DNA from: Pseudomonadales bacterium
Lineage (GTDB): Bacteria; Pseudomonadota; Gammaproteobacteria; Pseudomonadales; Azotimanducaceae
DNA length: 64,000 nt
Assembly: GCA_028285415.1 (NCBI GenBank)
Contig: JANQPF010000030.1
Span: forward strand, 1 to 64,000
Reading direction: 5' to 3'
Part shown: positions 1-64,000 of the stretch, piece after piece
Position numbering within the stretch: the stretch's first letter is position 1
How the letters are laid out: every line of letters starts with the position of its first letter
Translations under genes and position numbers: made by a program
The notes under the pieces: model-generated
Told to the model about the DNA's origin: nothing
The model's database searches: none
What the model saw: the letters and a program-made list of their open reading frames with translations, nothing else

Positions 1-1051
1 GCGAAAACGAGAATCGCTTCGAAGGTGGACGTGATCACGAGCAGCAGCGTCACGCCCGTCTGGAAAACAATTGCCGCCCAGGGGATGCCGTGGCGATTCT
101 CGAGCGCGAGAAACCTGAGCACGTGGAAGTCCTGGCCAATGACCTGCAGCGCGCGCGGGCCGGCAATGACCATAGCACTCACGGTCGAGACGAGGAGGAG
201 CGCAAGCATGAGCCCTACGAGGCGCGAGCCGTCTTCACCAAAAGCAAAGTCGGCAACAACGTAGCCAATCTCGAGCTTTCCGGCCATGGCTGACATCGGC
301 GCTACGCTCAGGAACATGACGTGCAGGAGCAGATACAGCAGCGTGACCAGCACCGTGCCGCTCAAGAGAATTCGCGCCAGCTTGTTACTGGCATCTTCCA
401 CTTCGCCGACGAGATAGGTGGCTGCGTTCCACCCGGTATACGCGTAGTTGACGTAGATGAGCGCAATGGCAAAACCACCGGTGCCGATGAGCGCAAGATC
501 TCCGCCGACCGGCACCCACCTGACCTCCTGGAATTCCGGCGCCTGTGCCCACGCGGCAACGATGAAGAGCACAATGAGCACTACTTTGACACCGGTGAAA
601 AGGAGCTGAAACCGGGCGCTGCCGCGACGATTGCCCAGATGGATAAGGCCCACCGCGAGCACCAGCAGCGATCCTGCAAGCGTGACCGGCACCTCAGGGT
701 ACACCGCGTTGAGATACGTTGCCGAAGTAATCGCCGCAAGCGCGGTCGGGGCCGCAAACCCGATGGTTGTGGACACCCACCCTGAGACAAATCCGGCTGC
801 GGGGTGGTAAACCTGCCCCAGAAAATTGTATTCACCCCCCGAACGCGGCAGCGCCGCACCGAGCTCGGCATAACAGAGCGCGCCGCACAGGGCCAGAAGC
901 CCGCCGACCACCCAGAGCAGGAGAATCACGGGCGCAGCCTGAATATCGAGCAGCTGAAAGCCGAGGGATGTGAATACCCCGGTGCCAATCATGTTGGCAA
1001 CGACGATGCTGGTTGCCGTATTGACGCCAAATTTTGTTGTCGTTTTTGTCA
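1..1051 (-). CDS. APC-family amino acid permease (partial, C-terminus beyond window)
   Basis: The reading frame is open from an ATG at 1051 down to the left edge, about 350 codons with no stop, so the C-terminus lies outside the window. The product is very hydrophobic with at least eight candidate membrane segments. The first helix carries the glycine-rich MIGTGVFTS motif (residues 21-29) typical of amino acid-polyamine-organocation transporters. A second helix ends CYAELGAALPRSGGEY, also characteristic of the family. It presumably imports amino acids or polyamines across the inner membrane; the substrate cannot be read from sequence. It is divergent from the acetyltransferase at 1082 with only about 30 bases between starts, so the two promoters must overlap. 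Confidence 0.85.
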
Positions 1052-1081
1052 TACGCCGATCTAATCCACTATGCTGACATC

Positions 1082-1576
1082 ATGTCAAATGCCACCAACT
1101 TTCGCCCCGTATTTCGCCCGGCGGACCAACAGGACCTCAAACGAGCGGCTGAGCTGATGCCGCTGCTGGCGGAGTTCGAGGTACCCGAACGCCGTAACCC
1201 CCGTCATCTCTGGGAGTCCGACCTGGCGCTGTTCAATGCCGTCGTCTCCGGCAACGCCCCGGCAAGCTTCGCAGAAGTTGCCATGGCCGGAGACGAAGCG
1301 ATCGTCGGACTGATACTCGTCACGATGCGCAATGAGCTTCTGAGTCAGACCGCCAGCGCTCATCTGGAAGCCATTGTGGTCGCACCGGAAGCTCGCGGCA
1401 CCGGGCTCGGCCGACAGCTTCTCGAGCGCGCAGAGACCCTGGCAGCCGCCCGTGGCGCAAAAAGCCTTTCGCTGCACGTCTTCAGCAACAATCACCGCGC
1501 ACGCAGCCTTTACGACAGCAGCGGCTACGACAGCGAGCTCATCCGGGCGATCAAGTGGCTCGAGCCTATCGACTAA
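1082..1576 (+). CDS. GNAT family N-acetyltransferase
   Basis: A 164-residue single-domain GNAT protein. The acetyl-CoA pyrophosphate-binding signature RGTGLG is at residues 105-110, after the usual beta strand (LEAIVVAPEA), and a C-terminal NNHRARSLYDSSGY segment matches the end of the GNAT fold. I chose ATG 1082 over the upstream in-frame ATG at 1034. The longer form would run into the start region of the divergent permease, and its extra 16 residues are not GNAT-like. The substrate is unknown. The stop overlaps the stop of the convergent regulator gene by four bases. Confidence 0.85.
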   Translation: MSNATNFRPVFRPADQQDLKRAAELMPLLAEFEVPERRNPRHLWESDLALFNAVVSGNAPASFAEVAMAGDEAIVGLILVTMRNELLSQTASAHLEAIVVAPEARGTGLGRQLLERAETLAAARGAKSLSLHVFSNNHRARSLYDSSGYDSELIRAIKWLEPID

Positions 1577-4152
1577 GTACCAGCCTGCGCCTCCAGCCTC
1601 GCGAGGAGCGATCGACCCTCAACCTCAATCCGCTCTCCCATGAGCTCCTGCGCCTCCACAACAAGCTCCCGGACGCGTGCTGAGTCGCCTTTGAGATAGG
1701 CAAGCTGCGCGGCTGCGAGCTTGACACGGCCATGGACGGGATGCGCATCGAGCGCAACGCCCACCCAGGACTCGAGGTTTTCCAGATCCCCCGCTGCGAA
1801 GTAGACGTCCGCAAGATCCGTTGCAATGAGCGCAAGATCGCGGGTATTCGCTTGCACGCGCGCTTCATCCGCGGCGTTCTTGAGCGTCGCAATCGCAGCC
1901 GCGACGTCCCCACCCGCAAGGTCCAGGTCTGCCTGCACCTGCATGATCTTGAGCGCAACGTTCGGCAGCGATCGCTCATCTGCCACGTCGGTCAGGATGT
2001 CGAGTTCGTGACGCGCTTCACCAGGCCGCTCGAGCGCAATCAGAGCGCGTGCCGCCCCCAGACGGGCTTCGCAGACCGCGCGCACGCGACCACCCGCTTC
2101 GTCAATGGCCAGTGCTTCACGATAGAGCGCCAACGCGTCTGCGTGTGCCTCGCGATCCGCCGCCACCGCAGCACGGAAGCGAAACGCGGTTGCCAGAATC
2201 TCCTGCTCTTTCTGCACGTAGTCGTCAGCGGCCACCGCGTCCACCAGCACGAGCACCTCATCCAGCCGCCCCAAGGCATACAAGAGATCCGCCCGCCGTA
2301 CTTTGGAGCGGAGCACGCCAACCCGGTCGCCGATGCGTTCCCTCAGCGCCGCCGACTCTTCGAGATATTGAAACGACGCTTCGTAGTCTCCCAGCTGCTC
2401 GCTCGCCCAGCTCAGATTGGACAATGCGATCCCCTCGCCTCGGGTGCGGGTCATGGCGCGATAGTTATTGAGCGCCTGGCGGTACTGATCGCGGGCGCCG
2501 CTGTAGTCACCCGCGTCGGCTGCGGTGTTACCAAGCGTCAGGTAAAAGTCTCCGGGCAGGAGCTCGATGCCGGCGTCCTGATAAGCACTCAGCGCCCGTC
2601 CCAGAAGCTCCCGCGCCGCCACCGGTCGCGCGCGCGCCCGCTCGAGAATGGCATAGTTGATCAGGAGCACCGCACGTCGCTCGTGGAGACCAGCCCGTTC
2701 CGCCCACTCCAGACCTTCCACGTAATGCGCCTCACTCTGATCGAGATCGCCCGTCAGATCGTGAATGATGCCCAGCTGGTTGGACGTGACGGCAATGTAC
2801 TTTGCCTCTTCGAGCACGCGTCCTTCGTTCAAAAGCGCCTCGAGGCGGCGCTCGGCATCCGCAAGATCACCCAGATTGTGGATGGCAATCGCGAGTTCAT
2901 AGGCCGGCCAGAAGGCGTCGGGCTTGCCGTTTACCGCAACCTGCAGCAGGTCTTTTGCGCTTTCGATGTTGCCGGACAGCATCTCGTGCATACCCCGGGC
3001 AAACGCCTGGTCGACAAACAGATCTCCGGAGGCATATTCGACGTCGACGGAGGTCACCCGGGGATTGAGCATCTCGATGAGATGGCGGCCGAGCGTGCGC
3101 ACGGCAGCGCTCGGCGACTCACCCGTGAAGCTCGGCAGCTCATACCGTTGGCCGCTCTCATAGTAGTGTCCGGCGGTGGCGTATTCGGTGCCCGTCTGCA
3201 CGACCCCGACGTCGACGACGATGCGCGCGGCGCGGGTCAGGGCGAGTCTTTCGAGCAGCTCGTCCGTGACGTCTGCAACCGGCTCCGGCACGTCGCTCAT
3301 GATGGCCTGGGCGGTGACAACCGGCACGTCCGCCTCGGTGAGCTGTGCCTGCAGGAGCCCCAGCATGCCAAGCGACAACCAGGACAGCTCTGCATCACCC
3401 GTCCGGTTATGCAACGGCAGAACGGCTATCCGGTCGATGGCTACCGGCGCCACGGACTGCTCACGCAGGTTCCAGCCGATCGAAAGCGCCAGCGCAAGCG
3501 CCAGCATGCCGATTACCACCCGCTCCCAGTGCGAGGACCGGGACGGTTCGAGCTGGCGCCGTTCCGAGCGCAGAACCACCCCATGCGACGTCGCGCGATA
3601 GAACCACGTGAACGCGAGCACCAGCGGAAAACCGAGCACCGAAACGGCAAGCAGCAGCTGCTGCGGCCAGCGCTCCCACTCGAACGCCTCCCAGACCATG
3701 GCCGCCGCCTGGTTCAAAAGCCACGCACCCGCCCCGTACGTCGTCGCCACGCGTAAAAGGGCCTGACGCCGGGCACCGCGGGCATCTTCCGAGAGCCCCC
3801 GTTGGTTGTCTTCGACCTCACTGATCTCGGCGACGAATCGGTAACCCTGCCCGTGCACGGTTTTGATGACACGCTGCGCCTGGGCATCGTCGCCGACCGC
3901 CCGCCGCGCTTTCATGACGGCACGGGTCAGCGCTGCCTCGGTAACGATGGTGCCTGGCCAGACCGCGTCCTGGATTTCGTCCTTGGAGACGGTCCGCTCG
4001 CGGTTTTCGATGAGAAACGTCAGGAGATCCAGCACTCTGCGCTGAATATCCACCGCCGCATCACCCTGCCTGAGCTCCTTCATCGGACCGCTCAGGTGAA
4101 AGTCGTCGAACTCGTAACTTTTTGTTTTTTCTTCTGTTTTTGGTTCCGACAT
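1573..4152 (-). CDS. ToxR/CadC-like membrane-anchored winged-helix regulator with TPR repeats
   Basis: 859 residues. Residues about 12-110 form an OmpR/ToxR-type winged helix, including WPGTIVTEAALTRAV and the wing segment IKTVHGQGYRFVAE. Two hydrophobic stretches follow (about 165-185 and 211-228). The remaining 600 residues are alanine- and leucine-rich tetratricopeptide-like repeats, presumably periplasmic. This is the CadC-like one-component architecture: DNA binding inside, sensing or protein interaction outside. It is transcribed divergently from the globin-methyltransferase gene across 103 bases, so that gene is a plausible target (inference). The ligand is unknown. A long open frame on the opposite strand here is only a coding shadow. 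Confidence 0.85.
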   Translation of the reverse strand: MSEPKTEEKTKSYEFDDFHLSGPMKELRQGDAAVDIQRRVLDLLTFLIENRERTVSKDEIQDAVWPGTIVTEAALTRAVMKARRAVGDDAQAQRVIKTVHGQGYRFVAEISEVEDNQRGLSEDARGARRQALLRVATTYGAGAWLLNQAAAMVWEAFEWERWPQQLLLAVSVLGFPLVLAFTWFYRATSHGVVLRSERRQLEPSRSSHWERVVIGMLALALALSIGWNLREQSVAPVAIDRIAVLPLHNRTGDAELSWLSLGMLGLLQAQLTEADVPVVTAQAIMSDVPEPVADVTDELLERLALTRAARIVVDVGVVQTGTEYATAGHYYESGQRYELPSFTGESPSAAVRTLGRHLIEMLNPRVTSVDVEYASGDLFVDQAFARGMHEMLSGNIESAKDLLQVAVNGKPDAFWPAYELAIAIHNLGDLADAERRLEALLNEGRVLEEAKYIAVTSNQLGIIHDLTGDLDQSEAHYVEGLEWAERAGLHERRAVLLINYAILERARARPVAARELLGRALSAYQDAGIELLPGDFYLTLGNTAADAGDYSGARDQYRQALNNYRAMTRTRGEGIALSNLSWASEQLGDYEASFQYLEESAALRERIGDRVGVLRSKVRRADLLYALGRLDEVLVLVDAVAADDYVQKEQEILATAFRFRAAVAADREAHADALALYREALAIDEAGGRVRAVCEARLGAARALIALERPGEARHELDILTDVADERSLPNVALKIMQVQADLDLAGGDVAAAIATLKNAADEARVQANTRDLALIATDLADVYFAAGDLENLESWVGVALDAHPVHGRVKLAAAQLAYLKGDSARVRELVVEAQELMGERIEVEGRSLLARLEAQAGT

Positions 4153-4255
4153 GAGAGGTCAGGAAAAGGTCACAAAGAAATAGTCTGGCGGTCAGGACTG
4201 CCTGGACAGTCTAGCGCCAAGATCTCCCCCACACCACGGCACGGAAGGTTAGCCA

Positions 4256-5398
4256 ATGAACTTGATGAATGTGATCGGAGAAGACGCGCTACGGCGCACT
4301 ACCCAGACGCTGTACGCGCTGGTCCTCGCAGACGACGAGCTGAGCCGTTTTTTCGACGGCTACGATGTCAACCAGATAGAAGCCCGGCAGCGGCAGTTTC
4401 TGAGCTACGTGCTCGCCGGTGACGGCGGCACGCCCCCGGTGGACTTGCGCAAAGTGCACGCACCGCTCCTGGCGCTGGGCCTGAATCACGACCACTTCGA
4501 CCGCCTGCTCGGCCACGTCGACACCGCGCTGGAAGAAGCGGGCGTCGCGCGAGCCGTACGCGCGGAGGTTGACGTAAGGCTCGAAGCCACCCGCGCCGAG
4601 GTGCTCGGTGAAACTTACTCCCATTTTGATACCAAGGAGAAATCGATGATCGGAAGAGTTGTATCCATGGCGTATGCTGTTTTCTGTTATGCGGCAGGCA
4701 TGGCCGTGCTCGCGTATACCGCAGCCTGGCTGGGCGGTTTTTTCGTCCCGAATCAGCTCGACGCGCCCGCCGTCGGCAGCCTCGCGGTGGCGCTCCTCGT
4801 GAACGTCGGCCTGGTGCTCGTGTTCGGCGTGCAGCACTCGGTCATGGCGCGCCCCGCATTCAAGAACTGGTGGACCCGTTGGATTCCCCCGCACTGCGAG
4901 CGTTCAACCTACGTGCTGGCGTCGTCGATTGCACTCTTCGTGCTGATGTGGTTCTGGCAGCCGATCGGGATCGACATCTGGCGCCTTGAAGGGAGCGCCA
5001 TGATTGCCGCGTATGTGATGTACGGTGTTGGCTGGTTTGTTCTGGTGACCAGCACCTTCTTCCTGAACCACTTCGACCTCTTCGGTCTGCGTCAGGCCTG
5101 GTTGAATCTGCGTGGCAAAGCCTACACCCACATCCCGTTCAACACCCCGGGGTACTACCGCTTCGTGCGTCACCCCATCTATGTGGGCTGGCTGGTGCTC
5201 ATCTGGGCCACGCCGACAATGACGGTATCGCACCTGGTGTTCGCGCTGGCCACCACCGCTTACATCCTGAGCGCCATCCCGCTGGAAGAAAAAGATCTGG
5301 AAACGCTTCTGCCGGAATACGAAAACTACAAAAAGACCACACCGGCACTCGTGCCCGGCACGTCAGGCAAGGCGCCGCGGCCGGCCCACCAGGCTTGA
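4256..5398 (+). CDS. Truncated globin fused to MddA-like methanethiol S-methyltransferase
   Basis: 380 residues in two parts. Residues 1 to about 125 read as a truncated (2-on-2) globin: an N-terminal FF in RFFDGYD, a QRQFLSYVLAGDGG segment, and a probable proximal histidine at H68 in KVHAPLLALGL, followed by HFDRLLGHVDTALEEAGV. Residues 131-380 are a polytopic NnrU/isoprenylcysteine methyltransferase-like protein with the C-terminal SAM-binding pattern FNTPGYYRFVRHPIYVGW, as in MddA, which makes dimethylsulfide from methanethiol. The start at 4256 has a GGAAGG ribosome binding site. A strong internal site (AAGGAG, 4634-4639) sits six bases before ATG 4646 (M131), so the enzyme may also be made alone. 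MddA itself has no globin domain. Confidence 0.75.
   Translation: MNLMNVIGEDALRRTTQTLYALVLADDELSRFFDGYDVNQIEARQRQFLSYVLAGDGGTPPVDLRKVHAPLLALGLNHDHFDRLLGHVDTALEEAGVARAVRAEVDVRLEATRAEVLGETYSHFDTKEKSMIGRVVSMAYAVFCYAAGMAVLAYTAAWLGGFFVPNQLDAPAVGSLAVALLVNVGLVLVFGVQHSVMARPAFKNWWTRWIPPHCERSTYVLASSIALFVLMWFWQPIGIDIWRLEGSAMIAAYVMYGVGWFVLVTSTFFLNHFDLFGLRQAWLNLRGKAYTHIPFNTPGYYRFVRHPIYVGWLVLIWATPTMTVSHLVFALATTAYILSAIPLEEKDLETLLPEYENYKKTTPALVPGTSGKAPRPAHQA
4634..4648 (+). promoter_or_regulatory. Internal Shine-Dalgarno and ATG inside the globin-methyltransferase gene
   Basis: AAGGAG at 4634-4639 lies six bases upstream of an in-frame ATG at 4646, exactly at the junction between the globin-like part and the methyltransferase-like part. 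Position and spacing are those of a genuine translation start. It suggests a second, globin-free product or a relic of two originally separate genes. Confidence 0.55.
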
Positions 5399-5402
5399 AG
5401 GA

Positions 5403-6188
5403 TCAAGAGATTCGGCGCGTGAAAGGATTCTCGCGCCAGTCACCCTTACCGGTGTGCACGCAGTCACCGGCGGCATAGTGCACGGAGATGGCGCGACGAA
5501 AGTCATCACTCTCGTTCGTGCCGGATCCGTGAATCAGCAACGGATGGAAGAGCAGCGTGTCCCCGGGCTCAAGCTCCACGTGGATACGTTGCTCGAGATC
5601 CATGCCGTCGATGCCGTAGAAGCCGAAGTTGACGTACTCCCAGTCCGGCATGTCGTGATCAAGCGGACCGAGCTTGTGGGAACCGGGCAGCACCGCCAGG
5701 CACCCGGACGCCCGCGTGGCCGGCAGGATAGCCGTCCACACACCGACAATCTTGTCCGCCGGCTCGAGCTTGAAGTAGCGCAGGTCCTGGTGCATCGGGT
5801 GTTTGGCATCAACACCGGGCGGTTTGTTGAATACGTTGGACGACAGGCTGAAGAGTTCGGGCCCAAGCAGACTGGCGACCGCGTCGACCAGCGCTTCGTT
5901 GCGGGCAAACTCGAAAAGCACCTCGTCCTCCTCGAGGCACAGCACCTTGTTGACCGCGTGTTGCGCGCTTTCCGGCGCAACCGCACCTTTGACGACCATG
6001 ACGTCCTGCATGATCTTGAGCCCGGGCGGCAGCGGCAGCGCGCCTTCGACGAGATCGATGAATCGCCGGTTGTATGCTGCCAGGCGCTCTGCATCAATCA
6101 GCCCGCGCAGCACGACGTAGCCATGCTCCTCATAGTGCTGGATCTGGTCTTCGCTCAGTCCGCTCTTCAGCGCCATGATCTGCGCCAC
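5403..6188 (-). CDS. Phytanoyl-CoA dioxygenase (PhyH) family protein
   Basis: About 260 residues with the Fe(II)/2-oxoglutarate dioxygenase facial triad visible: HQD at H133 and D135, and a distal histidine at H220 in LLIHGSG. A conserved arginine pair follows (R231/R232 in FRRAISVHY) that would bind 2-oxoglutarate. PhyH proteins hydroxylate CoA-bound lipids or small metabolites; the substrate is not evident here. The start is ambiguous. The GTG at 6188 is only one base after a GGAGG sequence, while the ATG at 6176 (M5) has a long spacing of about 13 bases. It is divergent from the SDR gene at 6247, which may act in the same pathway. Confidence 0.85.
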   Translation of the reverse strand: MAQIMALKSGLSEDQIQHYEEHGYVVLRGLIDAERLAAYNRRFIDLVEGALPLPPGLKIMQDVMVVKGAVAPESAQHAVNKVLCLEEDEVLFEFARNEALVDAVASLLGPELFSLSSNVFNKPPGVDAKHPMHQDLRYFKLEPADKIVGVWTAILPATRASGCLAVLPGSHKLGPLDHDMPDWEYVNFGFYGIDGMDLEQRIHVELEPGDTLLFHPLLIHGSGTNESDDFRRAISVHYAAGDCVHTGKGDWRENPFTRRIS

Positions 6189-6246
6189 GCCTCCGTGAAA
6201 GATGCTGGTACACTGCCAGCTTTTCGACTGATTGTTAAGGTGCGTA

Positions 6247-7023
6247 ATGACTGACTACCCACTTCCCAACGTGAGCACGGACCTCAGCGGCCAGGTGGCG
6301 CTGGTGACCGGTACAACCTCCGGTCTGGGACGACGTTTCGCTCAGGTGCTTGCCGCGTGCGGCGCCAAAGTGGCCATCACCGGACGCCGGGTAGAGCGCC
6401 TGGAGGAACTCGCAGCAGAACTCAGGGAAACGGGTGCAACCGTTGAGCCGATTGCGCTTGATATGCGCGACAACGACTCGATCATGGCCTGCGTGGAACA
6501 GGCGGAAAAGGCGCTGGGAACAATCACCATTCTCGTCAACAACGCCGGCATTCCGGACGCCCAGCGGGCTCATAAAATGAGCAACCAGCTGATCGACGAC
6601 GTCTTCGACACCAACCTGCGCGGACCCTTCGTGCTGTCCTGCGAAATTGCGCGCCGGCTGATTGCCGCGGAGCTGCCCGGGCGCATGGTGAACATCTCTT
6701 CCGTCGGCGGCTTCCACTATGCGGGCAACGGTGCGGCACTCTACTCCATCACCAAGTCGGGTATCGTCCGCATGACGGAGGCGCTGGCCGTCGAGTGGGC
6801 GCGCTACAACATCAACGTCAATGCCATTGCGCCCGGTGCGTTCTCCTCGGAGATGATGGACGGCATGCTCGAACGCATGGGGGACATCAGCCAGCACTTT
6901 CCGCGCAAGCGTATCTGCGATCCGGCGCAGATGGATTCGACGCTCCTGTACTTCGTCTCGCCCGCGTCCGAGGCCGTCACCGGAACTTACATCAAAATTG
7001 ATGACGGCCAGGGATCGCGATAG
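6247..7023 (+). CDS. Short-chain dehydrogenase/reductase (SDR)
   Basis: 258 residues, the classical SDR size. The N-terminal Rossmann motif TGTTSGLG binds NAD(P), NNAG follows at the end of beta-4, and the catalytic Ser-Tyr-Lys set is in NISSVGG and YSITK. NVNAIAPGAF and a C-terminal VTGTYIKIDDGQG are also standard for FabG-like members. ATG 6247 was preferred to the ATG five codons upstream because an AAGG sequence sits seven bases before it. It catalyses NAD(P)-linked oxidation or reduction of an unidentified alcohol or ketone. It lies alone on this strand, divergent from the PhyH gene. Confidence 0.9.
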   Translation: MTDYPLPNVSTDLSGQVALVTGTTSGLGRRFAQVLAACGAKVAITGRRVERLEELAAELRETGATVEPIALDMRDNDSIMACVEQAEKALGTITILVNNAGIPDAQRAHKMSNQLIDDVFDTNLRGPFVLSCEIARRLIAAELPGRMVNISSVGGFHYAGNGAALYSITKSGIVRMTEALAVEWARYNINVNAIAPGAFSSEMMDGMLERMGDISQHFPRKRICDPAQMDSTLLYFVSPASEAVTGTYIKIDDGQGSR

Positions 7024-7032
7024 CCGAGGAAA

Positions 7033-8313
7033 TTATTCCAAAGATTCAGTAAGTGCTTGATAAGTAGCTACTTTCAGATCTGATCTGAACGGGTATGGCG
7101 AACCCATCAGCTGGATCATGCCCACCACGGTGAGCTCTTCGACCGGGTCTATCCAGAATACCGTGCCGGCGGCGCCGCCCCAGTTGAACTCGCCGGCACT
7201 GCCCATCACGCCCCCGGCGGCGGGATCCGTGACCAGACCAAAGCCGAGGCCAAAGCCGAAGCCGCGCAGCGGCTGGCCGAGCGTCGGCTGCTCACCGCTG
7301 CCGCCGCTCGCGATGCTTGCCGGTAGATGGTTGGTGGCCATGTAGTTGACCGTTTTCGGGCTCAGAATGCGCGCGCCATCGAGTGCACCCCCGTTGCGCA
7401 TTGCCTCCGCAAAGCGCATGTAGTCCATGGTGGTCGACACCAGACCGCCACCACCCGAGAAGAGCGTCACGTTGCGATAGTCGGCCATGGCGTCCGTGTT
7501 ACCGCCGGGAATGGTTGTCAGGGCCTTGCTTTCCGGATCGATGTAGTGGTTCGGAAGGAAACGGTTCAGCTTGTCTTCCGGTACGGCAAACGACGTATCC
7601 ACCATCTCGAGCGGCTGAAAGACGTGCTCATCGAGATACCCATCAAACGACTGTCCGCTGATGCGCTGCACCACGAGCCCGGTCACGTCCACGGCGACCG
7701 AGTAGTGCCACTGCGCGCCAGGGTGGAATTTGAGCGGTATGTCGGCAAGCCGGGCTGCAAAGTCATCGAGATCTTTCGCTGCCCAGAGCTTCGCATCAAC
7801 GTAAGCCTGGTCTACCGGATCTCCCTTGGGATTGAACCCATAGGACAGCCCGGTCGTGTGGGTCAGGAGCTGCTGCATGGTCATCTCGGACTTCACGTCC
7901 TCGAGCTCACCGTCCCCGTTCAGCACCTTGAGACTCTTGAGCTCGGGCACAAACTTGGACACCGGATCACTGAGATGAAAGCCACCCTGCTCATAAAGCT
8001 GCATCGCAGCGACTGCCGTGATGGGTTTGGTCATCGAGTAGATGCGGAAGATGTCGTCTTTCTCGAGCGGACGAGCGTCGTCCACGCCTTTGCTGCCCAC
8101 GGCCTCGAAATGCACGATTTTGCCGCGTCGCGCAACCATGGTAATCACGCCCGCGAGCTTGCCGTCGTCGACGTACTGCTGCGTGATCTCAGTGATGCGG
8201 TCGAGGCGATCGCTGGAAAAACCTTCCCGCTCCGGCTTGACCGAGGGTAACGGCTTTGCCGCGAGGCTGCCGCAGAACAACGCTGCGGTCACAAAAAACA
8301 GAATCTTCTTCAT
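7033..8313 (-). CDS. Exported serine hydrolase, class C beta-lactamase/EstB fold
   Basis: 426 residues from the ATG at 8313, which has a GGGGAG ribosome binding site and opens a clear signal peptide (MKKILFFVTAALFCGSLAAK). The nucleophile motif S-x-x-K is SMTK with S93 and K96, and a Tyr-Ser motif (WHYSV) fits the second catalytic element. These penicillin-binding-protein-like hydrolases are usually esterases or peptidases rather than antibiotic-resistance enzymes. It is the last gene of the leftward run that begins with the cupin gene, 34 bases after the enoyl-CoA hydratase. Confidence 0.88.
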   Translation of the reverse strand: MKKILFFVTAALFCGSLAAKPLPSVKPEREGFSSDRLDRITEITQQYVDDGKLAGVITMVARRGKIVHFEAVGSKGVDDARPLEKDDIFRIYSMTKPITAVAAMQLYEQGGFHLSDPVSKFVPELKSLKVLNGDGELEDVKSEMTMQQLLTHTTGLSYGFNPKGDPVDQAYVDAKLWAAKDLDDFAARLADIPLKFHPGAQWHYSVAVDVTGLVVQRISGQSFDGYLDEHVFQPLEMVDTSFAVPEDKLNRFLPNHYIDPESKALTTIPGGNTDAMADYRNVTLFSGGGGLVSTTMDYMRFAEAMRNGGALDGARILSPKTVNYMATNHLPASIASGGSGEQPTLGQPLRGFGFGLGFGLVTDPAAGGVMGSAGEFNWGGAAGTVFWIDPVEELTVVGMIQLMGSPYPFRSDLKVATYQALTESLE

Positions 8314-8347
8314 AACTCTCCCCTGAGTATTTTCTGCGTGTTGGTGT

Positions 8348-9145
8348 TCATTCGTCCCGGTAGTTACCGGCCCGCTTGTCAAAAAATGCTTCAACCGCTT
8401 CCGCATGATCCGGCTCGGCATGACAAACCGCCTGAAACGCGGCTGACATGTCGAGCAGCTCGTCGAGCGACGCTTTCTCGCTCGCGCGCATGAGTTGCTT
8501 TGTCAAACGCACCGCATGTGGCGGATTGGCGGCGATACTGGCAGCAAGCTCGAGCGCCCGCTCAACGAGCGCCTCTGGCGCCACTACCTCGGATACGAGG
8601 CCAATTTGCATGGCCTCTTCGGCACGAACGGGATCTCCTGTAAACGCCATTTTGCAGGCGTTGGAAAACCCCACGGCCCGCGGCAGGAACCAGGCGCCAC
8701 CGTCTCCCGGAATGATGCCGAGCTTGACGAAACTCTCGGCGAACATCGCTTTTTCGCTGCCAATGCGAATGTCGCACATGGTTGCCAGATCACAGCCCGC
8801 GCCTACCGCCGGGCCATTGACCGCCGCGATCGTCGGCACGTTGAGCGCATGTATAGCACGAGGGATGCGCTGAATGCCCTTGCGGTAGGCACTCGCCTGG
8901 TCGAACGGATCCCCGGAGAAAAGCCCGGTGCGCTCACGCATGTCTTTTACGTTGCCGCCGGCGCAGAAAGCCGAGCCCTCACCGGTCAGAACAACCGCAC
9001 GAACCGACATGTCATCGTTGATCGCGGCGCAGGTTTGTTCGAAATCGTCGAACTGATCGTCACCCGTCAGCGCATTGCGCGTGTCCGGGCTCGACATCGT
9101 CAGCAACAGCACGTGACCGTGCCGCTCTTGTCGCAGAAAGCTCAA
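8348..9145 (-). CDS. Enoyl-CoA hydratase/isomerase (crotonase) family protein
   Basis: 265 residues from a probable TTG start at 9145, preceded five bases upstream by GGGGG; the region further upstream does not look like crotonase. Crotonase signatures are visible: AFCAGGNVKDM forms one half of the oxyanion hole, AAVNGPAVGAGCDLA the other, and IIPGDGGAWFLPR follows. Members hydrate or isomerise enoyl-CoA thioesters; the position next to an amidohydrolase and a GMC oxidoreductase suggests a dedicated degradation pathway. The C-terminal helices (ARLTKQLMR-like) are complete, so the gene is intact. Confidence 0.88.
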   Translation of the reverse strand: MSFLRQERHGHVLLLTMSSPDTRNALTGDDQFDDFEQTCAAINDDMSVRAVVLTGEGSAFCAGGNVKDMRERTGLFSGDPFDQASAYRKGIQRIPRAIHALNVPTIAAVNGPAVGAGCDLATMCDIRIGSEKAMFAESFVKLGIIPGDGGAWFLPRAVGFSNACKMAFTGDPVRAEEAMQIGLVSEVVAPEALVERALELAASIAANPPHAVRLTKQLMRASEKASLDELLDMSAAFQAVCHAEPDHAEAVEAFFDKRAGNYRDE

Positions 9146-9203
9146 GGTATCCCCCAGTATTGTGTGGTGATTCGAAAGTCGAACAGTTTGCGTGATTCGG
9201 CCG

Positions 9204-10703
9204 CTACTGCATAGTGCGATAGGGTTTATCGTTGTAACGCAGCATCTGTCCGCTCCCGACGCCGAGATGAATGCCTGCGAGATAGGCCATCTTGCCGTTG
9301 ACCACCACCGCACGGATCCCGTCCGCCTCCTGCTGGGGCTCATCGTACGTTGCCGTATCGATCACCTCGTCGGGCTCGAAGAGAACGAGGTCAGCCCAGT
9401 ACCCTACTTCGAGGACACCGCGCTCCTGCAATCCAAACGTCCGCGCTGACAAAGACGTCATGCGCCGCACCGCTTCGGGCAGGTCGAGAACGCCTTTTTC
9501 CCGTACGTAGCGGCCAAGCACGCGCGGAAACGTGCCGAACAGGCGCGGATGGGGACGGCCGCGCAAATCCGGGATGCCGTCCGAACCAACCATCATGTCT
9601 TTGTGCGCAAGATTGGTTTCGACGTCCGCCTCGTCGATGATGAAATGAATGCAGATCGTGCGGTCCCCTTTTGGCGCCGTCAGGACGTGACGTACCGCGT
9701 CTTCCAGCGATATTCCCCGCTCCGCGGCAATGTCCTTCAGCATGCGGCCTTCGTATTCGCGAAACGCCGGACAGCTGGCAATTCGTATCACCTCGGCCAG
9801 GTCGCGGCTCGGGCGGTCCAGATTGAAGTACTCAATCATGCGCCCGCTCCCCGCGGTATACGGATAAACGTCCAGGCTGACGCGCTGCCCGGCATTGAGC
9901 GCTGCATCCACCCTGGCAAGGGACTCGGTGACCTTGCCCCAGTTGGCTTTGCCGGCGGCTTTGTGATGCGAAATATGCAGATGCACGCCCGCCTCAGCCC
10001 CGATACGCAGACTTTCGTCCACCGCTTCGAGCAGGGCGTCGGCTTCGTTGCGCATGTGGGTGGTGTACAGCGCATCGTAGGGAGCGGCGAGCTTCGCAAG
10101 CTCGATGATCTCCTCCGTATCGGAATAGCGACCCGGACGGTAGATCAGACCGCTGGAAAAACCACACGCTCCCTGCTCGAGCGCCCGGGCCACGTGTGCC
10201 TGCATGGCGGCAAGCTCCGAGTCAGTCGGCGCCCGCCGGGCGTCTTCCATGACAAGGTACCGCACCGTATTGTGTCCGACCAGCATGATGTTGTTGATCG
10301 CCGGGCGGCGTTCGAGCACAGCATCAAAATAGCCCTGAAGATCGGTAAAACCGCCTTCCAGCCCGGCAAGAATGCCGCCGCTCGCCGCAACCGAATCGAG
10401 CTCCGGGTCTGCGGGGATGGCGCTGAAGCCGCAGTTGCCGCTCACGACCGTGGTGACCCCCTGAGACAGCTTGAACTCCATGCCGGGATGACGAAAGAAC
10501 GCCGCATCGTCGTGCGCGTGAGTGTCGATGAAGCCAGGAGCCAGCACCGCGCCCTTGCCGTCAATTTCTTCGTGCGCCGGGCCTACGCTGCCGCCGTGAC
10601 TGATCGCGCCGATTCTCCCGCCATCTACGGCGAGCGTGCCTTCCACCGGATCGCTGCCGAGACCGTCCATCAAAAGTACGTTGCGGAAAACCAGATCATG
10701 CAT
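9204..10703 (-). CDS. N-acyl-D-amino-acid deacylase-type amidohydrolase
   Basis: 499 residues of the D-aminoacylase/dihydroorotase-like metal-dependent hydrolase family. The metal-binding HxH is in APGFIDTHAHDD (H62, H64), followed by the family cysteine in VVSGNCGFSA and further histidines in THMRNEAD and LHISHHKAAG. The C-terminal part has the family-typical DLVLFEPDEVIDTATY. It cleaves an amide bond in N-acylated D-amino acids or a related amide. Two bases separate it from the upstream GMC oxidoreductase, so the two are certainly co-transcribed. Confidence 0.88.
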   Translation of the reverse strand: MHDLVFRNVLLMDGLGSDPVEGTLAVDGGRIGAISHGGSVGPAHEEIDGKGAVLAPGFIDTHAHDDAAFFRHPGMEFKLSQGVTTVVSGNCGFSAIPADPELDSVAASGGILAGLEGGFTDLQGYFDAVLERRPAINNIMLVGHNTVRYLVMEDARRAPTDSELAAMQAHVARALEQGACGFSSGLIYRPGRYSDTEEIIELAKLAAPYDALYTTHMRNEADALLEAVDESLRIGAEAGVHLHISHHKAAGKANWGKVTESLARVDAALNAGQRVSLDVYPYTAGSGRMIEYFNLDRPSRDLAEVIRIASCPAFREYEGRMLKDIAAERGISLEDAVRHVLTAPKGDRTICIHFIIDEADVETNLAHKDMMVGSDGIPDLRGRPHPRLFGTFPRVLGRYVREKGVLDLPEAVRRMTSLSARTFGLQERGVLEVGYWADLVLFEPDEVIDTATYDEPQQEADGIRAVVVNGKMAYLAGIHLGVGSGQMLRYNDKPYRTMQ

Positions 10704-10705
10704 GT

Positions 10706-12214
10706 CTAGAGTCCATATTCCTGAGGATTTGTCCTTATGCGCTCACCCACCATCTCCCCGATCATGAAACAGGTGAGATTCGTATTCGCGCGTGGCACGA
10801 AAGGCATGATCGAAGCGTCTGCCACGACAAGTTGTTCAACGTCATATACCCGCCCGGCCGGATCCACCACCGCGTCGTCGTCGCGCGCGCCCATCCTGGC
10901 CGTGCCGCACGGGTGATACCCGGAACCGGCAAACTTCCGGCACAACCCCTTGAGATCATCCAGGCTCACGCCGCGCCCGGCGTCGGGGAAGCGTACGGCT
11001 TCGATCATCTCTGCAAGCGGCCCGACCTCGGTGAAGCGCAGCGTATCCTGTACACAGCCGGCGAGACGCTCGCAGTCACGCTCGTCCTCACAGAACAGGT
11101 TCTCGACCCGCGGCGCCGCGCCCTGCGCCGCAGACGGCAGCGACAGCCGCCCACGGCCGTACTGATACTCGAGCACCGGCGCAATGACAAACTGCGGCGG
11201 CCCACCGGGACGACCAGCGAAGCTGATCTGCTCGATCTGCAGATCGTTGCGCTTATCCGACCCTGGCGCGGTGTAGCGCAGGATGGTCTGGATGATGGGC
11301 GTGTCAAAGTCGACCGGATGCTTGACGTCACACAAAACTGCCAGGGCGGGATGGTCCGAGAGATTCTTGCCGACACCGCGACAGGCAGCCACCGTATCCA
11401 CACCGAGCCCGGCAACCTCGTCGGGATCGCCGACGCCGCTGCGCAACAGAATGCATGGCGACATGAGCGCGCCCGCGGCCAGCACAACGAGCCTGGCCTG
11501 GTACGTGTCGCCGGCATAGGTTTCAACGCCGGTGCAGCGCCTGCCCTCCCATAGCAAGCGGGACACTTCAGCATCCGCAATGACGTCGAAGTTGGGGCGG
11601 ATGCGGGCGGGGGCGAGATAGCCAACGGCGGCTGATATCCGCAGGCGGCCGAGCTTGTTCATCGGATGCGGGCCCGCGCCCCAGGAAGCCGGGTCGTTGG
11701 CATCAGCGCAGTAGGGATAGTCGAGCTGATCCGCGCTCGCGAGAAACGCCTGGTGCGGGGGGAGCAGCTCGTCATGCGGATAGCGGCGAATCGTGATGGG
11801 GCCGGCATCACCGTGGTATTCGGCATCCGGGAAATCGAGATCCCGTTCCAGCCGTTTGAACGCGGGCAGCACGTCTTCCCAACCCCAACCCTCACAACCA
11901 AGCGCACGCCACTCGTCGTAATCTTCAGGCATCCCTCTGAGCGCTATGGTGGTATTCACGGCGCTCGATCCACCCGTGACCCGCCCGCGTGGGAAGCGGT
12001 CGCGCCGCACCGCTGTGGGCTCGTATTCAAACCCCCAGTCGTGATCACGGTACGAATTGTTGTGGCTGTTGATGAGATCGTCCGGCGTATCGGCGAGCAG
12101 TGGATAGTCCGGCCCCGCCTCGAGGAGCCCGACACGCCAGTGCGGATTTTCCGACACGCGGGCGGCAATCGCCGCGCCGGCGCTGCCGGCACCGACGATC
12201 AGAACGTCGTACAC
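10706..12214 (-). CDS. GMC family FAD-dependent oxidoreductase
   Basis: 502 residues. The N-terminal FAD-binding motif is VGAGSAGAAIAARVSE, the first GMC signature is represented by GGSSAVNTTIALRG, and the C-terminal catalytic region SGYHPCGTARMG carries the expected histidine. The start is a GTG at 12214, four bases after the cupin stop. The family oxidises alcohols (choline, long-chain or polyethylene glycol-type) to aldehydes. The neighbouring amidohydrolase, crotonase and hydrolase suggest one catabolic operon, but the substrate is unknown. Confidence 0.9.
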   Translation of the reverse strand: MYDVLIVGAGSAGAAIAARVSENPHWRVGLLEAGPDYPLLADTPDDLINSHNNSYRDHDWGFEYEPTAVRRDRFPRGRVTGGSSAVNTTIALRGMPEDYDEWRALGCEGWGWEDVLPAFKRLERDLDFPDAEYHGDAGPITIRRYPHDELLPPHQAFLASADQLDYPYCADANDPASWGAGPHPMNKLGRLRISAAVGYLAPARIRPNFDVIADAEVSRLLWEGRRCTGVETYAGDTYQARLVVLAAGALMSPCILLRSGVGDPDEVAGLGVDTVAACRGVGKNLSDHPALAVLCDVKHPVDFDTPIIQTILRYTAPGSDKRNDLQIEQISFAGRPGGPPQFVIAPVLEYQYGRGRLSLPSAAQGAAPRVENLFCEDERDCERLAGCVQDTLRFTEVGPLAEMIEAVRFPDAGRGVSLDDLKGLCRKFAGSGYHPCGTARMGARDDDAVVDPAGRVYDVEQLVVADASIMPFVPRANTNLTCFMIGEMVGERIRTNPQEYGL

Positions 12215-12217
12215 CTG

Positions 12218-12664
12218 CTAACCCGCGGAGACGTTCTGTGCCTGCGCGGCTTTCAGACGCTCGAGCTCTTCCCAACCAAGATAGGAGGTGAACTTGTCGT
12301 CGTCGAAGAAAAGCACCGGACCATTGCAGATGAAAAGGTACTCCGTGTCCTCGAGCGCGGTGGTCGCACCATGCAGCATGCCATTGGGTTCGTACACGTA
12401 GTCACCCGCGTTCAACACGCCATCGCGTACCTGCAGCTTGCCGCTCAGAATGAAGGTATGCGACCCGCTGAGGTGTTTGTGAGGACCGGCAATGTAGCCT
12501 TCCAACCACCTCAGGAGCACCGCCCAGGTGCCGCTTTCGGAGCCGGTGTAGAGGATTTTCATGAACGCTTTCTCGTCCGTCTGTATCCATTCCATTTTGG
12601 AAGCTTCGACAAGCGTGTCCATCAGCTCAGAATTTACCGGTGTAATGTCTTGTGGCAGCGCCAT
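12218..12664 (-). CDS. Cupin-domain protein
   Basis: 148 residues from ATG 12664, preceded by a strong AAGGAG. It reads as a single cupin barrel: GYIAGPHKHLSGSHTFILSG matches the first cupin motif with its metal-ligand histidines, and YVYEPNGMLHGATT the second. Similar small cupins are annotated as anti-sigma ChrR-like or acetylacetone-cleaving dioxygenases. It is the first gene of a five-gene leftward operon and may be an enzyme or a binding protein of the pathway. Confidence 0.8.
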   Translation of the reverse strand: MALPQDITPVNSELMDTLVEASKMEWIQTDEKAFMKILYTGSESGTWAVLLRWLEGYIAGPHKHLSGSHTFILSGKLQVRDGVLNAGDYVYEPNGMLHGATTALEDTEYLFICNGPVLFFDDDKFTSYLGWEELERLKAAQAQNVSAG

Positions 12665-12790
12665 GGTCTTCTCCTTTTGAGAGTTGGCAGTATTGCGCGT
12701 CGTTCCACCCGTTGCCGGGTGACGTCTGCATTGAACCAAAACTACAAAGACGATGATAGGCTGGGCACGTGCCACTCTCGACACGGGCGG

Positions 12791-13360
12791 ATGACAATAG
12801 ACACCAGGGACATCTCACTACTTGTACTCTGCGGGGGACGCGCCACACGCATGGGTGGCGTCGACAAACCGCTCGTCATCTACGAGGGCAAATCGATGGT
12901 CGATCACGTCATTGCCAGTGCGCCGGGCGTGGCAGAAGTGATCATCAGCGCCAATCGAAGCCTCGACGCGTATACCACTCGCGGCAGGGTTGTGGGTGAC
13001 GAGGTCGCGGACGTGGCTGATGCGGAAGGCCCCCTCGTCGGCATCCTCGCCGGAATGGAGCAATGCCGGACACCGTGGCTGCTGGTTGCGCCGGGTGATA
13101 CCCCACGGCTGCCGCGGAACTGGGCAGAGCGTATGGCCGAGGCGGGCGCGGGGCTCAAGAACGTGGTGGCTCACGACGGCGAGCGCCAGCAGCACCTGCA
13201 CCTGTTGCTTTCGAAAAACACGGCCGCCCATCTGCGCGCCTATCTGCAGGCGGGTCACCACGAGGTCTATCGCTGGCTCGAGTCCCTGGACGTGACGCAG
13301 GCTGAGTTCACCAACCCGGCAGCCTTCACGAACATCAACAGCGAAGCAGATCTGCGCTGA
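12791..13360 (+). CDS. mobA: Molybdenum cofactor guanylyltransferase (MobA-like)
   Basis: 189 residues from ATG 12791. The nucleotidyltransferase start LLVLCGGRATRMGGVDKPL contains the GG-x-x-x-RMGG-x-DK signature of MobA, and the metal-binding aspartate is in VAPGDTPRLP. MobA transfers GMP from GTP to molybdopterin to form the bis-MGD cofactor of molybdoenzymes. The upstream frame stays open but is only antisense to the GMC gene. Divergent from the cupin gene. If selenoprotein synthesis and formate dehydrogenase also exist in this genome, MobA would serve them; none is in the window. Confidence 0.85.
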   Translation: MTIDTRDISLLVLCGGRATRMGGVDKPLVIYEGKSMVDHVIASAPGVAEVIISANRSLDAYTTRGRVVGDEVADVADAEGPLVGILAGMEQCRTPWLLVAPGDTPRLPRNWAERMAEAGAGLKNVVAHDGERQQHLHLLLSKNTAAHLRAYLQAGHHEVYRWLESLDVTQAEFTNPAAFTNINSEADLR

Positions 13361-13365
13361 AGGTT

Positions 13366-13743
13366 TCAGCCGGCAGCGATGTTCGGATTGGGGTAGGTGT
13401 CGAGCTCTTCTTCGCCCGCGCGCGGCGTGATGCAGGTGAAATCTTTTTCGATCAGAACCGCCAGGTCACCAACCTCGAACGCGTCTTCCCCGCTGAAGCC
13501 CACTTCGTCTGATTGAGCCCAGCGGCTGGCTTCGTCGCGCGGCACTTCCACGGTGATTGCGAAACCGCCGTCACCTGCGTTCTGGCCGGCATGCCGCACG
13601 GCACCCGGCACCAGCCGGTATTGCAACGTGGTGCCGTCCGGGAACGTCGTGGCTTCGCTGACCGCATCACCGCGGCCAATGGCGTCCACTTCGCTGCGGG
13701 TCAGCCGCAGCCGCAGCGTGTTGCCGCGAATTCTCAATTTCAC
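13366..13743 (-). CDS. DUF7009-like small protein of unknown function
   Basis: 125 residues from a GTG at 13743, four bases after the bacterioferritin stop. The sequence begins MKLRIRGNTLRLRLTRSEV and has SEATTFPDGTTLQYRLVPG, a pattern I recall from small conserved beta-rich proteins (DUF7009). No signal peptide, membrane segment or metal motif is visible; the C-terminal LIEKDFTCITPR ends with a short acidic tail. It is likely co-transcribed with bfr and may share its iron regulation (inference). Confidence 0.7.
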   Translation of the reverse strand: MKLRIRGNTLRLRLTRSEVDAIGRGDAVSEATTFPDGTTLQYRLVPGAVRHAGQNAGDGGFAITVEVPRDEASRWAQSDEVGFSGEDAFEVGDLAVLIEKDFTCITPRAGEEELDTYPNPNIAAG

Positions 13744-13747
13744 AGAG

Positions 13748-14224
13748 CTACTCGTCAGTCATTTGCGACTGAATGTAGTTTTGGATACCCATTTTTGCAA
13801 TCAGTCCCTGCTGGGTTTCCAACCAGTCGACGTGCTCTTCCTCGGAATCGAGAATTTCCCGCAGCAGCGCGCGGCTGACGAAGTCGTCGCAGGATTCGCA
13901 GAAGTTGATGGCCTCCCGCAGATCCGGGATGGCCTGCATTTCCATGTCGAGATCACACTGAATGATCTGCTCGACGTCCTGCCCGATCAGGAGCTTGCCG
14001 AGATCCTGCAGATTCGGCAGCCCCTCGAGGAACAGAATGCGCTCGATGATCTTGTCCGCATGCTTCATCTCGTCGATGGACTCGTGGTGCTCGTGCTCCG
14101 CCAGGCGCTTCAGCCCCCAGTCCTCCAGCATCTTGGCGTGCAGGAAGTACTGATTGATTGCGGTCAGCTCGTTCTTGAGAATCTTGTTGAGATGGGTGAT
14201 GACACCCGGGTCCAATGTCTGCAT
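13748..14224 (-). CDS. bfr: Bacterioferritin
   Basis: 158 residues, full length, with the family pattern throughout. The diiron ferroxidase ligands are recognisable as the Glu of [21 protein letters not shown] (Glu, His) and the [10 protein letters not shown] helix. M53 in DEMKHAD matches the heme-ligating Met52 of E. coli Bfr. It stores iron as a ferric mineral in a 24-mer in the cytoplasm. Two Fur-box-like palindromes lie between it and the divergent bfd gene. Together the pair handles storage and reductive release of iron. Confidence 0.95.
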
Positions 14225-14318
14225 GCAACTGCCCTGTTTGATGAAAATCTAGCGCTGCATCTTGCCTGAGGAAAACGGCTCTCGCAAGCAAAATCGATCG
14301 TAACCTATTGATTTATAA

Positions 14319-14333
14319 CGATAATTATTCTCA
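14319..14333. promoter_or_regulatory. Fur-box-like palindrome 1 (bfr-bfd intergenic region)
   Basis: CGATAATTATTCTCA matches the 7-1-7 Fur consensus TGATAATNATTATCA at 12 of 14 defined positions. It lies about 95 bases before the bfr start and 98 before the bfd start, in an AT-rich stretch that contrasts with the surrounding coding DNA. Confidence 0.65.
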
Positions 14334-14371
14334 ATTGGCAGGTAGAATCCTGTTCATAAAGTTATTGATAT

Positions 14372-14386
14372 CGAGAATGATTTGCA
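14372..14386. promoter_or_regulatory. Fur-box-like palindrome 2 (upstream of bfd)
   Basis: CGAGAATGATTTGCA matches the 7-1-7 Fur consensus at 10 of 14 defined positions and contains the frequently conserved GAATGATTTGCAT core. It lies about 45 bases upstream of the bfd start, a position expected to block the promoter. This fits iron-repressed bfd expression. Confidence 0.6.
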
Positions 14387-14431
14387 TTTAGAATAGCACC
14401 ACTGATACAGAGAGCCGGAAAGTCCGTTCGT

Positions 14432-14617
14432 ATGTACGTCTGCATCTGTCACGCTGTCACTGACGAACAAATCCACGACGCTGTCGCTGATGGGGCAGAC
14501 GATCTGCACGCCATTCAGTCACACCTCGGCGCCGCTACCGGCTGCGGAACCTGTGCCGAATACGCCCAGAAAGTGATCGACGAGGCGCTTGCCAAGAAGC
14601 TCAGCTACGCCGCCTGA
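14432..14617 (+). CDS. bfd: Bacterioferritin-associated ferredoxin
   Basis: 61 residues with the four [2Fe-2S] cysteines in the family arrangement: C4 and C6 in MYVCICHAVT, and C38 and C41 in GCGTC. Bfd binds bacterioferritin and passes electrons to its heme so that stored ferric iron is released. It is divergent from bfr across a region with two Fur-box-like palindromes, so it is probably made under iron starvation. Confidence 0.95.
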   Translation: MYVCICHAVTDEQIHDAVADGADDLHAIQSHLGAATGCGTCAEYAQKVIDEALAKKLSYAA

Positions 14618-14619
14618 GC

Positions 14620-15756
14620 CTACACTTCACTCCGCTCGAGAAGCTGACGCGCGATGATGATGCGCTGTAATTCATTGGTGCCCTCACCCACCACCAGCAG
14701 CGGTGCGTCCCGGTAATATCGCTCCACTTCGTTATCCGGCGAATAGCCGTAGGCACCATGAATCCGCAGCGCCTCCGCTGAGTTTTCCATGGCAGACTCG
14801 GTGGCGAAGAGCTTTGCCATACCCGCCTCGAGATCGCATCGCTCCCCTCTGTCATACGCCTCGGCCGCGCGCCCGGTCAGCAGGCGCGACGCCTCCACCC
14901 GCGTTGCCATATCGGCAAGTTTGATCTGAATCGCCTGATGCTGACCGATCGGCTGTCCGAACGTCTCCCTGATCTGCGCATAGGCCAGACTGGCATCGAG
15001 CGCAGCGCTCGCCACGCCCACGCCGCGCGCAGCAACGTTGATGCGGCCGAGCGCGAGGCCTGCGAGTATCTGTTGCAGACCGCGACCCTCCGCCTCGCCG
15101 ATGAGATTGGCGATCGGTACCCGCACCTCGTCGAACTGCACCTCGCCAGTGTCCACACCTTTGTAGCCGAGTTTCGCGAGCTTGTGAGCGCGATAACCAG
15201 ACGACTTTTCCACCACCAGCAGACTCATACCGCGATGCCGGGGTTCAACCTGCCAATCCGTCTTCACGAGCACCGCCAGGACGTTCCCTTCAACCGAGTT
15301 GGTAATCCACTGTTTCGTGCCGTTGATGACGTAGTCGTCGCCGTCCCGCACCGCGCGGGTGCGGATGGCCTGCAGGTCCGTGCCGCAGTCCGGCTCCGTC
15401 AGCGCAATCCCGCCGCGCAGCTCACCCGTTGCCATGCGCGGCAGATAATGCTCCTTCAGCGCTTCGGTTGCGAAACGTTCGATGGCTGCGCACATGATGA
15501 GATGCGAGTTGAAAATGCCGGAGACGGACATCCAGACCGCCGCCACGCGTTCGACGATCTTTGCGTAGGTGGACGCCGAAAGTCCAAGCCCGCCGTACTG
15601 CGTGCCGATCGTTGCGCCAAAAAGCCCAAGCTCACGCATCTTCTCGACAATCTCATGTGGATACTCGTCGGCAAGCTCGAGCGTTCTGGCGAACGGCTTG
15701 ACGTCACGCGCGAGGAACTTGTCGACCGCGTCGAGGATGATGTCTTCGTCGCTCAT
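14620..15756 (-). CDS. Acyl-CoA dehydrogenase
   Basis: 378 residues, the normal length of a short/medium-chain acyl-CoA dehydrogenase. FAD and substrate-binding signatures include GGIALTEPDCGTDL and WITNSVEGN; the catalytic glutamate is probably E358 in VVGEGTNELQR. It introduces the alpha-beta double bond in an acyl-CoA and passes electrons to ETF. The MaoC dehydratase gene lies immediately upstream on the same strand (11 bases), giving oxidation and hydration steps in one transcript. It ends three bases after the convergent bfd. Confidence 0.92.
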   Translation of the reverse strand: MSDEDIILDAVDKFLARDVKPFARTLELADEYPHEIVEKMRELGLFGATIGTQYGGLGLSASTYAKIVERVAAVWMSVSGIFNSHLIMCAAIERFATEALKEHYLPRMATGELRGGIALTEPDCGTDLQAIRTRAVRDGDDYVINGTKQWITNSVEGNVLAVLVKTDWQVEPRHRGMSLLVVEKSSGYRAHKLAKLGYKGVDTGEVQFDEVRVPIANLIGEAEGRGLQQILAGLALGRINVAARGVGVASAALDASLAYAQIRETFGQPIGQHQAIQIKLADMATRVEASRLLTGRAAEAYDRGERCDLEAGMAKLFATESAMENSAEALRIHGAYGYSPDNEVERYYRDAPLLVVGEGTNELQRIIIARQLLERSEV

Positions 15757-15767
15757 GGCGGGAATTC

Positions 15768-16286
15768 TCAGTAATCCAGCGCGTCGTCTACAGCATGACC
15801 GCGCTTTGGAATCAGCATCGACCGCTCGAAGCTGATGACCTGCGTGCCGTCCTGTTTTTTGCCGGTCGTCTCCACGGTAACAATCCCCTGATTCGGTCGG
15901 GATTTCGATTCGCGGATACTGAGCACCTTCGACTCGGCATAGAGCGTATCACCCACGAATACCGGACCGGTCAGGCGCACTTTGTCCCAGCCGAGATTCG
16001 CAACCGTTTTCTGGGATATGTCAGAGACCGACATGCCGGTGACAATGGAGATGGTCAAACAGGAGTTGACCAGGACCTGGCCGAACTCGCTTTTCTCGCC
16101 GTACTCGCGGTCGAAGTGCAACGGGTGCTGGTTCATGGTCAACAAGGTAAACCACGTGTTGTCAGTTTCCGTGATGCTGCGTCCGGGACGGTGTTCGTAG
16201 ACGTCACCTTCCTTGAACTCTTCGAGATAGCGCCCGTAGGACTCGCGGTAACGCTGCTCCCCGACCGGCTTGGCTTCGGCAACCAT
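15768..16286 (-). CDS. MaoC-like enoyl-CoA hydratase
   Basis: 172 residues of the single-hot-dog MaoC family. NQHPLHFDREYGEKSEFG corresponds to the hydratase motif with its catalytic Asp and His, and LRGPV-like FVGDTLYAESKVLS follows. It hydrates 2-enoyl-CoA, complementing the acyl-CoA dehydrogenase encoded next. The N-terminal GRYLEEFKEGDVYEHRPGR is the usual MaoC lead-in. Divergent from the DUF427 gene with 44 bases between them. Confidence 0.88.
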   Translation of the reverse strand: MVAEAKPVGEQRYRESYGRYLEEFKEGDVYEHRPGRSITETDNTWFTLLTMNQHPLHFDREYGEKSEFGQVLVNSCLTISIVTGMSVSDISQKTVANLGWDKVRLTGPVFVGDTLYAESKVLSIRESKSRPNQGIVTVETTGKKQDGTQVISFERSMLIPKRGHAVDDALDY

Positions 16287-16330
16287 GATGACTCCTGTTA
16301 TGCTTATTCGATCATGGTAGGGAGATTGAG

Positions 16331-16744
16331 ATGGCCAATCCAGCCCCGGGCTTCGTCAAACATCCGGACTACGAGGTCAAGATCGAGCCGCTCGCTGCGC
16401 ACATGCAGGTCAAGGTGGGCGATACGGTGATCGCCGACAGCCGCCGGGCGGTCAGCGTGCTCGAAACACGGCATCGGCCCGTCTGGTACATGCCGCTCGA
16501 CGACGTGAACGCGGACCTGATATCAGCAACAGAGACCGACACGTTCTGCCCGTTCAAAGGCCACGCAAGCTACTGGTCGGTCACCGTCGACGGCGCCACC
16601 GTCGAAGATGCCATCTGGGCGTACCTCGAGCCTTACGACGAATGTGCCGACATTCAGGCGTTCGCCTCGTTCTACACCAACAAGGTGGATCTCTATATCG
16701 ACGGCGAGCTCATGAACAAAGACGGTCCCGGCTGGACCGACTGA
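16331..16744 (+). CDS. DUF427 domain protein
   Basis: 137 residues of the DUF427 family, recognised by VIADSRRAVSVLETRHRPVWY and the core TFCPFKGHASYWSV, where the conserved Cys-Pro-x-Lys-Gly is seen. The family is small, widespread, cytosolic and of uncertain enzymatic role. It is single, with a ribosome binding site (GGGAG) nine bases before the ATG, and is followed by a non-coding tandem repeat tract. Confidence 0.88.
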   Translation: MANPAPGFVKHPDYEVKIEPLAAHMQVKVGDTVIADSRRAVSVLETRHRPVWYMPLDDVNADLISATETDTFCPFKGHASYWSVTVDGATVEDAIWAYLEPYDECADIQAFASFYTNKVDLYIDGELMNKDGPGWTD

Positions 16745-16765
16745 CGCTCGGGGATCTGTCTAACG

Positions 16766-16849
16766 GAGCCTTCAGCTCAAGAAGAGCCCTCAGCTCAAGA
16801 AGAGCCCTCAGCCCAACAAGAGCCTTCAGCGTAACAAGAGCCCTCAACG
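16766..16849. repeat. 18-bp tandem repeat, about 4.7 copies
   Basis: Five consecutive units of the form GAGCCYTCAGCTCAAGAA start at 16766, 16784, 16802, 16820 and 16838. The first two differ by one base, the third and fourth drift (CCCAAC, GTAAC), and the fifth is truncated. They lie between the stop of the DUF427 gene and the stop of the convergent enoyl-CoA hydratase, and do not belong to either gene except for the last few bases. Confidence 0.85.
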
Positions 16850-17635
16850 GCCCACATACACCGGCTCGCGCTTTTCGAGAAACGCGGCAACGCCCTCTTT
16901 CGAGTCCTCCGTCGCACGCAGTCGATGAATCTGCTGAGATGCCCATTGCCCGGTGTCGCGCCAGTCCGGCTCGAGCGTGCGTCTCAACCCCGCCTTCAGC
17001 GCCTGCACCGCGAGCGGCGGATTTTTTGCGATCTTGGTGGCAACGGTCATGGCGGTATCCATCAGCTGGTCGTGCGGCACGCAGCGGCTGACGAGACCAA
17101 TCTCGAGCGCCGTCTGCGCGTCGATGACTTCGCCCGTGAAAAGGAGTTCCGCGGCCCGCTCCCGGCCCACCAGCTGCGCCAGCCTCCCGAGACCCGGCGC
17201 GTCACAGCAGAGTCCGCGAATGACAAAAAGCTCACCGAACTTCGCATTCTCCGACGCCACTCTGATGTCCGCCATGAGCGCTAACTCCATACCCCAACCC
17301 ACGGCCGGACCGTTGACCGCGGCAATGACAGGAATGTCCGTGTGCAAGAGCGCATCCGCCGCCGGTGTGAGACCGCCGGTTGCCTTCGACCGCTCGCGGA
17401 ACTCGTCCGGCACGGGTTCTGAGCTGCCGAGAATCTGCTTGACGTCATCGCCCGCGCAGAACGCACGTCCGCTGGCGGTGATGACCAGCGCGCGGGCTTC
17501 GCTCTCGCGCACGGTATCTTCGAGATCCGCGTAAAGCTGATACGTCAGAGAATTCATGGCCTCCGGCCGATTCAGCGTAATGACGCCAACGTGATTGTCA
17601 TTGACTTCGTATAAGAGCGGGTTGTCGTCACCCAT
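16844..17635 (-). CDS. Enoyl-CoA hydratase/isomerase family protein
   Basis: 263 residues from ATG 17635, preceded by GGGAGAG. Crotonase signatures: AFCAGDDVKQI and AAVNGPAVGWGMELA for the oxyanion hole, then GLCCDAPGLGRLAQLVG, and the usual C-terminal helix. The start overlaps the end of the upstream TIM-barrel gene by eight bases, indicating translational coupling. It is a second crotonase, distinct from that at 8348, in a second acyl-CoA gene neighbourhood. Confidence 0.88.
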   Translation of the reverse strand: MGDDNPLLYEVNDNHVGVITLNRPEAMNSLTYQLYADLEDTVRESEARALVITASGRAFCAGDDVKQILGSSEPVPDEFRERSKATGGLTPAADALLHTDIPVIAAVNGPAVGWGMELALMADIRVASENAKFGELFVIRGLCCDAPGLGRLAQLVGRERAAELLFTGEVIDAQTALEIGLVSRCVPHDQLMDTAMTVATKIAKNPPLAVQALKAGLRRTLEPDWRDTGQWASQQIHRLRATEDSKEGVAAFLEKREPVYVGR

Positions 17636-18419
17636 GGTTGATCTCTCCCAGGAATTTCTGTGTCTGCTCGAGGATCGCCGCCGCGCGGGCCAGCGGATCC
17701 GGATAGATATCACGATACCATTTCGAGCGGACCTCCAGGCTCAGCGGCACGTCCTCCGGCAGCGCCGCGAGCAGCTGCCCGAGCGGCAGTTCACCCTCTC
17801 CCGGTGCCGAACGAAGATCCAGCGCGTCGGTGAGGAGCGCTTCGCGGCTGTCGTCGCAAGCCGCCGGTCCGTCACAGAGCTGTACATAGCTGTGTTGTGC
17901 AGCGTTCAGTGCCACCCCGTACTCCCGGCTGCGTGCCAGATGCAGACTATCGATGAGGATCCCGAAGCGGTGCGCCTCCGCGGCTGCAAGAAGTTCCCGC
18001 GCCTGGCCGAGCGACTGCACGGCTGTAATGCGCAGAAACTCGAGCATCGGTTTGAGTGACGTACCCTGACACCAGGCGCTGATCTGCTCGAGCGCCGGTG
18101 CCAGCGCCTCCGGGTCATCCTCATCGCTGACCACCAGCAGGTGATCGGCACCGAGCCGCACGCCGACGTCGGCAATCAGCTTGTGACCATCGTCGAGCGC
18201 GCCGCCAGCTGGAATCCACAACACCTCAACGTCGAGAAAGCCAATGCCGTGAGCGGCTTTGATATCCAGAAGCTCGCTTTCCCAGCCCGCATTCCAGTCA
18301 TCAGGCCGGACCATGAGACCGGCATCCGTATAGCCAGCTGCGGCAGCCGTTTGTGCAACCGTGACGGCGTCGTGTTCCGGCAAAACACCCGATGCCAGTG
18401 ATATGCGGCGCGTACTCAT
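17628..18419 (-). CDS. Sugar phosphate isomerase/epimerase-like TIM-barrel protein
   Basis: 263 residues from ATG 18419 (an ATG five codons upstream at 18434 is also possible; neither has a clear ribosome binding site). It belongs by pattern to the xylose-isomerase-like/AP endonuclease 2 TIM barrels: GVRLGADHLLVVSDED, GILIDSLHLARS with a metal-binding Asp and His, and YVQLCDGPA. Homologues act on sugar-like or inositol compounds, but no substrate can be assigned. Coupled to the downstream crotonase by an eight-base overlap; divergent from the selenoprotein gene. Confidence 0.75.
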   Translation of the reverse strand: MSTRRISLASGVLPEHDAVTVAQTAAAAGYTDAGLMVRPDDWNAGWESELLDIKAAHGIGFLDVEVLWIPAGGALDDGHKLIADVGVRLGADHLLVVSDEDDPEALAPALEQISAWCQGTSLKPMLEFLRITAVQSLGQARELLAAAEAHRFGILIDSLHLARSREYGVALNAAQHSYVQLCDGPAACDDSREALLTDALDLRSAPGEGELPLGQLLAALPEDVPLSLEVRSKWYRDIYPDPLARAAAILEQTQKFLGEINHG

Positions 18420-18514
18420 GTACGCAGTCTGCATGGCGTATTGGAGCGTGACAACATGGATTGCGAACCCGTCGGTGCATTGCTAACTTCTGATGCGTAT
18501 TTAAGGAGGCACAC

Positions 18515-19447
18515 ATGGGCAGCCGCGAACCGGTCGACTACATCGCACGCACCCGCGAGCAATACGACGCGCTGGGCTACCCGGCGTACACCTGGGTGCG
18601 CAATGATGACAGCCCGCCGTTCGCTGCACTCACGAAGCCCCTGTCCGATTCTCGGCTCGGGCTCATCGCATCAGGCGGCGTCTATCGACAGGGACAAGTC
18701 GCCTTCCACTTCAAAGACGACTTCAGCTATCGCGAAATTGACACCGGCATCGACACGGAAGAGCTGCGCGCCACGCACTTCGCTTACGATCTGACCGACG
18801 CCCGCCGCGACCCGAACGTGGTATTTCCTCTGGATACGCTTCGCCATGCTGTCGACGAAGGACAGCTGGGGGAGCTCGGCCCGCGGGCGTATACGTTCAT
18901 GGGCGGTATCTATTCGGCGCGCAAGGTGCGCGACATTCTGGCGCCTGCGATTGCGGACAGGATCCAGCAGGACGAAGTGGACGTTGCCCTGCTGGTACCC
19001 GTCTGACCCGTTTGTCATCAGTCCGTTGGACTGATTGCACGCGAAATCGAGGCGCGAGGCATTCCCACGCTCAGCATGTCGAGCGCGCGTTCCATCACTC
19101 GCGCGGTCAACCCGCCGCGTGCGGTTTATCTCGACTTTCCGCTCGGACGCACGGCCGGCAAACCCCTCGATACGGACAACCAGCGGGCCGTGCTGCGCGA
19201 TACGCTGGCTGCTTTCGCAGCCATCGACAGGCCCGGCACAATTGTCGATCTCGACTACGAATGGCAGCCGGACGACGGCTGGAAAGACCGCGTCATGCGC
19301 CCTGACCCCGACAAGCCCGGCGGAGATGGCGGCCACGACGATGACCGGGTGGCGCGTTTCGACACCCCTCAATACCAGACCGAGGCGGATGCGGCTGCCG
19401 CGGATAGTGCCTGCCCGACCTGCGTCTTTCTGGAGGACACCCGATGA
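18515..19447 (+). CDS. GrdB-family (glycine/sarcosine/betaine/proline reductase B-like) selenoprotein with in-frame TGA
   Basis: One frame of 310 residues interrupted by TGA at 19004-19006 (codon 164). Upstream it ends in DVALLVPV and downstream it resumes PVCHQSVGLIAREIEARG, so read-through gives a U-P-V-C motif. Non-selenium relatives that I recall in the GrdB-like reductase family read C-P-V-C-H-Q at this place, so TGA replaces a redox cysteine. A hairpin with a G-first loop follows at the correct distance. The start has a perfect AAGGAGG five bases before ATG 18515. A second cysteine pair, CPTC, is near the C-terminus. The stop overlaps the M81 peptidase start (ATGA). Standard gene calling would split or truncate this gene. 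The reaction is unknown. Confidence 0.85.
19017..19035 (+). promoter_or_regulatory. Candidate bacterial SECIS hairpin
   Basis: ATCAGTCC (19017-19024) pairs perfectly with GGACTGAT (19028-19035) around a three-base loop GTT. The loop begins 18 bases after the TGA and its first base is G, within the known bacterial SECIS window (roughly 16-37 bases, guanine among the first loop bases). The hairpin sits inside the coding region, as in bacteria, and would recruit SelB for selenocysteine insertion. Confidence 0.75.
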
Positions 19448-20973
19448 AAGTAGGCATTGCCATGATGAGCCACGAGACCAACACGTTCTCGCCGGTCGTC
19501 ACCGATCTCGACCGTTTCTCCGGTGGCCGTGGCACGCCGCTGAGCGGTCCCGCCGCCGTCGCGGTATACCGCGACACCGCGAGCTGTCTGGGCGGCTATA
19601 TCGAGATTGCCGAAGCCAACGGCGCTGAGATTGTGATGGGCATCGCCGCCGGCGCGCCGCCGAGCGGGCGCGTGGAAGACGACGCTTACGAATACATGTG
19701 CGATGCCATCGTGACGCTCGCCGGCGAGGTAGACGCGCTCCTCCTCGACCTCCATGGCGCAATGGCCACCAAAACCTACGACGACGGCGAAGGTGAGCTC
19801 CTGCGCCGCATACGTACGGTATGCCCGGAACTGCCCATCGGGGTATCTCTAGACATGCACGCCAACGTCACCCGGCAGATGATAGACAACTGCAACGTGC
19901 TGACCGGCTACCACACTTACCCGCACATCGACATGGACGGCACCGCACGGCGCGCCGCCAGGACGTTCTTTGCCATGTTGAACGGAGACGCCAGGCCCAC
20001 CATGCACTGGGACAACGCGCCCATGCTCCCGCACGTCATGCGCCAGGGCACTGACGACTATCCGAACAGCGCGTTGCAGGACCAGGCAAAGGCCCTCGAG
20101 CAGGACGAGTGTCTGGCGGTAAGCCTCTTCACGGGTTTTCCCCACGCGGACATCCACGACGCCGGATTGTCCGTCGTCACGATCACCGACAACAACCCGG
20201 AGGCTGCTGCCGCGCACTGCAATGCCCTGCTCGACCAGGCCTGGGCAGATCGCGAGAAATTCGTGTACGAAGTCGAACCGCTAGCGCAGTCGATGGCGCG
20301 TGCCGAGGCGACCGCCCGGCAGAGCGACGGCACGCCTGTTGTTCTGCTGGACCACTACGACAACACCGCGTCAGGCGGCACCATGGATACCACCGAGGTA
20401 CTCGCCGCAATTCTCGCGGCTGGCCTCGAAGACGTTGCCGTTTTCGGCTTCTACGATCCAGAGGTTGTGCAGCAGATGATGGCAGCGGGGATCGGCGCTG
20501 AGGTCACCGTCAATCTCGGTGGCAAGCTGCCCATGCCTGCGCTCGCCGCAGACAGCACACCGCTGACGCTGACCGGCGAAGTGAAACTCCTCTCCAACGG
20601 CAAATTCAAAGCGCGCGTCGAGATGTCCCGGGGTCTGACGATCAACATGGGGCCCAGTGCGGTGCTGGCGCTACCCAACAACGTCGACGTTGCCATCATC
20701 TCCCGCCACATCGAACCGTACGACCCCGAGTGCTTTCGCTGCCTGGGCATGGAGCCGACTCAGCGCCGCTACCTGATGCTGAAAAGCCGCATCCACTACC
20801 GGGTCGGTTTCTATCCCATCACACGCCACATCATCGAATGTGCCGGGCGCGGCGTGTGCACATCGGACTACGCAGAGGTTACGTTCGAAAACGTGCGACG
20901 CCCGGTGTACCCACTCGACGGACCGCTCACCGGCAGCAATCTCAGTCGGGAAGAATTCGCCGCAGGCCGATAG
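19444..20973 (+). CDS. M81 family metallopeptidase (MlrC/microcystinase C-like)
   Basis: 509 residues. The N-terminal signature is MMSHETNTFSP, followed by LLLDLHGAM and SLDMHANVT, which carry the probable zinc ligands of the MlrC family; a C-terminal domain follows (GFYPITRHIIECAGRGV). MlrC degrades linear microcystin peptides, but most family members have unknown substrates and this one is not evidence of microcystin degradation. The ATG overlaps the selenoprotein stop by four bases, so the two proteins are translationally coupled and probably work together. Confidence 0.88.
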   Translation: MKVGIAMMSHETNTFSPVVTDLDRFSGGRGTPLSGPAAVAVYRDTASCLGGYIEIAEANGAEIVMGIAAGAPPSGRVEDDAYEYMCDAIVTLAGEVDALLLDLHGAMATKTYDDGEGELLRRIRTVCPELPIGVSLDMHANVTRQMIDNCNVLTGYHTYPHIDMDGTARRAARTFFAMLNGDARPTMHWDNAPMLPHVMRQGTDDYPNSALQDQAKALEQDECLAVSLFTGFPHADIHDAGLSVVTITDNNPEAAAAHCNALLDQAWADREKFVYEVEPLAQSMARAEATARQSDGTPVVLLDHYDNTASGGTMDTTEVLAAILAAGLEDVAVFGFYDPEVVQQMMAAGIGAEVTVNLGGKLPMPALAADSTPLTLTGEVKLLSNGKFKARVEMSRGLTINMGPSAVLALPNNVDVAIISRHIEPYDPECFRCLGMEPTQRRYLMLKSRIHYRVGFYPITRHIIECAGRGVCTSDYAEVTFENVRRPVYPLDGPLTGSNLSREEFAAGR

Positions 20974-21097
20974 GCGCGGCGGCCGCACGCCAGCGATTCC
21001 CAACGAGACGGCGATCTGCGCCGCGTCTGATTTGAATCAAATCGCCGCTGCTGACGCGGCATATAATGAAACACGGTTCAAAAATGGGAGCGATGTT

Positions 21098-22369
21098 GTG
21101 GACGGACGTGAAGTGCACCAGGCCCGCCTGGCAAAAATTGAAGAATTGCGTCCCGTCATCGAACGGGGTGGCGACGAAGGCCAGGAAATGAGGCGCCTTC
21201 CCGACGACGTGGTTGAGCGCCTGATCGACGAGGGATTCTTCCGATTTGCCCTCCCCGAAGCGTTGGGCGGCGAAAATTCGAGCTCCATGGAAACCATCGA
21301 AATTCTGGAACACATGGCGGCCATCGACGCATCCGTCGCCTGGAACGTCATGCTGGGCTCAGAAATCAACGCCATGGCCGCGGGCGGCATGGACCCGGAG
21401 CTCGCCAGAGAGGTGTATCTCGACAATCCACGCGTGATCATGTGCGGCGGTGGCGGACCGGGTGGGGTGCCCTCACGCGCGGAGCGCCAGGACGACGGCA
21501 GCATCAAAGTCTGGGGACAGACGACGTTCATCTCCGGCTGCCACAACGCCAACTGGTGTTTCATGCCCGCGCCTTTGATGAAAGGTGATGAGTTTGAGCT
21601 CGACCAGAACGGTCAGCCCATCTTCAACGTATGGATGCTGCCGCGGGATCAGTGGGAAATTGTCGACACCTGGGACGTTGCGGGCTTGAGAGGCTCGGGC
21701 TCTCACGACGTCAAAGCCGACGGCGCGGTCATTCCACCCAAGTATGCCGCCGCAACCCTGTGGACGGTCCCTGCCCACTTCCCGAATCCGGTCTACCGCA
21801 TGCCAACCGGGCTGCGCCTGGCTTACAACAAGGCCGCCATTGCGCTTGGTATCGCCAAAGGCGCGCTCGAAGTTTTCGCGGACATCGCGCAGAACAAGAT
21901 CCCGATGCTGTCATCCTCGTCGCTGGCCAAGCGCGGCATTGCGCAGTGGCGGATGGGACTCTGTGAGGCCAAATACCGCGCATGCCGGGCGTTTCTCATG
22001 GAGGCCATGGCCGCCGTTGAGGCAGAAATGACCGGTAACGACCAGTTGCCCGGCGCCAAGACAACCCAGGATGCCCGCCTTGCGTGCGTCCATGCCGGCA
22101 ACGAATGTCTGGAGCTCGTCGACATGCTCCACAACACCGCAGGCACCACGGCCATGCGCATGCACAGTCCGCTGGAGCGTAAGCTCAGGGATGCTCACGG
22201 CACCGCCAGTCACCGCTGGATTTCGCATCCGCTGTACGAGGATCTCGGTTCAATTCTCCTCGGCAACGAGCCGTCGGCGGAGTTTGCGGGTGGGGCGGGC
22301 GTGCCGATTGGGCCGCCGGCGCCGAAGCAGGTTGAGGAGGTGCCTGGGATGCAGAGCGCTGGAGGGTGA
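21098..22369 (+). CDS. Acyl-CoA dehydrogenase-fold flavin-dependent monooxygenase
   Basis: 423 residues from a probable GTG at 21098, preceded by GGGAG at seven bases; the frame is open further upstream but that part is antisense-like. The acyl-CoA dehydrogenase fold is visible: FRFALPEALGGENSSSMET, IEILEHMAAIDASVAWN, a beta domain with VWGQTTFISGCHNANW, and a helical C-terminus. The absence of the usual catalytic Glu motif and the C-terminal LHNTAGTTAMRMHSPLERKLRDAH fit the group D hydroxylases or two-component monooxygenases (HpaB/HsaA type). No reductase partner is adjacent. Confidence 0.8.
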   Translation: MDGREVHQARLAKIEELRPVIERGGDEGQEMRRLPDDVVERLIDEGFFRFALPEALGGENSSSMETIEILEHMAAIDASVAWNVMLGSEINAMAAGGMDPELAREVYLDNPRVIMCGGGGPGGVPSRAERQDDGSIKVWGQTTFISGCHNANWCFMPAPLMKGDEFELDQNGQPIFNVWMLPRDQWEIVDTWDVAGLRGSGSHDVKADGAVIPPKYAAATLWTVPAHFPNPVYRMPTGLRLAYNKAAIALGIAKGALEVFADIAQNKIPMLSSSSLAKRGIAQWRMGLCEAKYRACRAFLMEAMAAVEAEMTGNDQLPGAKTTQDARLACVHAGNECLELVDMLHNTAGTTAMRMHSPLERKLRDAHGTASHRWISHPLYEDLGSILLGNEPSAEFAGGAGVPIGPPAPKQVEEVPGMQSAGG

Positions 22370-22370
22370 A

Positions 22371-22420
22371 TAAATGGCCTCAGGCCTCGCTTCACCGTCA
22401 GCGGCCGGTATGCCGCTGAC
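22371..22420. repeat. REP-like palindromic unit 1 (50 bp)
   Basis: Begins TAAATGGCC, has a small hairpin GGCC-TCA-GGCC, a conserved TCGCNTCACCG spacer, and a perfect nine-base-pair hairpin, GTCAGCGGC and GCCGCTGAC around a CGGTAT loop. Same length and layout as the unit at 22482, with different but still complementary stem bases. It lies in the intergenic region after a convergent gene pair, the usual place for REP elements. Confidence 0.7.
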
Positions 22421-22481
22421 TGCTCGCCTTGTAGCGGTCAGGGAGATGGTTCTCGCCATCCCTGGCGCGGCGCTGACGTTC

Positions 22482-22531
22482 TAAATAGCCCCAGGGCTCG
22501 CGTCACCGCGAGGCGCCGGTATGCGCCTCGC
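22482..22531. repeat. REP-like palindromic unit 2 (50 bp)
   Basis: Begins TAAATAGCC, has a small hairpin AGCCC-CA-GGGCT, the same TCGCNTCACCG spacer, and a perfect nine-base-pair hairpin, GCGAGGCGC and GCGCCTCGC around the same CGGTAT loop. Four base pairs of the large stem are exchanged relative to unit 1 with pairing kept, which shows that the folded form is what is conserved. Confidence 0.7.
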
Positions 22532-22539
22532 TGCAGGCC

Positions 22540-22562
22540 GGTAGCGAGCGAAGCTCGCTACC
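22540..22562. terminator. Perfect palindrome overlapping the nqrF stop
   Basis: GGTAGCGAGC and GCTCGCTACC pair perfectly over ten bases around a GAA loop, and the nqrF stop codon lies inside. No T-run follows in either direction, so it is a poor intrinsic terminator. It may protect the 3' end of the nqr transcript or be a third palindrome of the repeat cluster. Confidence 0.45.
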
Positions 22563-23784
22563 CACCGAAGTCGTCTAGGAGGATGTTCTCGGGCTCCACA
22601 CCCAGATCATCCAGCATCTGCAGCACCGCGGCCGTCATGGGCGGGGGTCCGCAGAGATAGAACTCACAGTCTTCCGGCGCGGGATGCTCTTTCAGGTAAT
22701 TATCCAGCACCACCTGGTGGATGAAGCCGATGTGGCCGTCGAAGTTGTCTTCGGGCAGCGGGTCGGAGAGGGCCACGTGCCATTCGAAGTTGTCGTGTTC
22801 AGCGGCGAGTTTGTCGAACTCCTCGACGTAGAACATTTCGCGCAGCGAACGCGCGCCGTACCAGTAGCTCATCTTGGTCTTGCGACCGCGGCGCAGCAGC
22901 TCATCGAAGATCTGCGAACGCAGCGGCGCCATGCCGGCCCCGCCACCAATCCAGATCTTCTCGGCATCGGTGTCTTTGACAAAGAACTCCCCATAGGGGC
23001 CGAAGACCGTGAGCTTGTCACCCTCTTTGAGGTTGAAGACGTAGGACGACATCTTGCCTGCCGGGACGTCCATGCCGGGAGGCGGACTGGCAATACGGAT
23101 GTTGAACTTGAGGATGCCCTTCTCTTCCGGATAGTTCGCCATGGAGTAGGCGCGGATGGTCGGCTCATCGACCTTGGAGAAGTTGTCCCAGACGTCGAAA
23201 CGGTCCCAGTCTTCGTGGTACTCGGATTCAACGTCGATCTCTTTGTACTGCATCTCGTATGGCGGGATCTCGAGCTGCACGTATCCGCCGGCTTTAAAAT
23301 CGACGTCCTCGCCTTCCGGTAGCTTGAGGTTCAGCTCTTTAATGAAGGTTGCCACGTTCGGATTACCCGTGACTTCACACTCCCAGCGCTGCACGCCGAT
23401 GGCATCTTCGGGGATCTCGATCTTGAGGTCCTGCTTTACGGCCACCTGACAGCTCAGCCGCCAGTCATCGCGTATCTCACCACGAGTGAAGTGCCCTTCC
23501 TCGGTGGAAAGAATTGAGCCTCCGCCTTCCATCACGCGGCACCGGCACTGGGCGCAGGTGCCACCACCACCGCAGGCGCTGGCGAGAAATATACCTTCTG
23601 ATGCCAACGTGCCCAGGAGCTTACCGCCGGCTGGGACCTTTATGGACTTATCCGGGTCGTCATTGATCATGATCGTGACGTCGCCGGAGCTCACGAGACG
23701 CGAGCGCGCAAAAAGAATGAACGCCACCAGCGCAAGGACCGTGGCGGTGAACATCACCACACCTAAGACAACGGTCGTATCCAA
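22558..23784 (-). CDS. nqrF: Na+-translocating NADH:quinone reductase subunit F
   Basis: 408 residues. One N-terminal membrane helix is followed by a [2Fe-2S] ferredoxin domain with cysteines C71, C77, C80 and C112 ([10 protein letters not shown] and LSCQV), then a FAD- and NADH-binding reductase domain ([11 protein letters not shown] for [19 protein letters not shown] and FYLCGPPPM for NADH). NqrF takes electrons from NADH and passes them into the complex. It is the last gene of the nqr operon; no apbE or nqrM gene follows, although both often do. Confidence 0.96.
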
Positions 23785-23825
23785 AACAACGCTCCTTTTA
23801 CAACTTCAAACCCAACGCGCACGCG

Positions 23826-24434
23826 TTAGATATCGATTCCACCAAAAGACATGAAACACAGGCTCAAGAGGCCTACCGAGATGAACGTGATGCCCAACCC
23901 TCTGAGACCATCCGGCACATCGCTGTACTTGAGTTTTTCCCGCACACCGGCGAGCGCCGTTATTGCAAGCGCCCAGCCGACGCCCGCGCCCAGGCCGAAT
24001 ACGGCGCTTTCAGCAAAAGTCTGATCCTGCTCGACCATGATGAGCGACGCGCCGAGAATGGCGCAGTTCACAGTGATGAGCGGCAGAAACACACCGAGCG
24101 CGTTATAGAGCACCGGCACGTAGCGATCCAACACCATCTCGAGAATCTGCACCATCGCGGCGATGACGCCGATGTAAGACAGGAGCCCCAGGAAGCTCAA
24201 GTCGACTTCCGGGAAACCCGCCCAGGCCAGCGCACCTTCGCGCAGCAGGTTGTTGTAGATCAGATTGTTCACGGGGACGGTGATGCCGAGCACCACAACC
24301 ACGGCAATCCCTAAACCAAAGGCAGTGGAAATCTTCTTGGAAATCGCTATGAACGTGCACATCCCCAGGAAGAAGGTCAGCGCCATGTTCTCGATGAACA
24401 CGGCTTTGATGAAGATGCCGAGAAAATGTTCCAT
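23826..24434 (-). CDS. nqrE: Na+-translocating NADH:quinone reductase subunit E
   Basis: 202 residues, six predicted membrane helices, homologous to RnfA. Conserved membrane cysteines are present in [13 protein letters not shown] (C26) and [11 protein letters not shown] (about C120); in the known structure such cysteines of NqrD and NqrE hold an intramembrane [2Fe-2S] cluster. It is separated from nqrD by three bases. Confidence 0.95.
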
Positions 24435-24437
24435 GGC

Positions 24438-25100
24438 TTACATCGCCTCCCGGTACTGCAGATTGGGCGCAATCTCGTATTCCGCCTCTTCCACCTGATC
24501 CTTCTTCCAGGCGCGGATGGCCCAGATGAACAACCCGATGAGGAAGAACGCGCTGGGGGAGAGCAGCATCATGCCGTTCGATACATACCAGCCGCCGTTG
24601 TTCACCGTCGGCATGATTTCATAGCCCATGAAGGTGCCTGCGCCGAGCGGCTCGCGGAAGAGCGCAACGCCAACCAGAATGACGCTGTAGCCAAGCGCGT
24701 TGCCGAACCCGTCGAGGGCGGACAGGAACGGACCGTTCTGCATGGCAAACGCTTCCGCGCGTCCCATCACGATGCAGTTGGTAATGATGAGGCCGACAAA
24801 TACCGACAGGCTCTTGGAGATGTCGTATGCCACCGCCTTCAGCACCTCATCGACGACGATCACCAGTGAGGCAATGATGGTCATCTGCACGATGATGCGG
24901 ATGTTCGTCGGGATGCGATTGCGGATCAGCGACACCGCCAGATTCGACATTGTGCAGACGAAGATCACCGCGGCGCACATCACCAGCGTCTGAGACATGC
25001 TGATGGTCACCGCCAGCGCCGAGCAGATACCGAGGACCTGCAGCGCAATCGGGTTGTTGTTGAAAATCGGATCGATTAATACTTCTTTAGGCTGAGACAT
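24438..25100 (-). CDS. nqrD: Na+-translocating NADH:quinone reductase subunit D
   Basis: 220 residues, polytopic, paralogous to nqrE. Family features include [18 protein letters not shown] with the first cluster cysteine and [15 protein letters not shown] with the second. Together with NqrE it forms the membrane core that carries electrons across to the FMN of NqrC. It lies 17 bases downstream of nqrC in an uninterrupted operon. Confidence 0.95.
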
Positions 25101-25117
25101 GACCTTCCTTTAACCCC

Positions 25118-25915
25118 TTACGCCTGCGCCTTGAGACGCGCAATGAACGGACCAAAGCCGAGATCGCCGGTCCAGAAATTCACCAGGTTCTGTACGCCGC
25201 GAGTGGTAAACGTGGCACCGGACAACGCATCCACCTCGTACGCGGCACTGGCACTGCCGGCCGCGGAACGGGTTTTGACCAGCTGTACGTTGGGCTGGTT
25301 GTCAGCATCGTAAAGCTGAACTCCCGGCCAGAGCGCTTTCCACCGCGGATTATCGACTTCACCGCCGAGCCCGGGCGTTTCCTTGTGCTGGTAAAAACCG
25401 AGTCCCGATATCGTCTGCAGGTCACTGTCCAATGCCAGATAGCCGAACAGCGTACCCCACAGCCCGTAACCACGAACCGGCAACACCAGCTTGTCGATTT
25501 CACCTTCAACCCGCTTGATGTAAACGAGCGAAGCGTTCTCGCGGCGCCGCAGCGTCGCAATGTCCTGCTCTCCAGAGAGAGGAATGGACAGATCCGGCTT
25601 CTTCGCCGCTTTGACCGGATCGAACGTGTCGGCATCGATGTCGTCGAGGAACTCGCCGGTTTCGAGATCAACCACCCGCACCTCAAACTCGGAGAAGAGT
25701 TCATCAACCCCGCGGCCATCCTCAGCCACGAGGCTGTCGCCGGGCAGCATGCCCGCAGCGCGCAGGATGTTCTGCTTCTGGTCCAGCGCTTTGTTGAGCT
25801 GCTGCTGCGGTTTCAGCGCCACGGCAATACCGGACACCACCACCGAGCAGACGAGACACACCCCCAGCGCCACGATGAATACGTTTTTCAAACCATCTTT
25901 TTCGAAACTAGCCAC
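25118..25915 (-). CDS. nqrC: Na+-translocating NADH:quinone reductase subunit C
   Basis: 265 residues: one N-terminal helix anchors a periplasmic FMN domain. The ApbE-type flavinylation motif is DALSGATFTT with the acceptor threonine at T235, which would carry covalent FMN. Its start overlaps the end of nqrB by eight bases. The flavin transferase ApbE that would modify it is not encoded in the window. Confidence 0.96.
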   Translation of the reverse strand: MASFEKDGLKNVFIVALGVCLVCSVVVSGIAVALKPQQQLNKALDQKQNILRAAGMLPGDSLVAEDGRGVDELFSEFEVRVVDLETGEFLDDIDADTFDPVKAAKKPDLSIPLSGEQDIATLRRRENASLVYIKRVEGEIDKLVLPVRGYGLWGTLFGYLALDSDLQTISGLGFYQHKETPGLGGEVDNPRWKALWPGVQLYDADNQPNVQLVKTRSAAGSASAAYEVDALSGATFTTRGVQNLVNFWTGDLGFGPFIARLKAQA

Positions 25916-27092
25916 GAGCCAATCTCCGTTTAATGTTCGATTGCACCACGAAGTGGTCGATCAACGGGGCAAACAGATTGCCAAAGAGAATTGCCAGCAT
26001 CATGCCCTCCGGGAAAGCCGGGTTGACGACGCGTATGAGCGCACACATGAAGCCGATCAGAATGCCGTAGATGAGGCGCCCGGTGTTGGTATGCGCCGCC
26101 GAAACGGGGTCAGTTGCCATGAACACCGCACCGAAGGCAAAGCCGCCGAGCACCAGGTGCCACATGGGCGTCATGCCGAACATCGGGTTCGAGGACGGAA
26201 TGAGATTGAAGAGGCCCGTGGTGACGACGAGGCCAATGACACAGCCGAGCATGATGCGCCACGAGGCTATGCGCGTGGCAATCAGGATCACTGCCGCAAC
26301 AAGGATAGCCAGGATGCTCTCGCCCCCGATGGTGCCCGCCATGTTGCCGATGAACGCTGAGGTGAAATCAATGCCGTAGTCGAGGCCAACCGCGGCGTTG
26401 CCGAGCGGCGTTGCCTGGGTGACTCCGTCGACTGCCACCCAGACGGTATCGCCGGACATGGCAGCCGGATAGGCGAAGTACAGAAAAGCCCGTCCCGTCA
26501 GCGCCGGATTCAGGAAATTCTTGCCTGTCCCGCCAAACACCTCTTTACCGATCACAACACCGAATATGATGCCGATGACCGCCATCCAGAGCGGAATGTC
26601 CGCCGGCAGCGTCAACGTATAAAGGATGGAAGTGACAAAGTAGCCTTCGTTGACCTCGTGGTTACGGACCGAGGCAAACCAGATTTCGAAGGCGATCCCC
26701 GCGAGAAACACCACCACGTAGAGCGGGATGAAATAACCCAGCCCGTGAATCAGGCAGTCGATGACGCTCGACGGGTCGAAGCTCAGGAGCGGATTCAGAA
26801 AAATCCCGCGCCAGCCTTCGATCGCCGTGATGCCGGCTGCCTGCATCGCCTCGTTGGCCTGCAGACCGACGAAGTAGCTGCCGACGATGCCCGGAATCCA
26901 GGCACACAGCCACACCGTCATCATGATCCGCTTGAGATCGAGACCGTCGCGTACGTGAGAAGCACCGGCCGTGGTCTTGCCCGGCGTATACAACGCGGTG
27001 TCGATTGCCTCGTAGGCGGGATAGAGATACTCGAATCGCCCACCCTTCTCGAAGTGCGGCGCGATGTTGTCCATGAAAGTACGCAGACTCAC
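25908..27092 (-). CDS. nqrB: Na+-translocating NADH:quinone reductase subunit B
   Basis: 394 residues, about ten membrane helices. VDGVTQATPL (residues 221-230) is the covalent FMN site, with T228 as the acceptor; the conserved glycine-rich GGTGKNFLNPALTGRAFLY precedes it. NqrB contains the sodium channel and binds riboflavin and ubiquinone. Three bases separate it from nqrA. Confidence 0.96.
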   Translation of the reverse strand: MSLRTFMDNIAPHFEKGGRFEYLYPAYEAIDTALYTPGKTTAGASHVRDGLDLKRIMMTVWLCAWIPGIVGSYFVGLQANEAMQAAGITAIEGWRGIFLNPLLSFDPSSVIDCLIHGLGYFIPLYVVVFLAGIAFEIWFASVRNHEVNEGYFVTSILYTLTLPADIPLWMAVIGIIFGVVIGKEVFGGTGKNFLNPALTGRAFLYFAYPAAMSGDTVWVAVDGVTQATPLGNAAVGLDYGIDFTSAFIGNMAGTIGGESILAILVAAVILIATRIASWRIMLGCVIGLVVTTGLFNLIPSSNPMFGMTPMWHLVLGGFAFGAVFMATDPVSAAHTNTGRLIYGILIGFMCALIRVVNPAFPEGMMLAILFGNLFAPLIDHFVVQSNIKRRLARG

Positions 27093-27095
27093 CGT

Positions 27096-28439
27096 CTAAC
27101 CCTCCTTCTCGATCTGCGATAGCACCGAGCGCAACACGGGGCCGAATTCGTATTTTCCGGGGCAGGCGTAGGTACACAGCGCCACGTCTTCCTCATCGAG
27201 CTCCAGACAGCCCAGATTGATCGCCGTGTCCAGATCGCCGACAAGCACGGCCCGCAACATCTGCGTGGCGAGAATGTCCATCGGCATGACCGCGTCATAG
27301 GTGCCTATCGGCACCATGGCACGCGTGCTGCCGTTTGTCGTTGTCGTGAAGCGCACGGACTTCTCGCCAAGCCATTTGGAGAGAAACGCGGGAAACACCG
27401 AGTGGCGATCCGTACCCGGCGCCAGATAGCCGAGAAAGCGTCGTTCGGTATCCTCCGGCAAGATCGAAACCTGCAGGTGATAGCGACCGAGATACGCCCG
27501 CGCGCTCTGCGCGGTGTGCCCGGTGAGCACGGATCCCGAGATGACGCGCTGCTTGCCCTCTTCCAGCTCACCCGCGGTGAGTTCATCGAGGTTCGCGCCC
27601 ACCAGCGTCCGCACGAGGCGGGGGTTGCCGGCGCCCGGGCCGCCCAGCGCCACAACGCGTTCGCTCATGATCTCGCCGGTCAGGAAGAGATGCCCGATGG
27701 CAATGGCGTCCTGATAGCTCAGGTACCAGACCGTTTTCGACGTGCCAACGGGGTCCACGAAGTGGATATGCGTGCCGGCCAGTCCCGCAGGGTGTGGCCC
27801 GGAGAACTCATGGGCCGTAATGCGCTCAGCGCTGCCGGTCGGCAGGAACTTGCCCTGCTCGTGACAGACATGCACCGCACCGTCAGTGAGCGTCGTCAGG
27901 ACGTCGAGCCCCGCGGCAAACTCGTTCGCGTACATCGGAATGATGACACCCGGATCAGCGGCCAGCGGATTGGTGTCCATTGCCGTCACGAATATGGAGT
28001 GCGGTGTCGTTTCAGGGTCCGGCACCCGGGAAAACGGGCGCGTCCGAAGCGCCGTCCAGGCACCACTTTTGAGGAGCTTCTCAACCGCGGCATCGCGTGA
28101 GATTGTCTTCAAGGCTTCCGAGTCGTGCCCGCCGAAGTCGATCGCGTCGCCTTCACCCAGCTCAATGACCACCGAAACCAGAGCGCGCTTGGCGCCTCGA
28201 TTGATGGCGGTGACCCGTCCGGCAGCGGGCGCGGTATAGCTGACGCCTGGCGTCTTCTTGCAGCTGAACAGCACCTGGCCTTTCGCCACGGCGTCACCTT
28301 CCGCCACTTCCATGGTGGGTTTCATGCCGGGATAGTCTTCGCCAAGCACGGCAATGCTGCGCACGCTGCGCCCTTCGCCGACGGCCTGCTCCGGCTTGCC
28401 GGCGATGGGGAGATCCAGCCCCTTCTTAATTTTAATCAT
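27096..28439 (-). CDS. nqrA: Na+-translocating NADH:quinone reductase subunit A
   Basis: 447 residues, soluble, full length. The N-terminus IKIKKGLDLPIAGKPEQ and the biotinyl/lipoyl-like segment VAKGQVLFSCKKTPGV are typical of NqrA. It is the cytoplasmic quinone-proximal subunit and the first gene of the six-gene operon. The complex couples NADH oxidation by ubiquinone to sodium export, which is common in marine gammaproteobacteria. Confidence 0.96.
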   Translation of the reverse strand: MIKIKKGLDLPIAGKPEQAVGEGRSVRSIAVLGEDYPGMKPTMEVAEGDAVAKGQVLFSCKKTPGVSYTAPAAGRVTAINRGAKRALVSVVIELGEGDAIDFGGHDSEALKTISRDAAVEKLLKSGAWTALRTRPFSRVPDPETTPHSIFVTAMDTNPLAADPGVIIPMYANEFAAGLDVLTTLTDGAVHVCHEQGKFLPTGSAERITAHEFSGPHPAGLAGTHIHFVDPVGTSKTVWYLSYQDAIAIGHLFLTGEIMSERVVALGGPGAGNPRLVRTLVGANLDELTAGELEEGKQRVISGSVLTGHTAQSARAYLGRYHLQVSILPEDTERRFLGYLAPGTDRHSVFPAFLSKWLGEKSVRFTTTTNGSTRAMVPIGTYDAVMPMDILATQMLRAVLVGDLDTAINLGCLELDEEDVALCTYACPGKYEFGPVLRSVLSQIEKEG

Positions 28440-28742
28440 CTGTTCTTCGTATCTTCGCGGCTAATCTCAGCGTGTGGTTTCGCGTCGATTCCGCTTCGGT
28501 TGCGTCATGGCTCACGACCTGCGGCACGGGTTTTCGAGCCGAATGATTCGTATCTAGACAAGTCTAGTTGCGATTTCGATAGCGCCAGTATTTCTGGTCA
28601 AAAACGAGCGAACACTGATGGCACAATGTCCGGCGCGAGGCCGCGCAGATTATAAAGACCTGGCCATTCAATGCCAATAAGGTGACACCGAAATCTGGCC
28701 GGCTCCCCAAGAGCAGGAACAGGTGCCGGAACAGGAGCCGGA
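28440..28742. other. Intergenic region upstream of nqrA (303 bp)
   Basis: No credible gene. It holds the nqr promoter region and the 3' end of the DUF3570 gene, which reads toward it on the same strand. The only distinct features are the perfect inverted repeat at 28554-28567 and, at 28710-28742, a degenerate GGAACAGGNGCC repeat just beyond the DUF3570 stop. I could not place convincing -35 and -10 boxes. Confidence 0.6.
28554..28567. promoter_or_regulatory. Perfect inverted repeat upstream of nqrA
   Basis: CTAGAC and GTCTAG flank two adenines, about 115 bases before the nqrA start. Symmetry and location suit a dimeric-regulator operator for the nqr operon; no regulator can be named from the sequence. 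Confidence 0.35.
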
Positions 28743-29897
28743 TCAGTAGAAGAGGGAGACGAACGCCCGGGTGACGACGGAATCGAAGCTGTAGAGCGGC
28801 TCGGTGCCCGGGGCAAAGCCGGTGGCGGTCACATCACGGAAGTTGTCGTACTGGAAGTCGATGTAGTCAACAAACAAATTGACGGATCCGCGCTTGAAGC
28901 CGGGCAGCCAGTTCGTTTCGAACTCGTAGCTGATGCCGGCACCGATGGTCTGGGTCTGAAAGCCCGCAAGCTCCTTGTCCCGGGCCAGGAAATTCTGCGC
29001 GTTGGAACGGGGAAAGAGATCGCTATAGAAGTCGGCTGCCGTCTGCTTGTAGTAGCGGTACTTGAGCTCGACCACCAGGCCCACATCCTCAATCGGGTGG
29101 GTATAGGCAATTTCACCGTTGTAGGCGTCGATACCCCAGGTATCCGAGTAGTTGCGAAACTCGAGCTTGAGGGCAGCCCGATAAGGCAGATAGTACATGC
29201 CGCGGATGGCTTGCGCTGAGCTGGTGCGGGTGCGCGGATAGATTTCCGACTCGTAGCCGTAGCCGCGCGCCTCGTTGGGGTCGAGGTAGCGTACCTGACG
29301 ATAAGGATTGTTCAGGAAGCCTTCGTCGGTGACCCCCTCGTAGTTCATGCTGATGATCAGGTTTTTGGTGATCACCTGGGAAAGGTCGACCCGATAGGTC
29401 TGACGATCGGTCTCCGCCTCAAAATTTGCATCCCCGTTGCGCCGCACGGTGTCCGCACCGCGCGCGTAGGAGATGCCGAGCGTGGTCAGATCCCCGAAAA
29501 AGTCCTGGCTGATGCCAAAGCGTGCAGAATGCGCGGAATAGTCCGACTCTTCCGAATTGGTGTAGGACATTCCCATGAAAGTTTTGCCGCGCAGGTAGTC
29601 GACGCCGATGCTTTTCTCTTTGCGCTCCTCGGTGTACTCACTGGCGGTAGCCACCACGTCAATCGAGGCGCTGGTGATTGTGTCGACGTAGTAGTTGGCC
29701 CAGACGGATACCTTGTCCTTGAAGCCTTTGCGCACCAGCACGGAAGGTCCGTCAACGCTCAGTCCACCGCCTTCGTAGCCGTGGTACATGATGTCAGAAC
29801 GGTCTTCGGGCAACACCGCCGCCTGTGCCGGCAGCACCAGCAGGTACCCGATGATTGCCGCCAGCAGCCGTTTCGTCGTATTCGAGAAAATCGTCAT
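28743..29897 (-). CDS. DUF3570 outer-membrane-type protein
   Basis: 384 residues with a signal peptide ending at AQA (about residue 26). The rest alternates polar and aromatic residues like a beta-barrel (SIDVVATASEYTEERKE, TLGISYARGAD) and the chain ends in VSLFY, a C-terminal aromatic typical of outer-membrane proteins. The pattern matches DUF3570. DUF3570 genes often sit beside DUF4266 genes, as here, frequently with thioredoxin-like and apbE genes, which are absent here. It is the last gene of the left arm of the divergent cluster. Confidence 0.8.
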   Translation of the reverse strand: MTIFSNTTKRLLAAIIGYLLVLPAQAAVLPEDRSDIMYHGYEGGGLSVDGPSVLVRKGFKDKVSVWANYYVDTITSASIDVVATASEYTEERKEKSIGVDYLRGKTFMGMSYTNSEESDYSAHSARFGISQDFFGDLTTLGISYARGADTVRRNGDANFEAETDRQTYRVDLSQVITKNLIISMNYEGVTDEGFLNNPYRQVRYLDPNEARGYGYESEIYPRTRTSSAQAIRGMYYLPYRAALKLEFRNYSDTWGIDAYNGEIAYTHPIEDVGLVVELKYRYYKQTAADFYSDLFPRSNAQNFLARDKELAGFQTQTIGAGISYEFETNWLPGFKRGSVNLFVDYIDFQYDNFRDVTATGFAPGTEPLYSFDSVVTRAFVSLFY

Positions 29898-29926
29898 GAT
29901 GATCGTGTTCGTCCTGAACCTGATTC

Positions 29927-30184
29927 TTAGTTACAACCGCAACCGCCGCCGGAGCCGCCCTCGGCTCCGCGGGCGCCTTCCCGCGCCTGATACACGTGGT
30001 GCAGATAAGACGCCGCCACCGGATCACGGCTGAAGCTCATGATGGGATCCGCGAGATTGTTGCGCTCGAAGGGGCTGACCCAGGGCTTGATTTCCAGACT
30101 GCTGCAGCCGCCGCTCAAAAGCGCGCCTGCGATACTCAATGCCAGCAGCAAAGCTCTTCCCGGACGTTTGTCGTTCTGCATCAC
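29927..30184 (-). CDS. DUF4266 small lipoprotein
   Basis: 85 residues. A hydrophobic N-terminus ends in SGGC, a probable lipobox, and the mature part has KPWVSPFERNNLADPIM and a glycine-rich C-terminus ending GGGCGCN, the DUF4266 hallmark. It is presumably anchored in the envelope. The two C-terminal cysteines could bind a metal or form a disulfide or thioether (speculation). Adjacent to the DUF3570 gene, with 29 bases between. Confidence 0.85.
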   Translation of the reverse strand: MMQNDKRPGRALLLALSIAGALLSGGCSSLEIKPWVSPFERNNLADPIMSFSRDPVAASYLHHVYQAREGARGAEGGSGGGCGCN

Positions 30185-30196
30185 GCTCTCCCAGTG

Positions 30197-30844
30197 TTAG
30201 AAGAAGATGGTCAGGCCACCGCTGAATTCGATGTTGTGCTTGTTTTCCATCGTGCCCAGCAGGTCTGATTCGAAGAAGTGGTCGCGCACGTCGACGTGAA
30301 ACGCAAGCCAGTCCGTGGCAATGAACCGGTAGCCGACGCCGGCGTTGATGGTGAAAATGTCATCGCCGCCAAATTCTGTGCTGCCCGCTCCCGCTACGAC
30401 GTAGAGGCTGCCTTTGAACGCCCAGCGGCCGCCGACAAAGGCTTCCCCCGGGAATATGTTCCAACCCACGGAGACGTTGTAGTACGTCAGCTCACGTTCT
30501 TCGTCCGTCAAGAGCGGTGCGCCACCGCTCAGGAGCTCAAAACTCGTCTGCCCCATGGTAGTCTGGCCGTAAATCCCTTCGACAAAGAAGTCCTCGGTCA
30601 CGTGGTAAGCCGCGCGGATGCCGGTGACGGTATCCGAGCCGAAGTCTTCGATGTTCATCACGCCGCCGAAGGCGCCAATCTCGAAGTCCTCGGAATCGAG
30701 CTCGTCGACATCGACTTCGCGCCGCTCGGGCTCACGCACAACCAGCGGTTCGAGCTCGAGCTCGTCCGGTTGGGCAGCCCAGGCCGGATACGCCGTCATG
30801 GCCACCAGTAAGACTAGAAAAATACGCTGAAACCTGCTTTCCAT
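30197..30844 (-). CDS. Outer-membrane beta-barrel domain protein
   Basis: 215 residues with a signal peptide cleaved near AWAA. The body alternates as an eight-stranded barrel of the OmpA/OprF-like or 'outer membrane beta-barrel domain' type (AAYHVTEDFFVEGIYGQTT, YVVAGAGSTEFGG) and ends in LTIFF, with a terminal phenylalanine. Its start overlaps the end of the upstream gene by 31 bases, suggesting coupling. A paralogue-like barrel lies directly upstream. Confidence 0.75.
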   Translation of the reverse strand: MESRFQRIFLVLLVAMTAYPAWAAQPDELELEPLVVREPERREVDVDELDSEDFEIGAFGGVMNIEDFGSDTVTGIRAAYHVTEDFFVEGIYGQTTMGQTSFELLSGGAPLLTDEERELTYYNVSVGWNIFPGEAFVGGRWAFKGSLYVVAGAGSTEFGGDDIFTINAGVGYRFIATDWLAFHVDVRDHFFESDLLGTMENKHNIEFSGGLTIFF

Positions 30845-31599
30845 TGATCAATCTCTTCGTTGTCGTCCCGACTCGTAAGCACCGTGTGGCGCTTGTATTC
30901 CATGCGCAGCATGAAGCGATCGCTGAGGTAGAGGTTGGCCCCTACCCCCGCATGAGCAATTTCATCTTCGCGGTCTTCGGCCTGCACAATTGTGGTGTGC
31001 GGCTTCGTCGTGATTATGCCCGTGCCGATGGTGAAATAAGGTGACAGACGCCACTCCGGGAACGGATACATCAGTATGTTTGCGGACCCCATCACACCAT
31101 CGGAAAATTCTCCGAGGATCTGCGTGCCTTCGAGCTGAAAGGTGATGTTCGGCGTCAGCGCGTAGCCGATATACCCGGTCAGGCTGCTCGCCCCACCAAA
31201 ATCACCGCCGTTGAATCCCATCTCCCAGCGCCGGTCGGAGAAGTCCGCCAGGCCAAGGGCGCCAAAATCTATCTCGTTGCCGTCCAGATCCAGCGTATGT
31301 CGGAGCTCATCCCGGTGGACCCAGCCCTCTTTCTCGCGCGGCGTGCGCACCTTGAACCAGTCGGTGCGCGTTTTGAGCAGCGTGACCTCATCACCCTGGC
31401 CCGCAACGTAGAAGATCGGATAGCCGCGGCCTGGACCGGTGCGCAGCTCAATGTAGGGATCCGAGACGACCACCACGGGCTCGTAGCTCGCGAACGGATT
31501 CGAGATGCCCCAGCCCCAGGCAGGCGTCGCGAAGACGAGAAACAAGCTGACCAACGCAGCACGCAGCTTCAAGCTTCTTGAATCGGGTTGTCGTGTCAT
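30814..31599 (-). CDS. Exported SH3-domain plus beta-barrel protein
   Basis: 261 residues. A signal peptide (ending PAWG) is followed by a bacterial SH3-like domain (YIELRTGPGRGYPIFYVAGQGDEV at about 48-72 and LKTRTDWFKVRTPREKEGWV). The second half is a small outer-membrane barrel ending in AGFSVFF. Such SH3 parts often contact peptidoglycan or peptides. Position between the HzsA-like cytochrome and the other barrel suggests one outer-membrane complex. Confidence 0.78.
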   Translation of the reverse strand: MTRQPDSRSLKLRAALVSLFLVFATPAWGWGISNPFASYEPVVVVSDPYIELRTGPGRGYPIFYVAGQGDEVTLLKTRTDWFKVRTPREKEGWVHRDELRHTLDLDGNEIDFGALGLADFSDRRWEMGFNGGDFGGASSLTGYIGYALTPNITFQLEGTQILGEFSDGVMGSANILMYPFPEWRLSPYFTIGTGIITTKPHTTIVQAEDREDEIAHAGVGANLYLSDRFMLRMEYKRHTVLTSRDDNEEIDQWKAGFSVFF

Positions 31600-31629
31600 C
31601 TGCCGAAATTCCTTTTGCGGCGCGTTGCG

Positions 31630-34389
31630 CTATTGCGGTACCCGGAACGGGTCGTTGTAGTACTGCCCACCAATGTCGATCCACTCTGATACGAGCTTGA
31701 GCTCGGCGTCGGTCAGGCGTCCGGTGTGCGTACCACCCGGCCCGAAGAGGTCGAAGAAACGCGGGCTGAGATTGGCGCCGCCAACGGACAGAGACGGCGT
31801 GACGTTGATTGCAACGAGGACGGGTATGGGATCGCCGTTCACATCCAGAATCAGATTGCCGTCCGCGTCCGTCTCAAAGATCGGATTGCCGTTGCCGTCG
31901 ACAGCCTGTACAAGGCGGTCCTGCAGCGCGCCGTCGACCACTTCCTGCTCGTTGTCATTGAAGAGCAGCTCGCGATAGCTCTTGAAGTGATCCGCCTCGT
32001 CCGCGCTCGGACCGTCAGTCAGGTCGAGCTGCGCCAGCGGCACCATCGGCATACCCATGTCGTCCACGTCGCTGTGACACGACGTGCAGGTATCATCGGC
32101 CAGCACCGTCACGCCGTCGACGTCGAACGTGCGTCGGTCCACGCTCCAGATCGGATGGATGTGATCTTCATAGTGGATCGTGATTCGGCAAGCGGCCGTC
32201 CAGTTCGTGACACAACCGGGATCAACCGGAGGCGTTGTCGTCAGGTCCGTGTAGTCGTAGGCAAAGCTCACGTCCTTGGCACGCACGTTCGGATCAGTCC
32301 AGAGATCGTCGTAGCGAATATCCACAGCCGGATCCGGAATCCCGTTGATGCGGGTGATGACCTCAGCCATGGTTTCGCCGGCGTTGGCAAAGAGCGCAGG
32401 CTCGGTGTTCGGAAACGGCGAGCCGTCTGCGGTTGCACCCGCATTGGTTGTCGGCGCTTCAGCGTCGCGACGGCCGTGCGGGAACTCGCTATCAGTGCTG
32501 TGGCAGCCGTTGCAGGTCATTTCTTCGCCGGGCCGCACCTGCATCCAGTTGTTGTGTCGCGCGCTGATGCGTCGGCCGTTCGCGTCGAGCACTTCTACCC
32601 AGAAGGCGATATTGGCCGGTACTTTGACTTTCACCGAACCGTCCGGCTCGATCGGCGCGTAACCGATGATCTCCCGCATGAGCTGAGCCGCGGAGCGGCC
32701 GAACGCAGTGCCGTCCACGTCTACGATATCGTCATCGGGAAACGACACCGACTTGACGATGCGCAGGAAGCGCGCCGGGCGATCCGCAGCCGTGGATACC
32801 GCCGGATCGGACAGCAGGGTGAGGTCAGCAGACGACGCACCGTCAAACTCGTAGACGTTACGAATGTGCACGACACCTACGGCTTCTCCGACCAGATCCG
32901 GGTCCAGGTCGATGCCCGCCGTCTTGTCCAGAATGACCGGCGGCGCGGTTCGCGCTTCCATCACGAGGCCTTCGGAATACGCGAATCCCTCCTGGGCCAG
33001 GACAATCGGCTGTTGGGTGTCTTCGTCGATATCGTTCATCCAGATCCCGTACAGCGGATCAGCCTCCTCCATGTCGGGATTCGCCAGGTTCTCGTCGGTG
33101 CAGGGAACGATGATGGGATTGAGCGGGTCGCTGGTCGTGTCCAGCAACCGGCACTGACTCCACGCCACGAGCAGTCGATTAGTGCCGTCGTAGAGCGGGG
33201 AGATGTGCGCATAGCGACCCTGCCGCGGCGGGACGGTCTCGTCGAGGCTGAGCTCTCCCGGGATCAGAATTTCCTGGGCATCCGCGAGCAGACCCGCGTT
33301 TGCGAACGTCGGTTGGTCGTGCTCGACGTAGTTCAATACGTCAATGGCCACGGGCAACGCGCCGAGACGCGATACTGCACCGGGCGGGCGGATCATGACC
33401 AGCAGCCGGCCGTCCGGGAGCTCGGTGGATTCGACAAATTCCACCGTTTCTCCGTTGGGTCCCGTGTCATGGCTGTGGACGCCGTACAGGAGTTCCTGCT
33501 CGGTGCCATCAGGGTTCGCACGATAGAGACTGATGCGGTTGATGCCGGCCACGTTGTCCCACCGTGAGTAGACGACACGGCCGTCACTCAGCACGTTGGG
33601 ATCGAGATCTGAGCTCTGGTTGTAGGAAATCTGCGAGATTTCCGAGCCGTCGATATTCATGACGTGCAGGGTCAGCGCCTCCTCGTCGCGATCTTCGTCG
33701 AACGCGGAGAACTGGGGTTTACCTTCGTCGAGCAGGATGGCCTTGGACAATCGCTGGCGCGTCGAAGAAAAGAGGATACGGCCGTCGGGCAGGAACTTCG
33801 GTGCGACATCTTCGCCGTCTTCGGCAACGATGTCCGACTCGATGACGCGGGTCAGGGTATCGAGCTCGCGGTCGTAGAGCCAGATGTTCCAGGTGGGCTG
33901 CTCGTCATCGTCGAGATCAGGGTCTTCCGGCGCGCGCATGGCAAACGCAAGACGCAGACCATCGTAGGAAACCGCCAGGTCTTTGACATCGTAGAGCGGC
34001 GGATTACCGTCATCATCGTCCGGAAAGACGCCGAGCGTCAGTGAACGCTCGTCCGCGCTGGGTGAGGCACGGTCGCGAATGAAAAGCTCAGCGCCTGGAA
34101 AGAACTCGGTTGCTTCGCGGACTTCTGTCGTGAGCAGATTGCCGTCGTCGTCGGTCAGGAGCGGCCGCTGCACATAGGCAACGGGAAAGTCCACGACCAC
34201 CGGATCAGGCGACTGCCCGCTGCCGAGGCCGGAAGAGCCCCCGGAGCTCGACCCGCTGCCGCAGCCAATGAGTAGAGCGGCACAGGCGGCGCCGAGGACA
34301 GTACGTCCAAGAGCGCCCACAACCGCAGTTGTGAGTGCGTTCCAATCTTTTCCAGAATCAGCTCGTTCAGCGTACCAGTACTTCAACAC
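31630..34389 (-). CDS. HzsA-like (hydrazine synthase alpha-related) c-type cytochrome lipoprotein
   Basis: 919 residues from a GTG at 34389. A lipobox, LIGC (about residue 43), precedes a Gly/Ser linker. The next 500 residues are a beta-propeller with WD/TolB-like blades (DGRILFSSTRQ, LSDGRVVYSRWDN, LPDGRLLVMIR). Two heme c-binding motifs follow: CNGCH (about residue 624) and CTSCH (about 767). This order recalls the middle domain of HzsA-related proteins, found in many bacteria that do not make hydrazine, so hydrazine chemistry is not implied. It would be a surface or periplasmic electron carrier. Confidence 0.7.
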   Translation of the reverse strand: MLKYWYAERADSGKDWNALTTAVVGALGRTVLGAACAALLIGCGSGSSSGGSSGLGSGQSPDPVVVDFPVAYVQRPLLTDDDGNLLTTEVREATEFFPGAELFIRDRASPSADERSLTLGVFPDDDDGNPPLYDVKDLAVSYDGLRLAFAMRAPEDPDLDDDEQPTWNIWLYDRELDTLTRVIESDIVAEDGEDVAPKFLPDGRILFSSTRQRLSKAILLDEGKPQFSAFDEDRDEEALTLHVMNIDGSEISQISYNQSSDLDPNVLSDGRVVYSRWDNVAGINRISLYRANPDGTEQELLYGVHSHDTGPNGETVEFVESTELPDGRLLVMIRPPGAVSRLGALPVAIDVLNYVEHDQPTFANAGLLADAQEILIPGELSLDETVPPRQGRYAHISPLYDGTNRLLVAWSQCRLLDTTSDPLNPIIVPCTDENLANPDMEEADPLYGIWMNDIDEDTQQPIVLAQEGFAYSEGLVMEARTAPPVILDKTAGIDLDPDLVGEAVGVVHIRNVYEFDGASSADLTLLSDPAVSTAADRPARFLRIVKSVSFPDDDIVDVDGTAFGRSAAQLMREIIGYAPIEPDGSVKVKVPANIAFWVEVLDANGRRISARHNNWMQVRPGEEMTCNGCHSTDSEFPHGRRDAEAPTTNAGATADGSPFPNTEPALFANAGETMAEVITRINGIPDPAVDIRYDDLWTDPNVRAKDVSFAYDYTDLTTTPPVDPGCVTNWTAACRITIHYEDHIHPIWSVDRRTFDVDGVTVLADDTCTSCHSDVDDMGMPMVPLAQLDLTDGPSADEADHFKSYRELLFNDNEQEVVDGALQDRLVQAVDGNGNPIFETDADGNLILDVNGDPIPVLVAINVTPSLSVGGANLSPRFFDLFGPGGTHTGRLTDAELKLVSEWIDIGGQYYNDPFRVPQ

Positions 34390-34733
34390 CGGAGCCTCTG
34401 CACCCTTTGCAAACAGACCGACATTTTTTCACAAGGTCCCCACCACAAGATGTGCGGCAGGTCACAGCAGTCTTTATTCCGGTGAATTGCCGAATGTGAT
34501 GGAAATGCTGGCGACGTAAGGAAGTTGTAACGCAGACGCGCCGTACCGGCCTTGTGTAGCAGGAAAATCGCGAATGCAGAGCCCCACCGACCAAAAGCGG
34601 CAGTACGTCACAGTTTCCCCGCTGGAAAACCAGGACCCTATGCCGCGATACACCCGAAGGGATTTCCGGGGCGGTTTAGCGTTCGTTTTCGACCAACGAA
34701 TTCGCAGTGGACGCAGACTTTGAGGAGCAACAA
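34390..34733. other. Divergent promoter region between the two arms (344 bp)
   Basis: No credible gene. It separates the HzsA-like gene from the heme-protein gene at 34734, so it must hold both promoters. A TGTGC-N6-TCACA sequence at 34451-34466 resembles a CRP/FNR-type site, 62 bases before the left gene. No other repeat or hairpin was apparent. Confidence 0.5.
34451..34466. promoter_or_regulatory. CRP-like half-site pair
   Basis: TGTGC-GGCAGG-TCACA differs from the CRP core TGTGA-N6-TCACA by one base. It lies between the two divergent arms. Random matches of this quality occur, so this is only a candidate for catabolite or energy-state control. Confidence 0.3.
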
Positions 34734-35978
34734 ATGAGGTTTCCAGCACCGAATAGGCGGAAATTACCTATGAGGCAGGGGCGCGCGTTTCTGAGCGCCG
34801 TCATCTGCTCATTGGCCGCCCTCGTGAGCATGCCTGTAATGGCAGACTCCACCGACCAGGCCAAACGCCTTCATGACCGCATTGCCGGGGTACCACCGGA
34901 TGCAACAACGCTTGGTGACATGCGCGACGCCATCGATGCAGGTGACGCCGTTGGTGCCGCACTGATGGCTACCCTGGCCCCGGAGTTCTATAGCGTCACG
35001 CTGAAGAATTTTGCAGCGCCCTGGACCAACCGCGACCAGAGCGTTTTCGTACCGCTGGATGACTACACGGCAACCGTCATTGGCATCGTCAGGGATGACG
35101 TCGATTTCCGCCAGGTCCTGTACGGCGACATCCTTTATGTCGGCTCCGGCAGCGGCGTCCCCGCGTACTCGAACACGTCAAACGCTCACTATGAAGCGCT
35201 GGAAGCGGCCGGCACGGACCTGCAGGCCAATCTGCAGGCAACCACACAGTCGGCGGTCACCGGCCTGCCCACGGAGGCGACTGCGGGTGTCATGACGACA
35301 CGCTCCGCCGCGCAGGCGTTCTTCATTGCCGGCACCAACCGCGCCATGTTCCGCTTCACGATGCTGAATCATCTCTGTCTCGACATGGAACAGGTCCATG
35401 ACGTGACACGCGTACCCGACCGCATTCGCCAGGACGTCTCTCGCAGCCCCGGCGGCGATTCCCGCGTATTTCTGAACAACTGTATCGGCTGCCACAACGG
35501 CATGGATCCGTTGGCACAGGCGTATGCTTACTACGACTTCGAATACGACGTGGTCAACGATCCGGAAGCGCAGAACGGCCAGATCAACTACAACGGCGTC
35601 GGCGCAACCGATCCCGACACTGGCACGCGCGTTGAGGCAAAGTACTTCAACAACAACTTGAACTTCGAACACGGCTTCGCCACTCCAGACGACAGCTGGG
35701 ACAACTACTGGCGCAACGGCCCCAACAAGCTCCTCGGTTGGGACGACTCTCTGCCGGGCAGCGGCAGCGGCGCCAAGTCGATGGGTCAGGAGTTGGCTCA
35801 CTCAGACGCGTTTGCCCAGTGTCAGGTCAAGAAGGTGTTCGAAAACGTCTGTCTGCGCCCCCCTCAGGACGCCGCGGATCAGACCGAAATCGGCATCCTC
35901 ACCGCTTCATTTCAGTCAAACGGCCATAATCTGCGGCAAATATTTGCCGAGACCGCCGTTTACTGCATGGGCAACTAG
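34734..35978 (+). CDS. Exported protein with one heme c motif, first gene of right arm
   Basis: 414 residues from ATG 34734, which has GAGGAG six bases upstream. A signal peptide (ending PVMA) is followed by a helix-rich domain and a single heme motif CIGCH in FLNNCIGCHNGMDPLAQAYA; MDPL may contribute a distal methionine ligand. Phrases such as FRFTMLNHLCLDMEQVHD and RQDVSRSPGGDSR suggest a conserved family that I cannot name. Probably periplasmic; 11 bases before the next gene, so co-transcribed with it. Confidence 0.75.
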   Translation: MRFPAPNRRKLPMRQGRAFLSAVICSLAALVSMPVMADSTDQAKRLHDRIAGVPPDATTLGDMRDAIDAGDAVGAALMATLAPEFYSVTLKNFAAPWTNRDQSVFVPLDDYTATVIGIVRDDVDFRQVLYGDILYVGSGSGVPAYSNTSNAHYEALEAAGTDLQANLQATTQSAVTGLPTEATAGVMTTRSAAQAFFIAGTNRAMFRFTMLNHLCLDMEQVHDVTRVPDRIRQDVSRSPGGDSRVFLNNCIGCHNGMDPLAQAYAYYDFEYDVVNDPEAQNGQINYNGVGATDPDTGTRVEAKYFNNNLNFEHGFATPDDSWDNYWRNGPNKLLGWDDSLPGSGSGAKSMGQELAHSDAFAQCQVKKVFENVCLRPPQDAADQTEIGILTASFQSNGHNLRQIFAETAVYCMGN

Positions 35979-35989
35979 GAGGTCAGGCG

Positions 35990-38443
35990 ATGAATTATCA
36001 AACGAAAAACTTATTCCGCACGGCCTTCCTGCTGAGCATCGGTTTCCTGGTGCAAGCCTGCGGCAGCGGCAGTGGCGCGTCCACTTCCGAGAATCCGCTG
36101 ACGGCCACCCCGGACGTCAGCAACTATTCAGGTCCGGCACCGTCCACTACCGACGTGCAATCGTTCAAGCTGTACGTATGGGACAACCTGGTCCCCAACA
36201 ACCGTTGCGGCACCTGCCACAACGACGACCAGTCGCCCCGCTTCGTACGTTCTGACGACATCAACCTGGCGTACGCAGAAGCCAACACCATCGTCGATCT
36301 GACGGACCCGGGCGCCTCGATCATGGTGACCAAGGTTCGTGGCGGCCACAACTGCTGGCTGTCCAGCGATGACGCCTGCGGCGACATCATCGAGTCCTAC
36401 ATCGAAAACTGGGCCGGCGACTCGCTCGGTGGCGGCGGCAAAGAGGTGGAACTCGAAGCACCGCCGATCCGCGATCCGGGAGCGTCAAAGAACTTCCCGT
36501 CTGACTCGGCGCTCTTTGCAGCCAACGTCTACCCGCTCTTGACGCAGTACTGCGCGAGCTGTCACAACGATGGCGCAGCCGTACCGCAGAGCCCATTCTT
36601 CGCCAGCGATGACGTGGACGCAGCCTACGCCGCTGCGCAGCCTCGCATCGATCTCGAAACGCCGGCTAACTCCCGTTTTGTAGTTCGTCTCGGCAGCGAG
36701 TTCCACAACTGTTGGGGTGACTGTCAGGCTAACGCGGCAACCATGGAAGCGGCCATTACCACGATGTCCGATGCGATCGTCCCGACGACTGTCGATCCGC
36801 AGCTGGTCACCTCCAAAGCGCTCTCTCTGACCGACGGCATCGTCTCCTCCGCTGGTGGACGCTACGAAGCCAACGTCATTGCGCTCTATGAGTTCAAGAC
36901 CGGCTCCGGCAACACGGTATTCGATACCTCAGGCATCGAGCCGTCCCTCAATATGACCCTTTCCGGTGAGTACAGCTGGGTTGGTGGCTGGGGTGTCCAG
37001 TTCACCGACGGTAAGGCGCAAGGTTCGACAACGGCAAGCGCAAAGCTGCGCGACCTGATCCTCGCGACCGGCGAATACTCCATCGAATTCTGGGCTGCTC
37101 CGGGTAACGTCACCCAGGACGGTCCCGCCCGGATTGTCACCTATTCCGGAGGCGCAACGTCGCGCAACTTCATGGTGGGTCAGACGCTGTACCAGTACGA
37201 CACGTTCCTGCGTTCTGATCAGACGGATCCGGCCGGTCAGCCGCAGCTTACGACCAACGCTGACGACGAGGATCTGCAGGCGACGCTGCAGCACGTTGTC
37301 GTCAACTACGACCCGGTCAACGGACGCCAGATTTTCGTCAACGGCACGTTCACCGACGACGTGGATCCGGTTCCGGGCGGTCTCCTGAACGACTGGGACG
37401 ACACGTTTGCGTTTGCGCTTGCCAGTGAAGTCGACAACGACAACCGCTGGGCGGGCACCATCCGGTTGCTTGCGGTGCACAACCGCGCGCTGACGCCGGA
37501 ACAGATCGTGCAGAACTTCGATGTGGGCGTCGGCGAGAAATACTTCCTGCTGTTCAACATCAGCGACCACATCAACGTGCCCGATGCCTACATCGTGTTC
37601 GAGGTCAGCCAGTACGACTCGTACGCCTACCTCTTCGACGAGCCGTTCTTCATCAGTCTCGACGATACGGCCACGCCGGGGAACATTCCGGTTGCGGGTA
37701 TGCGCATTGGTCTGAACGGTCGCGAAATCAGCGTCGGTCAGGCGTATGCCAACCTGGACGTTGCGCTGACTGATGCCGACTACGAAGCTGAAGGTCTGCA
37801 GTGGCTGTCAGAGCTCGGCACCATCGTACCGCTCGAGCTGGGCGTGACGACGGACGAGTTCTTCCTCACGTTCGAGCAGCTCGGCAACGCAACCAACGTT
37901 GTGGTCGAAGCAGATCCTGTCGCTCAGCCGCCGCCGGCACCGTTGCCGCGCGATCCGGAAGTGGGCATCCGCGACTTTGCCGAGGTGAATGCCACGATGT
38001 CGAAAATGACCGGCATTCCGGTTGCCAACAGCGAAGTTGATGCAACCTACGATCTCGTGCACCAGGCGCTGCCGGTTGGCACAGGCGTGAACGGCTTCAT
38101 CTCTTCGCAGCAGATGGGTGTCACTCAGCTTGCCATCAAGTACTGCTCTGTTCTGGTGGACGATACGTCTGCCCGTGCGAGCTACTTCCCTGGATTCCCG
38201 TTTGGCACCAGCCATACGACCGCGTTCAACGACCGCAGCCTCCTGCTCGATCCGCTGATCGACAACATGGTGGGCAACGGCATTGGCACGCAGCCTGTTC
38301 TGGCGGATCTGAGTGCCGAGGTGAACGCGCTGGTCGACAGCCTGGTCGCCTGCGGCGGCACCTGCGAGTCCGATCGTACCGAACGCATCGTCAAAGCTGC
38401 GTGCGCCTCCGTGTTAGGCAGCGCCGCTATGATGGTTCAATAA
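35990..38443 (+). CDS. Lipoprotein with two heme c motifs and a LamG domain
   Basis: 817 residues. The signal peptide ends VQACGSG, a lipobox cysteine. Two repeats each contain a heme motif, CGTCH (RCGTCHNDDQ) and CASCH (YCASCHNDGA), each followed by a similar stretch ending HNCW, so they look like a duplicated cytochrome domain. A concanavalin/LamG-like domain spans roughly residues 295-510 (IEFWAAPGNVTQDGP, WAGTIRLLAVHNRALTPEQI), which binds polysaccharide in other proteins. The C-terminal 300 residues are unassigned. A surface-exposed, carbohydrate- or mineral-contacting electron carrier is possible (inference). Confidence 0.72.
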   Translation: MNYQTKNLFRTAFLLSIGFLVQACGSGSGASTSENPLTATPDVSNYSGPAPSTTDVQSFKLYVWDNLVPNNRCGTCHNDDQSPRFVRSDDINLAYAEANTIVDLTDPGASIMVTKVRGGHNCWLSSDDACGDIIESYIENWAGDSLGGGGKEVELEAPPIRDPGASKNFPSDSALFAANVYPLLTQYCASCHNDGAAVPQSPFFASDDVDAAYAAAQPRIDLETPANSRFVVRLGSEFHNCWGDCQANAATMEAAITTMSDAIVPTTVDPQLVTSKALSLTDGIVSSAGGRYEANVIALYEFKTGSGNTVFDTSGIEPSLNMTLSGEYSWVGGWGVQFTDGKAQGSTTASAKLRDLILATGEYSIEFWAAPGNVTQDGPARIVTYSGGATSRNFMVGQTLYQYDTFLRSDQTDPAGQPQLTTNADDEDLQATLQHVVVNYDPVNGRQIFVNGTFTDDVDPVPGGLLNDWDDTFAFALASEVDNDNRWAGTIRLLAVHNRALTPEQIVQNFDVGVGEKYFLLFNISDHINVPDAYIVFEVSQYDSYAYLFDEPFFISLDDTATPGNIPVAGMRIGLNGREISVGQAYANLDVALTDADYEAEGLQWLSELGTIVPLELGVTTDEFFLTFEQLGNATNVVVEADPVAQPPPAPLPRDPEVGIRDFAEVNATMSKMTGIPVANSEVDATYDLVHQALPVGTGVNGFISSQQMGVTQLAIKYCSVLVDDTSARASYFPGFPFGTSHTTAFNDRSLLLDPLIDNMVGNGIGTQPVLADLSAEVNALVDSLVACGGTCESDRTERIVKAACASVLGSAAMMVQ

Positions 38444-38474
38444 GTGATGGTCCAATAGAGGTATAGAGGTAATC

Positions 38475-40094
38475 ATGCGTAAACGAAGACAACGTAAATA
38501 CGACGACCCGTTGTGCCATCCAGATCACCCGCGACCGCGCACACGGCGTGAGTTTCTGTCGCAGGGTTTCATCATGGGCAGCGGGCTTGCGCTCGGCAGC
38601 GCCGCTACGGTAACGCTGAGCAACAACGTCCATGCACAGCTGGCGCCCGATCTCCTGCCACTGGTTGCCGATTGCGGCATTGCCACGCAGGGTGCGGGTA
38701 AAATCCCATTCATCGCCTTCGACCTGGCAGGCGGCTCAAATCAGGCCGGTTCCAACGTGCTCGTTGGACGTCAGGGCGGCCAGCTCGACTTCCTGACGAC
38801 CGAGGGTTACGAACGTCAGGGCCTGCCCGGAGACATGATCCCCCCGATCGTGAACCCCGATACGCAGACCAACGACTTCATCGACACAACGCTCGGCATG
38901 GCGTTTCACTCCGACAGCGCGTTCCTGCGCGGCATGATGACGCGGATTTCGCCGGCCACCGCGGCCAACATCAACGGCGCGATAATTCCCGCGCGATCGG
39001 AGAACGACACCGGCAACAATCCGCACAATCCCATGTACGGCATTGCCAGCGCCGGTGCGGACGGTTCGCTCTTGACGCTGATCGGCTCCGAAAACTCCGA
39101 CTCGGGCGGCAACTCCATGGCTCCGGCAGCCATGATCGACCTGACTATCCGACCGACCAAGGTTGACCGTCCTTCGGACGTCACGGGTCTCGTGGACGTG
39201 GGTGACCTGACGGCTGTACTCAGCCAACAGGACGCGGTTGCCGTCATGGAGTCGATTTACCGTATCTCCGATCAAAAAATGCAGGCAATCTCCACGGGCG
39301 GTGACCAGACGATTCACCCGGAAGACGTGGTTAAGGATCTGGTGAAGTGCGGGTATCTCAAAAGTGCGGACCTTGCCGATCGTTTTGGTGATCCCACCAC
39401 GCTCGATCCGGCGGGCGATCCGGTCATTTCCGGGCCTACGGGCATCTTCACCGACGCAGAGTTCACCGCAGGCGGTCGTGACGGCGGCGAGTTCCGCAAA
39501 ACCGCTTCTGTCATGAAAATGGTCGTCAATGGTTTTGCCGGCGCTGGCACAATCGAGATGGGTGGCTACGACTACCACGGCGGTCGTCGTGCGGAGGGCG
39601 AAGTCAAAGACTTCCGCGCCGGCATCTGCATGGGTGCGTGCCTCGAGTACGCCGCTCGCATCGGCGTACCGCTCATGCTCTACGTCATGTCTGACGGCTC
39701 ACTGTCTTCCAACGGCGCAATCGACAACACCGTCGACGGCCGCGGCAAGGGCGAGTGGGTCAGCGACAACCAGCAGACTGCCGCGACGTTCTTCCTGGTG
39801 TACAACCCCAATGGGCGGCCACAGCTCATCGGCGGAACGCCGGAGGAACAGGCCACACACCAGCAGATTGGCTACATGCGTCCGGACGGTTCCGTAGAAA
39901 CGGCGGCAACCCCGGCGGCAAACAACGTGAACCTGCTGGCGCAGACGATCGTGCTGAACTACATGGCGCTGCATGGCGAAAACGGCAACTTCGGCACGGC
40001 CATGCCCGGCCACGGACTCGGCAATTCGGCGTTGCAGGACAGCCTCACCGCGTTCGAGCCCATCGTCAACGGCATCATCACCAACCCGGTATGA
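38475..40094 (+). CDS. Tat-exported protein, DUF1501-like (tentative)
   Basis: 539 residues with a twin-arginine signal: TRREFLSQGFIMGSG near residue 23, cleaved after HAQ. The mature part begins IPFIAFDLAGGSNQAGSN, resembling the DUF1501 opening, and has several His-containing segments (YDYHGGRRAEGEV, MPGHGLGN). DUF1501 proteins are often paired with cytochrome-like or DUF1800 proteins of unknown role. Export by Tat implies folding, perhaps with a cofactor, in the cytoplasm. It closes the right arm; a hairpin follows the stop. Confidence 0.65.
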   Translation: MRKRRQRKYDDPLCHPDHPRPRTRREFLSQGFIMGSGLALGSAATVTLSNNVHAQLAPDLLPLVADCGIATQGAGKIPFIAFDLAGGSNQAGSNVLVGRQGGQLDFLTTEGYERQGLPGDMIPPIVNPDTQTNDFIDTTLGMAFHSDSAFLRGMMTRISPATAANINGAIIPARSENDTGNNPHNPMYGIASAGADGSLLTLIGSENSDSGGNSMAPAAMIDLTIRPTKVDRPSDVTGLVDVGDLTAVLSQQDAVAVMESIYRISDQKMQAISTGGDQTIHPEDVVKDLVKCGYLKSADLADRFGDPTTLDPAGDPVISGPTGIFTDAEFTAGGRDGGEFRKTASVMKMVVNGFAGAGTIEMGGYDYHGGRRAEGEVKDFRAGICMGACLEYAARIGVPLMLYVMSDGSLSSNGAIDNTVDGRGKGEWVSDNQQTAATFFLVYNPNGRPQLIGGTPEEQATHQQIGYMRPDGSVETAATPAANNVNLLAQTIVLNYMALHGENGNFGTAMPGHGLGNSALQDSLTAFEPIVNGIITNPV

Positions 40095-40101
40095 GCAAGA
40101 G

Positions 40102-40130
40102 CGCGCTGTTACACTTCACGTAGCAGCGCG
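40102..40130 (+). terminator. Hairpin after the DUF1501-like gene
   Basis: CGCGCTGTTAC (40102-40112) and GTAGCAGCGCG (40120-40130) form an eleven-pair stem with one wobble and a seven-base loop. It starts seven bases after the stop codon. No T-run follows, so termination efficiency is uncertain. Confidence 0.5.
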
Positions 40131-40181
40131 ACTCCGCCTCCCGGCGGCGCCTGTACAAGGATTTGAGGCAAGGGAGCAAAG

Positions 40182-41546
40182 ATGGCGGTACTGGGCTGCC
40201 CACGGTGTGAGCAGACGCTGAACAAGCAGGCGGACGGCCGTTACGGTTGCGCTGCCTGCAATGTCCAATTTCCAATTCTCGAGCTGAGCGGCGCGCACGT
40301 GCCGTTTCTATGGCCGGAGCCGGGCGCCGCGCTGCGTGACTGGCGGAATCGATTCAACATGGCCCTGGCCGACGTCGAACAGCAGCGTACCCTGTGTACA
40401 ACCGAAGGCGCTACCGGCGCGCAGCTCGAGCGCCTGACACGGCTGACCGCGGCGCTCGAAGAGTATGAGAAGGAACTGAAGCGGCTTCTCGAACCGCTCA
40501 AACCTGGCGAGGCCATCGCCAAAGAAACCCATCTGGCCCTGCGCACGCGCCTGCCCACGCATCACGGCGTGCTGTCCTATGCGCAGAACATCCACCGCGA
40601 CTGGGCCTGGGGTGACGCGGAAAACGTCGCGGTAGCCGACCATCTCATGGACGTCCTGGCAGCCGCTGATCTGCCAACCGAGCCGCGCGTTCTGGTGCTC
40701 GGCTGCGGCGCGGGCCGTCTCGCATACGATCTTCATCAACGCCTGCGGGCTGGAGGGACCTGGGCGCTCGACAGCAATCCCCTGCTCTGCCTGATCGGAG
40801 CAGCAGTAAGCCGCGGCGCCAGCCTCGATCTGACCGAGTTTCCACTGGCGCCGGTAGACATCGAACACGTCGCCGTGGCCCGCACGCTGCGCGCGGCGCC
40901 TGTCGAAAATCTGCACTTTGTCTGCGGTGACGCCCTGCGCCTGCCCCTCGCTGCCGACAGCTTCGACCTCATCATCACGCCGTGGCTTGTCGATGTCATC
41001 GATGCGTCAGTCGCCGATCTGGTGGGCGCCTTTGCCCGGGTGCTGCGTCCCGGCGGTTTCTGGCTGAACCACGGCAGCCTCGCCTTCACCGGGGCTGACC
41101 CGGCCAATCGCATGCTGGCCACGGAGTTTGCAGAGGAGTCCGAGCGTCTCGGCATGGAGGTAGTGACGCGGCAGGACCAACGGCTGCCATACCTGCAATC
41201 ACCCGCGAGCCGTCAGCACCGCAGCGAGCTTACCTACACGCAGCTGGCACGAAACAAAAACACGGACGTACAGACAGGGCATCGTCACCAACACCTGCCC
41301 GACTGGCTGGTGGAAGGCAAAGCACCCATCCCATTGTCGGCAGAGTTTCAGACACAGATTCACACGACGCGAATTCACGCTTTCATCATGTCTCTGATCG
41401 ACGGCAACAGATCTCTGAACGACATGGCCCAGGTGCTCGAGGACCAGCGCCTCATGCCCAGGGCAGATGCGCAACAGGCGATCCGTCAGTTTTTACTGAC
41501 GATGTACGAAGAAGCTGAGACGCACCGCGGGAGGGCGCGAGGCTGA
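40182..41546 (+). CDS. SAM methyltransferase with N-terminal zinc ribbon and C-terminal winged-helix-like tail
   Basis: 454 residues. An N-terminal zinc ribbon has cysteines C6, C9, C23 and C26 (GCPRC and CAAC). A helical middle (FQ-rich, LPTHHGVLSYAQNIHRDWAW) precedes a class I methyltransferase with VLVLGCGAGRLAYDLH and GDALRLPLA; the combination with FWLNHGSL and LPYLQSPASRQHR resembles the N2227/carnosine N-methyltransferase group. The last 70 residues look like a PqqD-type winged helix (LIDGNRSLNDMAQVLE). A start GGGAG precedes ATG 40182. The substrate is unknown; the PqqD-like tail suggests a peptide or protein substrate (speculation). Confidence 0.7.
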   Translation: MAVLGCPRCEQTLNKQADGRYGCAACNVQFPILELSGAHVPFLWPEPGAALRDWRNRFNMALADVEQQRTLCTTEGATGAQLERLTRLTAALEEYEKELKRLLEPLKPGEAIAKETHLALRTRLPTHHGVLSYAQNIHRDWAWGDAENVAVADHLMDVLAAADLPTEPRVLVLGCGAGRLAYDLHQRLRAGGTWALDSNPLLCLIGAAVSRGASLDLTEFPLAPVDIEHVAVARTLRAAPVENLHFVCGDALRLPLAADSFDLIITPWLVDVIDASVADLVGAFARVLRPGGFWLNHGSLAFTGADPANRMLATEFAEESERLGMEVVTRQDQRLPYLQSPASRQHRSELTYTQLARNKNTDVQTGHRHQHLPDWLVEGKAPIPLSAEFQTQIHTTRIHAFIMSLIDGNRSLNDMAQVLEDQRLMPRADAQQAIRQFLLTMYEEAETHRGRARG

Positions 41547-41571
41547 ACCGGTCAGGAAGTCCGACTGCCGC

Positions 41572-42495
41572 TCAGGACACAGACATCGCAGCAGGCTGCA
41601 GAATCGGCTGACCACCTGAGGCCACGGCCGGCGCTTCGAACGTGCTGATTTCCCAGGCGTCTTCGCAGCGCAGAAGCGCGCGTGCAAGCTTGTTGTTGAG
41701 CGCGTGGCCCGACTTGAAGCCATAAAACTCACCCAGGATCGGCTTGCCGAGCAGGTAGAGATCGCCAATGACATCCAGCAGCTTGTGCTTGACGAACTCA
41801 TCGTCGTAGCGCAGACCGTCATCGTTGATGACCGCAAAGTCATCGATACCAACGGCGTTTTCAAGGCTGGAACCAAGACACTTGTTGATCGCCTGGGCTT
41901 GTTCGAGTTCTTTTGTGAGGCCAAATGAACGCGCCCGGCTGACTTCGTCGACGTACGAAATTGAAGAGAAGTCGAGCTCAGCGAACTTCGGGTGGCGGTT
42001 GTAAACCGGATGATCAGCGACGAACGTATAGCCCGCCTTGAAACCGGCATACGGCTTGAGCGTCGCAACCGCATCACCCTGGGTCACTTTGATCTCTCTC
42101 GTGATCCGGATGAATTGCTTGGCTGCCGCCTGCTCGACGATGCCAACAGAATTGATCAGGTAGATAAACGGCGCCGCGCTGCCATCCATGATCGGGACTT
42201 CTTCGCTGGAAAGCTCTACCACCAGGTTGTCGATACCCAGACCCCAGAGCGCGGACATCAGATGCTCGACCGTGGCGACCTGAACGTCACCCGTGGCGAG
42301 GCTCGTCGCAAGCGTCGTATCCGATACGTTTTCCGCGCAGGCCCGCACGAATCCTGCACCTTTGAGGTCGCTGCGGGTAAATACGATGCCTGTGTTTTCC
42401 TCGGCAGGGCGCAAGGTCATACGTACTTTGTCGCCGGAGTGCACGCCGATACCAATGGCATGGACGGGCTTTCTTATCGTTCTTTGTCTCAGCAT
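41572..42495 (-). CDS. lpxC: UDP-3-O-acyl-N-acetylglucosamine deacetylase
   Basis: 307 residues from ATG 42495. The zinc ligand H78 is in VEHLMSALWG, and the others are in KHKLLDVIGDLYLLG, the classical LpxC pattern. It performs the committed step of lipid A synthesis in the cytoplasm and its presence shows an LPS-containing outer membrane. In many gammaproteobacteria it closes the ftsZ cluster; here none of the division genes adjoins it. A candidate promoter, -10 TATAGT at 42572-42577 read leftward, lies upstream. Confidence 0.95.
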   Translation of the reverse strand: MLRQRTIRKPVHAIGIGVHSGDKVRMTLRPAEENTGIVFTRSDLKGAGFVRACAENVSDTTLATSLATGDVQVATVEHLMSALWGLGIDNLVVELSSEEVPIMDGSAAPFIYLINSVGIVEQAAAKQFIRITREIKVTQGDAVATLKPYAGFKAGYTFVADHPVYNRHPKFAELDFSSISYVDEVSRARSFGLTKELEQAQAINKCLGSSLENAVGIDDFAVINDDGLRYDDEFVKHKLLDVIGDLYLLGKPILGEFYGFKSGHALNNKLARALLRCEDAWEISTFEAPAVASGGQPILQPAAMSVS

Positions 42496-42794
42496 TAACT
42501 GGTTCTCTCTGGGTCGAGTGGTTTCGTCAATGGAGACACGAACCACTTAACTATCAACAACTTGGCGCGGAACTATACAAAGAATTGAGACAAAAATGAA
42601 GAAAAAGTGGAGGCAATAATGGAGAAAACTGAATCAAATCGTTTCAAATGTGTTACAGGTCATATTTTTCAGCATTTTCAACGGGTTACCGATCAATCTA
42701 TAGTTTATTCAGGGCTTTTTATGGCCACTTTTGGCGCAAAACAGCAACTTCTGCAACACTTTGCCGTCACGCTTCGCGTGACCCAATTCCCAGA
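42496..42794. other. AT-rich intergenic region between lpxC and the ABM-domain gene (299 bp)
   Basis: Unusually A/T-rich for the window and without a convincing gene; a 264-base open frame inside (42607-42870) overlaps the ABM gene and has no recognisable protein pattern. It should hold the lpxC promoter and leader. A hairpin GTCACGC-TTC-GCGTGAC is at 42766-42782, immediately beyond the ABM stop, and may be that gene's terminator. Confidence 0.5.
42766..42782 (-). terminator. Hairpin after the ABM-domain gene
   Basis: A seven-base-pair perfect stem with a three-base loop starts about 12 bases beyond the ABM stop in the leftward direction. No clear T-tract follows, so it is only a possible terminator. 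Confidence 0.35.
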
Positions 42795-43103
42795 TTATTC
42801 CTCGAGAACGGACTCAAAGAGCTCCAGATTCGGGTGGCCAAGATATGTCCCCTTCGGCGCGCTGGCCTGAGCATGCGCACGACGGAAGTGATCCGATTCC
42901 GTCCAGGCATCAAATGCCGCCCGGGATTGCCAGATCGAGTGCGAGGCATACAGGGTGTGGTCTTCGTGCTCAGCCCCTTTGAGGAGCGCAAACGACACGA
43001 ACCCCGGCACCTCTTTCAAGTAGCTGTCGCGCTGTCGCCAGACGTCCTCGAAACCGTCTTCGAATCCGCGGGCTATCTGGAACCGATTCATGGCAATGAA
43101 CAT
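42795..43103 (-). CDS. Antibiotic biosynthesis monooxygenase (ABM) domain protein
   Basis: 102 residues, a single ferredoxin-like ABM domain: MNRFQIARGFEDGFEDVW, then KEVPGFVSFALLKG, ASHSIWQSRAAFDAWTESDHFRRAH, which is the typical ABM/IsdG-like pattern. Members are small heme-degrading or quinone-forming monooxygenases or simply unknown. Heme-coordinating residues cannot be assigned with confidence. Divergent from dusA. Confidence 0.85.
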   Translation of the reverse strand: MFIAMNRFQIARGFEDGFEDVWRQRDSYLKEVPGFVSFALLKGAEHEDHTLYASHSIWQSRAAFDAWTESDHFRRAHAQASAPKGTYLGHPNLELFESVLEE

Positions 43104-43157
43104 GATGTATACCTCAACGACTGGTAGTGAATTGACCGCGCCGCTAAGGTATCAATC

Positions 43158-44174
43158 ATGACAGCAATTATTAACCCCGCAGCAGCATCCGTTGAGGAGA
43201 AAGTACTCAGCGTTGCCCCCATGATGGCGTGGACGGATCGCCACTGCCGCTACCTGCACCGGCTGCACAGCCCGAACGCGCTGCTGTTTACCGAGATGGT
43301 GACCACCGGCGCGCTCCTGCACGGCGGACAGTGGCATCAGCTGGACTCCCACCCGGCCGAGCACCCCGTGGCGCTGCAGCTCGGCGGCAGCGAACCGGCG
43401 GATCTGGCCACCTGTGCCCGACGCGCGGCCCAGCTCGGTTTTGATGAAATCAATCTGAACGTCGGCTGCCCATCGGAACGTGTCCAGCAGGGCGCATTTG
43501 GCGCGTGCCTGATGCGGGAGCCCGACCTGGTAGCCGAATGCGTCGCCGCCATGCGCGCCGCTTGCGACGTGCCGGTCACCGTCAAATGCCGTCTAGGGAT
43601 TGATGACGACGACAGCGACGCCTTCCTGCACGAATTCGTGAGTACCGTGATGGAGGGCGGCTGCCGACGGTTCTACATCCATGCCCGCAAAGCCATCCTC
43701 GGTGGCCTCACACCCGCACAGAACCGCTCGATTCCGCCGCTCCAGCCGGAGCGCGCCGCGGCGCTCAAGCTGAAATTCCCTGAGCTCAAAATCATCGTCA
43801 ACGGTGGCATCGCCGAGGCAGCCGAGGCCCGTGCGCACCTGCAGTGGGCGGACGGCATCATGATCGGACGAGCCGCTTACCACCGGCCCGAATTCCTGAG
43901 CGAACTCGACAGGGAGATGTTCGGCGGCACCGTGCCGGGAAAGATCGATATCCTGACCCGCTACCGCGAGTACATGGTCCGCGAGCTGGCTGCGGGTCAG
44001 CGCCTCAATCGACTGACCCGCCACGTGCTGCACGTCTGCAACGGCATGCCCGGTGCCCGACGTTTCCGCCAGACGCTGAGCGACGCCTCGCGTCTCAAAC
44101 ACGACGATATCAGTCTATTCGACGAAGCCCTGGCTCAGGTATTTCAGCCTGCACGGGAGACGGTGGCATGTTGA
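43158..44174 (+). CDS. dusA: tRNA-dihydrouridine(20/20a) synthase
   Basis: 338 residues. The FMN-binding start VAPMMAWTDRHCRYLHR and the catalytic-cysteine motif LNVGCPSERVQQGAFGACLM are those of DusA, followed by FYIHARKAILGGLTP. It reduces uridines 20 and 20a in the D-loop of tRNA. AAGG lies eight bases before ATG 43158. The stop overlaps the next gene's start by seven bases. Confidence 0.95.
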   Translation: MTAIINPAAASVEEKVLSVAPMMAWTDRHCRYLHRLHSPNALLFTEMVTTGALLHGGQWHQLDSHPAEHPVALQLGGSEPADLATCARRAAQLGFDEINLNVGCPSERVQQGAFGACLMREPDLVAECVAAMRAACDVPVTVKCRLGIDDDDSDAFLHEFVSTVMEGGCRRFYIHARKAILGGLTPAQNRSIPPLQPERAAALKLKFPELKIIVNGGIAEAAEARAHLQWADGIMIGRAAYHRPEFLSELDREMFGGTVPGKIDILTRYREYMVRELAAGQRLNRLTRHVLHVCNGMPGARRFRQTLSDASRLKHDDISLFDEALAQVFQPARETVAC

Positions 44175-44629
44175 ACAAAATCCTGGATCTCTTCGTCAAC
44201 GACCCGGAGGAAGACGAGACGCTGGACCCCCAGCTTGCCGCGGCAGCGTTGATGTTCGAAGTCGTCTGGGCGGATCACGAGATTGACGATGCGGAACTCG
44301 GCGCAATGCGCCACGCGCTCGTGTCTCTCTTCGGGCTGGCGCCCGTGCGTATCGAAGAGATCATCACCGAGACTCGCCTGGAACACGAACAGAGCGTGGG
44401 ACTCTTTCACTTCACCCGCGCGCTGAACGACCAGCTGGATCAAGCGGATAAGTACAACGTCATTCTGGCACTGTGGCAGATTGCCTTTGCGGACGACCAC
44501 ATCGACAGCTTCGAAGAGCACATGATTCGTCGCGTTGCAGAGCTCCTCTACGTATCGCACAAGGACTTCATCCGTGCCAAACAGGCGGCGCGACCGGGGA
44601 AAGAGACTGGCGTGGATCCCGGCGTCTAA
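44168..44629 (+). CDS. TerB-like tellurite-resistance domain protein
   Basis: 153 residues from ATG 44168, overlapping the dusA stop and therefore translationally coupled. It reads as an all-helical TerB domain: AAALMFEVVWADHEIDDAELGAMR and WQIAFADDHIDSFEEHMIRRVAELL, each with the acidic turn typical of the family. TerB proteins are membrane-associated or cytosolic metal-binding scaffolds of poorly known function. The gene converges on the STAS gene, with a four-base overlap. Confidence 0.85.
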   Translation: MLNKILDLFVNDPEEDETLDPQLAAAALMFEVVWADHEIDDAELGAMRHALVSLFGLAPVRIEEIITETRLEHEQSVGLFHFTRALNDQLDQADKYNVILALWQIAFADDHIDSFEEHMIRRVAELLYVSHKDFIRAKQAARPGKETGVDPGV

Positions 44630-45141
44630 GACGCGTTGCGTCGCGGCGGGCTGCTCGCTTCTTCGTCTTCGAGCGCGCTGACGAGGTCCTGAAACGTTTC
44701 TCGATTTTTCTCGTTCATGTCCATGAGCGTACGGTGCGCCTCGATGACGCGTACCCGCATATCGTCTTCGAGCATGTCGGTCGCAACCGGCAGCTCGGCA
44801 AGGTTCTGCTCGGACTCGAAATTCTCGTCGACGATGGCAAACACGTCGTCGAAACCCATGTTGTCCAGAATGCGCAGAATATCGGCCTGGTTACAGACCA
44901 AAGTCGGTAAGCGGGCGCAGTTGGCCTGCACGGCCAGGCTGAGTTTGGCGAGCACGCCGAGCGACGTGCTGTCGATGGCTACCGCATCGGATAAATCGAC
45001 GATGACGCTACGGAAATCGCCGTCGCGCAACATCACGTCGATGTAGTGATCAAAAGATCCGCACAAAGTGACGCGAACATCACCTTCAAAGCGGATGACA
45101 TACACACCGTCGTGATCCCCTACCAGAATTCGACCGCTCAA
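44626..45141 (-). CDS. STAS-domain anti-sigma factor antagonist
   Basis: 171 residues. The N-terminal STAS domain contains VDLSDAVAIDSTSLGVLAK with the candidate phosphorylation serine S58. A long acidic, charged C-terminal tail (VIEAHRTLMDMNEKNRETFQDLV) is helical. Such proteins bind and sequester an anti-sigma kinase when dephosphorylated. It lies 25 bases downstream of a PP2C phosphatase, the natural partner. The layout is like the HsbR-HsbA pair of Pseudomonas; no kinase or anti-sigma gene is nearby. Confidence 0.88.
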   Translation of the reverse strand: MSGRILVGDHDGVYVIRFEGDVRVTLCGSFDHYIDVMLRDGDFRSVIVDLSDAVAIDSTSLGVLAKLSLAVQANCARLPTLVCNQADILRILDNMGFDDVFAIVDENFESEQNLAELPVATDMLEDDMRVRVIEAHRTLMDMNEKNRETFQDLVSALEDEEASSPPRRNAS

Positions 45142-45166
45142 CTGCTTTACTCCTGTCGCGTCGATT

Positions 45167-46258
45167 TCACGCCGCGTGACTGATCAACAAACAACTCACG
45201 TCATCAACGCCGAGCTTGGTCGGGTCAAACGACTGCCACAACATGTCCATGTCTTCACAAGCGGCTACCGACTCTACGAGGTAGCGTTCCTTTTCTTCCA
45301 GGTTGGATTCGGGTAACAGATCCAGCACGCCGTCCGAGAACACGACAACCCGGGAACCCGGGGCAAACTCGACGGATGCTGAGCTGAAGGTTGCATCCGC
45401 AAAAATACCCAGCGGCTTGCCTTTCTGCTCCAGACACTGCACATCTTCACCTGCCACCAGCATCGCCGGGGGAAAGTGCGCCGCATTGGCGTAGTGGAGG
45501 ACGTTGTCGCGGGTGTCGACAACCGCAAAAAACATCGCGACGTGTTTCTCGATCTGCTGGTCGATCAACTCGTTGTTGATCCACGCCAGAACCTCGCCAG
45601 GTTGTTTCAACATGGACGTGCGGTACTCGCGCCTGAGACGTCGAGAAAAATTCTTGAGCAACACGGTGATAAATGCGGAAGATGCGCCATGACCGGCAAC
45701 GTCTGCGACGTAACAGGCAAAATGCCGGTCCGTGATCTGAAAATAGTCGACAAAGTCACCGCTCAGGATGAGCGAAGGTTGCACGCGGTGCTGAAGGCGG
45801 AAGTGGCCGATCCCCATCGGATTGGGTGGCAGCATCCCCAGCTGTATGAACTGGCCAGCCCGCTGGTCGCGTTCGAGCTCCGAACGCATGTCTTTGAGCT
45901 CCGAGCTGGTCTCGCGCAGCAGGCGCTCAAAGCGTTCCAGCAGCGGCTGCACCCTGGCTTCGAGCTCCGTGCCTGACATCGGCAGCTGCCAGCAATCCCG
46001 AGCACCCCTGGAAAGGTCTTCCAGCATGCCCGCAACGTCGAGCGTTTGCGTCGTCGCCGCCACGAGCGCGACGCTCGCAGGGGTTTCGTCCGGGAAGGGT
46101 CGATCGACGCAGATCAGGAGCCGCACGCTACCCTGGCGGCACAGCTCAAGAGCGATGTGCTCCTCGGAAGTGGCAAAGGATGTGTAACCTAGATCTCTCA
46201 ATTGCTGGCACAGGCTACCTGCGGCTGCAACATCAGGATCTAGCACCAACAGGCTCAT
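45167..46258 (-). CDS. SpoIIE-type PP2C phosphatase with degenerate receiver domain
   Basis: 363 residues. Residues 1 to about 100 resemble a response-regulator receiver, with an aspartate at D52 but with the conserved lysine missing (DCWQLP instead of a K-P), so it may be a pseudo-receiver. A coiled linker (about 103-135) leads to the SpoIIE phosphatase domain: LSGDFVDYF, VADVAGHG (184-191) and VVFSDGVLD, the metal-binding aspartates. It should dephosphorylate the STAS protein encoded next and so control a sigma factor or a secreted-process regulator. Confidence 0.88.
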   Translation of the reverse strand: MSLLVLDPDVAAAGSLCQQLRDLGYTSFATSEEHIALELCRQGSVRLLICVDRPFPDETPASVALVAATTQTLDVAGMLEDLSRGARDCWQLPMSGTELEARVQPLLERFERLLRETSSELKDMRSELERDQRAGQFIQLGMLPPNPMGIGHFRLQHRVQPSLILSGDFVDYFQITDRHFACYVADVAGHGASSAFITVLLKNFSRRLRREYRTSMLKQPGEVLAWINNELIDQQIEKHVAMFFAVVDTRDNVLHYANAAHFPPAMLVAGEDVQCLEQKGKPLGIFADATFSSASVEFAPGSRVVVFSDGVLDLLPESNLEEKERYLVESVAACEDMDMLWQSFDPTKLGVDDVSCLLISHAA

Positions 46259-46368
46259 GGATCGACTAGCGCCAGATATCCGACATTTTGCGGAACGGCA
46301 CCCTACTCCTGTCCGTAAGTGAGTACAAGCATCTTTATGTAGGGCAATTCTCAGACCTACCCGTCAAT

Positions 46369-47091
46369 TCAGAAGTCCTCATCGAATCCGTCATCGCCGA
46401 AGCCATCGTCACCGAAGGCGTCATCGTCCAGCACGCCATCGCTGATGAGGAAGTCGCGACGCTGCTCATAGGCATCGCGAAAGAAGACGTAGCGTTCGCC
46501 AACCACGAGCTGATCCACGCTCAAAAGCTCAGCTCTCAAGTCCACGACGGACAGAGCAACCACCGCAGCTCGGGTTTCTGTCGGCGATATCAGGCGCAGC
46601 GGATTAACGACCGTGTCGAGCACCAGACCAACGGTATCGCGGACGTTGGAGCTGCCGCGGAAAGGAATCATGACGTAGTTGCCGCTGTCTATGCCCCAGA
46701 CGCCGAACGTCTGGCCGAAATCTTCCTCGTGCTCAGCCAGCCCAACCTCCGTGGCAACGTCGAAGATGCCTCCCAGGCCGAGCGTGGTATTGACCAAAAA
46801 CCGCCCCGTATCCGAGAGGGAGGCGCGCGGCTTGCCCTGGAGCAACTGATTGAGGGCAACCGCAGGGGTACCGACATTGTCGAAAATGTTGCCAATGCCA
46901 CGTCGTAAAAAACGCGGCACAACCTTCGTATAGCCCTTGGCAACCGGTCGCAGCACATGGCGGTCGGTCCAGTCGTTGAAGGAGAATACCGGCCGGTTCA
47001 CCTTTTCCCAGGGATCCGCGGCAAGCGAGGCCTGGGCCACCAGGCACAACGCCGCAATAGCGACCATGCGCGTGAAGAGGTTCATTACCAT
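46369..47091 (-). CDS. mlaA: MlaA family outer-membrane lipid asymmetry protein
   Basis: 240 residues with the MlaA/VacJ core DPWEKVNRPVFSFND, NTTLGLGGIFDVATEVGL and FGQTFGVWGIDSGNYVMIPF. MlaA removes misplaced phospholipids from the outer leaflet of the outer membrane. The signal peptide (ending SLAADP) has no lipobox cysteine, unlike E. coli MlaA. The C-terminus is a short acidic repeat (DDAFGDDGFGDDGF). Either ATG 47091 or 47085 could be the start. No mlaBCDEF genes adjoin. Confidence 0.88.
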   Translation of the reverse strand: MVMNLFTRMVAIAALCLVAQASLAADPWEKVNRPVFSFNDWTDRHVLRPVAKGYTKVVPRFLRRGIGNIFDNVGTPAVALNQLLQGKPRASLSDTGRFLVNTTLGLGGIFDVATEVGLAEHEEDFGQTFGVWGIDSGNYVMIPFRGSSNVRDTVGLVLDTVVNPLRLISPTETRAAVVALSVVDLRAELLSVDQLVVGERYVFFRDAYEQRRDFLISDGVLDDDAFGDDGFGDDGFDEDF

Positions 47092-47133
47092 CCAACTGTC
47101 CTGTTTTGGGTTCCTGAAACTACGTTGAGTCCG

Positions 47134-47892
47134 TCAACGCGTCATTATGATGCCAAGGCGGCACAAATGCGTAAGAGTTTGTAGGCCCTGATCTTCAACC
47201 TGCTGCAGCGGCACATCCCGGCCTCCGGCTGCGAGCTCCGACTGTATCTGCGTCAGCGCCTCGGCGGCGGTATGATCTTTCAGCAGCTCCACCAACCGAT
47301 GCGTCACCGGGTTGGACTCCATGAAGCGAACCTGAAAATCGGCGTTGCGATAGACAATGAGGAACGTCGGCGATCCGGGAGGCGCTTCAGGCTGAAAGTC
47401 CACGCCAATCTGGTGCACCGGATAATCATAGACAAGGACGCGCATCAGCGGTGATACGCGATAAGCGCCCAAGGGGTCGCCAGCGCTGTCCTGATCGGAC
47501 GCCGGGAACTCTTCGACCGCCATGTCCAGCGACAGCTCAACCCATTCGTAGTGGCACAGCTCCAGCAAAAACTGCGGCAGATCATCGAGTCCGCGCTCAC
47601 TCAAGAACGTCATGAACTCTTCCGATACCTGCAGAAAGTAGGGTGATTGACTGGCGTGCTTGTGGACAAACTCCCGCACCAGCACCTGCCAGGCTTCCTC
47701 ACCCACAATCTTGCGGGCAATCGGAAAGGCGGTGTCCACGAAGTTCTTGATGTTGTTAAAGAAGAGCCTCACGTAGATGGCCATGCGGCGCGGCTCAACG
47801 TCCGCCGGGCGCGGATGCGCCTCGGGATTACGAATGTGAGCGGCGAAATCCAGCTGCACCGAGCGGAAAGTCGGAAGATTGCTACCGAGCAC
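47134..47892 (-). CDS. hvfC: HvfC-type RiPP recognition/maturation partner (DUF2063)
   Basis: 252 residues from a GTG at 47892 chosen because the family usually begins close to [17 protein letters not shown]; the GTG at 47898 is also possible. DUF2063 pattern: [29 protein letters not shown] and [13 protein letters not shown], followed by a C-terminal domain with [13 protein letters not shown] resembling a small winged helix. HvfC forms a complex with the MNIO enzyme HvfB and presents the precursor HvfA. It overlaps hvfB by about ten bases. No DoxX-family hvfD follows. Confidence 0.85.
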
Positions 47893-48742
47893 CGACACTG
47901 ACCTGACGCTCCGCCGCCGCACGCTGCATCTGCCGGATCGTTGCCACTTCACCCAGCAGCTCTGCAAGGGGCGGAAAGTTGAAGTCGCGTTCGAGCAGCA
48001 CCGGCACGGGACCTACCCGCTCCAGCGCGCTGGTTAAGAGCGCCCAGACCGGCTCGATCACCGCCGTACCGTGAGTGTCGACCCTGAGGTCTTCTGCCTC
48101 GACGTAGTGACCGGCAACGTGAATGTATCGCGTGCGGTCGAGATCCAGCTGCTGCAGAAACTCGGCCGCGTCGTATTGGAAATTGATGCTGTTGACGTAG
48201 ATGTTGTTGACGTCGAGCAGGAGATCACAATCCGCTTCAGCCAGAACCGCGTTGACGAAATCGATTTCAGCAAGCTCCTGGCCGGGCGCTGCATAGTAGC
48301 TGACGTTTTCGACCGCAATTCGACGTTCGAGGATGTCCTGGACCTGGCGAATTCGACCGCTGACGTGATGCACCGCTTCGTCGGTGAACGGAATGGGCAT
48401 CAGGTCGTAGAGATGCCCCTTGTCGTCACTGCAGTAACTCAGGTGCTCCGAATAGTAGCGGATGTTGTGTTCGTCGAGGAACTGCTTGACGCTGCGGACG
48501 AACTCGACGTCGAGAGGCGCCGGGCTACCCAGCGACAGGGACAGGCCGTGACAAACGAAGGGAAATCGTTGGGTGAAATCCTGGAATCGGCGACCGAAAC
48601 GGCCGCCGACCCCAATCCAGTTCTCCGGTGCAACTTCGAAAAAATCGACGTCGGTGTCATTCAGGTCTGCGAGCATGGGCAGCATGCCCCGCCGCAGACC
48701 CAGACCCGCGCCCTGCCATTCTTTCTGCGCGGAGATACTCAT
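47882..48742 (-). CDS. hvfB: HvfB-type multinuclear non-heme iron oxygenase (MNIO, DUF692)
   Basis: 286 residues of the DUF692 TIM-barrel family: [53 protein letters not shown] and [12 protein letters not shown], including the His, Asp, Asn and Glu metal ligands. MNIO enzymes convert cysteines of a precursor peptide into oxazolone/thioamide-type or thiooxazole groups that bind copper. Sits between the precursor hvfA and partner hvfC. Confidence 0.92.
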
Positions 48743-48763
48743 GGTTTCGACAAACCGGTGGTT

Positions 48764-49135
48764 TTACGCAGCGCCTCCGCACTTGCCTTCACCACACTGG
48801 CCTTCGCCATCCTTGTCGTCACCTTCACCGCACTGGCCTTCGCCGCACTTACCTTCGCCGCATTGGCCTTCGCCGTCCTTGTCGTCACCTTCGCCGCACT
48901 TACCTTCGCCGCACTGCCCTTCGCCTTCCTTGTCGTCACCTTCACCGCACTGACCTTCGCCACATTTGCCTTCGCCACACTGGCCTTCAGCCTGTGCAAG
49001 AAGATCGTAGCCCTGGTCCAGGTCTTCGGTAACGAACAGGTTGTCGTCAGCCTGGGCGACACTTGCGGTTGCCAGCGACGCAACAAATGCGGTGCCAACG
49101 GCTGCAGCGATCGGTTTCATCTTTTGTTTCAACAT
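48764..49135 (-). CDS. hvfA: HvfA-type cysteine-rich RiPP precursor (copper-buffering peptide)
   Basis: 123 residues. A signal-like N-terminus (ending SVAQADD) is followed by a low-complexity core made of EGQCG and EGKCG pentapeptides separated by DDKDGEG spacers, ten cysteines in all, with no other cysteine. This is the EGKCG pattern of the HvfA/bufferin-type copper-binding RiPPs. The repeated DNA is nearly identical from unit to unit. The product is predicted to be modified by HvfB/HvfC and exported to the periplasm. Expression may respond to copper or oxidative stress, but I see no operator. Confidence 0.88.
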   Translation of the reverse strand: MLKQKMKPIAAAVGTAFVASLATASVAQADDNLFVTEDLDQGYDLLAQAEGQCGEGKCGEGQCGEGDDKEGEGQCGEGKCGEGDDKDGEGQCGEGKCGEGQCGEGDDKDGEGQCGEGKCGGAA

Positions 49136-49307
49136 TTTCCAGTTATCTCCACTTTGAACTGTATGGCTCCCTCAAGGACCATTGTCGCTGGCCTGTTGGT
49201 TACCTTCTGGAACGCAATAATTGCCACGTTCGCATCCTATGACCGAGGCCAATTGAAATTAGTTCCCCGTCAACATCATCTTATCGAACAGAGGTGTGAA
49301 TACCACG

Positions 49308-52300
49308 TCAAGCCAGGCCCAGGCGCTGCTCCTCGCGCTTGAGCTCGTCTGCCACCCGCTTGGCCGAGGCTTTCCAGCCCGCGCCGAAGTAAGCGCGGTC
49401 CAGCGGATGCGGCGACACTTTGACGCGTGCCACCGGTTCCGCAAAACGCGCCAGGCGGAGCTCTTCGACCAGCATGCGCAAATCCTGGAACCGCGCGAGA
49501 TCACATAAATCGCTCGAACGTATCCTTTCTAGTCTTTCGGAAAATGGCTGTAACTCATTGATAATTCTAATATCTTGAGGGACGTGACCAGGGAGGTGAG
49601 AGAGCCGGCGATGGATACCGAGGAGGAACCTCGGCACCAGCGTCAGGTAGCGTGCAGGCGTTTGCGCCAGCACGTCTGGCGGCACCAGACGTTCGAGATG
49701 CGCTTCGATATCGGCCCGACTCTGGGCATACGCTTTCGAGGTCAAGCCGTCCAGCTCGCGCCGGCACTCAAACCGCCGGCTCAAGGCTTCCGCAAAGAGC
49801 CCCACCGTCACGTTGAAACAATCACCCAGCTCGCCGCGATGCTCATGCAGGCGGTCGCTGAACGCCTGGGCGGTCTGCGGCAACGGCCGATCTTCAAAAA
49901 AGCAGTACCAGACGACGTTACGCAGCAGTTCGTCCTTGAGCGTTTGTGCGTCACCCAACGTGGCAAAGTGCAGACCCAGCTGCGGATGCTTGTCGAGCTC
50001 GCGTCGGAAATAGCCGCCCACCTTACCGAGCTCGAAGAGCGCCAGACGGGACAGTCCTCGCCGGTGGGCGCGGTCCCGTTCGTTGGAACTGTCGAAAAGA
50101 CGCAGAGCAACAGCGCTTTGCTGATCCTCAAAGCCGGGGTATTTCACCGTGGCGGCAGCAGCGCCGCCGTGGATCTCCTGATGCTCAATGGTCACCTGCG
50201 GAAACGCCGTCAGGCCGGTCATGTCGCGGCGCGGCGCGGCGTCCTGGTGGTCCTCAGCGGTGAGCTGCTTCTTCAGGTCCCTGAGATCCCGTCCACTTGC
50301 AAGCGTCTTGCCCGCCTCGTCGTGCACCACCACGCGGATTTTCAAATGCGGATCGATGCGCTCGCGGTCCCAATCGGCTTCACTCACGGCAACGCGATAA
50401 CGATCCTTGAGCAGTCCCGCCAACGCGCTCAGAAATCTGCCCTGCCGATACACACCCGGCTTCAGGAGCGCGCCGGTGAACTCAGCGACTTTGTCAGGGA
50501 ACGGCACCAGCATGCGCCGGCGCTGTTTCGGGAGACTGCGCAGCCATTGCTCGACGACGAGACCGAGATATCCCGGCACTGACCACTCCAGGACCTCGGC
50601 ATTGAGGGCGGGCAGCAAACCCACCGGCACCATGACGGTGACGCCGTCTTCGGCCGCACCCGGTGCAAAGCGATACTTGAGCTGCAACCGCACATCGTCG
50701 TCAATGACAAGCTCGGAGGGATAGTCGGCCTCTGCGAGATTTCCCTCGGGATTGCGGAGGAGCACCTGAGTATCCATGTAGAGCGCGTTCTGTTCAGCCT
50801 GATTGGCGCGCCGCAGCCATTTGACGAGATCATGGACACGACAGATGTCTTCGGGCAGCCGTTTGTCGTAGAACGCAAAAAGATCGTCGTCGCTGGCGAG
50901 CAGATCACGGCGTCTGCCTTTGGCCTCCAACTCTTCCACTTCGCCAGCAAGCCTCAGGTTGTGCTCGAGAAAATCCGGCGGCGCTTTCACCCGCCCGGCG
51001 ACCAACCCTTCGCGAATGAAGAGATCACGACTCACGCTGCGGTCGATTTTCGCGTAGCTCACCTGGCGTTTCTCTGCCAGACGCAGTCCGTACAGGCTCA
51101 CACTTTTGTGCGCCATGACCTCTCCCCGCGCCAGACTCCAGAACGGGGCGCTGTACTGACTCTTGACGAGATGCGACGCCTGACGCTCGATCCACCCGGC
51201 CTCCACCGCAGCGACCTGGCGTGCATAGACGCGACTCGTTTCGGCAATTTCGCCAGCCACAATCCACTTTGGTGTCCGTCCGGCAAGGCCCGACCCGGGG
51301 AAGATGCGCATTTTGAGATTACGCGCGCCCAGATAGCTGCCGCGCTCGTCGTGCAGGCCAATGAGGCTCAGGCTGCCCGCAAGGATCGACTCGTGGATCG
51401 CGCCATAGCTCGCCTCCGTGCTGTTGAGCTTGAAACCGAGATCACGACAGACAAGCAACAGCTGCCGGTGCACCTCCCGCCACTCTCGTATCCGCTGCGC
51501 ATTGAGAAAGCGTTTACCCAGCAGCGAATTGAACCGGTTGCGGGTCAACTCCTGGCGCTGCGCTTCGAGCCAGCGCCACAGCTTCAGAAACGTCACGAAG
51601 TCGCTTTTCTCGTCAGCGTAGCGTGCATGCGCCTCATCCGCCGCCTGGCGTTTGGTCAACGGGCGCTCTCGTGGATCCTGGACAGCCAATGCTGATGCGA
51701 CAATCAGCACTTCGTTAACCGCGCCCTGCCGGGAGGCCTCCACCAGCATACGCGCGAGGCGCGGATCAACCGGCATGCGGGCCATCGCCCGGCCAATCTC
51801 GGTGAGTTTGCCCTGCTCAAGGGCCTTCAGCTCTTCGAGCAGACGATACGCATCCTTGACGGCTCGCGGGTCAGGGGGCTCGAGAAATGGAAAACGGCTG
51901 ATGTCGCCAAGACGGAATGCCTGCATCTGCAAGACGACCGATGCAAGATTGACGCGATGGATTTCCGCGTCGGTGAACTCTGGCCTGCCGGCGAGATCCT
52001 GCTCACTGTAGAGCCGGTAACAGACGCCCGGGGCAACACGGCCACAGCGACCCTTGCGCTGATCGGCACTGGCCTGGGCAATCGGCTCTATGGGCAGGCG
52101 CTGCAGCTTCGACCGGTAGCTGTAGCGGTTGATGCGCGCCACGCCCAGGTCGATGACATAGCCGATATTCGGCACGGTCAGCGAAGTTTCCGCCACGTTC
52201 GTGGCAAGCACCACACGCCGCCGACTGCCGCTCGGCGCAAATATCTTGCGCTGCTCGGCAAAGCTCAATCGCGCGTACAGCGGCAGGATTTCGAGCGCTT

Positions 52301-53096
52301 CACCGTACTGCCGTCGTAAGTAGCGCGCCGCTTCGAAGATCTCACGTTCTCCGGGAAAGAACACCAGCACGTCCCGGGCGCCGCGGTGTGGTCCCGCTTC
52401 GATCTCATCGAGCGCGCCGGCTACGGCGCTCAGCGGGTCCTCATCCGCCGGATCCCGATACACGAGTTCAACCGGATAGGTACGCCCGCCAACCGAAACG
52501 ACCGGCGCGTTTCCGAAAAATGCGGCAAATCTCTCCACGTCGATGGTGGCGCTCGTGACCACAACCTTGAGGTCTTGGCGCCGGTCCAGCAGACGCTTCA
52601 AGTAGCCCAGCAGAAAGTCGATGTTGAGCGACCGTTCGTGGGCTTCGTCGATGATGACCGCGTCGTACTTCCGGAGAAGACGGTCGCTGCGGATTTCTGT
52701 CAGCAGAAGACCGTCGGTCATGACTCTGAGGAGCGTGCGCTGGTCGGTCTGGTCGCTGAAGCGTACGGCAAAGCCTACCTCCGCGCCGAGCTCACAGCCG
52801 ACTTCCTCGGCAATCCGCTTGGCAACGGTACGCGCCGCGAGGCGCCGCGGCTGCGTGTGGGCAATCATGCCGCCCACGCCTAACCCAGCCTCCAGGAGCA
52901 GTTTGGGCAGCTGGGTGGTTTTGCCGGAGCCTGTCTCCCCGGCCACGACGACAACCTGATTGGCCGCCAGCGCGTCGCGCAGCTCAGCGGCCGCTTCGCT
53001 GACGGGTAAATCCGGTGCAAAGCTGAGGTCGAGTCTGCTCCTGGCCGCTTCGCGGGCCTCGCGCAGACGCTCGAATTTGGAGGGTGACGCACTCAT
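49308..53096 (-). CDS. hrpA: ATP-dependent RNA helicase HrpA
   Basis: 1,262 residues, the usual length. DExH helicase motifs: Walker A VAGETGSGKTT (residues about 51-61), DEAHERSLN (motif II, about residue 150), VVTSATIDVERF (III), and GRCGRVAPGVCYRLY (VI), then the HA2/OB-like and the long C-terminal DUF3418 region. HrpA unwinds mRNA and resolves stalled ribosomes in E. coli. Transcribed from ATG 53096, 22 bases after the VWA gene ends, so it may be co-transcribed with it. Confidence 0.95.
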   Translation of the reverse strand: MSASPSKFERLREAREAARSRLDLSFAPDLPVSEAAAELRDALAANQVVVVAGETGSGKTTQLPKLLLEAGLGVGGMIAHTQPRRLAARTVAKRIAEEVGCELGAEVGFAVRFSDQTDQRTLLRVMTDGLLLTEIRSDRLLRKYDAVIIDEAHERSLNIDFLLGYLKRLLDRRQDLKVVVTSATIDVERFAAFFGNAPVVSVGGRTYPVELVYRDPADEDPLSAVAGALDEIEAGPHRGARDVLVFFPGEREIFEAARYLRRQYGEALEILPLYARLSFAEQRKIFAPSGSRRRVVLATNVAETSLTVPNIGYVIDLGVARINRYSYRSKLQRLPIEPIAQASADQRKGRCGRVAPGVCYRLYSEQDLAGRPEFTDAEIHRVNLASVVLQMQAFRLGDISRFPFLEPPDPRAVKDAYRLLEELKALEQGKLTEIGRAMARMPVDPRLARMLVEASRQGAVNEVLIVASALAVQDPRERPLTKRQAADEAHARYADEKSDFVTFLKLWRWLEAQRQELTRNRFNSLLGKRFLNAQRIREWREVHRQLLLVCRDLGFKLNSTEASYGAIHESILAGSLSLIGLHDERGSYLGARNLKMRIFPGSGLAGRTPKWIVAGEIAETSRVYARQVAAVEAGWIERQASHLVKSQYSAPFWSLARGEVMAHKSVSLYGLRLAEKRQVSYAKIDRSVSRDLFIREGLVAGRVKAPPDFLEHNLRLAGEVEELEAKGRRRDLLASDDDLFAFYDKRLPEDICRVHDLVKWLRRANQAEQNALYMDTQVLLRNPEGNLAEADYPSELVIDDDVRLQLKYRFAPGAAEDGVTVMVPVGLLPALNAEVLEWSVPGYLGLVVEQWLRSLPKQRRRMLVPFPDKVAEFTGALLKPGVYRQGRFLSALAGLLKDRYRVAVSEADWDRERIDPHLKIRVVVHDEAGKTLASGRDLRDLKKQLTAEDHQDAAPRRDMTGLTAFPQVTIEHQEIHGGAAAATVKYPGFEDQQSAVALRLFDSSNERDRAHRRGLSRLALFELGKVGGYFRRELDKHPQLGLHFATLGDAQTLKDELLRNVVWYCFFEDRPLPQTAQAFSDRLHEHRGELGDCFNVTVGLFAEALSRRFECRRELDGLTSKAYAQSRADIEAHLERLVPPDVLAQTPARYLTLVPRFLLGIHRRLSHLPGHVPQDIRIINELQPFSERLERIRSSDLCDLARFQDLRMLVEELRLARFAEPVARVKVSPHPLDRAYFGAGWKASAKRVADELKREEQRLGLA

Positions 53097-53118
53097 GAGC
53101 GGTCGATACCGCCCGGGC

Positions 53119-54285
53119 TTACTTGGACAGCTCGCCCATGCCTTCTTCCAGACCCCGCACGGTCAGCGGAAACATGCTGCCGCCGACGAGGTCCTGGGTC
53201 ATCGTGACTGAGCTCGAATACTCCCAGGTTTCCTGTGGGGTCGGATTCAGCCACACGAGCTTGTCGTAGAGGTTCGTGAAGCGTTCCATCCACACCACAC
53301 CCGGCTCTTCGTTCCAGTGCTCGACGCTGCCTCCGGCGTGGGTGATTTCATAAGGCGCCATGGTCGCATCGCCGACGAAGACCACTTTGTAGTCGTGGGA
53401 GTACTTGTTGAGAATCTCCCACGTCGGAATCCTCTCGCTCATACGCCGTCGATTGTCCTTCCACACCGACTCGTAAATGAAATTGTGGAAGTAGTAGCTT
53501 TCAAGATGTTTGAACTCCGTGCGCGTCGCTGAGAAGAGTTCTTCACAGACTTTGACGTGCGCATCCATTGAGCCCCCGATGTCCAGGAACAGCAGCACCT
53601 TGACCGTATTGCGGCGTTCCGGGCGCATTTTGATGTCGAGCATACCACCGTTGTGCGCGGTCGAGCGGATCGTATTGTCCATATCCAGCTCTTCTTCCGC
53701 GCCCGTGCGGGCAAATTTGCGCAGCCGCCGCAGCGCCATTTTGATGTTGCGGGTACCGAGCTCGACGGAGTCATCGAGGTTTTTGTACTGTCTTTCGTCC
53801 CAGACTTTCTTGGCTTTCTTTTTCTTGCCTTTGCCTTTGCCGCCGGGACCGTCCTTGCCTTCGCGGTCGGCGTCACCTTCGTCACCTTCGTCGCCCTCTT
53901 TGCCTTCCTGTGCCTGCTTCTCAGCTTCCTCTTTGGCCTCTTTGAACGCCTCGATGAGCTTTTCCAGGCCGCCGAGAGACTCAATCTGAGCCAGGTCCTC
54001 AGGCGTCAGCGACTTCTCGAACTCGTGACGCAGCCACTCGTCCGGGATCAACGATTCAAGCAGCCCGTGCAGATCTTCCAAGCCCTTGAAATAAGCGCTG
54101 AACGCACGATCGAACTTGTCGTAGTTCTTTTCGTCTTTGACCATGGCCGTGCGGCTGAGCAGGTAAAAGTCATCGACGTTGGCGTACACCAGCTGCTTTT
54201 TCAGGCCCATCAGGAGGTCCATCAGCTCGCGGATGGTCACCGGAACCTTGTACTTCCTGAGGGTGAGGAAAAAGTTGATCAGCAC
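53119..54285 (-). CDS. CoxE-like VWA domain protein
   Basis: 388 residues. N-terminal VITRE-like helical part (LTLRKYKVPVTIRELMDLL), a lysine/glutamate/glycine-rich linker (about residues 130-170), then a von Willebrand A domain. The MIDAS-like motif is LDIGGSMD, the DxGxS form common in CoxE-like proteins; the metal site may be altered. It works with the MoxR ATPase encoded four bases upstream in the order of transcription to assemble or activate metalloenzymes or complexes. Confidence 0.88.
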   Translation of the reverse strand: MLINFFLTLRKYKVPVTIRELMDLLMGLKKQLVYANVDDFYLLSRTAMVKDEKNYDKFDRAFSAYFKGLEDLHGLLESLIPDEWLRHEFEKSLTPEDLAQIESLGGLEKLIEAFKEAKEEAEKQAQEGKEGDEGDEGDADREGKDGPGGKGKGKKKKAKKVWDERQYKNLDDSVELGTRNIKMALRRLRKFARTGAEEELDMDNTIRSTAHNGGMLDIKMRPERRNTVKVLLFLDIGGSMDAHVKVCEELFSATRTEFKHLESYYFHNFIYESVWKDNRRRMSERIPTWEILNKYSHDYKVVFVGDATMAPYEITHAGGSVEHWNEEPGVVWMERFTNLYDKLVWLNPTPQETWEYSSSVTMTQDLVGGSMFPLTVRGLEEGMGELSK

Positions 54286-54289
54286 TGAT

Positions 54290-55138
54290 TCAGCCTCGAC
54301 TGTCGCGACGGTTCATGAACGCCAGCCGCTCGAGCAGGTGCACGTCCTGCTCGTTCTTCACGAGCGCGCCGTAGAGCGGCGGGATGGCTTTGCTCGGGTC
54401 CCGGTTCGTGAGGATTTCGTCTGGAATGTCGTCCGCCATCAGGAGCTTCAGCCAGTCGATCAGCTCGGAAGTGGACGGCTTTTTCTTCAGTCCCGGCACC
54501 TTGCGCACGTCGAAGAATATCTCCATGGCTTCCTTGACGAGTCCCTGTTTGATCTCCGGGAAATGAACCTCGACGATCTGCTGCATGGTTTCACGATCGG
54601 GGAAGTTGATGTAGTGGAAAAAGCAGCGGCGCAGAAACGCGTCCGGCAGCTCTTTTTCGTTGTTTGAAGTGATGATCACAATTGGACGGTTCTTGGCTTT
54701 GACCGTCTCACCGAGCTCGTAGACAAAAAACTCCATCCGGTCGAGTTCCTGCAGCAGGTCGTTCGGAAATTCAATGTCCGCCTTGTCGATCTCGTCGATC
54801 AGCAGCACAACCCGCTCGTCCGCCTCGAACGCCTCCCAGAGTTTGCCTTTTTTGATGTAGTTACGGATGTCCTGTACGCGCTCGTCACCCAGCTGGGAAT
54901 CCCGCAGGCGGGAAACCGCGTCGTACTCGTACAGGCCGTTGATGGCCTTGGTGGACGATTTGATGTGCCATTCGATGAGCCGCATGTTCAGCGAAGCCGC
55001 CACTTCTTCAGCCAGCATGGTTTTGCCGGTACCGGGTTCACCTTTGATCAGCAGAGGCCTTTCCAGCTGCACAGCGGCGTCGACGGCCATGCTCAATTCA
55101 TCAGTCGATATGTACGAGTCGGTACTTTCAAAAATCAT
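54290..55138 (-). CDS. MoxR family AAA+ ATPase
   Basis: 282 residues. Walker A IKGEPGTGKTML, Walker B VVLLIDEIDKAD, sensor 1 PIVIITSNNEKELPDAFLRRC, with the arginine finger in that last part. MoxR ATPases are chaperones that insert cofactors or remodel complexes in partnership with VWA proteins. The start ATG 55138 has little ribosome-binding signal. It is followed immediately by the CoxE-like gene. Confidence 0.92.
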   Translation of the reverse strand: MIFESTDSYISTDELSMAVDAAVQLERPLLIKGEPGTGKTMLAEEVAASLNMRLIEWHIKSSTKAINGLYEYDAVSRLRDSQLGDERVQDIRNYIKKGKLWEAFEADERVVLLIDEIDKADIEFPNDLLQELDRMEFFVYELGETVKAKNRPIVIITSNNEKELPDAFLRRCFFHYINFPDRETMQQIVEVHFPEIKQGLVKEAMEIFFDVRKVPGLKKKPSTSELIDWLKLLMADDIPDEILTNRDPSKAIPPLYGALVKNEQDVHLLERLAFMNRRDSRG

Positions 55139-55295
55139 GTTGTGTGTCCAAAAAAGAGCGACGCAAGCATCGCGTCAGTAAAAGGCGCAAAAAAGTGGCG
55201 CAAAGCCAGTTACTTTAATGAGCAGGCTGGGCCCACGCAAGGGGCACTATCGGGGCTGGATGGGTTCGCAGATCGAAGCGTGGCGCGAGGTAAGG

Positions 55296-57146
55296 TCAAG
55301 CCACCTCGGCACGAACCAGGGGTACGGGTTTGAAGAGCCACCAGACGACACCTCCAAGCGCAAGATTGAGCAGGGATATGACGCCGACGAACCAGAGCGG
55401 AATCAGCGGCGCCGGTCGCACTTCGGGTAGGGCCGGCTGCACTTCCGCGGACACCTCGGCACCGCCGGGGGGTTGACTCGGAAGGGCCGCCGCATCGGAA
55501 ACAGGCATCGCAGCCTCCGCCACAACCGATGCCATCTCAGGCACGCTCAAGAGCTTGCCCTGAGCATCGTAGCGCAGCGTCACGTCGCGCCCGGGCGCCA
55601 GCGGCAGCTGCAACGCGTGGGGCTTGGTTTTGACGTGCATCCCCTTGCCGTCCAGATAATTGCCTGCAATGGAGAAGGCCACCTCAACAACGCCATCACG
55701 ATCTTCCAGCGGGATCTGCCAGATGCCGGCCGGCATTTTGACGCCGGGGACCAGGGTCGCAATCTGCGGCGGCTTGCGTACGAGGGCTGCGGTACGCACC
55801 GTGGCATAGTCCACCTGTGGATGACTGAAGTGCAGCCAGGCCGCGACGCCTCCCTCTGCGTTCTCACGAATCTCCACTCTGAGGGGATTACTGACGACAA
55901 ACGGTTTGGAGATGACCCGCGAGAACGTCGGCGCAATCACGTCGACTTCAAACTGATGTGCGCCGTCACGGAGGTTCACAAAAAACGCTTCGAAACCACC
56001 GTCAGCAGGGTCAACGGGCAGCGGCATCCGCTCGCCGTCCACAATCGCCCATGCACGTACGTCGAGAAGTCCCAGGAAAGCACGATCACGGATCTGGGAA
56101 CCGTTGTCGTACAGCGTGATGTGTACGCTGCTGTCTTCGCTCGGCACCAGCGGACTGTCCAGGCCGTCAACGCGAACGCCAATCTCACCGTAAACCTGCA
56201 CGCGATCCGGCGCCGGTCCGACGACACGCCACCAGCCTGGCTGCGGGTCTTCGATGGTTGCCACTTCGAACTGCTGGGCACGCAGCCAGCGTCCTCCCGG
56301 CAACGGCGTCAGACGACCGAGGCGCTTCCCGCCGGGCTGTTCGAGCTGCGGCGCCTCGCCACTCGCGTCTTTGAGGAACCACAGGGCGGTGATCCGCGCA
56401 GCACCCGGCGCCACCTGAAATCGCCCGGCCTGATCCACGCGCGCCTGCGGCGCGGTCATGGCCAGGTTCTGGATGTCCAGCACCGCCGCACGCAGCGACG
56501 CCGCGTCCGACACGGGTCGGTAGAGGCCACCACTCAACTCCGCCAGCTGCTTGAGTAAGTCGACGTCGGTCGTATCAGCCTGAAAGCCGATGGTATGCAC
56601 GGTGATCCGCTGCCGGACGAGATCTGCACCCCAGCCGGCCAGGAGATCCCGTCTAGCGAGCAGGCTCTCTTCATCCGTGCCTCCGAGGCGGATGGCACCT
56701 GTGCCGAGCAACACGAGATGGACACGCCCGCGCTCAGCCCTGTCGAGATCCCAGGTTGCGGCACGCAGGGCACCGGGCAGATCAGCCTGTGAGCTGCCCG
56801 GTCTCAAACTTCCGGCATGAATGCTGGCAACCTGTCGCCACAGCGCTGAAACGGGCTCGTAGCGCGCCACCTGGGTGGTGTGGCGTGAATAGCTCCACAG
56901 GCCCGCGTGCGCTGCGTCTGGCAGACCCCGAATGAGCAGTTCCAGAGCCTGTCCGCGCAGGTTCTCCGGGTCGGCGGCGCCCATGGCAGCCGACGTTTCA
57001 ACCACCATTCTGAGATCAACGCGCTGGGACGTATCACTTGCCCACGAGGTCGCGCCCGTGAGCAGCAGCACGAGTGCGCAGAGGATTCGGCCAGCCCCGC
57101 AGCGGTACGGGAAACGAGACCTGATAAGCGACACGAAAGACCACAC
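55296..57146 (-). CDS. Membrane-anchored VWA domain protein (TIGR03503-like)
   Basis: 616 residues. A signal peptide near residues 20-40 (VLLLTGATSWAS) is followed by a VWA domain with a degenerate MIDAS (VVETSAAMGAADP, glutamate in place of aspartate), repeated beta domains, and a C-terminal membrane helix (LIPLWFVGVISLLNLALGG). The bulk of the protein would lie in the periplasm. It precedes the MoxR-VWA pair by 157 bases and may belong to the same module. I know of no function for this architecture. Confidence 0.72.
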   Translation of the reverse strand: MWSFVSLIRSRFPYRCGAGRILCALVLLLTGATSWASDTSQRVDLRMVVETSAAMGAADPENLRGQALELLIRGLPDAAHAGLWSYSRHTTQVARYEPVSALWRQVASIHAGSLRPGSSQADLPGALRAATWDLDRAERGRVHLVLLGTGAIRLGGTDEESLLARRDLLAGWGADLVRQRITVHTIGFQADTTDVDLLKQLAELSGGLYRPVSDAASLRAAVLDIQNLAMTAPQARVDQAGRFQVAPGAARITALWFLKDASGEAPQLEQPGGKRLGRLTPLPGGRWLRAQQFEVATIEDPQPGWWRVVGPAPDRVQVYGEIGVRVDGLDSPLVPSEDSSVHITLYDNGSQIRDRAFLGLLDVRAWAIVDGERMPLPVDPADGGFEAFFVNLRDGAHQFEVDVIAPTFSRVISKPFVVSNPLRVEIRENAEGGVAAWLHFSHPQVDYATVRTAALVRKPPQIATLVPGVKMPAGIWQIPLEDRDGVVEVAFSIAGNYLDGKGMHVKTKPHALQLPLAPGRDVTLRYDAQGKLLSVPEMASVVAEAAMPVSDAAALPSQPPGGAEVSAEVQPALPEVRPAPLIPLWFVGVISLLNLALGGVVWWLFKPVPLVRAEVA

Positions 57147-57203
57147 AATGAAAAAGCCTCTTCTTCCTCATTGAGTCTAGCAGCCGTGACGCAAACCGCG
57201 GTT

Positions 57204-57542
57204 TCAGTCGGATTCAGAACGTACGAAGTACCGCAGGAGCAGATAGTGGCCCGCAAGCGTCAGCAGGAGGGCAGCGGCAAGGCCAATGAGGAGTACTCTG
57301 AGGCTCTGCACGGGTGCACCGTCAATCTGAAAAAAGGCCTCGAAGATGCAAACGACAAAAGCCGGAGCAAGCTGCTCGGTATGGCCCGGAACCGGTGCTG
57401 GCAGGAGCAAAGCGGCGAGCGCCGCGGCAATCAGGAGCCGGCGTGCCAGGACATTGCTGCGACGCAGCAGCAGAAACAGCCCCACGCCAATGCCAACGGC
57501 GCCGAACGCTACGACAAGCCAGGCAATCAGATAACCGTCCAC
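57204..57542 (-). CDS. Small integral membrane protein of unknown function
   Basis: 112 residues from a GTG that overlaps the ycgN stop by one base, implying coupling. It has three hydrophobic helices (AWLVVAFGAVGIGVGLFLL, LLIAAALAALLLPAPV, LIGLAAALLLTLAGHYLLL) with an arginine-rich loop after the first. No family motif recognised. The tight coupling to ycgN is the only clue to function. The C-terminus is charged. Confidence 0.65.
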   Translation of the reverse strand: MDGYLIAWLVVAFGAVGIGVGLFLLLRRSNVLARRLLIAAALAALLLPAPVPGHTEQLAPAFVVCIFEAFFQIDGAPVQSLRVLLIGLAAALLLTLAGHYLLLRYFVRSESD

Positions 57543-57985
57543 TACTGCTCTACCCAGGTCACGATCATGTCTTCCAGATCCTCTTCATGCACCGCGCGTT
57601 CTGACACCACCTTGTCCAGAACCGAGATGCCGGCCTCGTGCACGGTCTCCGCGCTGCCGCTGACGAGCGGATGCCATGGTGCGAGCGGTTTGCCTTCGGC
57701 AACCAGACGATAGGCGCACGTTTGCGGCAGCCACCTGAACTCTCCCGCGCGCGCCGGCGTCAGTACCACACAATCCGGAACCAGCGCGTGCCGTTCTGGA
57801 TAACGCGTACAGCGGCATTGATCCAGCTCCAGCAGGTTGCAGACAACCGCGGTGTAATGCACCTCGCTGTCGTCGTTTTCATTCTGCAGCTTGATCATGC
57901 AGCAGCGCGCACATCCGTCGCAAAGAGATTCCCACTCATCATCGGTCATCTCGTCCAAGGTTTTCTCTTCCCAGAATCTACTCAT
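57542..57985 (-). CDS. ycgN: YcgN family cysteine-cluster protein (UPF0260)
   Basis: 147 residues. The cysteine cluster CDGCARCC opens the conserved region, followed by CNLLELDQCRCTRYPERH and the cysteines of CVVLTPARAG and LPQTCAYR, giving eight or more cysteines probably binding iron-sulfur or zinc. ATG 57985 overlaps the ycgL stop by eight bases. Conserved in proteobacteria near ycgL and rnd, as here. The function is unknown. Confidence 0.9.
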   Translation of the reverse strand: MSRFWEEKTLDEMTDDEWESLCDGCARCCMIKLQNENDDSEVHYTAVVCNLLELDQCRCTRYPERHALVPDCVVLTPARAGEFRWLPQTCAYRLVAEGKPLAPWHPLVSGSAETVHEAGISVLDKVVSERAVHEEDLEDMIVTWVEQ

Positions 57986-58229
57986 CACTTCCCGGCGGCA
58001 ACTGCAGGTAGAACCCCTGCCCGGCCAGCGCCTTGAGCACAGTATCAGCGTCCGCCTGCGCCAGGTACCGATCCGCGTGGAGCGCAAACTCGAGAAAGGC
58101 CGTGGCTTCACCGAATTGGTGCCGTAACGCTTCCGGCAATTCCTCGAACGTAGCGGATGCCGGCAGATAGAGATACGTGTCCGCTCGTCTGTTGCTCCGA
58201 TAGACCACAACGTCGACGTGATCGGTCAC
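57978..58229 (-). CDS. ycgL: YcgL family protein
   Basis: 83 residues from a probable GTG at 58229; the open frame extends further upstream, but that part is antisense to rnd. The YcgL pattern is VYRSNRRADTYLYLPASATFEELP and LEFALHADRYLAQAD. YcgL is a small alpha/beta protein of unknown function that always travels with rnd and ycgN in gammaproteobacteria. The GTG lies about 17 bases beyond the rnd stop. Confidence 0.88.
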   Translation of the reverse strand: MTDHVDVVVYRSNRRADTYLYLPASATFEELPEALRHQFGEATAFLEFALHADRYLAQADADTVLKALAGQGFYLQLPPGSDE

Positions 58230-58245
58230 GATGTTGCCAGCCGAT

Positions 58246-59352
58246 TCATTGTGATCTGGATGCCCTGGGGTGATGCGTCTCGAGCAGATCCATGAATTGG
58301 TCACCCACGAGTTCTCCGCGCCACGCCGCATACATGGGCGACAGCTCGGTGGTGCTGGCGTAGTGACGCAGACACGCCTCGAGATCCCGCTTGCGGGCGA
58401 GGAGCTCCGGCGCCACACCGAGACCCGCAGCAACGTCACGCGCCACGTCTCTCAGGCGCTTGAGTACCGCACCCTGGGCTGAGCTCAACGGCCGCGGCAG
58501 CGGACCCGGCGCCGGCTCCAACGCTCCGGACTGGTGCTCGGCGATGAGCGCATCGCTATACCGTCTGGCGACAACCCTGGGTAAACGGCTGCTGATATGG
58601 TTTGGTGTGAGGCTGTCGATGCGGGCAAAGCCGTAGAGATGCTCATCCCAGACAACACGATTGCGCGGCACGTTCTCAGTACGCGCGGTGGTCTCGCGCC
58701 AGGCGCAGAGCTGGCGCAGCACGCCGAGCTGGACGAGTGACAGTTGCCAGGCTTTTTTGACGTTCTTGTAGTATTCCCTGGGATCTGGCGGGGCATAAGC
58801 CCCGCGCGCCTGCATGTCTTGGGCAAACCAGTGGCTGCGGCCGTTCGAACCGAGCCGTTCTATGAGCTCATCGTAGAGCGGCAGCAGATACGTCACGTCC
58901 TCGATGGCGTACTGAATCTGCTCGTCCGAAAGCGGGCGCTGCAACCAGTTCGATCGCGTTTCGTGCTTGGGTAGTGCCACCCCGAGCGTACGCTCGACGA
59001 GCGCCGCGTAGCTCAGGCTGAAGTCTTCCGACACAAATGCGTTGGCAAACTGAGTATCGAACACGCCCTGCGGCGTGACGCCGAGGTGATTGTGCAGGAG
59101 CTCGAGATCCTCGAGGCACGCGTGCATCACTTTCACTTTTTCCGGGTCGGCGAGGTAGGCAACCAGCGGCTGCCAATCGTCAATGGCAAGCGGATCGATC
59201 AGAAAAACCCCGTCGTCCGTGGCAACCTGATAGAGGCCCGGCAGCGGGTAGTACGTACTGGTGCGGAGAAACTCGGTGTCGAGGCCAATACGCGGCCCGA
59301 AGCGCGTTACCGCATCCGCAAGCGCGGCATTACCCGCAATCCACTCAGCCAA
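58246..59352 (-). CDS. rnd: Ribonuclease D
   Basis: 368 residues. The DEDDy exonuclease motifs are visible: GLDTEFLR (Asp and Glu), [32 protein letters not shown] (Tyr, Asp), followed by a C-terminal HRDC-like domain. It trims the 3' ends of stable RNA precursors. ATG 59352 overlaps the recR stop by eight bases. Confidence 0.95.
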
Positions 59353-59947
59353 GGTCGTGTCCTATGCTGCGACGACCCTGCAGTGCGTGAGCCAGCGTGC
59401 CGCCGTCGGTGTACTCAATCTCTCCGCCCAGCGGCACACCGTGGGCAATGCGTGAAATGCGCTGCACCCTGCCGCCGATGAGCTGCGTAACGTAGTGTGC
59501 CGTTGCCTCCCCTTCGACGGTCGGATTCGTGGCAAGAATGACCTCATCCGGTTTGAGATCCTCGATGCGAGCCTCGAGCTGATCCATGCCGAGCTCTTCG
59601 GGCCCAATGCCTTCCAGCGGAGACAGCCGGCCGTTCAACACAAAGTAGCGTCCGCGGAAACCGCCGGCCTGCTCGATCGCCAGGACGTCCGCAGGAGACT
59701 CGACCACGCACAACAGGCTGTCGTCACGTCGCTCATCACGACAAATTCCGCAGACCTCATGTTCGGTAAGATTCCGACAGACCGCGCACTGACGCACGTC
59801 ACGCATGGCCGCCTGCAGCGCAGCGCCCAGCGCAACGCCGCCTTGACGTTGACGCAACAAGAGATGCAACGCCATGCGCTGCGCACTCTTAGGGCCAACT
59901 CCAGGCAGCACCTGTAGCGCCTCAATGAGCGAGTCTATCGCCGACAT
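59345..59947 (-). CDS. recR: Recombination mediator RecR
   Basis: 200 residues. The HhH motif [17 protein letters not shown], the C4 zinc finger [18 protein letters not shown] and the Toprim domain ([17 protein letters not shown]) are all present. RecR works with RecO (and RecF) to load RecA on gapped DNA. The start codon overlaps the YbaB stop (ATGA), and the dnaX-ybaB-recR order is conserved in gammaproteobacteria. Confidence 0.97.
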
Positions 59948-60264
59948 CAGAGGTTGAGCCCTCCAAACGGCAGATTGATGCCGCCGGTGAGCTTGGCCAT
60001 TTCCTCAGCCTGGGTCTGCTCCACACGCCGCACGGTATCGTTGCACGCCGCGGCAAGCAGGTCTTCGAGGATTTCTTTGTCCTCCCGCAGGAGATCGGGA
60101 TCAATCTCCACCCGTTTGACCTCGTAACGGCAGTTCATCGTGACCTTCACCATGCCTGCCCCGCTTTCACCCTTAACTTCAATCTTCGCCATCTGTTCCT
60201 GGGTTTCAGCAAGCTTGCTCTGCATCTCCTGAGCCTGCTTCATGAGATCGCCAATGCCTTTCAT
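59947..60264 (-). CDS. ybaB: YbaB/EbfC nucleoid-associated protein
   Basis: 105 residues, a typical size. The N-terminal [21 protein letters not shown] helix, the strand-forming [15 protein letters not shown] and [21 protein letters not shown] are conserved. It binds DNA as a dimer and is the second gene of the dnaX-ybaB-recR operon. Confidence 0.95.
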
Positions 60265-60273
60265 CGGAATTCC

Positions 60274-61869
60274 TTAAATCGGTCTGATTTGTTCAACGCG
60301 GCCGCCGAAATCGTTGACAAGACTTTGGACGGTACTGTCGGCTTCTATGGTTGCCTCTGCCGCGGCCTGCCGTTCGGCAGCTTCACGCTGACGGCGCCCG
60401 GCCGGCGATTCGCTCGGCAGCGGGCCGGTGTCGATGGTCAGCTGCACGCGATCACCCAGCACGGCCTCGAGCGCGCGGCCGAGGTTTTTGAGCTGCGCTT
60501 CGTTCAGAAGGGTATCGTGATCCGCGTCCAGCAACAGCCGAACGGTGGGCAGCGCAAGCTCCTCCAGCACGGCGTGCTCTGCAATCATTCGCGTCACGCC
60601 ACCCACCTCGAGCTTCGATACGGTCTCGAACCAGAGCTGACTGCGCGCCTCGTCGGCGGGCGCGCGCGGCGCGGCGGCTGACGGTGCGGTCTCGCCTGAC
60701 GGTGTGGCTTCGGCTGAAGGTGCGTCTGGGGCTGACGGCGCGGCTTCGGCTGACGTGGGCGCTGTCTCGGGCACCTCGGGTCCTGCCTCACCGTCCGGTA
60801 CGCTTCGTGGTGGCACGCTGGAACCTGATTCCGGTGCAAACGTCAGGAGCCGCAGCAGGGTCATTTCAAAGCCACTGCGCTCGTCCGGCGCAATACCCAG
60901 ATCACGGTGGCCCAGAAGCACAATCTGGTAGTAAAGCTGCAGCTCTTCCGCCGTGAAGTCAGCGCTGCCCTGGCCGAGCGCTACCGCAACGGACAGCTCA
61001 TGAAATGCCTCGAGGAGACCCTGCATGACCTCGCGGAAATCGGCGCTGCGTTCAGCAAGCTCAGCGCTGAGCGCAAGCAGTTCCGCCGTTGCACCGGCTG
61101 CGATGGCCTTGAGGAGCGCACCAACCTCGTCGCGCCCGACGGCGCCGAGCATCTCAGTGACGTCCGGGCCGCGCAGCTCACCCTGACCGTAGGCAATCGC
61201 CTGATCGGTCAGGCTCAGGGCATCCCGCATGCTGCCAGCCGCGCTTCTGGCGATGACCTCAACGGCGGCAGCGTCATACGACACGTTTTCTTCCGTCAGC
61301 ATGGTGCTCAGATAGCCGGCGATCTCGTCGCGCGTCAGGTTCTTCAGCTGAAACTGCAGGCAGCGGGACAGCACCGTCACAGGCACCTTCTTGGGGTCTG
61401 TGGTTGCGAGCAGAAACTTCACGTGCTCCGGTGGCTCTTCGAGCGTCTTCAACAGCGCATTGAAGCTTGCTGTCGACAGCATGTGCACTTCGTCGATGAG
61501 GTAAACCTTGTACCGTCCACGGGTTGGCAGGTACTGCGCGTTTTCCAGGAGATCGCGGGTGTCGTCCACCCCCGTGCGCGACGCCGCGTCTACCTCGATG
61601 AGATCTACAAATCGGTTTTCTCGAACTTCCGTACAGACCGAGCAGACGCCACAAGGCGTCGAGCTGACGCCCTCCTCGCAGTTCAGCGCCTTGGCAAGGA
61701 TGCGGGCGATTGTCGTTTTGCCCACGCCGCGGGTGCCCGTGAACAGATACGCATGATGCAGGCGGTCCGCGTCGAGCGCATGGCGCAGGGCGCGCACGAC
61801 ATGTTCCTGCCCCACCAGGGTATCAAATCCCATGGGGCGCAGCTTGCGGGCTAACACTTCGTAACTCAT
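60274..61869 (-). CDS. dnaX: DNA polymerase III subunit gamma/tau
   Basis: 531 residues. Walker A TGTRGVGKTTI, Walker B region YLIDEVHMLSTASFNALLKTLEEPP, sensor region VLSRCLQFQLKNL, and the four zinc-binding cysteines near residues 64-83 (NCEEGVSSTPCGVCSVC). A proline/alanine-rich linker (about residues 355-405) precedes the C-terminal tau domain. The length is below the 643 of E. coli. I saw no A-AAA-AAG slippery heptamer, so there is no evidence for programmed frameshifting to gamma. Confidence 0.95.
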   Translation of the reverse strand: MSYEVLARKLRPMGFDTLVGQEHVVRALRHALDADRLHHAYLFTGTRGVGKTTIARILAKALNCEEGVSSTPCGVCSVCTEVRENRFVDLIEVDAASRTGVDDTRDLLENAQYLPTRGRYKVYLIDEVHMLSTASFNALLKTLEEPPEHVKFLLATTDPKKVPVTVLSRCLQFQLKNLTRDEIAGYLSTMLTEENVSYDAAAVEVIARSAAGSMRDALSLTDQAIAYGQGELRGPDVTEMLGAVGRDEVGALLKAIAAGATAELLALSAELAERSADFREVMQGLLEAFHELSVAVALGQGSADFTAEELQLYYQIVLLGHRDLGIAPDERSGFEMTLLRLLTFAPESGSSVPPRSVPDGEAGPEVPETAPTSAEAAPSAPDAPSAEATPSGETAPSAAAPRAPADEARSQLWFETVSKLEVGGVTRMIAEHAVLEELALPTVRLLLDADHDTLLNEAQLKNLGRALEAVLGDRVQLTIDTGPLPSESPAGRRQREAAERQAAAEATIEADSTVQSLVNDFGGRVEQIRPI

Positions 61870-61909
61870 GGGGCTATTCTACCAGCCTCTACGACAAAGA
61901 TTCGGCGTT

Positions 61910-62656
61910 GTGCGTGCAATAGCAGATTTCCTGGCACCGGATTTCACCATCATCGGCCACCGCGGCGCCGCCGGTCTGGTCCCGGAGAACACGCTGCCGG
62001 GGTTTCAGCGGGCGCTCGAGCTCGGCTGTCCGATGATAGAACTCGACGTGCACCGCGTCGCCGATGCCGAAGCCCAACTCCTGGTGCTGCACGATGCCGA
62101 GCTCGACAGGACAACCAGCGGCAGCGGCGAGATTGCCGATCACACGCTGGCTGAGCTGCGCCGGCTCGATGCCGGCGGCGGCGAACGGATCCCACTGCTG
62201 GAAGAGGTCGCAGAGCTCCTGATTGAGCACCGTTCGCGCGCTGGTCTGGAGACCGTCCTGAACGTCGAGCTCAAAGGTAGCAACACCGCAGAGCCCACCG
62301 CGGCGTTTGCCGCTCGTCACCCGGAGCTACCGCTCCTGGTATCGTCGTTTCAGCACAGTGAACTGACCGCCTATCGGCGCCTGCGGCCCGTGGACTGGGT
62401 TGCACCGCTTTATGCCCGCTACGACGCAAACTGGCAGGCGACGGCCGAACGCCTGAGCGCCTGTGCCGTCAACCTGAGCTGGCGCATCGCAACGCCCTCC
62501 AGGGTGCGCGCGATACGCAGCGCCGGCTACGCGGTCTTCGTCTACACGGTGAATCAGCTCAGAACCGCAAGGCGGCTCAAGGACATGGGGGTATCGGGGG
62601 TGTTTACCGACCGTCCGGACAGATTGCTCGCCGACGGCCGGTGGCGTGGTGGGTGA
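61910..62656 (+). CDS. Glycerophosphodiester phosphodiesterase
   Basis: 248 residues from a GTG at 61910, chosen because the ATG at 61868 overlaps the start of divergent dnaX; the start is uncertain. The GDPD signature is IIGHRGAAGLVPENTLPGF, with catalytic histidines in GHRG and LHDAELDRTTSG and metal ligands in MIELDVHRV. The C-terminal FVYTVNQLRTARRLKDMGVSGVFTDRPD is also typical. It hydrolyses glycerophosphodiesters to glycerol 3-phosphate and an alcohol. The start lacks a clear ribosome binding site. Confidence 0.88.
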   Translation: MRAIADFLAPDFTIIGHRGAAGLVPENTLPGFQRALELGCPMIELDVHRVADAEAQLLVLHDAELDRTTSGSGEIADHTLAELRRLDAGGGERIPLLEEVAELLIEHRSRAGLETVLNVELKGSNTAEPTAAFAARHPELPLLVSSFQHSELTAYRRLRPVDWVAPLYARYDANWQATAERLSACAVNLSWRIATPSRVRAIRSAGYAVFVYTVNQLRTARRLKDMGVSGVFTDRPDRLLADGRWRGG

Positions 62657-62670
62657 TTAGTGGACGCGGT

Positions 62671-62898
62671 TCAGGCCTGACGCTCGAGGTTGTTGATTTC
62701 TTTTTCCAGGTGATAGCGTTCGTCCGTCACGATCTTCTCCAGCACCTCTATGCGCTGGCGGAGCTCGTCCAGCTCCAATTCGACGCTCTCGCTGGCTTCA
62801 CCCTCTTCGCGAGCCCGTTTGGACTTCACGTGATCCTTGTACATCCCGGCTGCGCAGCTCGCTACGACGATGATGGCAACCATTGTAAAAACGTCCAT
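62671..62898 (-). CDS. PspB-like phage shock protein
   Basis: 75 residues. One N-terminal membrane helix (MDVFTMVAIIVVASCAAG) is followed by charged coiled-coil LELDELRQRIEVLEKIVTDE, the PspB pattern. PspB with PspC senses inner-membrane stress and regulates PspA/PspF in E. coli. No pspA or pspF is seen in the window. It is the last gene of a short leftward run after the toastrack and PspC genes. Confidence 0.8.
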   Translation of the reverse strand: MDVFTMVAIIVVASCAAGMYKDHVKSKRAREEGEASESVELELDELRQRIEVLEKIVTDERYHLEKEINNLERQA

Positions 62899-62932
62899 TA
62901 AAAACTCCTTAGTGTTGTCACACGCTGCCTCA

Positions 62933-63622
62933 TCACGGCAGCTGATCGATCACGCCCGCGCCGAAAACCTGCTGCTGCACCCACGGCGTGCCGGTATAGC
63001 GAATGCGCGCATCTCCCGACAGGTTGATATCCAGCAGCTCATCAACCCACAGGTCCACAAGACCCGTACCGCGAACATCCACCTGTGACGTCTCGGTGGA
63101 CAAGCCTGATGCATCGTAGCTGCCCTGACCCGAGAGTTCGACCGCCTGATGGCGTGCCGCACCGGAGAGCGCAAACCGAGTCGCGCCTACCCCGATGACA
63201 ACCAGATCGTCGACCCTCAAACCGGCAAGCTCGAAGCTGCCGGAGCCGTGTCCTTCCAGCGCCAGGGCACTCGAGCGTAAATCACTGCCCGTCACCGTGC
63301 CGCGACCTTGATTGACGATTTCTTTGAGCTCTGCCACCGGCACATGAATGACCAGACCCTCATCGAGCGGATGGCTACCGGCGTCGATGTAAAGCACACC
63401 GTCCGAGCTTTCGACCACAAGATCGGCAAGGCGCTCATCGGACCCTTCCGCACGGGCCGTGCGGATGTCCCCGCCTTGATCGAGATGCACCATCGCATCG
63501 CCACGAACGTACACCCGTTCAAAGTTGTCCACCGCGTACTCTTTGCTGGCAGCTTCGACCGGCAATGCGACCAGGAAGACGACTACCGTTACCGTTGCTG
63601 CCAGCACTCGCTCAGCGGGCAT
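62933..63622 (-). CDS. Exported DUF2807 (toastrack-like) protein
   Basis: 229 residues with a signal peptide (ending PVEAA). The body is a repetitive beta-helix-like DUF2807 domain: repeated VxV-turn units such as LALEGHGSGSFELAGL, VELSGQGSYDASGL and VDVRGTGLVDLW. DUF2807/toastrack domains are often fused or linked to PspC. The start overlaps the PspC stop by 11 bases, so they are translationally coupled. It would act in the periplasm. Confidence 0.85.
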   Translation of the reverse strand: MPAERVLAATVTVVVFLVALPVEAASKEYAVDNFERVYVRGDAMVHLDQGGDIRTARAEGSDERLADLVVESSDGVLYIDAGSHPLDEGLVIHVPVAELKEIVNQGRGTVTGSDLRSSALALEGHGSGSFELAGLRVDDLVVIGVGATRFALSGAARHQAVELSGQGSYDASGLSTETSQVDVRGTGLVDLWVDELLDINLSGDARIRYTGTPWVQQQVFGAGVIDQLP

Positions 63623-64000
63623 GTGGCTGCTCTTCGCGTTCGATTTTCGTCAGCTCTTTCTGCAACTCGTATTGATCGGACGTGACAAACGACTCCAAGC
63701 GGCGCAGCCGCAGCTCGGCCTGAGTCAAATCGACGTTCGTATGGCGCAGCTCCCTGGTCGCGTTGTACGCGCCCGGACGCTGCCTGTTCCCGTGGTTGGC
63801 GGCGGTTTCCGCCTCGCCGCTGCGTTCGCGACTGCGCTCGCGGCCGCGACGCTTCGGTTCCTCATCGAGATTTTCGGGGGTGTCCATAATGAAGTACGCA
63901 ATCCAGTAAGCGGGAAAAACGATGCCTGGCAGGACAAAAAGCCCGGTTAGCGCACCGAGGCGCACCATCCAGGTCTCGATGCCGAAGTAACGTGCAACTC
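63612..64000 (-). CDS. PspC domain protein (partial, N-terminus beyond window)
   Basis: The frame continues past the right edge, so the N-terminus is missing. From the edge it reads VARYFGIETWMVRLGALTGL, the PspC core, followed by a membrane helix PGIVFPAYWIAYFIMD and an arginine-rich charged stretch. The C-terminal RLRRLESFVTSDQYELQKE is a coiled coil similar to the end of the PspB-like protein. It would sense or respond to inner-membrane stress. The annotation as PspC rests on the core and operon context. Confidence 0.85.
   Translation of the reverse strand, partial: VARYFGIETWMVRLGALTGLFVLPGIVFPAYWIAYFIMDTPENLDEEPKRRGRERSRERSGEAETAANHGNRQRPGAYNATRELRHTNVDLTQAELRLRRLESFVTSDQYELQKELTKIEREEQPHAR

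Follow-up and report, generated by a model that had tools for sequence, protein, structure and literature searches.

The question raised by this locus is whether an open reading frame interrupted by a TGA at codon 164 encodes a single selenoprotein and, if so, what kind of enzyme that protein is. The frame lies in a window of 64,000 nucleotides, by which we mean the whole stretch of DNA that was analysed, and comprises the following elements.

18503..18509, + strand: AAGGAGG, a Shine-Dalgarno sequence 5 nt upstream of the start codon, evident from the sequence itself
18515..19447, + strand: gene for a PrdB-like predicted selenoprotein of 310 residues, with Sec164, plus stop; assigned by profile matches and orthologues
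19004..19006, + strand: UGA codon 164, predicted to be read as selenocysteine in the redox motif U-P-V-C; TGA in the 80 inspected orthologues, Cys in L130-L133
19013..19015, + strand: Cys167 of the UxxC motif, the presumed resolving cysteine; the same in all 50 sequences of alignment A3

The TGA at 19004-19006 is the sole interruption of the frame between 18515 and 19447, and the next in-frame start after it is ATG 19076, corresponding to residue 188. At the other end, the stop TGA at 19445-19447 overlaps the ATG of the next gene at 19444-19446, giving ATGA. The initial annotation had drawn attention to a good ribosome binding site and to a true stop coupled to the next gene, and both descriptions hold. 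It had also placed the two halves in one frame and one family, which is borne out by the PrdB model TIGR04483: the upstream piece (E-value 8.1e-28) and the downstream piece (1.5e-13) align to consecutive profile positions, 17-144 and 150-235, and the read-through protein matches over 17-235 of 238 positions (2.5e-48). The observation itself, an in-frame TGA with one family on both sides and a hairpin, is confirmed.

With regard to the family, the name GrdB-like reductase that had been proposed was found to be correct only in part. The read-through protein passes Pfam GRDB (PF07355; 42.3 bits against a gathering cut-off of 22), which matches the upstream piece and the read-through only. The best curated model is nevertheless PrdB, and here the read-through protein scores 164.6 bits, below the equivalog cut-off of 300; with the four NCBIfam GrdB-type models, whose cut-offs range from 65 to 800, it scores 47.6-56.5 bits, and it stays below every NCBIfam reductase cut-off. 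Compared with GrdB, GrdF and GrdH (PF07355, TIGR01918), the protein shares the GRDB region but lacks about 200 N-terminal profile positions, and misses all four GrdB-type cut-offs, and a GrdE-type subunit was not found in the host genome (G000). Its profile matches place it closer to PrdB than to GrdB.

In genome_contigs, 132 relatives were found, and the 80 best of these were retained for reading. All 80 carry the motif U-P-V-C-H-Q with TGA at the site, and their record titles name Pseudomonadota (57), Acidobacteriota (13), Myxococcota (5), Chloroflexota (1) and Actinomycetota (1), with no phylum given in three. The same UPVCHQ motif was found in each of the 30 loci read from the family of the host, the window's own gene included; the two sets overlap and have contigs in common. 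A PrdB-like match is present in 180 of the 206 family genomes, and every match among those listed contains at least one in-frame TGA, a count that may include a read-through terminal stop, as seen in L131 and L132. Statements about selenocysteine accordingly rest on motifs read directly, not on stop counts. Elsewhere in the class, beyond the family, the gene turns up seldom, in seven of 368 other sampled genomes (eight of 369 with the host genome). The loci of these seven non-family genomes include both states: TGA in L128, L129, L134 and L136, and Cys in L130-L133, four more distant relatives that read CPVCHQ (L131-L133) or CPICHQ (L130). Relatives with C-P-V-C-H-Q, to which the initial annotation had referred, do exist, and the residue aligned with position 164 is Cys in these four and Sec in the 80 orthologues.

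Coding constraint continues downstream of the UGA. Differences from the window's gene at the first, second and third codon positions amount to 0.26, 0.21 and 0.60 before the UGA and to 0.281, 0.265 and 0.585 after it, so that third positions hold most of the differences on both sides. The longest invariant run in A3 comprises residues 164-173, all encoded ahead of ATG 19076, the first in-frame start after the UGA. Because these residues are conserved ahead of that start, ribosomes must be expected to pass the UGA. A crude codon-score scan for further UGA-bridged genes in the window gave 402 candidates; since the best 14 of the 402 omit the known gene, the scan is judged insensitive and we claim no second case.

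Immediately downstream of the UGA lies the element that would direct its decoding.

19017..19035, + strand: putative bacterial SECIS hairpin, with an 8-bp stem (19017-19024 paired with 19028-19035) and a GTT loop (19025-19027)

The stem begins 10 nt and the loop 18 nt after the TGA, and the first base of the loop is G, all as originally described. The fold energy of the hairpin is -17.4 kcal/mol (z = -2.7), a value reached by five of 200 shuffles; of 1000 synonymous recodings, 21 do as well. Taken alone, this energy is only moderately unusual. It is the comparative evidence, drawn from the window and the 80 loci, that makes the case for a SECIS element decisive. The codon for Gly172 is GGA (76) or GGG (5) in all 81 sequences and never GGC or GGT; at ten other conserved glycines GGA or GGG is used in 22-38 of 78-81 sequences, and the commonest codon is GGC. 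Ser170 is encoded by TCC in 78 of 81 sequences, and the codon for Val171, in the loop, is free. The stem-paired codons for Gln169 and Leu173 occur as CAG-CTG (66), CAA-TTG (12) and CAG-TTG (3, with a G-U pair), and the pair-breaking combination CAA-CTG does not occur among the 81. Both codon changes are synonymous, and parsimony needs ten of each on the tree; well-supported branches provide five independent comparisons, about four in the same direction and none opposite (p = 0.125), too few for significance alone.

In 77 distinct sequences, 89.7% of cells are paired, whereas sliding the structure lowers the figure to 26.6-38.5%. None of 500 shuffles reaches the observed covariation score, percentage paired or two-sided cell count; in the same control, the number of pairs with two-sided changes (83 of 500 shuffles) and that of further pair types (459 of 500) are unremarkable. 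The upper 8 bp with the early loop G are kept across relatives; the outer stem below them is weak, with 47 of 77 sequences unpaired at columns 7/39. Among the four Cys genes, L133 alone has a site that folds well, with 65 of 1000 synonymous recodings as good; for the remaining three the native fold has no advantage over such recodings, of which 978, 346 and 719 of 1000 do equally well. Synonymous sites of the hairpin are constrained, which agrees with the role first proposed for it.

The host genome (5.97 Mb in 34 contigs, 99.0% complete, 3.2% contamination) contains the whole selenocysteine machinery, for which the initial annotation had suggested a search. Profile searches place selA (523.4 bits, cut-off 268) and selB (408.8 bits, cut-off 242) on contig C4, side by side with a tRNA-Sec of 73.6 bits and anticodon TCA (G000:C4:3571-6863), and selD (271 bits, cut-off 125) on contig C21. 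As selA matches occur in 176 of the 206 genomes of the family, 166 of them above the cut-off, contamination is a less likely source of it than the lineage itself. Across these 206 genomes, 158 have both the gene and selA, 22 the gene only, 18 selA only and eight neither (Fisher p = 0.03), a co-occurrence that says little, as almost every genome has selA. The 22 genomes with a PrdB-like match and no selA match include G115 and G180, the latter 93% complete in eight contigs, and some exceed 90% completeness; draft gaps are the likely reason for the missing selA. Two further observations concern the machinery. A phage-type integrase with an arm-binding domain follows the selA-selB-tRNA-Sec cluster (L147 2229-6872, G000:C4), as if tRNA-Sec were an integration site. 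The SelD of L008 (G000:C21:106114-107010) lies inside an open frame of 729 residues and also matches, under the cut-off, part of the oxidoreductase/SelD fusion model TIGR04369.

These results bear on two explanations that would dispense with selenocysteine. That the TGA is a sequencing error or nonsense mutation, in a pseudogene or a gene truly encoding Cys, is not credible: Cys does stand here in four relatives and the window comes from a single draft assembly, but TGA is found in all 80 loci from other records, constraint persists on the 3' side and in the hairpin codons, and the full Sec machinery is at hand. It is likewise highly improbable that the UGA is read through at a low level as another amino acid, or that the locus makes two separate proteins. 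Rare near-cognate read-through exists in bacteria, but the invariant residues 164-173 precede ATG 19076, the hairpin is conserved, and the residue found as the alternative is Cys. The selenoprotein reading given in the initial annotation agrees with the machinery, with Sec in 80 of 80 loci and Cys in four distant relatives, and with the synonymous-site constraint of the hairpin; on this comparative evidence, the gene almost certainly encodes a selenoprotein in which UGA 164 is read as Sec.

Which enzyme it encodes is a separate matter. The marine literature names this family as PrdB, the selenoprotein subunit of D-proline reductase, and a genuine PrdB would be consistent with the best profile being TIGR04483 and with marine UxxC homologues being called proline reductase PrdB in the relevant passages of PMC1088965 and PMC2398784. 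The score, however, lies far under the curated cut-off, and the partner subunit PrdA (TIGR04480) has no match in G000 and is above the cut-off in none of the 206 family genomes. The only TIGR04480 match in the family, under its own cut-off, is a sarcosine-reductase-like alpha subunit in G147. The GrdE/PrdA-type domain PF09338 is absent from G000 and found in one of the 206 family genomes, in that same G147 protein, which scores 345.5 bits against a cut-off of 780 for the sarcosine-reductase-type model. For the PrdA and PF09338 searches, none of the 14 control genomes gave a match and G147, within the family, is the sole positive control. GrdA had no match in G000 or in any control genome. The G147 protein (L141, G147:C195:56878-58110), a GrdG-type sarcosine-reductase-like alpha subunit present in one of the 206 family genomes, was perhaps acquired.

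Since PrdA is above the cut-off in none of the 206 family genomes, a D-proline reductase is unlikely, and a genuine PrdB has in our estimate only a very small probability. Membership in the known Stickland reductases is also unlikely, as searches of G000 found no PrdA and no GrdE-type subunit. The protein is quite likely an orphan that is not part of D-proline reductase. The pyruvoyl group of D-proline reductase sits on PrdA, and the failure to find this pyruvoyl partner argues for a different chemistry here. That D-proline reductase works with a pyruvoyl group is stated in the title of a reference in PMC1088965.

Two neighbours could in principle point to a function.

16331..16744, + strand: DUF427 protein (PF04248, 5.2e-32)
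19444..20973, + strand: M81 (MlrC-like) metallopeptidase, ATGA-coupled to the gene (Pfam DUF1485 1.8e-91, MlrC_C 7.2e-49)

If the protein acted only together with the coupled M81 peptidase, the two genes would form a module. The ATGA overlap would suit such a module, as would the presence of M81 directly after the gene in five of the 30 family loci, the window's own included, and next to it in three of the 80 genome_contigs loci; these cases overlap between the sets, L047 and L064 among the 80 seeming to equal L019 and L027. Three of 80 is also what speaks against it, given that UxxC and CxxC are kept in 80 of 80. We regard this reading as improbable, if less so than a genuine PrdB, and the peptidase as at best a local partner of the orphan selenoprotein. 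A function derived from gene context was rejected, as no neighbour cluster is common to more than 13 of 81 loci (the window and the 80 loci, flanks up to 6 kb). An ECH gene occurs in the flanks of 16 of the 80 loci and a TIM-barrel gene in four. Clusters with Acidobacteriota representatives (for instance L105, L114, L119, L120 and L122) recur in 7-13 loci, and one of them, at position +2 in eight loci, presumably resembles myo-inositol oxygenase, judged by eye. DUF427 is in the upstream flank of 12 of the 80 loci. In five of them (L064, L075, L076, L091 and L092) it lies 3-21 nt from the matched start, in the other seven farther upstream, and a functional link is possible. The relevant passage of PMC4287342 describes DUF427 as a beta-tent fold domain whose function is unknown.

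A feature specific to the subfamily lies at the C-terminus.

19412..19423, + strand: C300-P-T-C303, a putative second dithiol specific to the subfamily, with both Cys invariant in A3

This CxxC motif is present in 80 of 80 loci (the best 80 of the 132 relatives), where it ends the extra C-terminal extension of the subfamily, and was not seen by eye in 13 more distant relatives and paralogues. An AlphaFold model with Cys in place of Sec164 (pLDDT 90.7) puts residue 164 between a strand (157-161) and a helix (165-180), and body and tail are joined by a low-confidence stretch, 267-276. The PDB structure search gave no confident structural relative.

These features suggest the following course of events. 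SelB would bring Sec-tRNA(Sec) to the UGA at 19004-19006, directed by the hairpin at 19017-19035, and the product would be one protein of 310 residues with Sec164 at the strand-to-helix junction. Sec164 would then act as the catalytic nucleophile that attacks the substrate, and Cys167 would resolve it. C300 and C303, beyond the linker 267-276, may re-reduce the selenenylsulfide with electrons supplied by thioredoxin or glutathione, much as ribonucleotide reductase and thioredoxin reductase use their C-terminal cysteine pairs. A built-in CxxC relay is, on the conserved motif, a tentative proposal that we would put slightly short of an even chance. The protein most likely works on its own as a thiol/selenol-dependent reductase acting on a small organic substrate, rather than as a subunit of D-proline or glycine reductase. 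As a whole, the best explanation is very likely a selenoprotein from the PrdB branch of the GrdB/PrdB family, with a SECIS-directed Sec164, that functions as an orphan reductase.

The host genome contains six PrdB-like genes with an in-frame TGA, namely this gene and five others (L135, L137, L138, L139 and L140). Their motifs are UPVCHQ in three, this gene included, and UPLDHQ, UPNCTR and UPLCTR. L135, with UPLDHQ, has an Asp where the resolving Cys is expected, and L139 and L140 both read UPxCTR and are longer at the C-terminal end. The six are spread over several deep branches of the tree, some of them long and of unsure order. As good a fold as the native site was obtained by 69 (L135), 116 (L137), 189 (L138), 488 (L139) and 582 (L140) of 1000 recodings; L135 thus outdoes most recodings and L137 and L138 do so to a moderate degree, the last two having no strong hairpin relative to synonymous recodings. 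The scanned neighbours of the five paralogues differ, with no obvious common theme.

With respect to known systems, the homology extends over almost the whole profile of the clostridial selenoprotein PrdB (TIGR04483), and both have a UxxC redox motif, as given for D-proline reductase in the relevant passage of a 2026 review (PMC13188914). Unlike clostridial PrdB, the protein described here scores far under the PrdB cut-off, has no PrdA that could be found, and adds a C-terminal extension of about 60 residues with the invariant CxxC. Marine proteins from the Sargasso Sea and the GOS named 'Proline reductase PrdB' likewise have UxxC and, in a GOS table, the same Pfam family (pfam07355). Published since 2005, these comprise 42 UxxC PrdB selenoprotein genes in the Sargasso Sea (PMC1088965) and 235 GOS PrdB selenoprotein genes with 110 Cys homologues (PMC2398784), and the relevant passages of these two papers mention neither PrdA nor a C-terminal CxxC. 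According to the passage concerned in a 2021 survey (PMC9402790), proline reductase makes up 6.4% of GOS selenoprotein genes. UxxC selenoproteins of the PrdB type are already known from the ocean; compared by description only, this gene and the marine 'PrdB' selenoproteins are probably the same group. The initial annotation makes no mention of this literature or of the C-terminal CxxC, and the five paralogues lay outside the sequence available to it. Our literature search, with supplements left aside, found no paper under 'PrdB-like' and none linking selenocysteine with HTCC2089.

We consider it an evenly balanced proposition that the marine 'proline reductase PrdB' selenoproteins, or at least this branch of them, are not proline reductases. 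They would instead form a large orphan family, represented by six deeply diverged copies in G000 and by as many as seven matches in relatives. Its members would work without a pyruvoyl subunit, and those of this branch would have their own C-terminal dithiol relay and catalyze an uncharacterised reductive reaction. The six genes of G000 are liable to truncation by gene callers that stop at UGA, and the protein offers a clear biochemical target as a probable single-subunit selenoenzyme with two dithiol-type sites. The genomes examined here do not support the functional name, proline reductase, which one of the commonest selenoprotein families of the ocean bears, and correcting this label would change the reading of marine selenium use.
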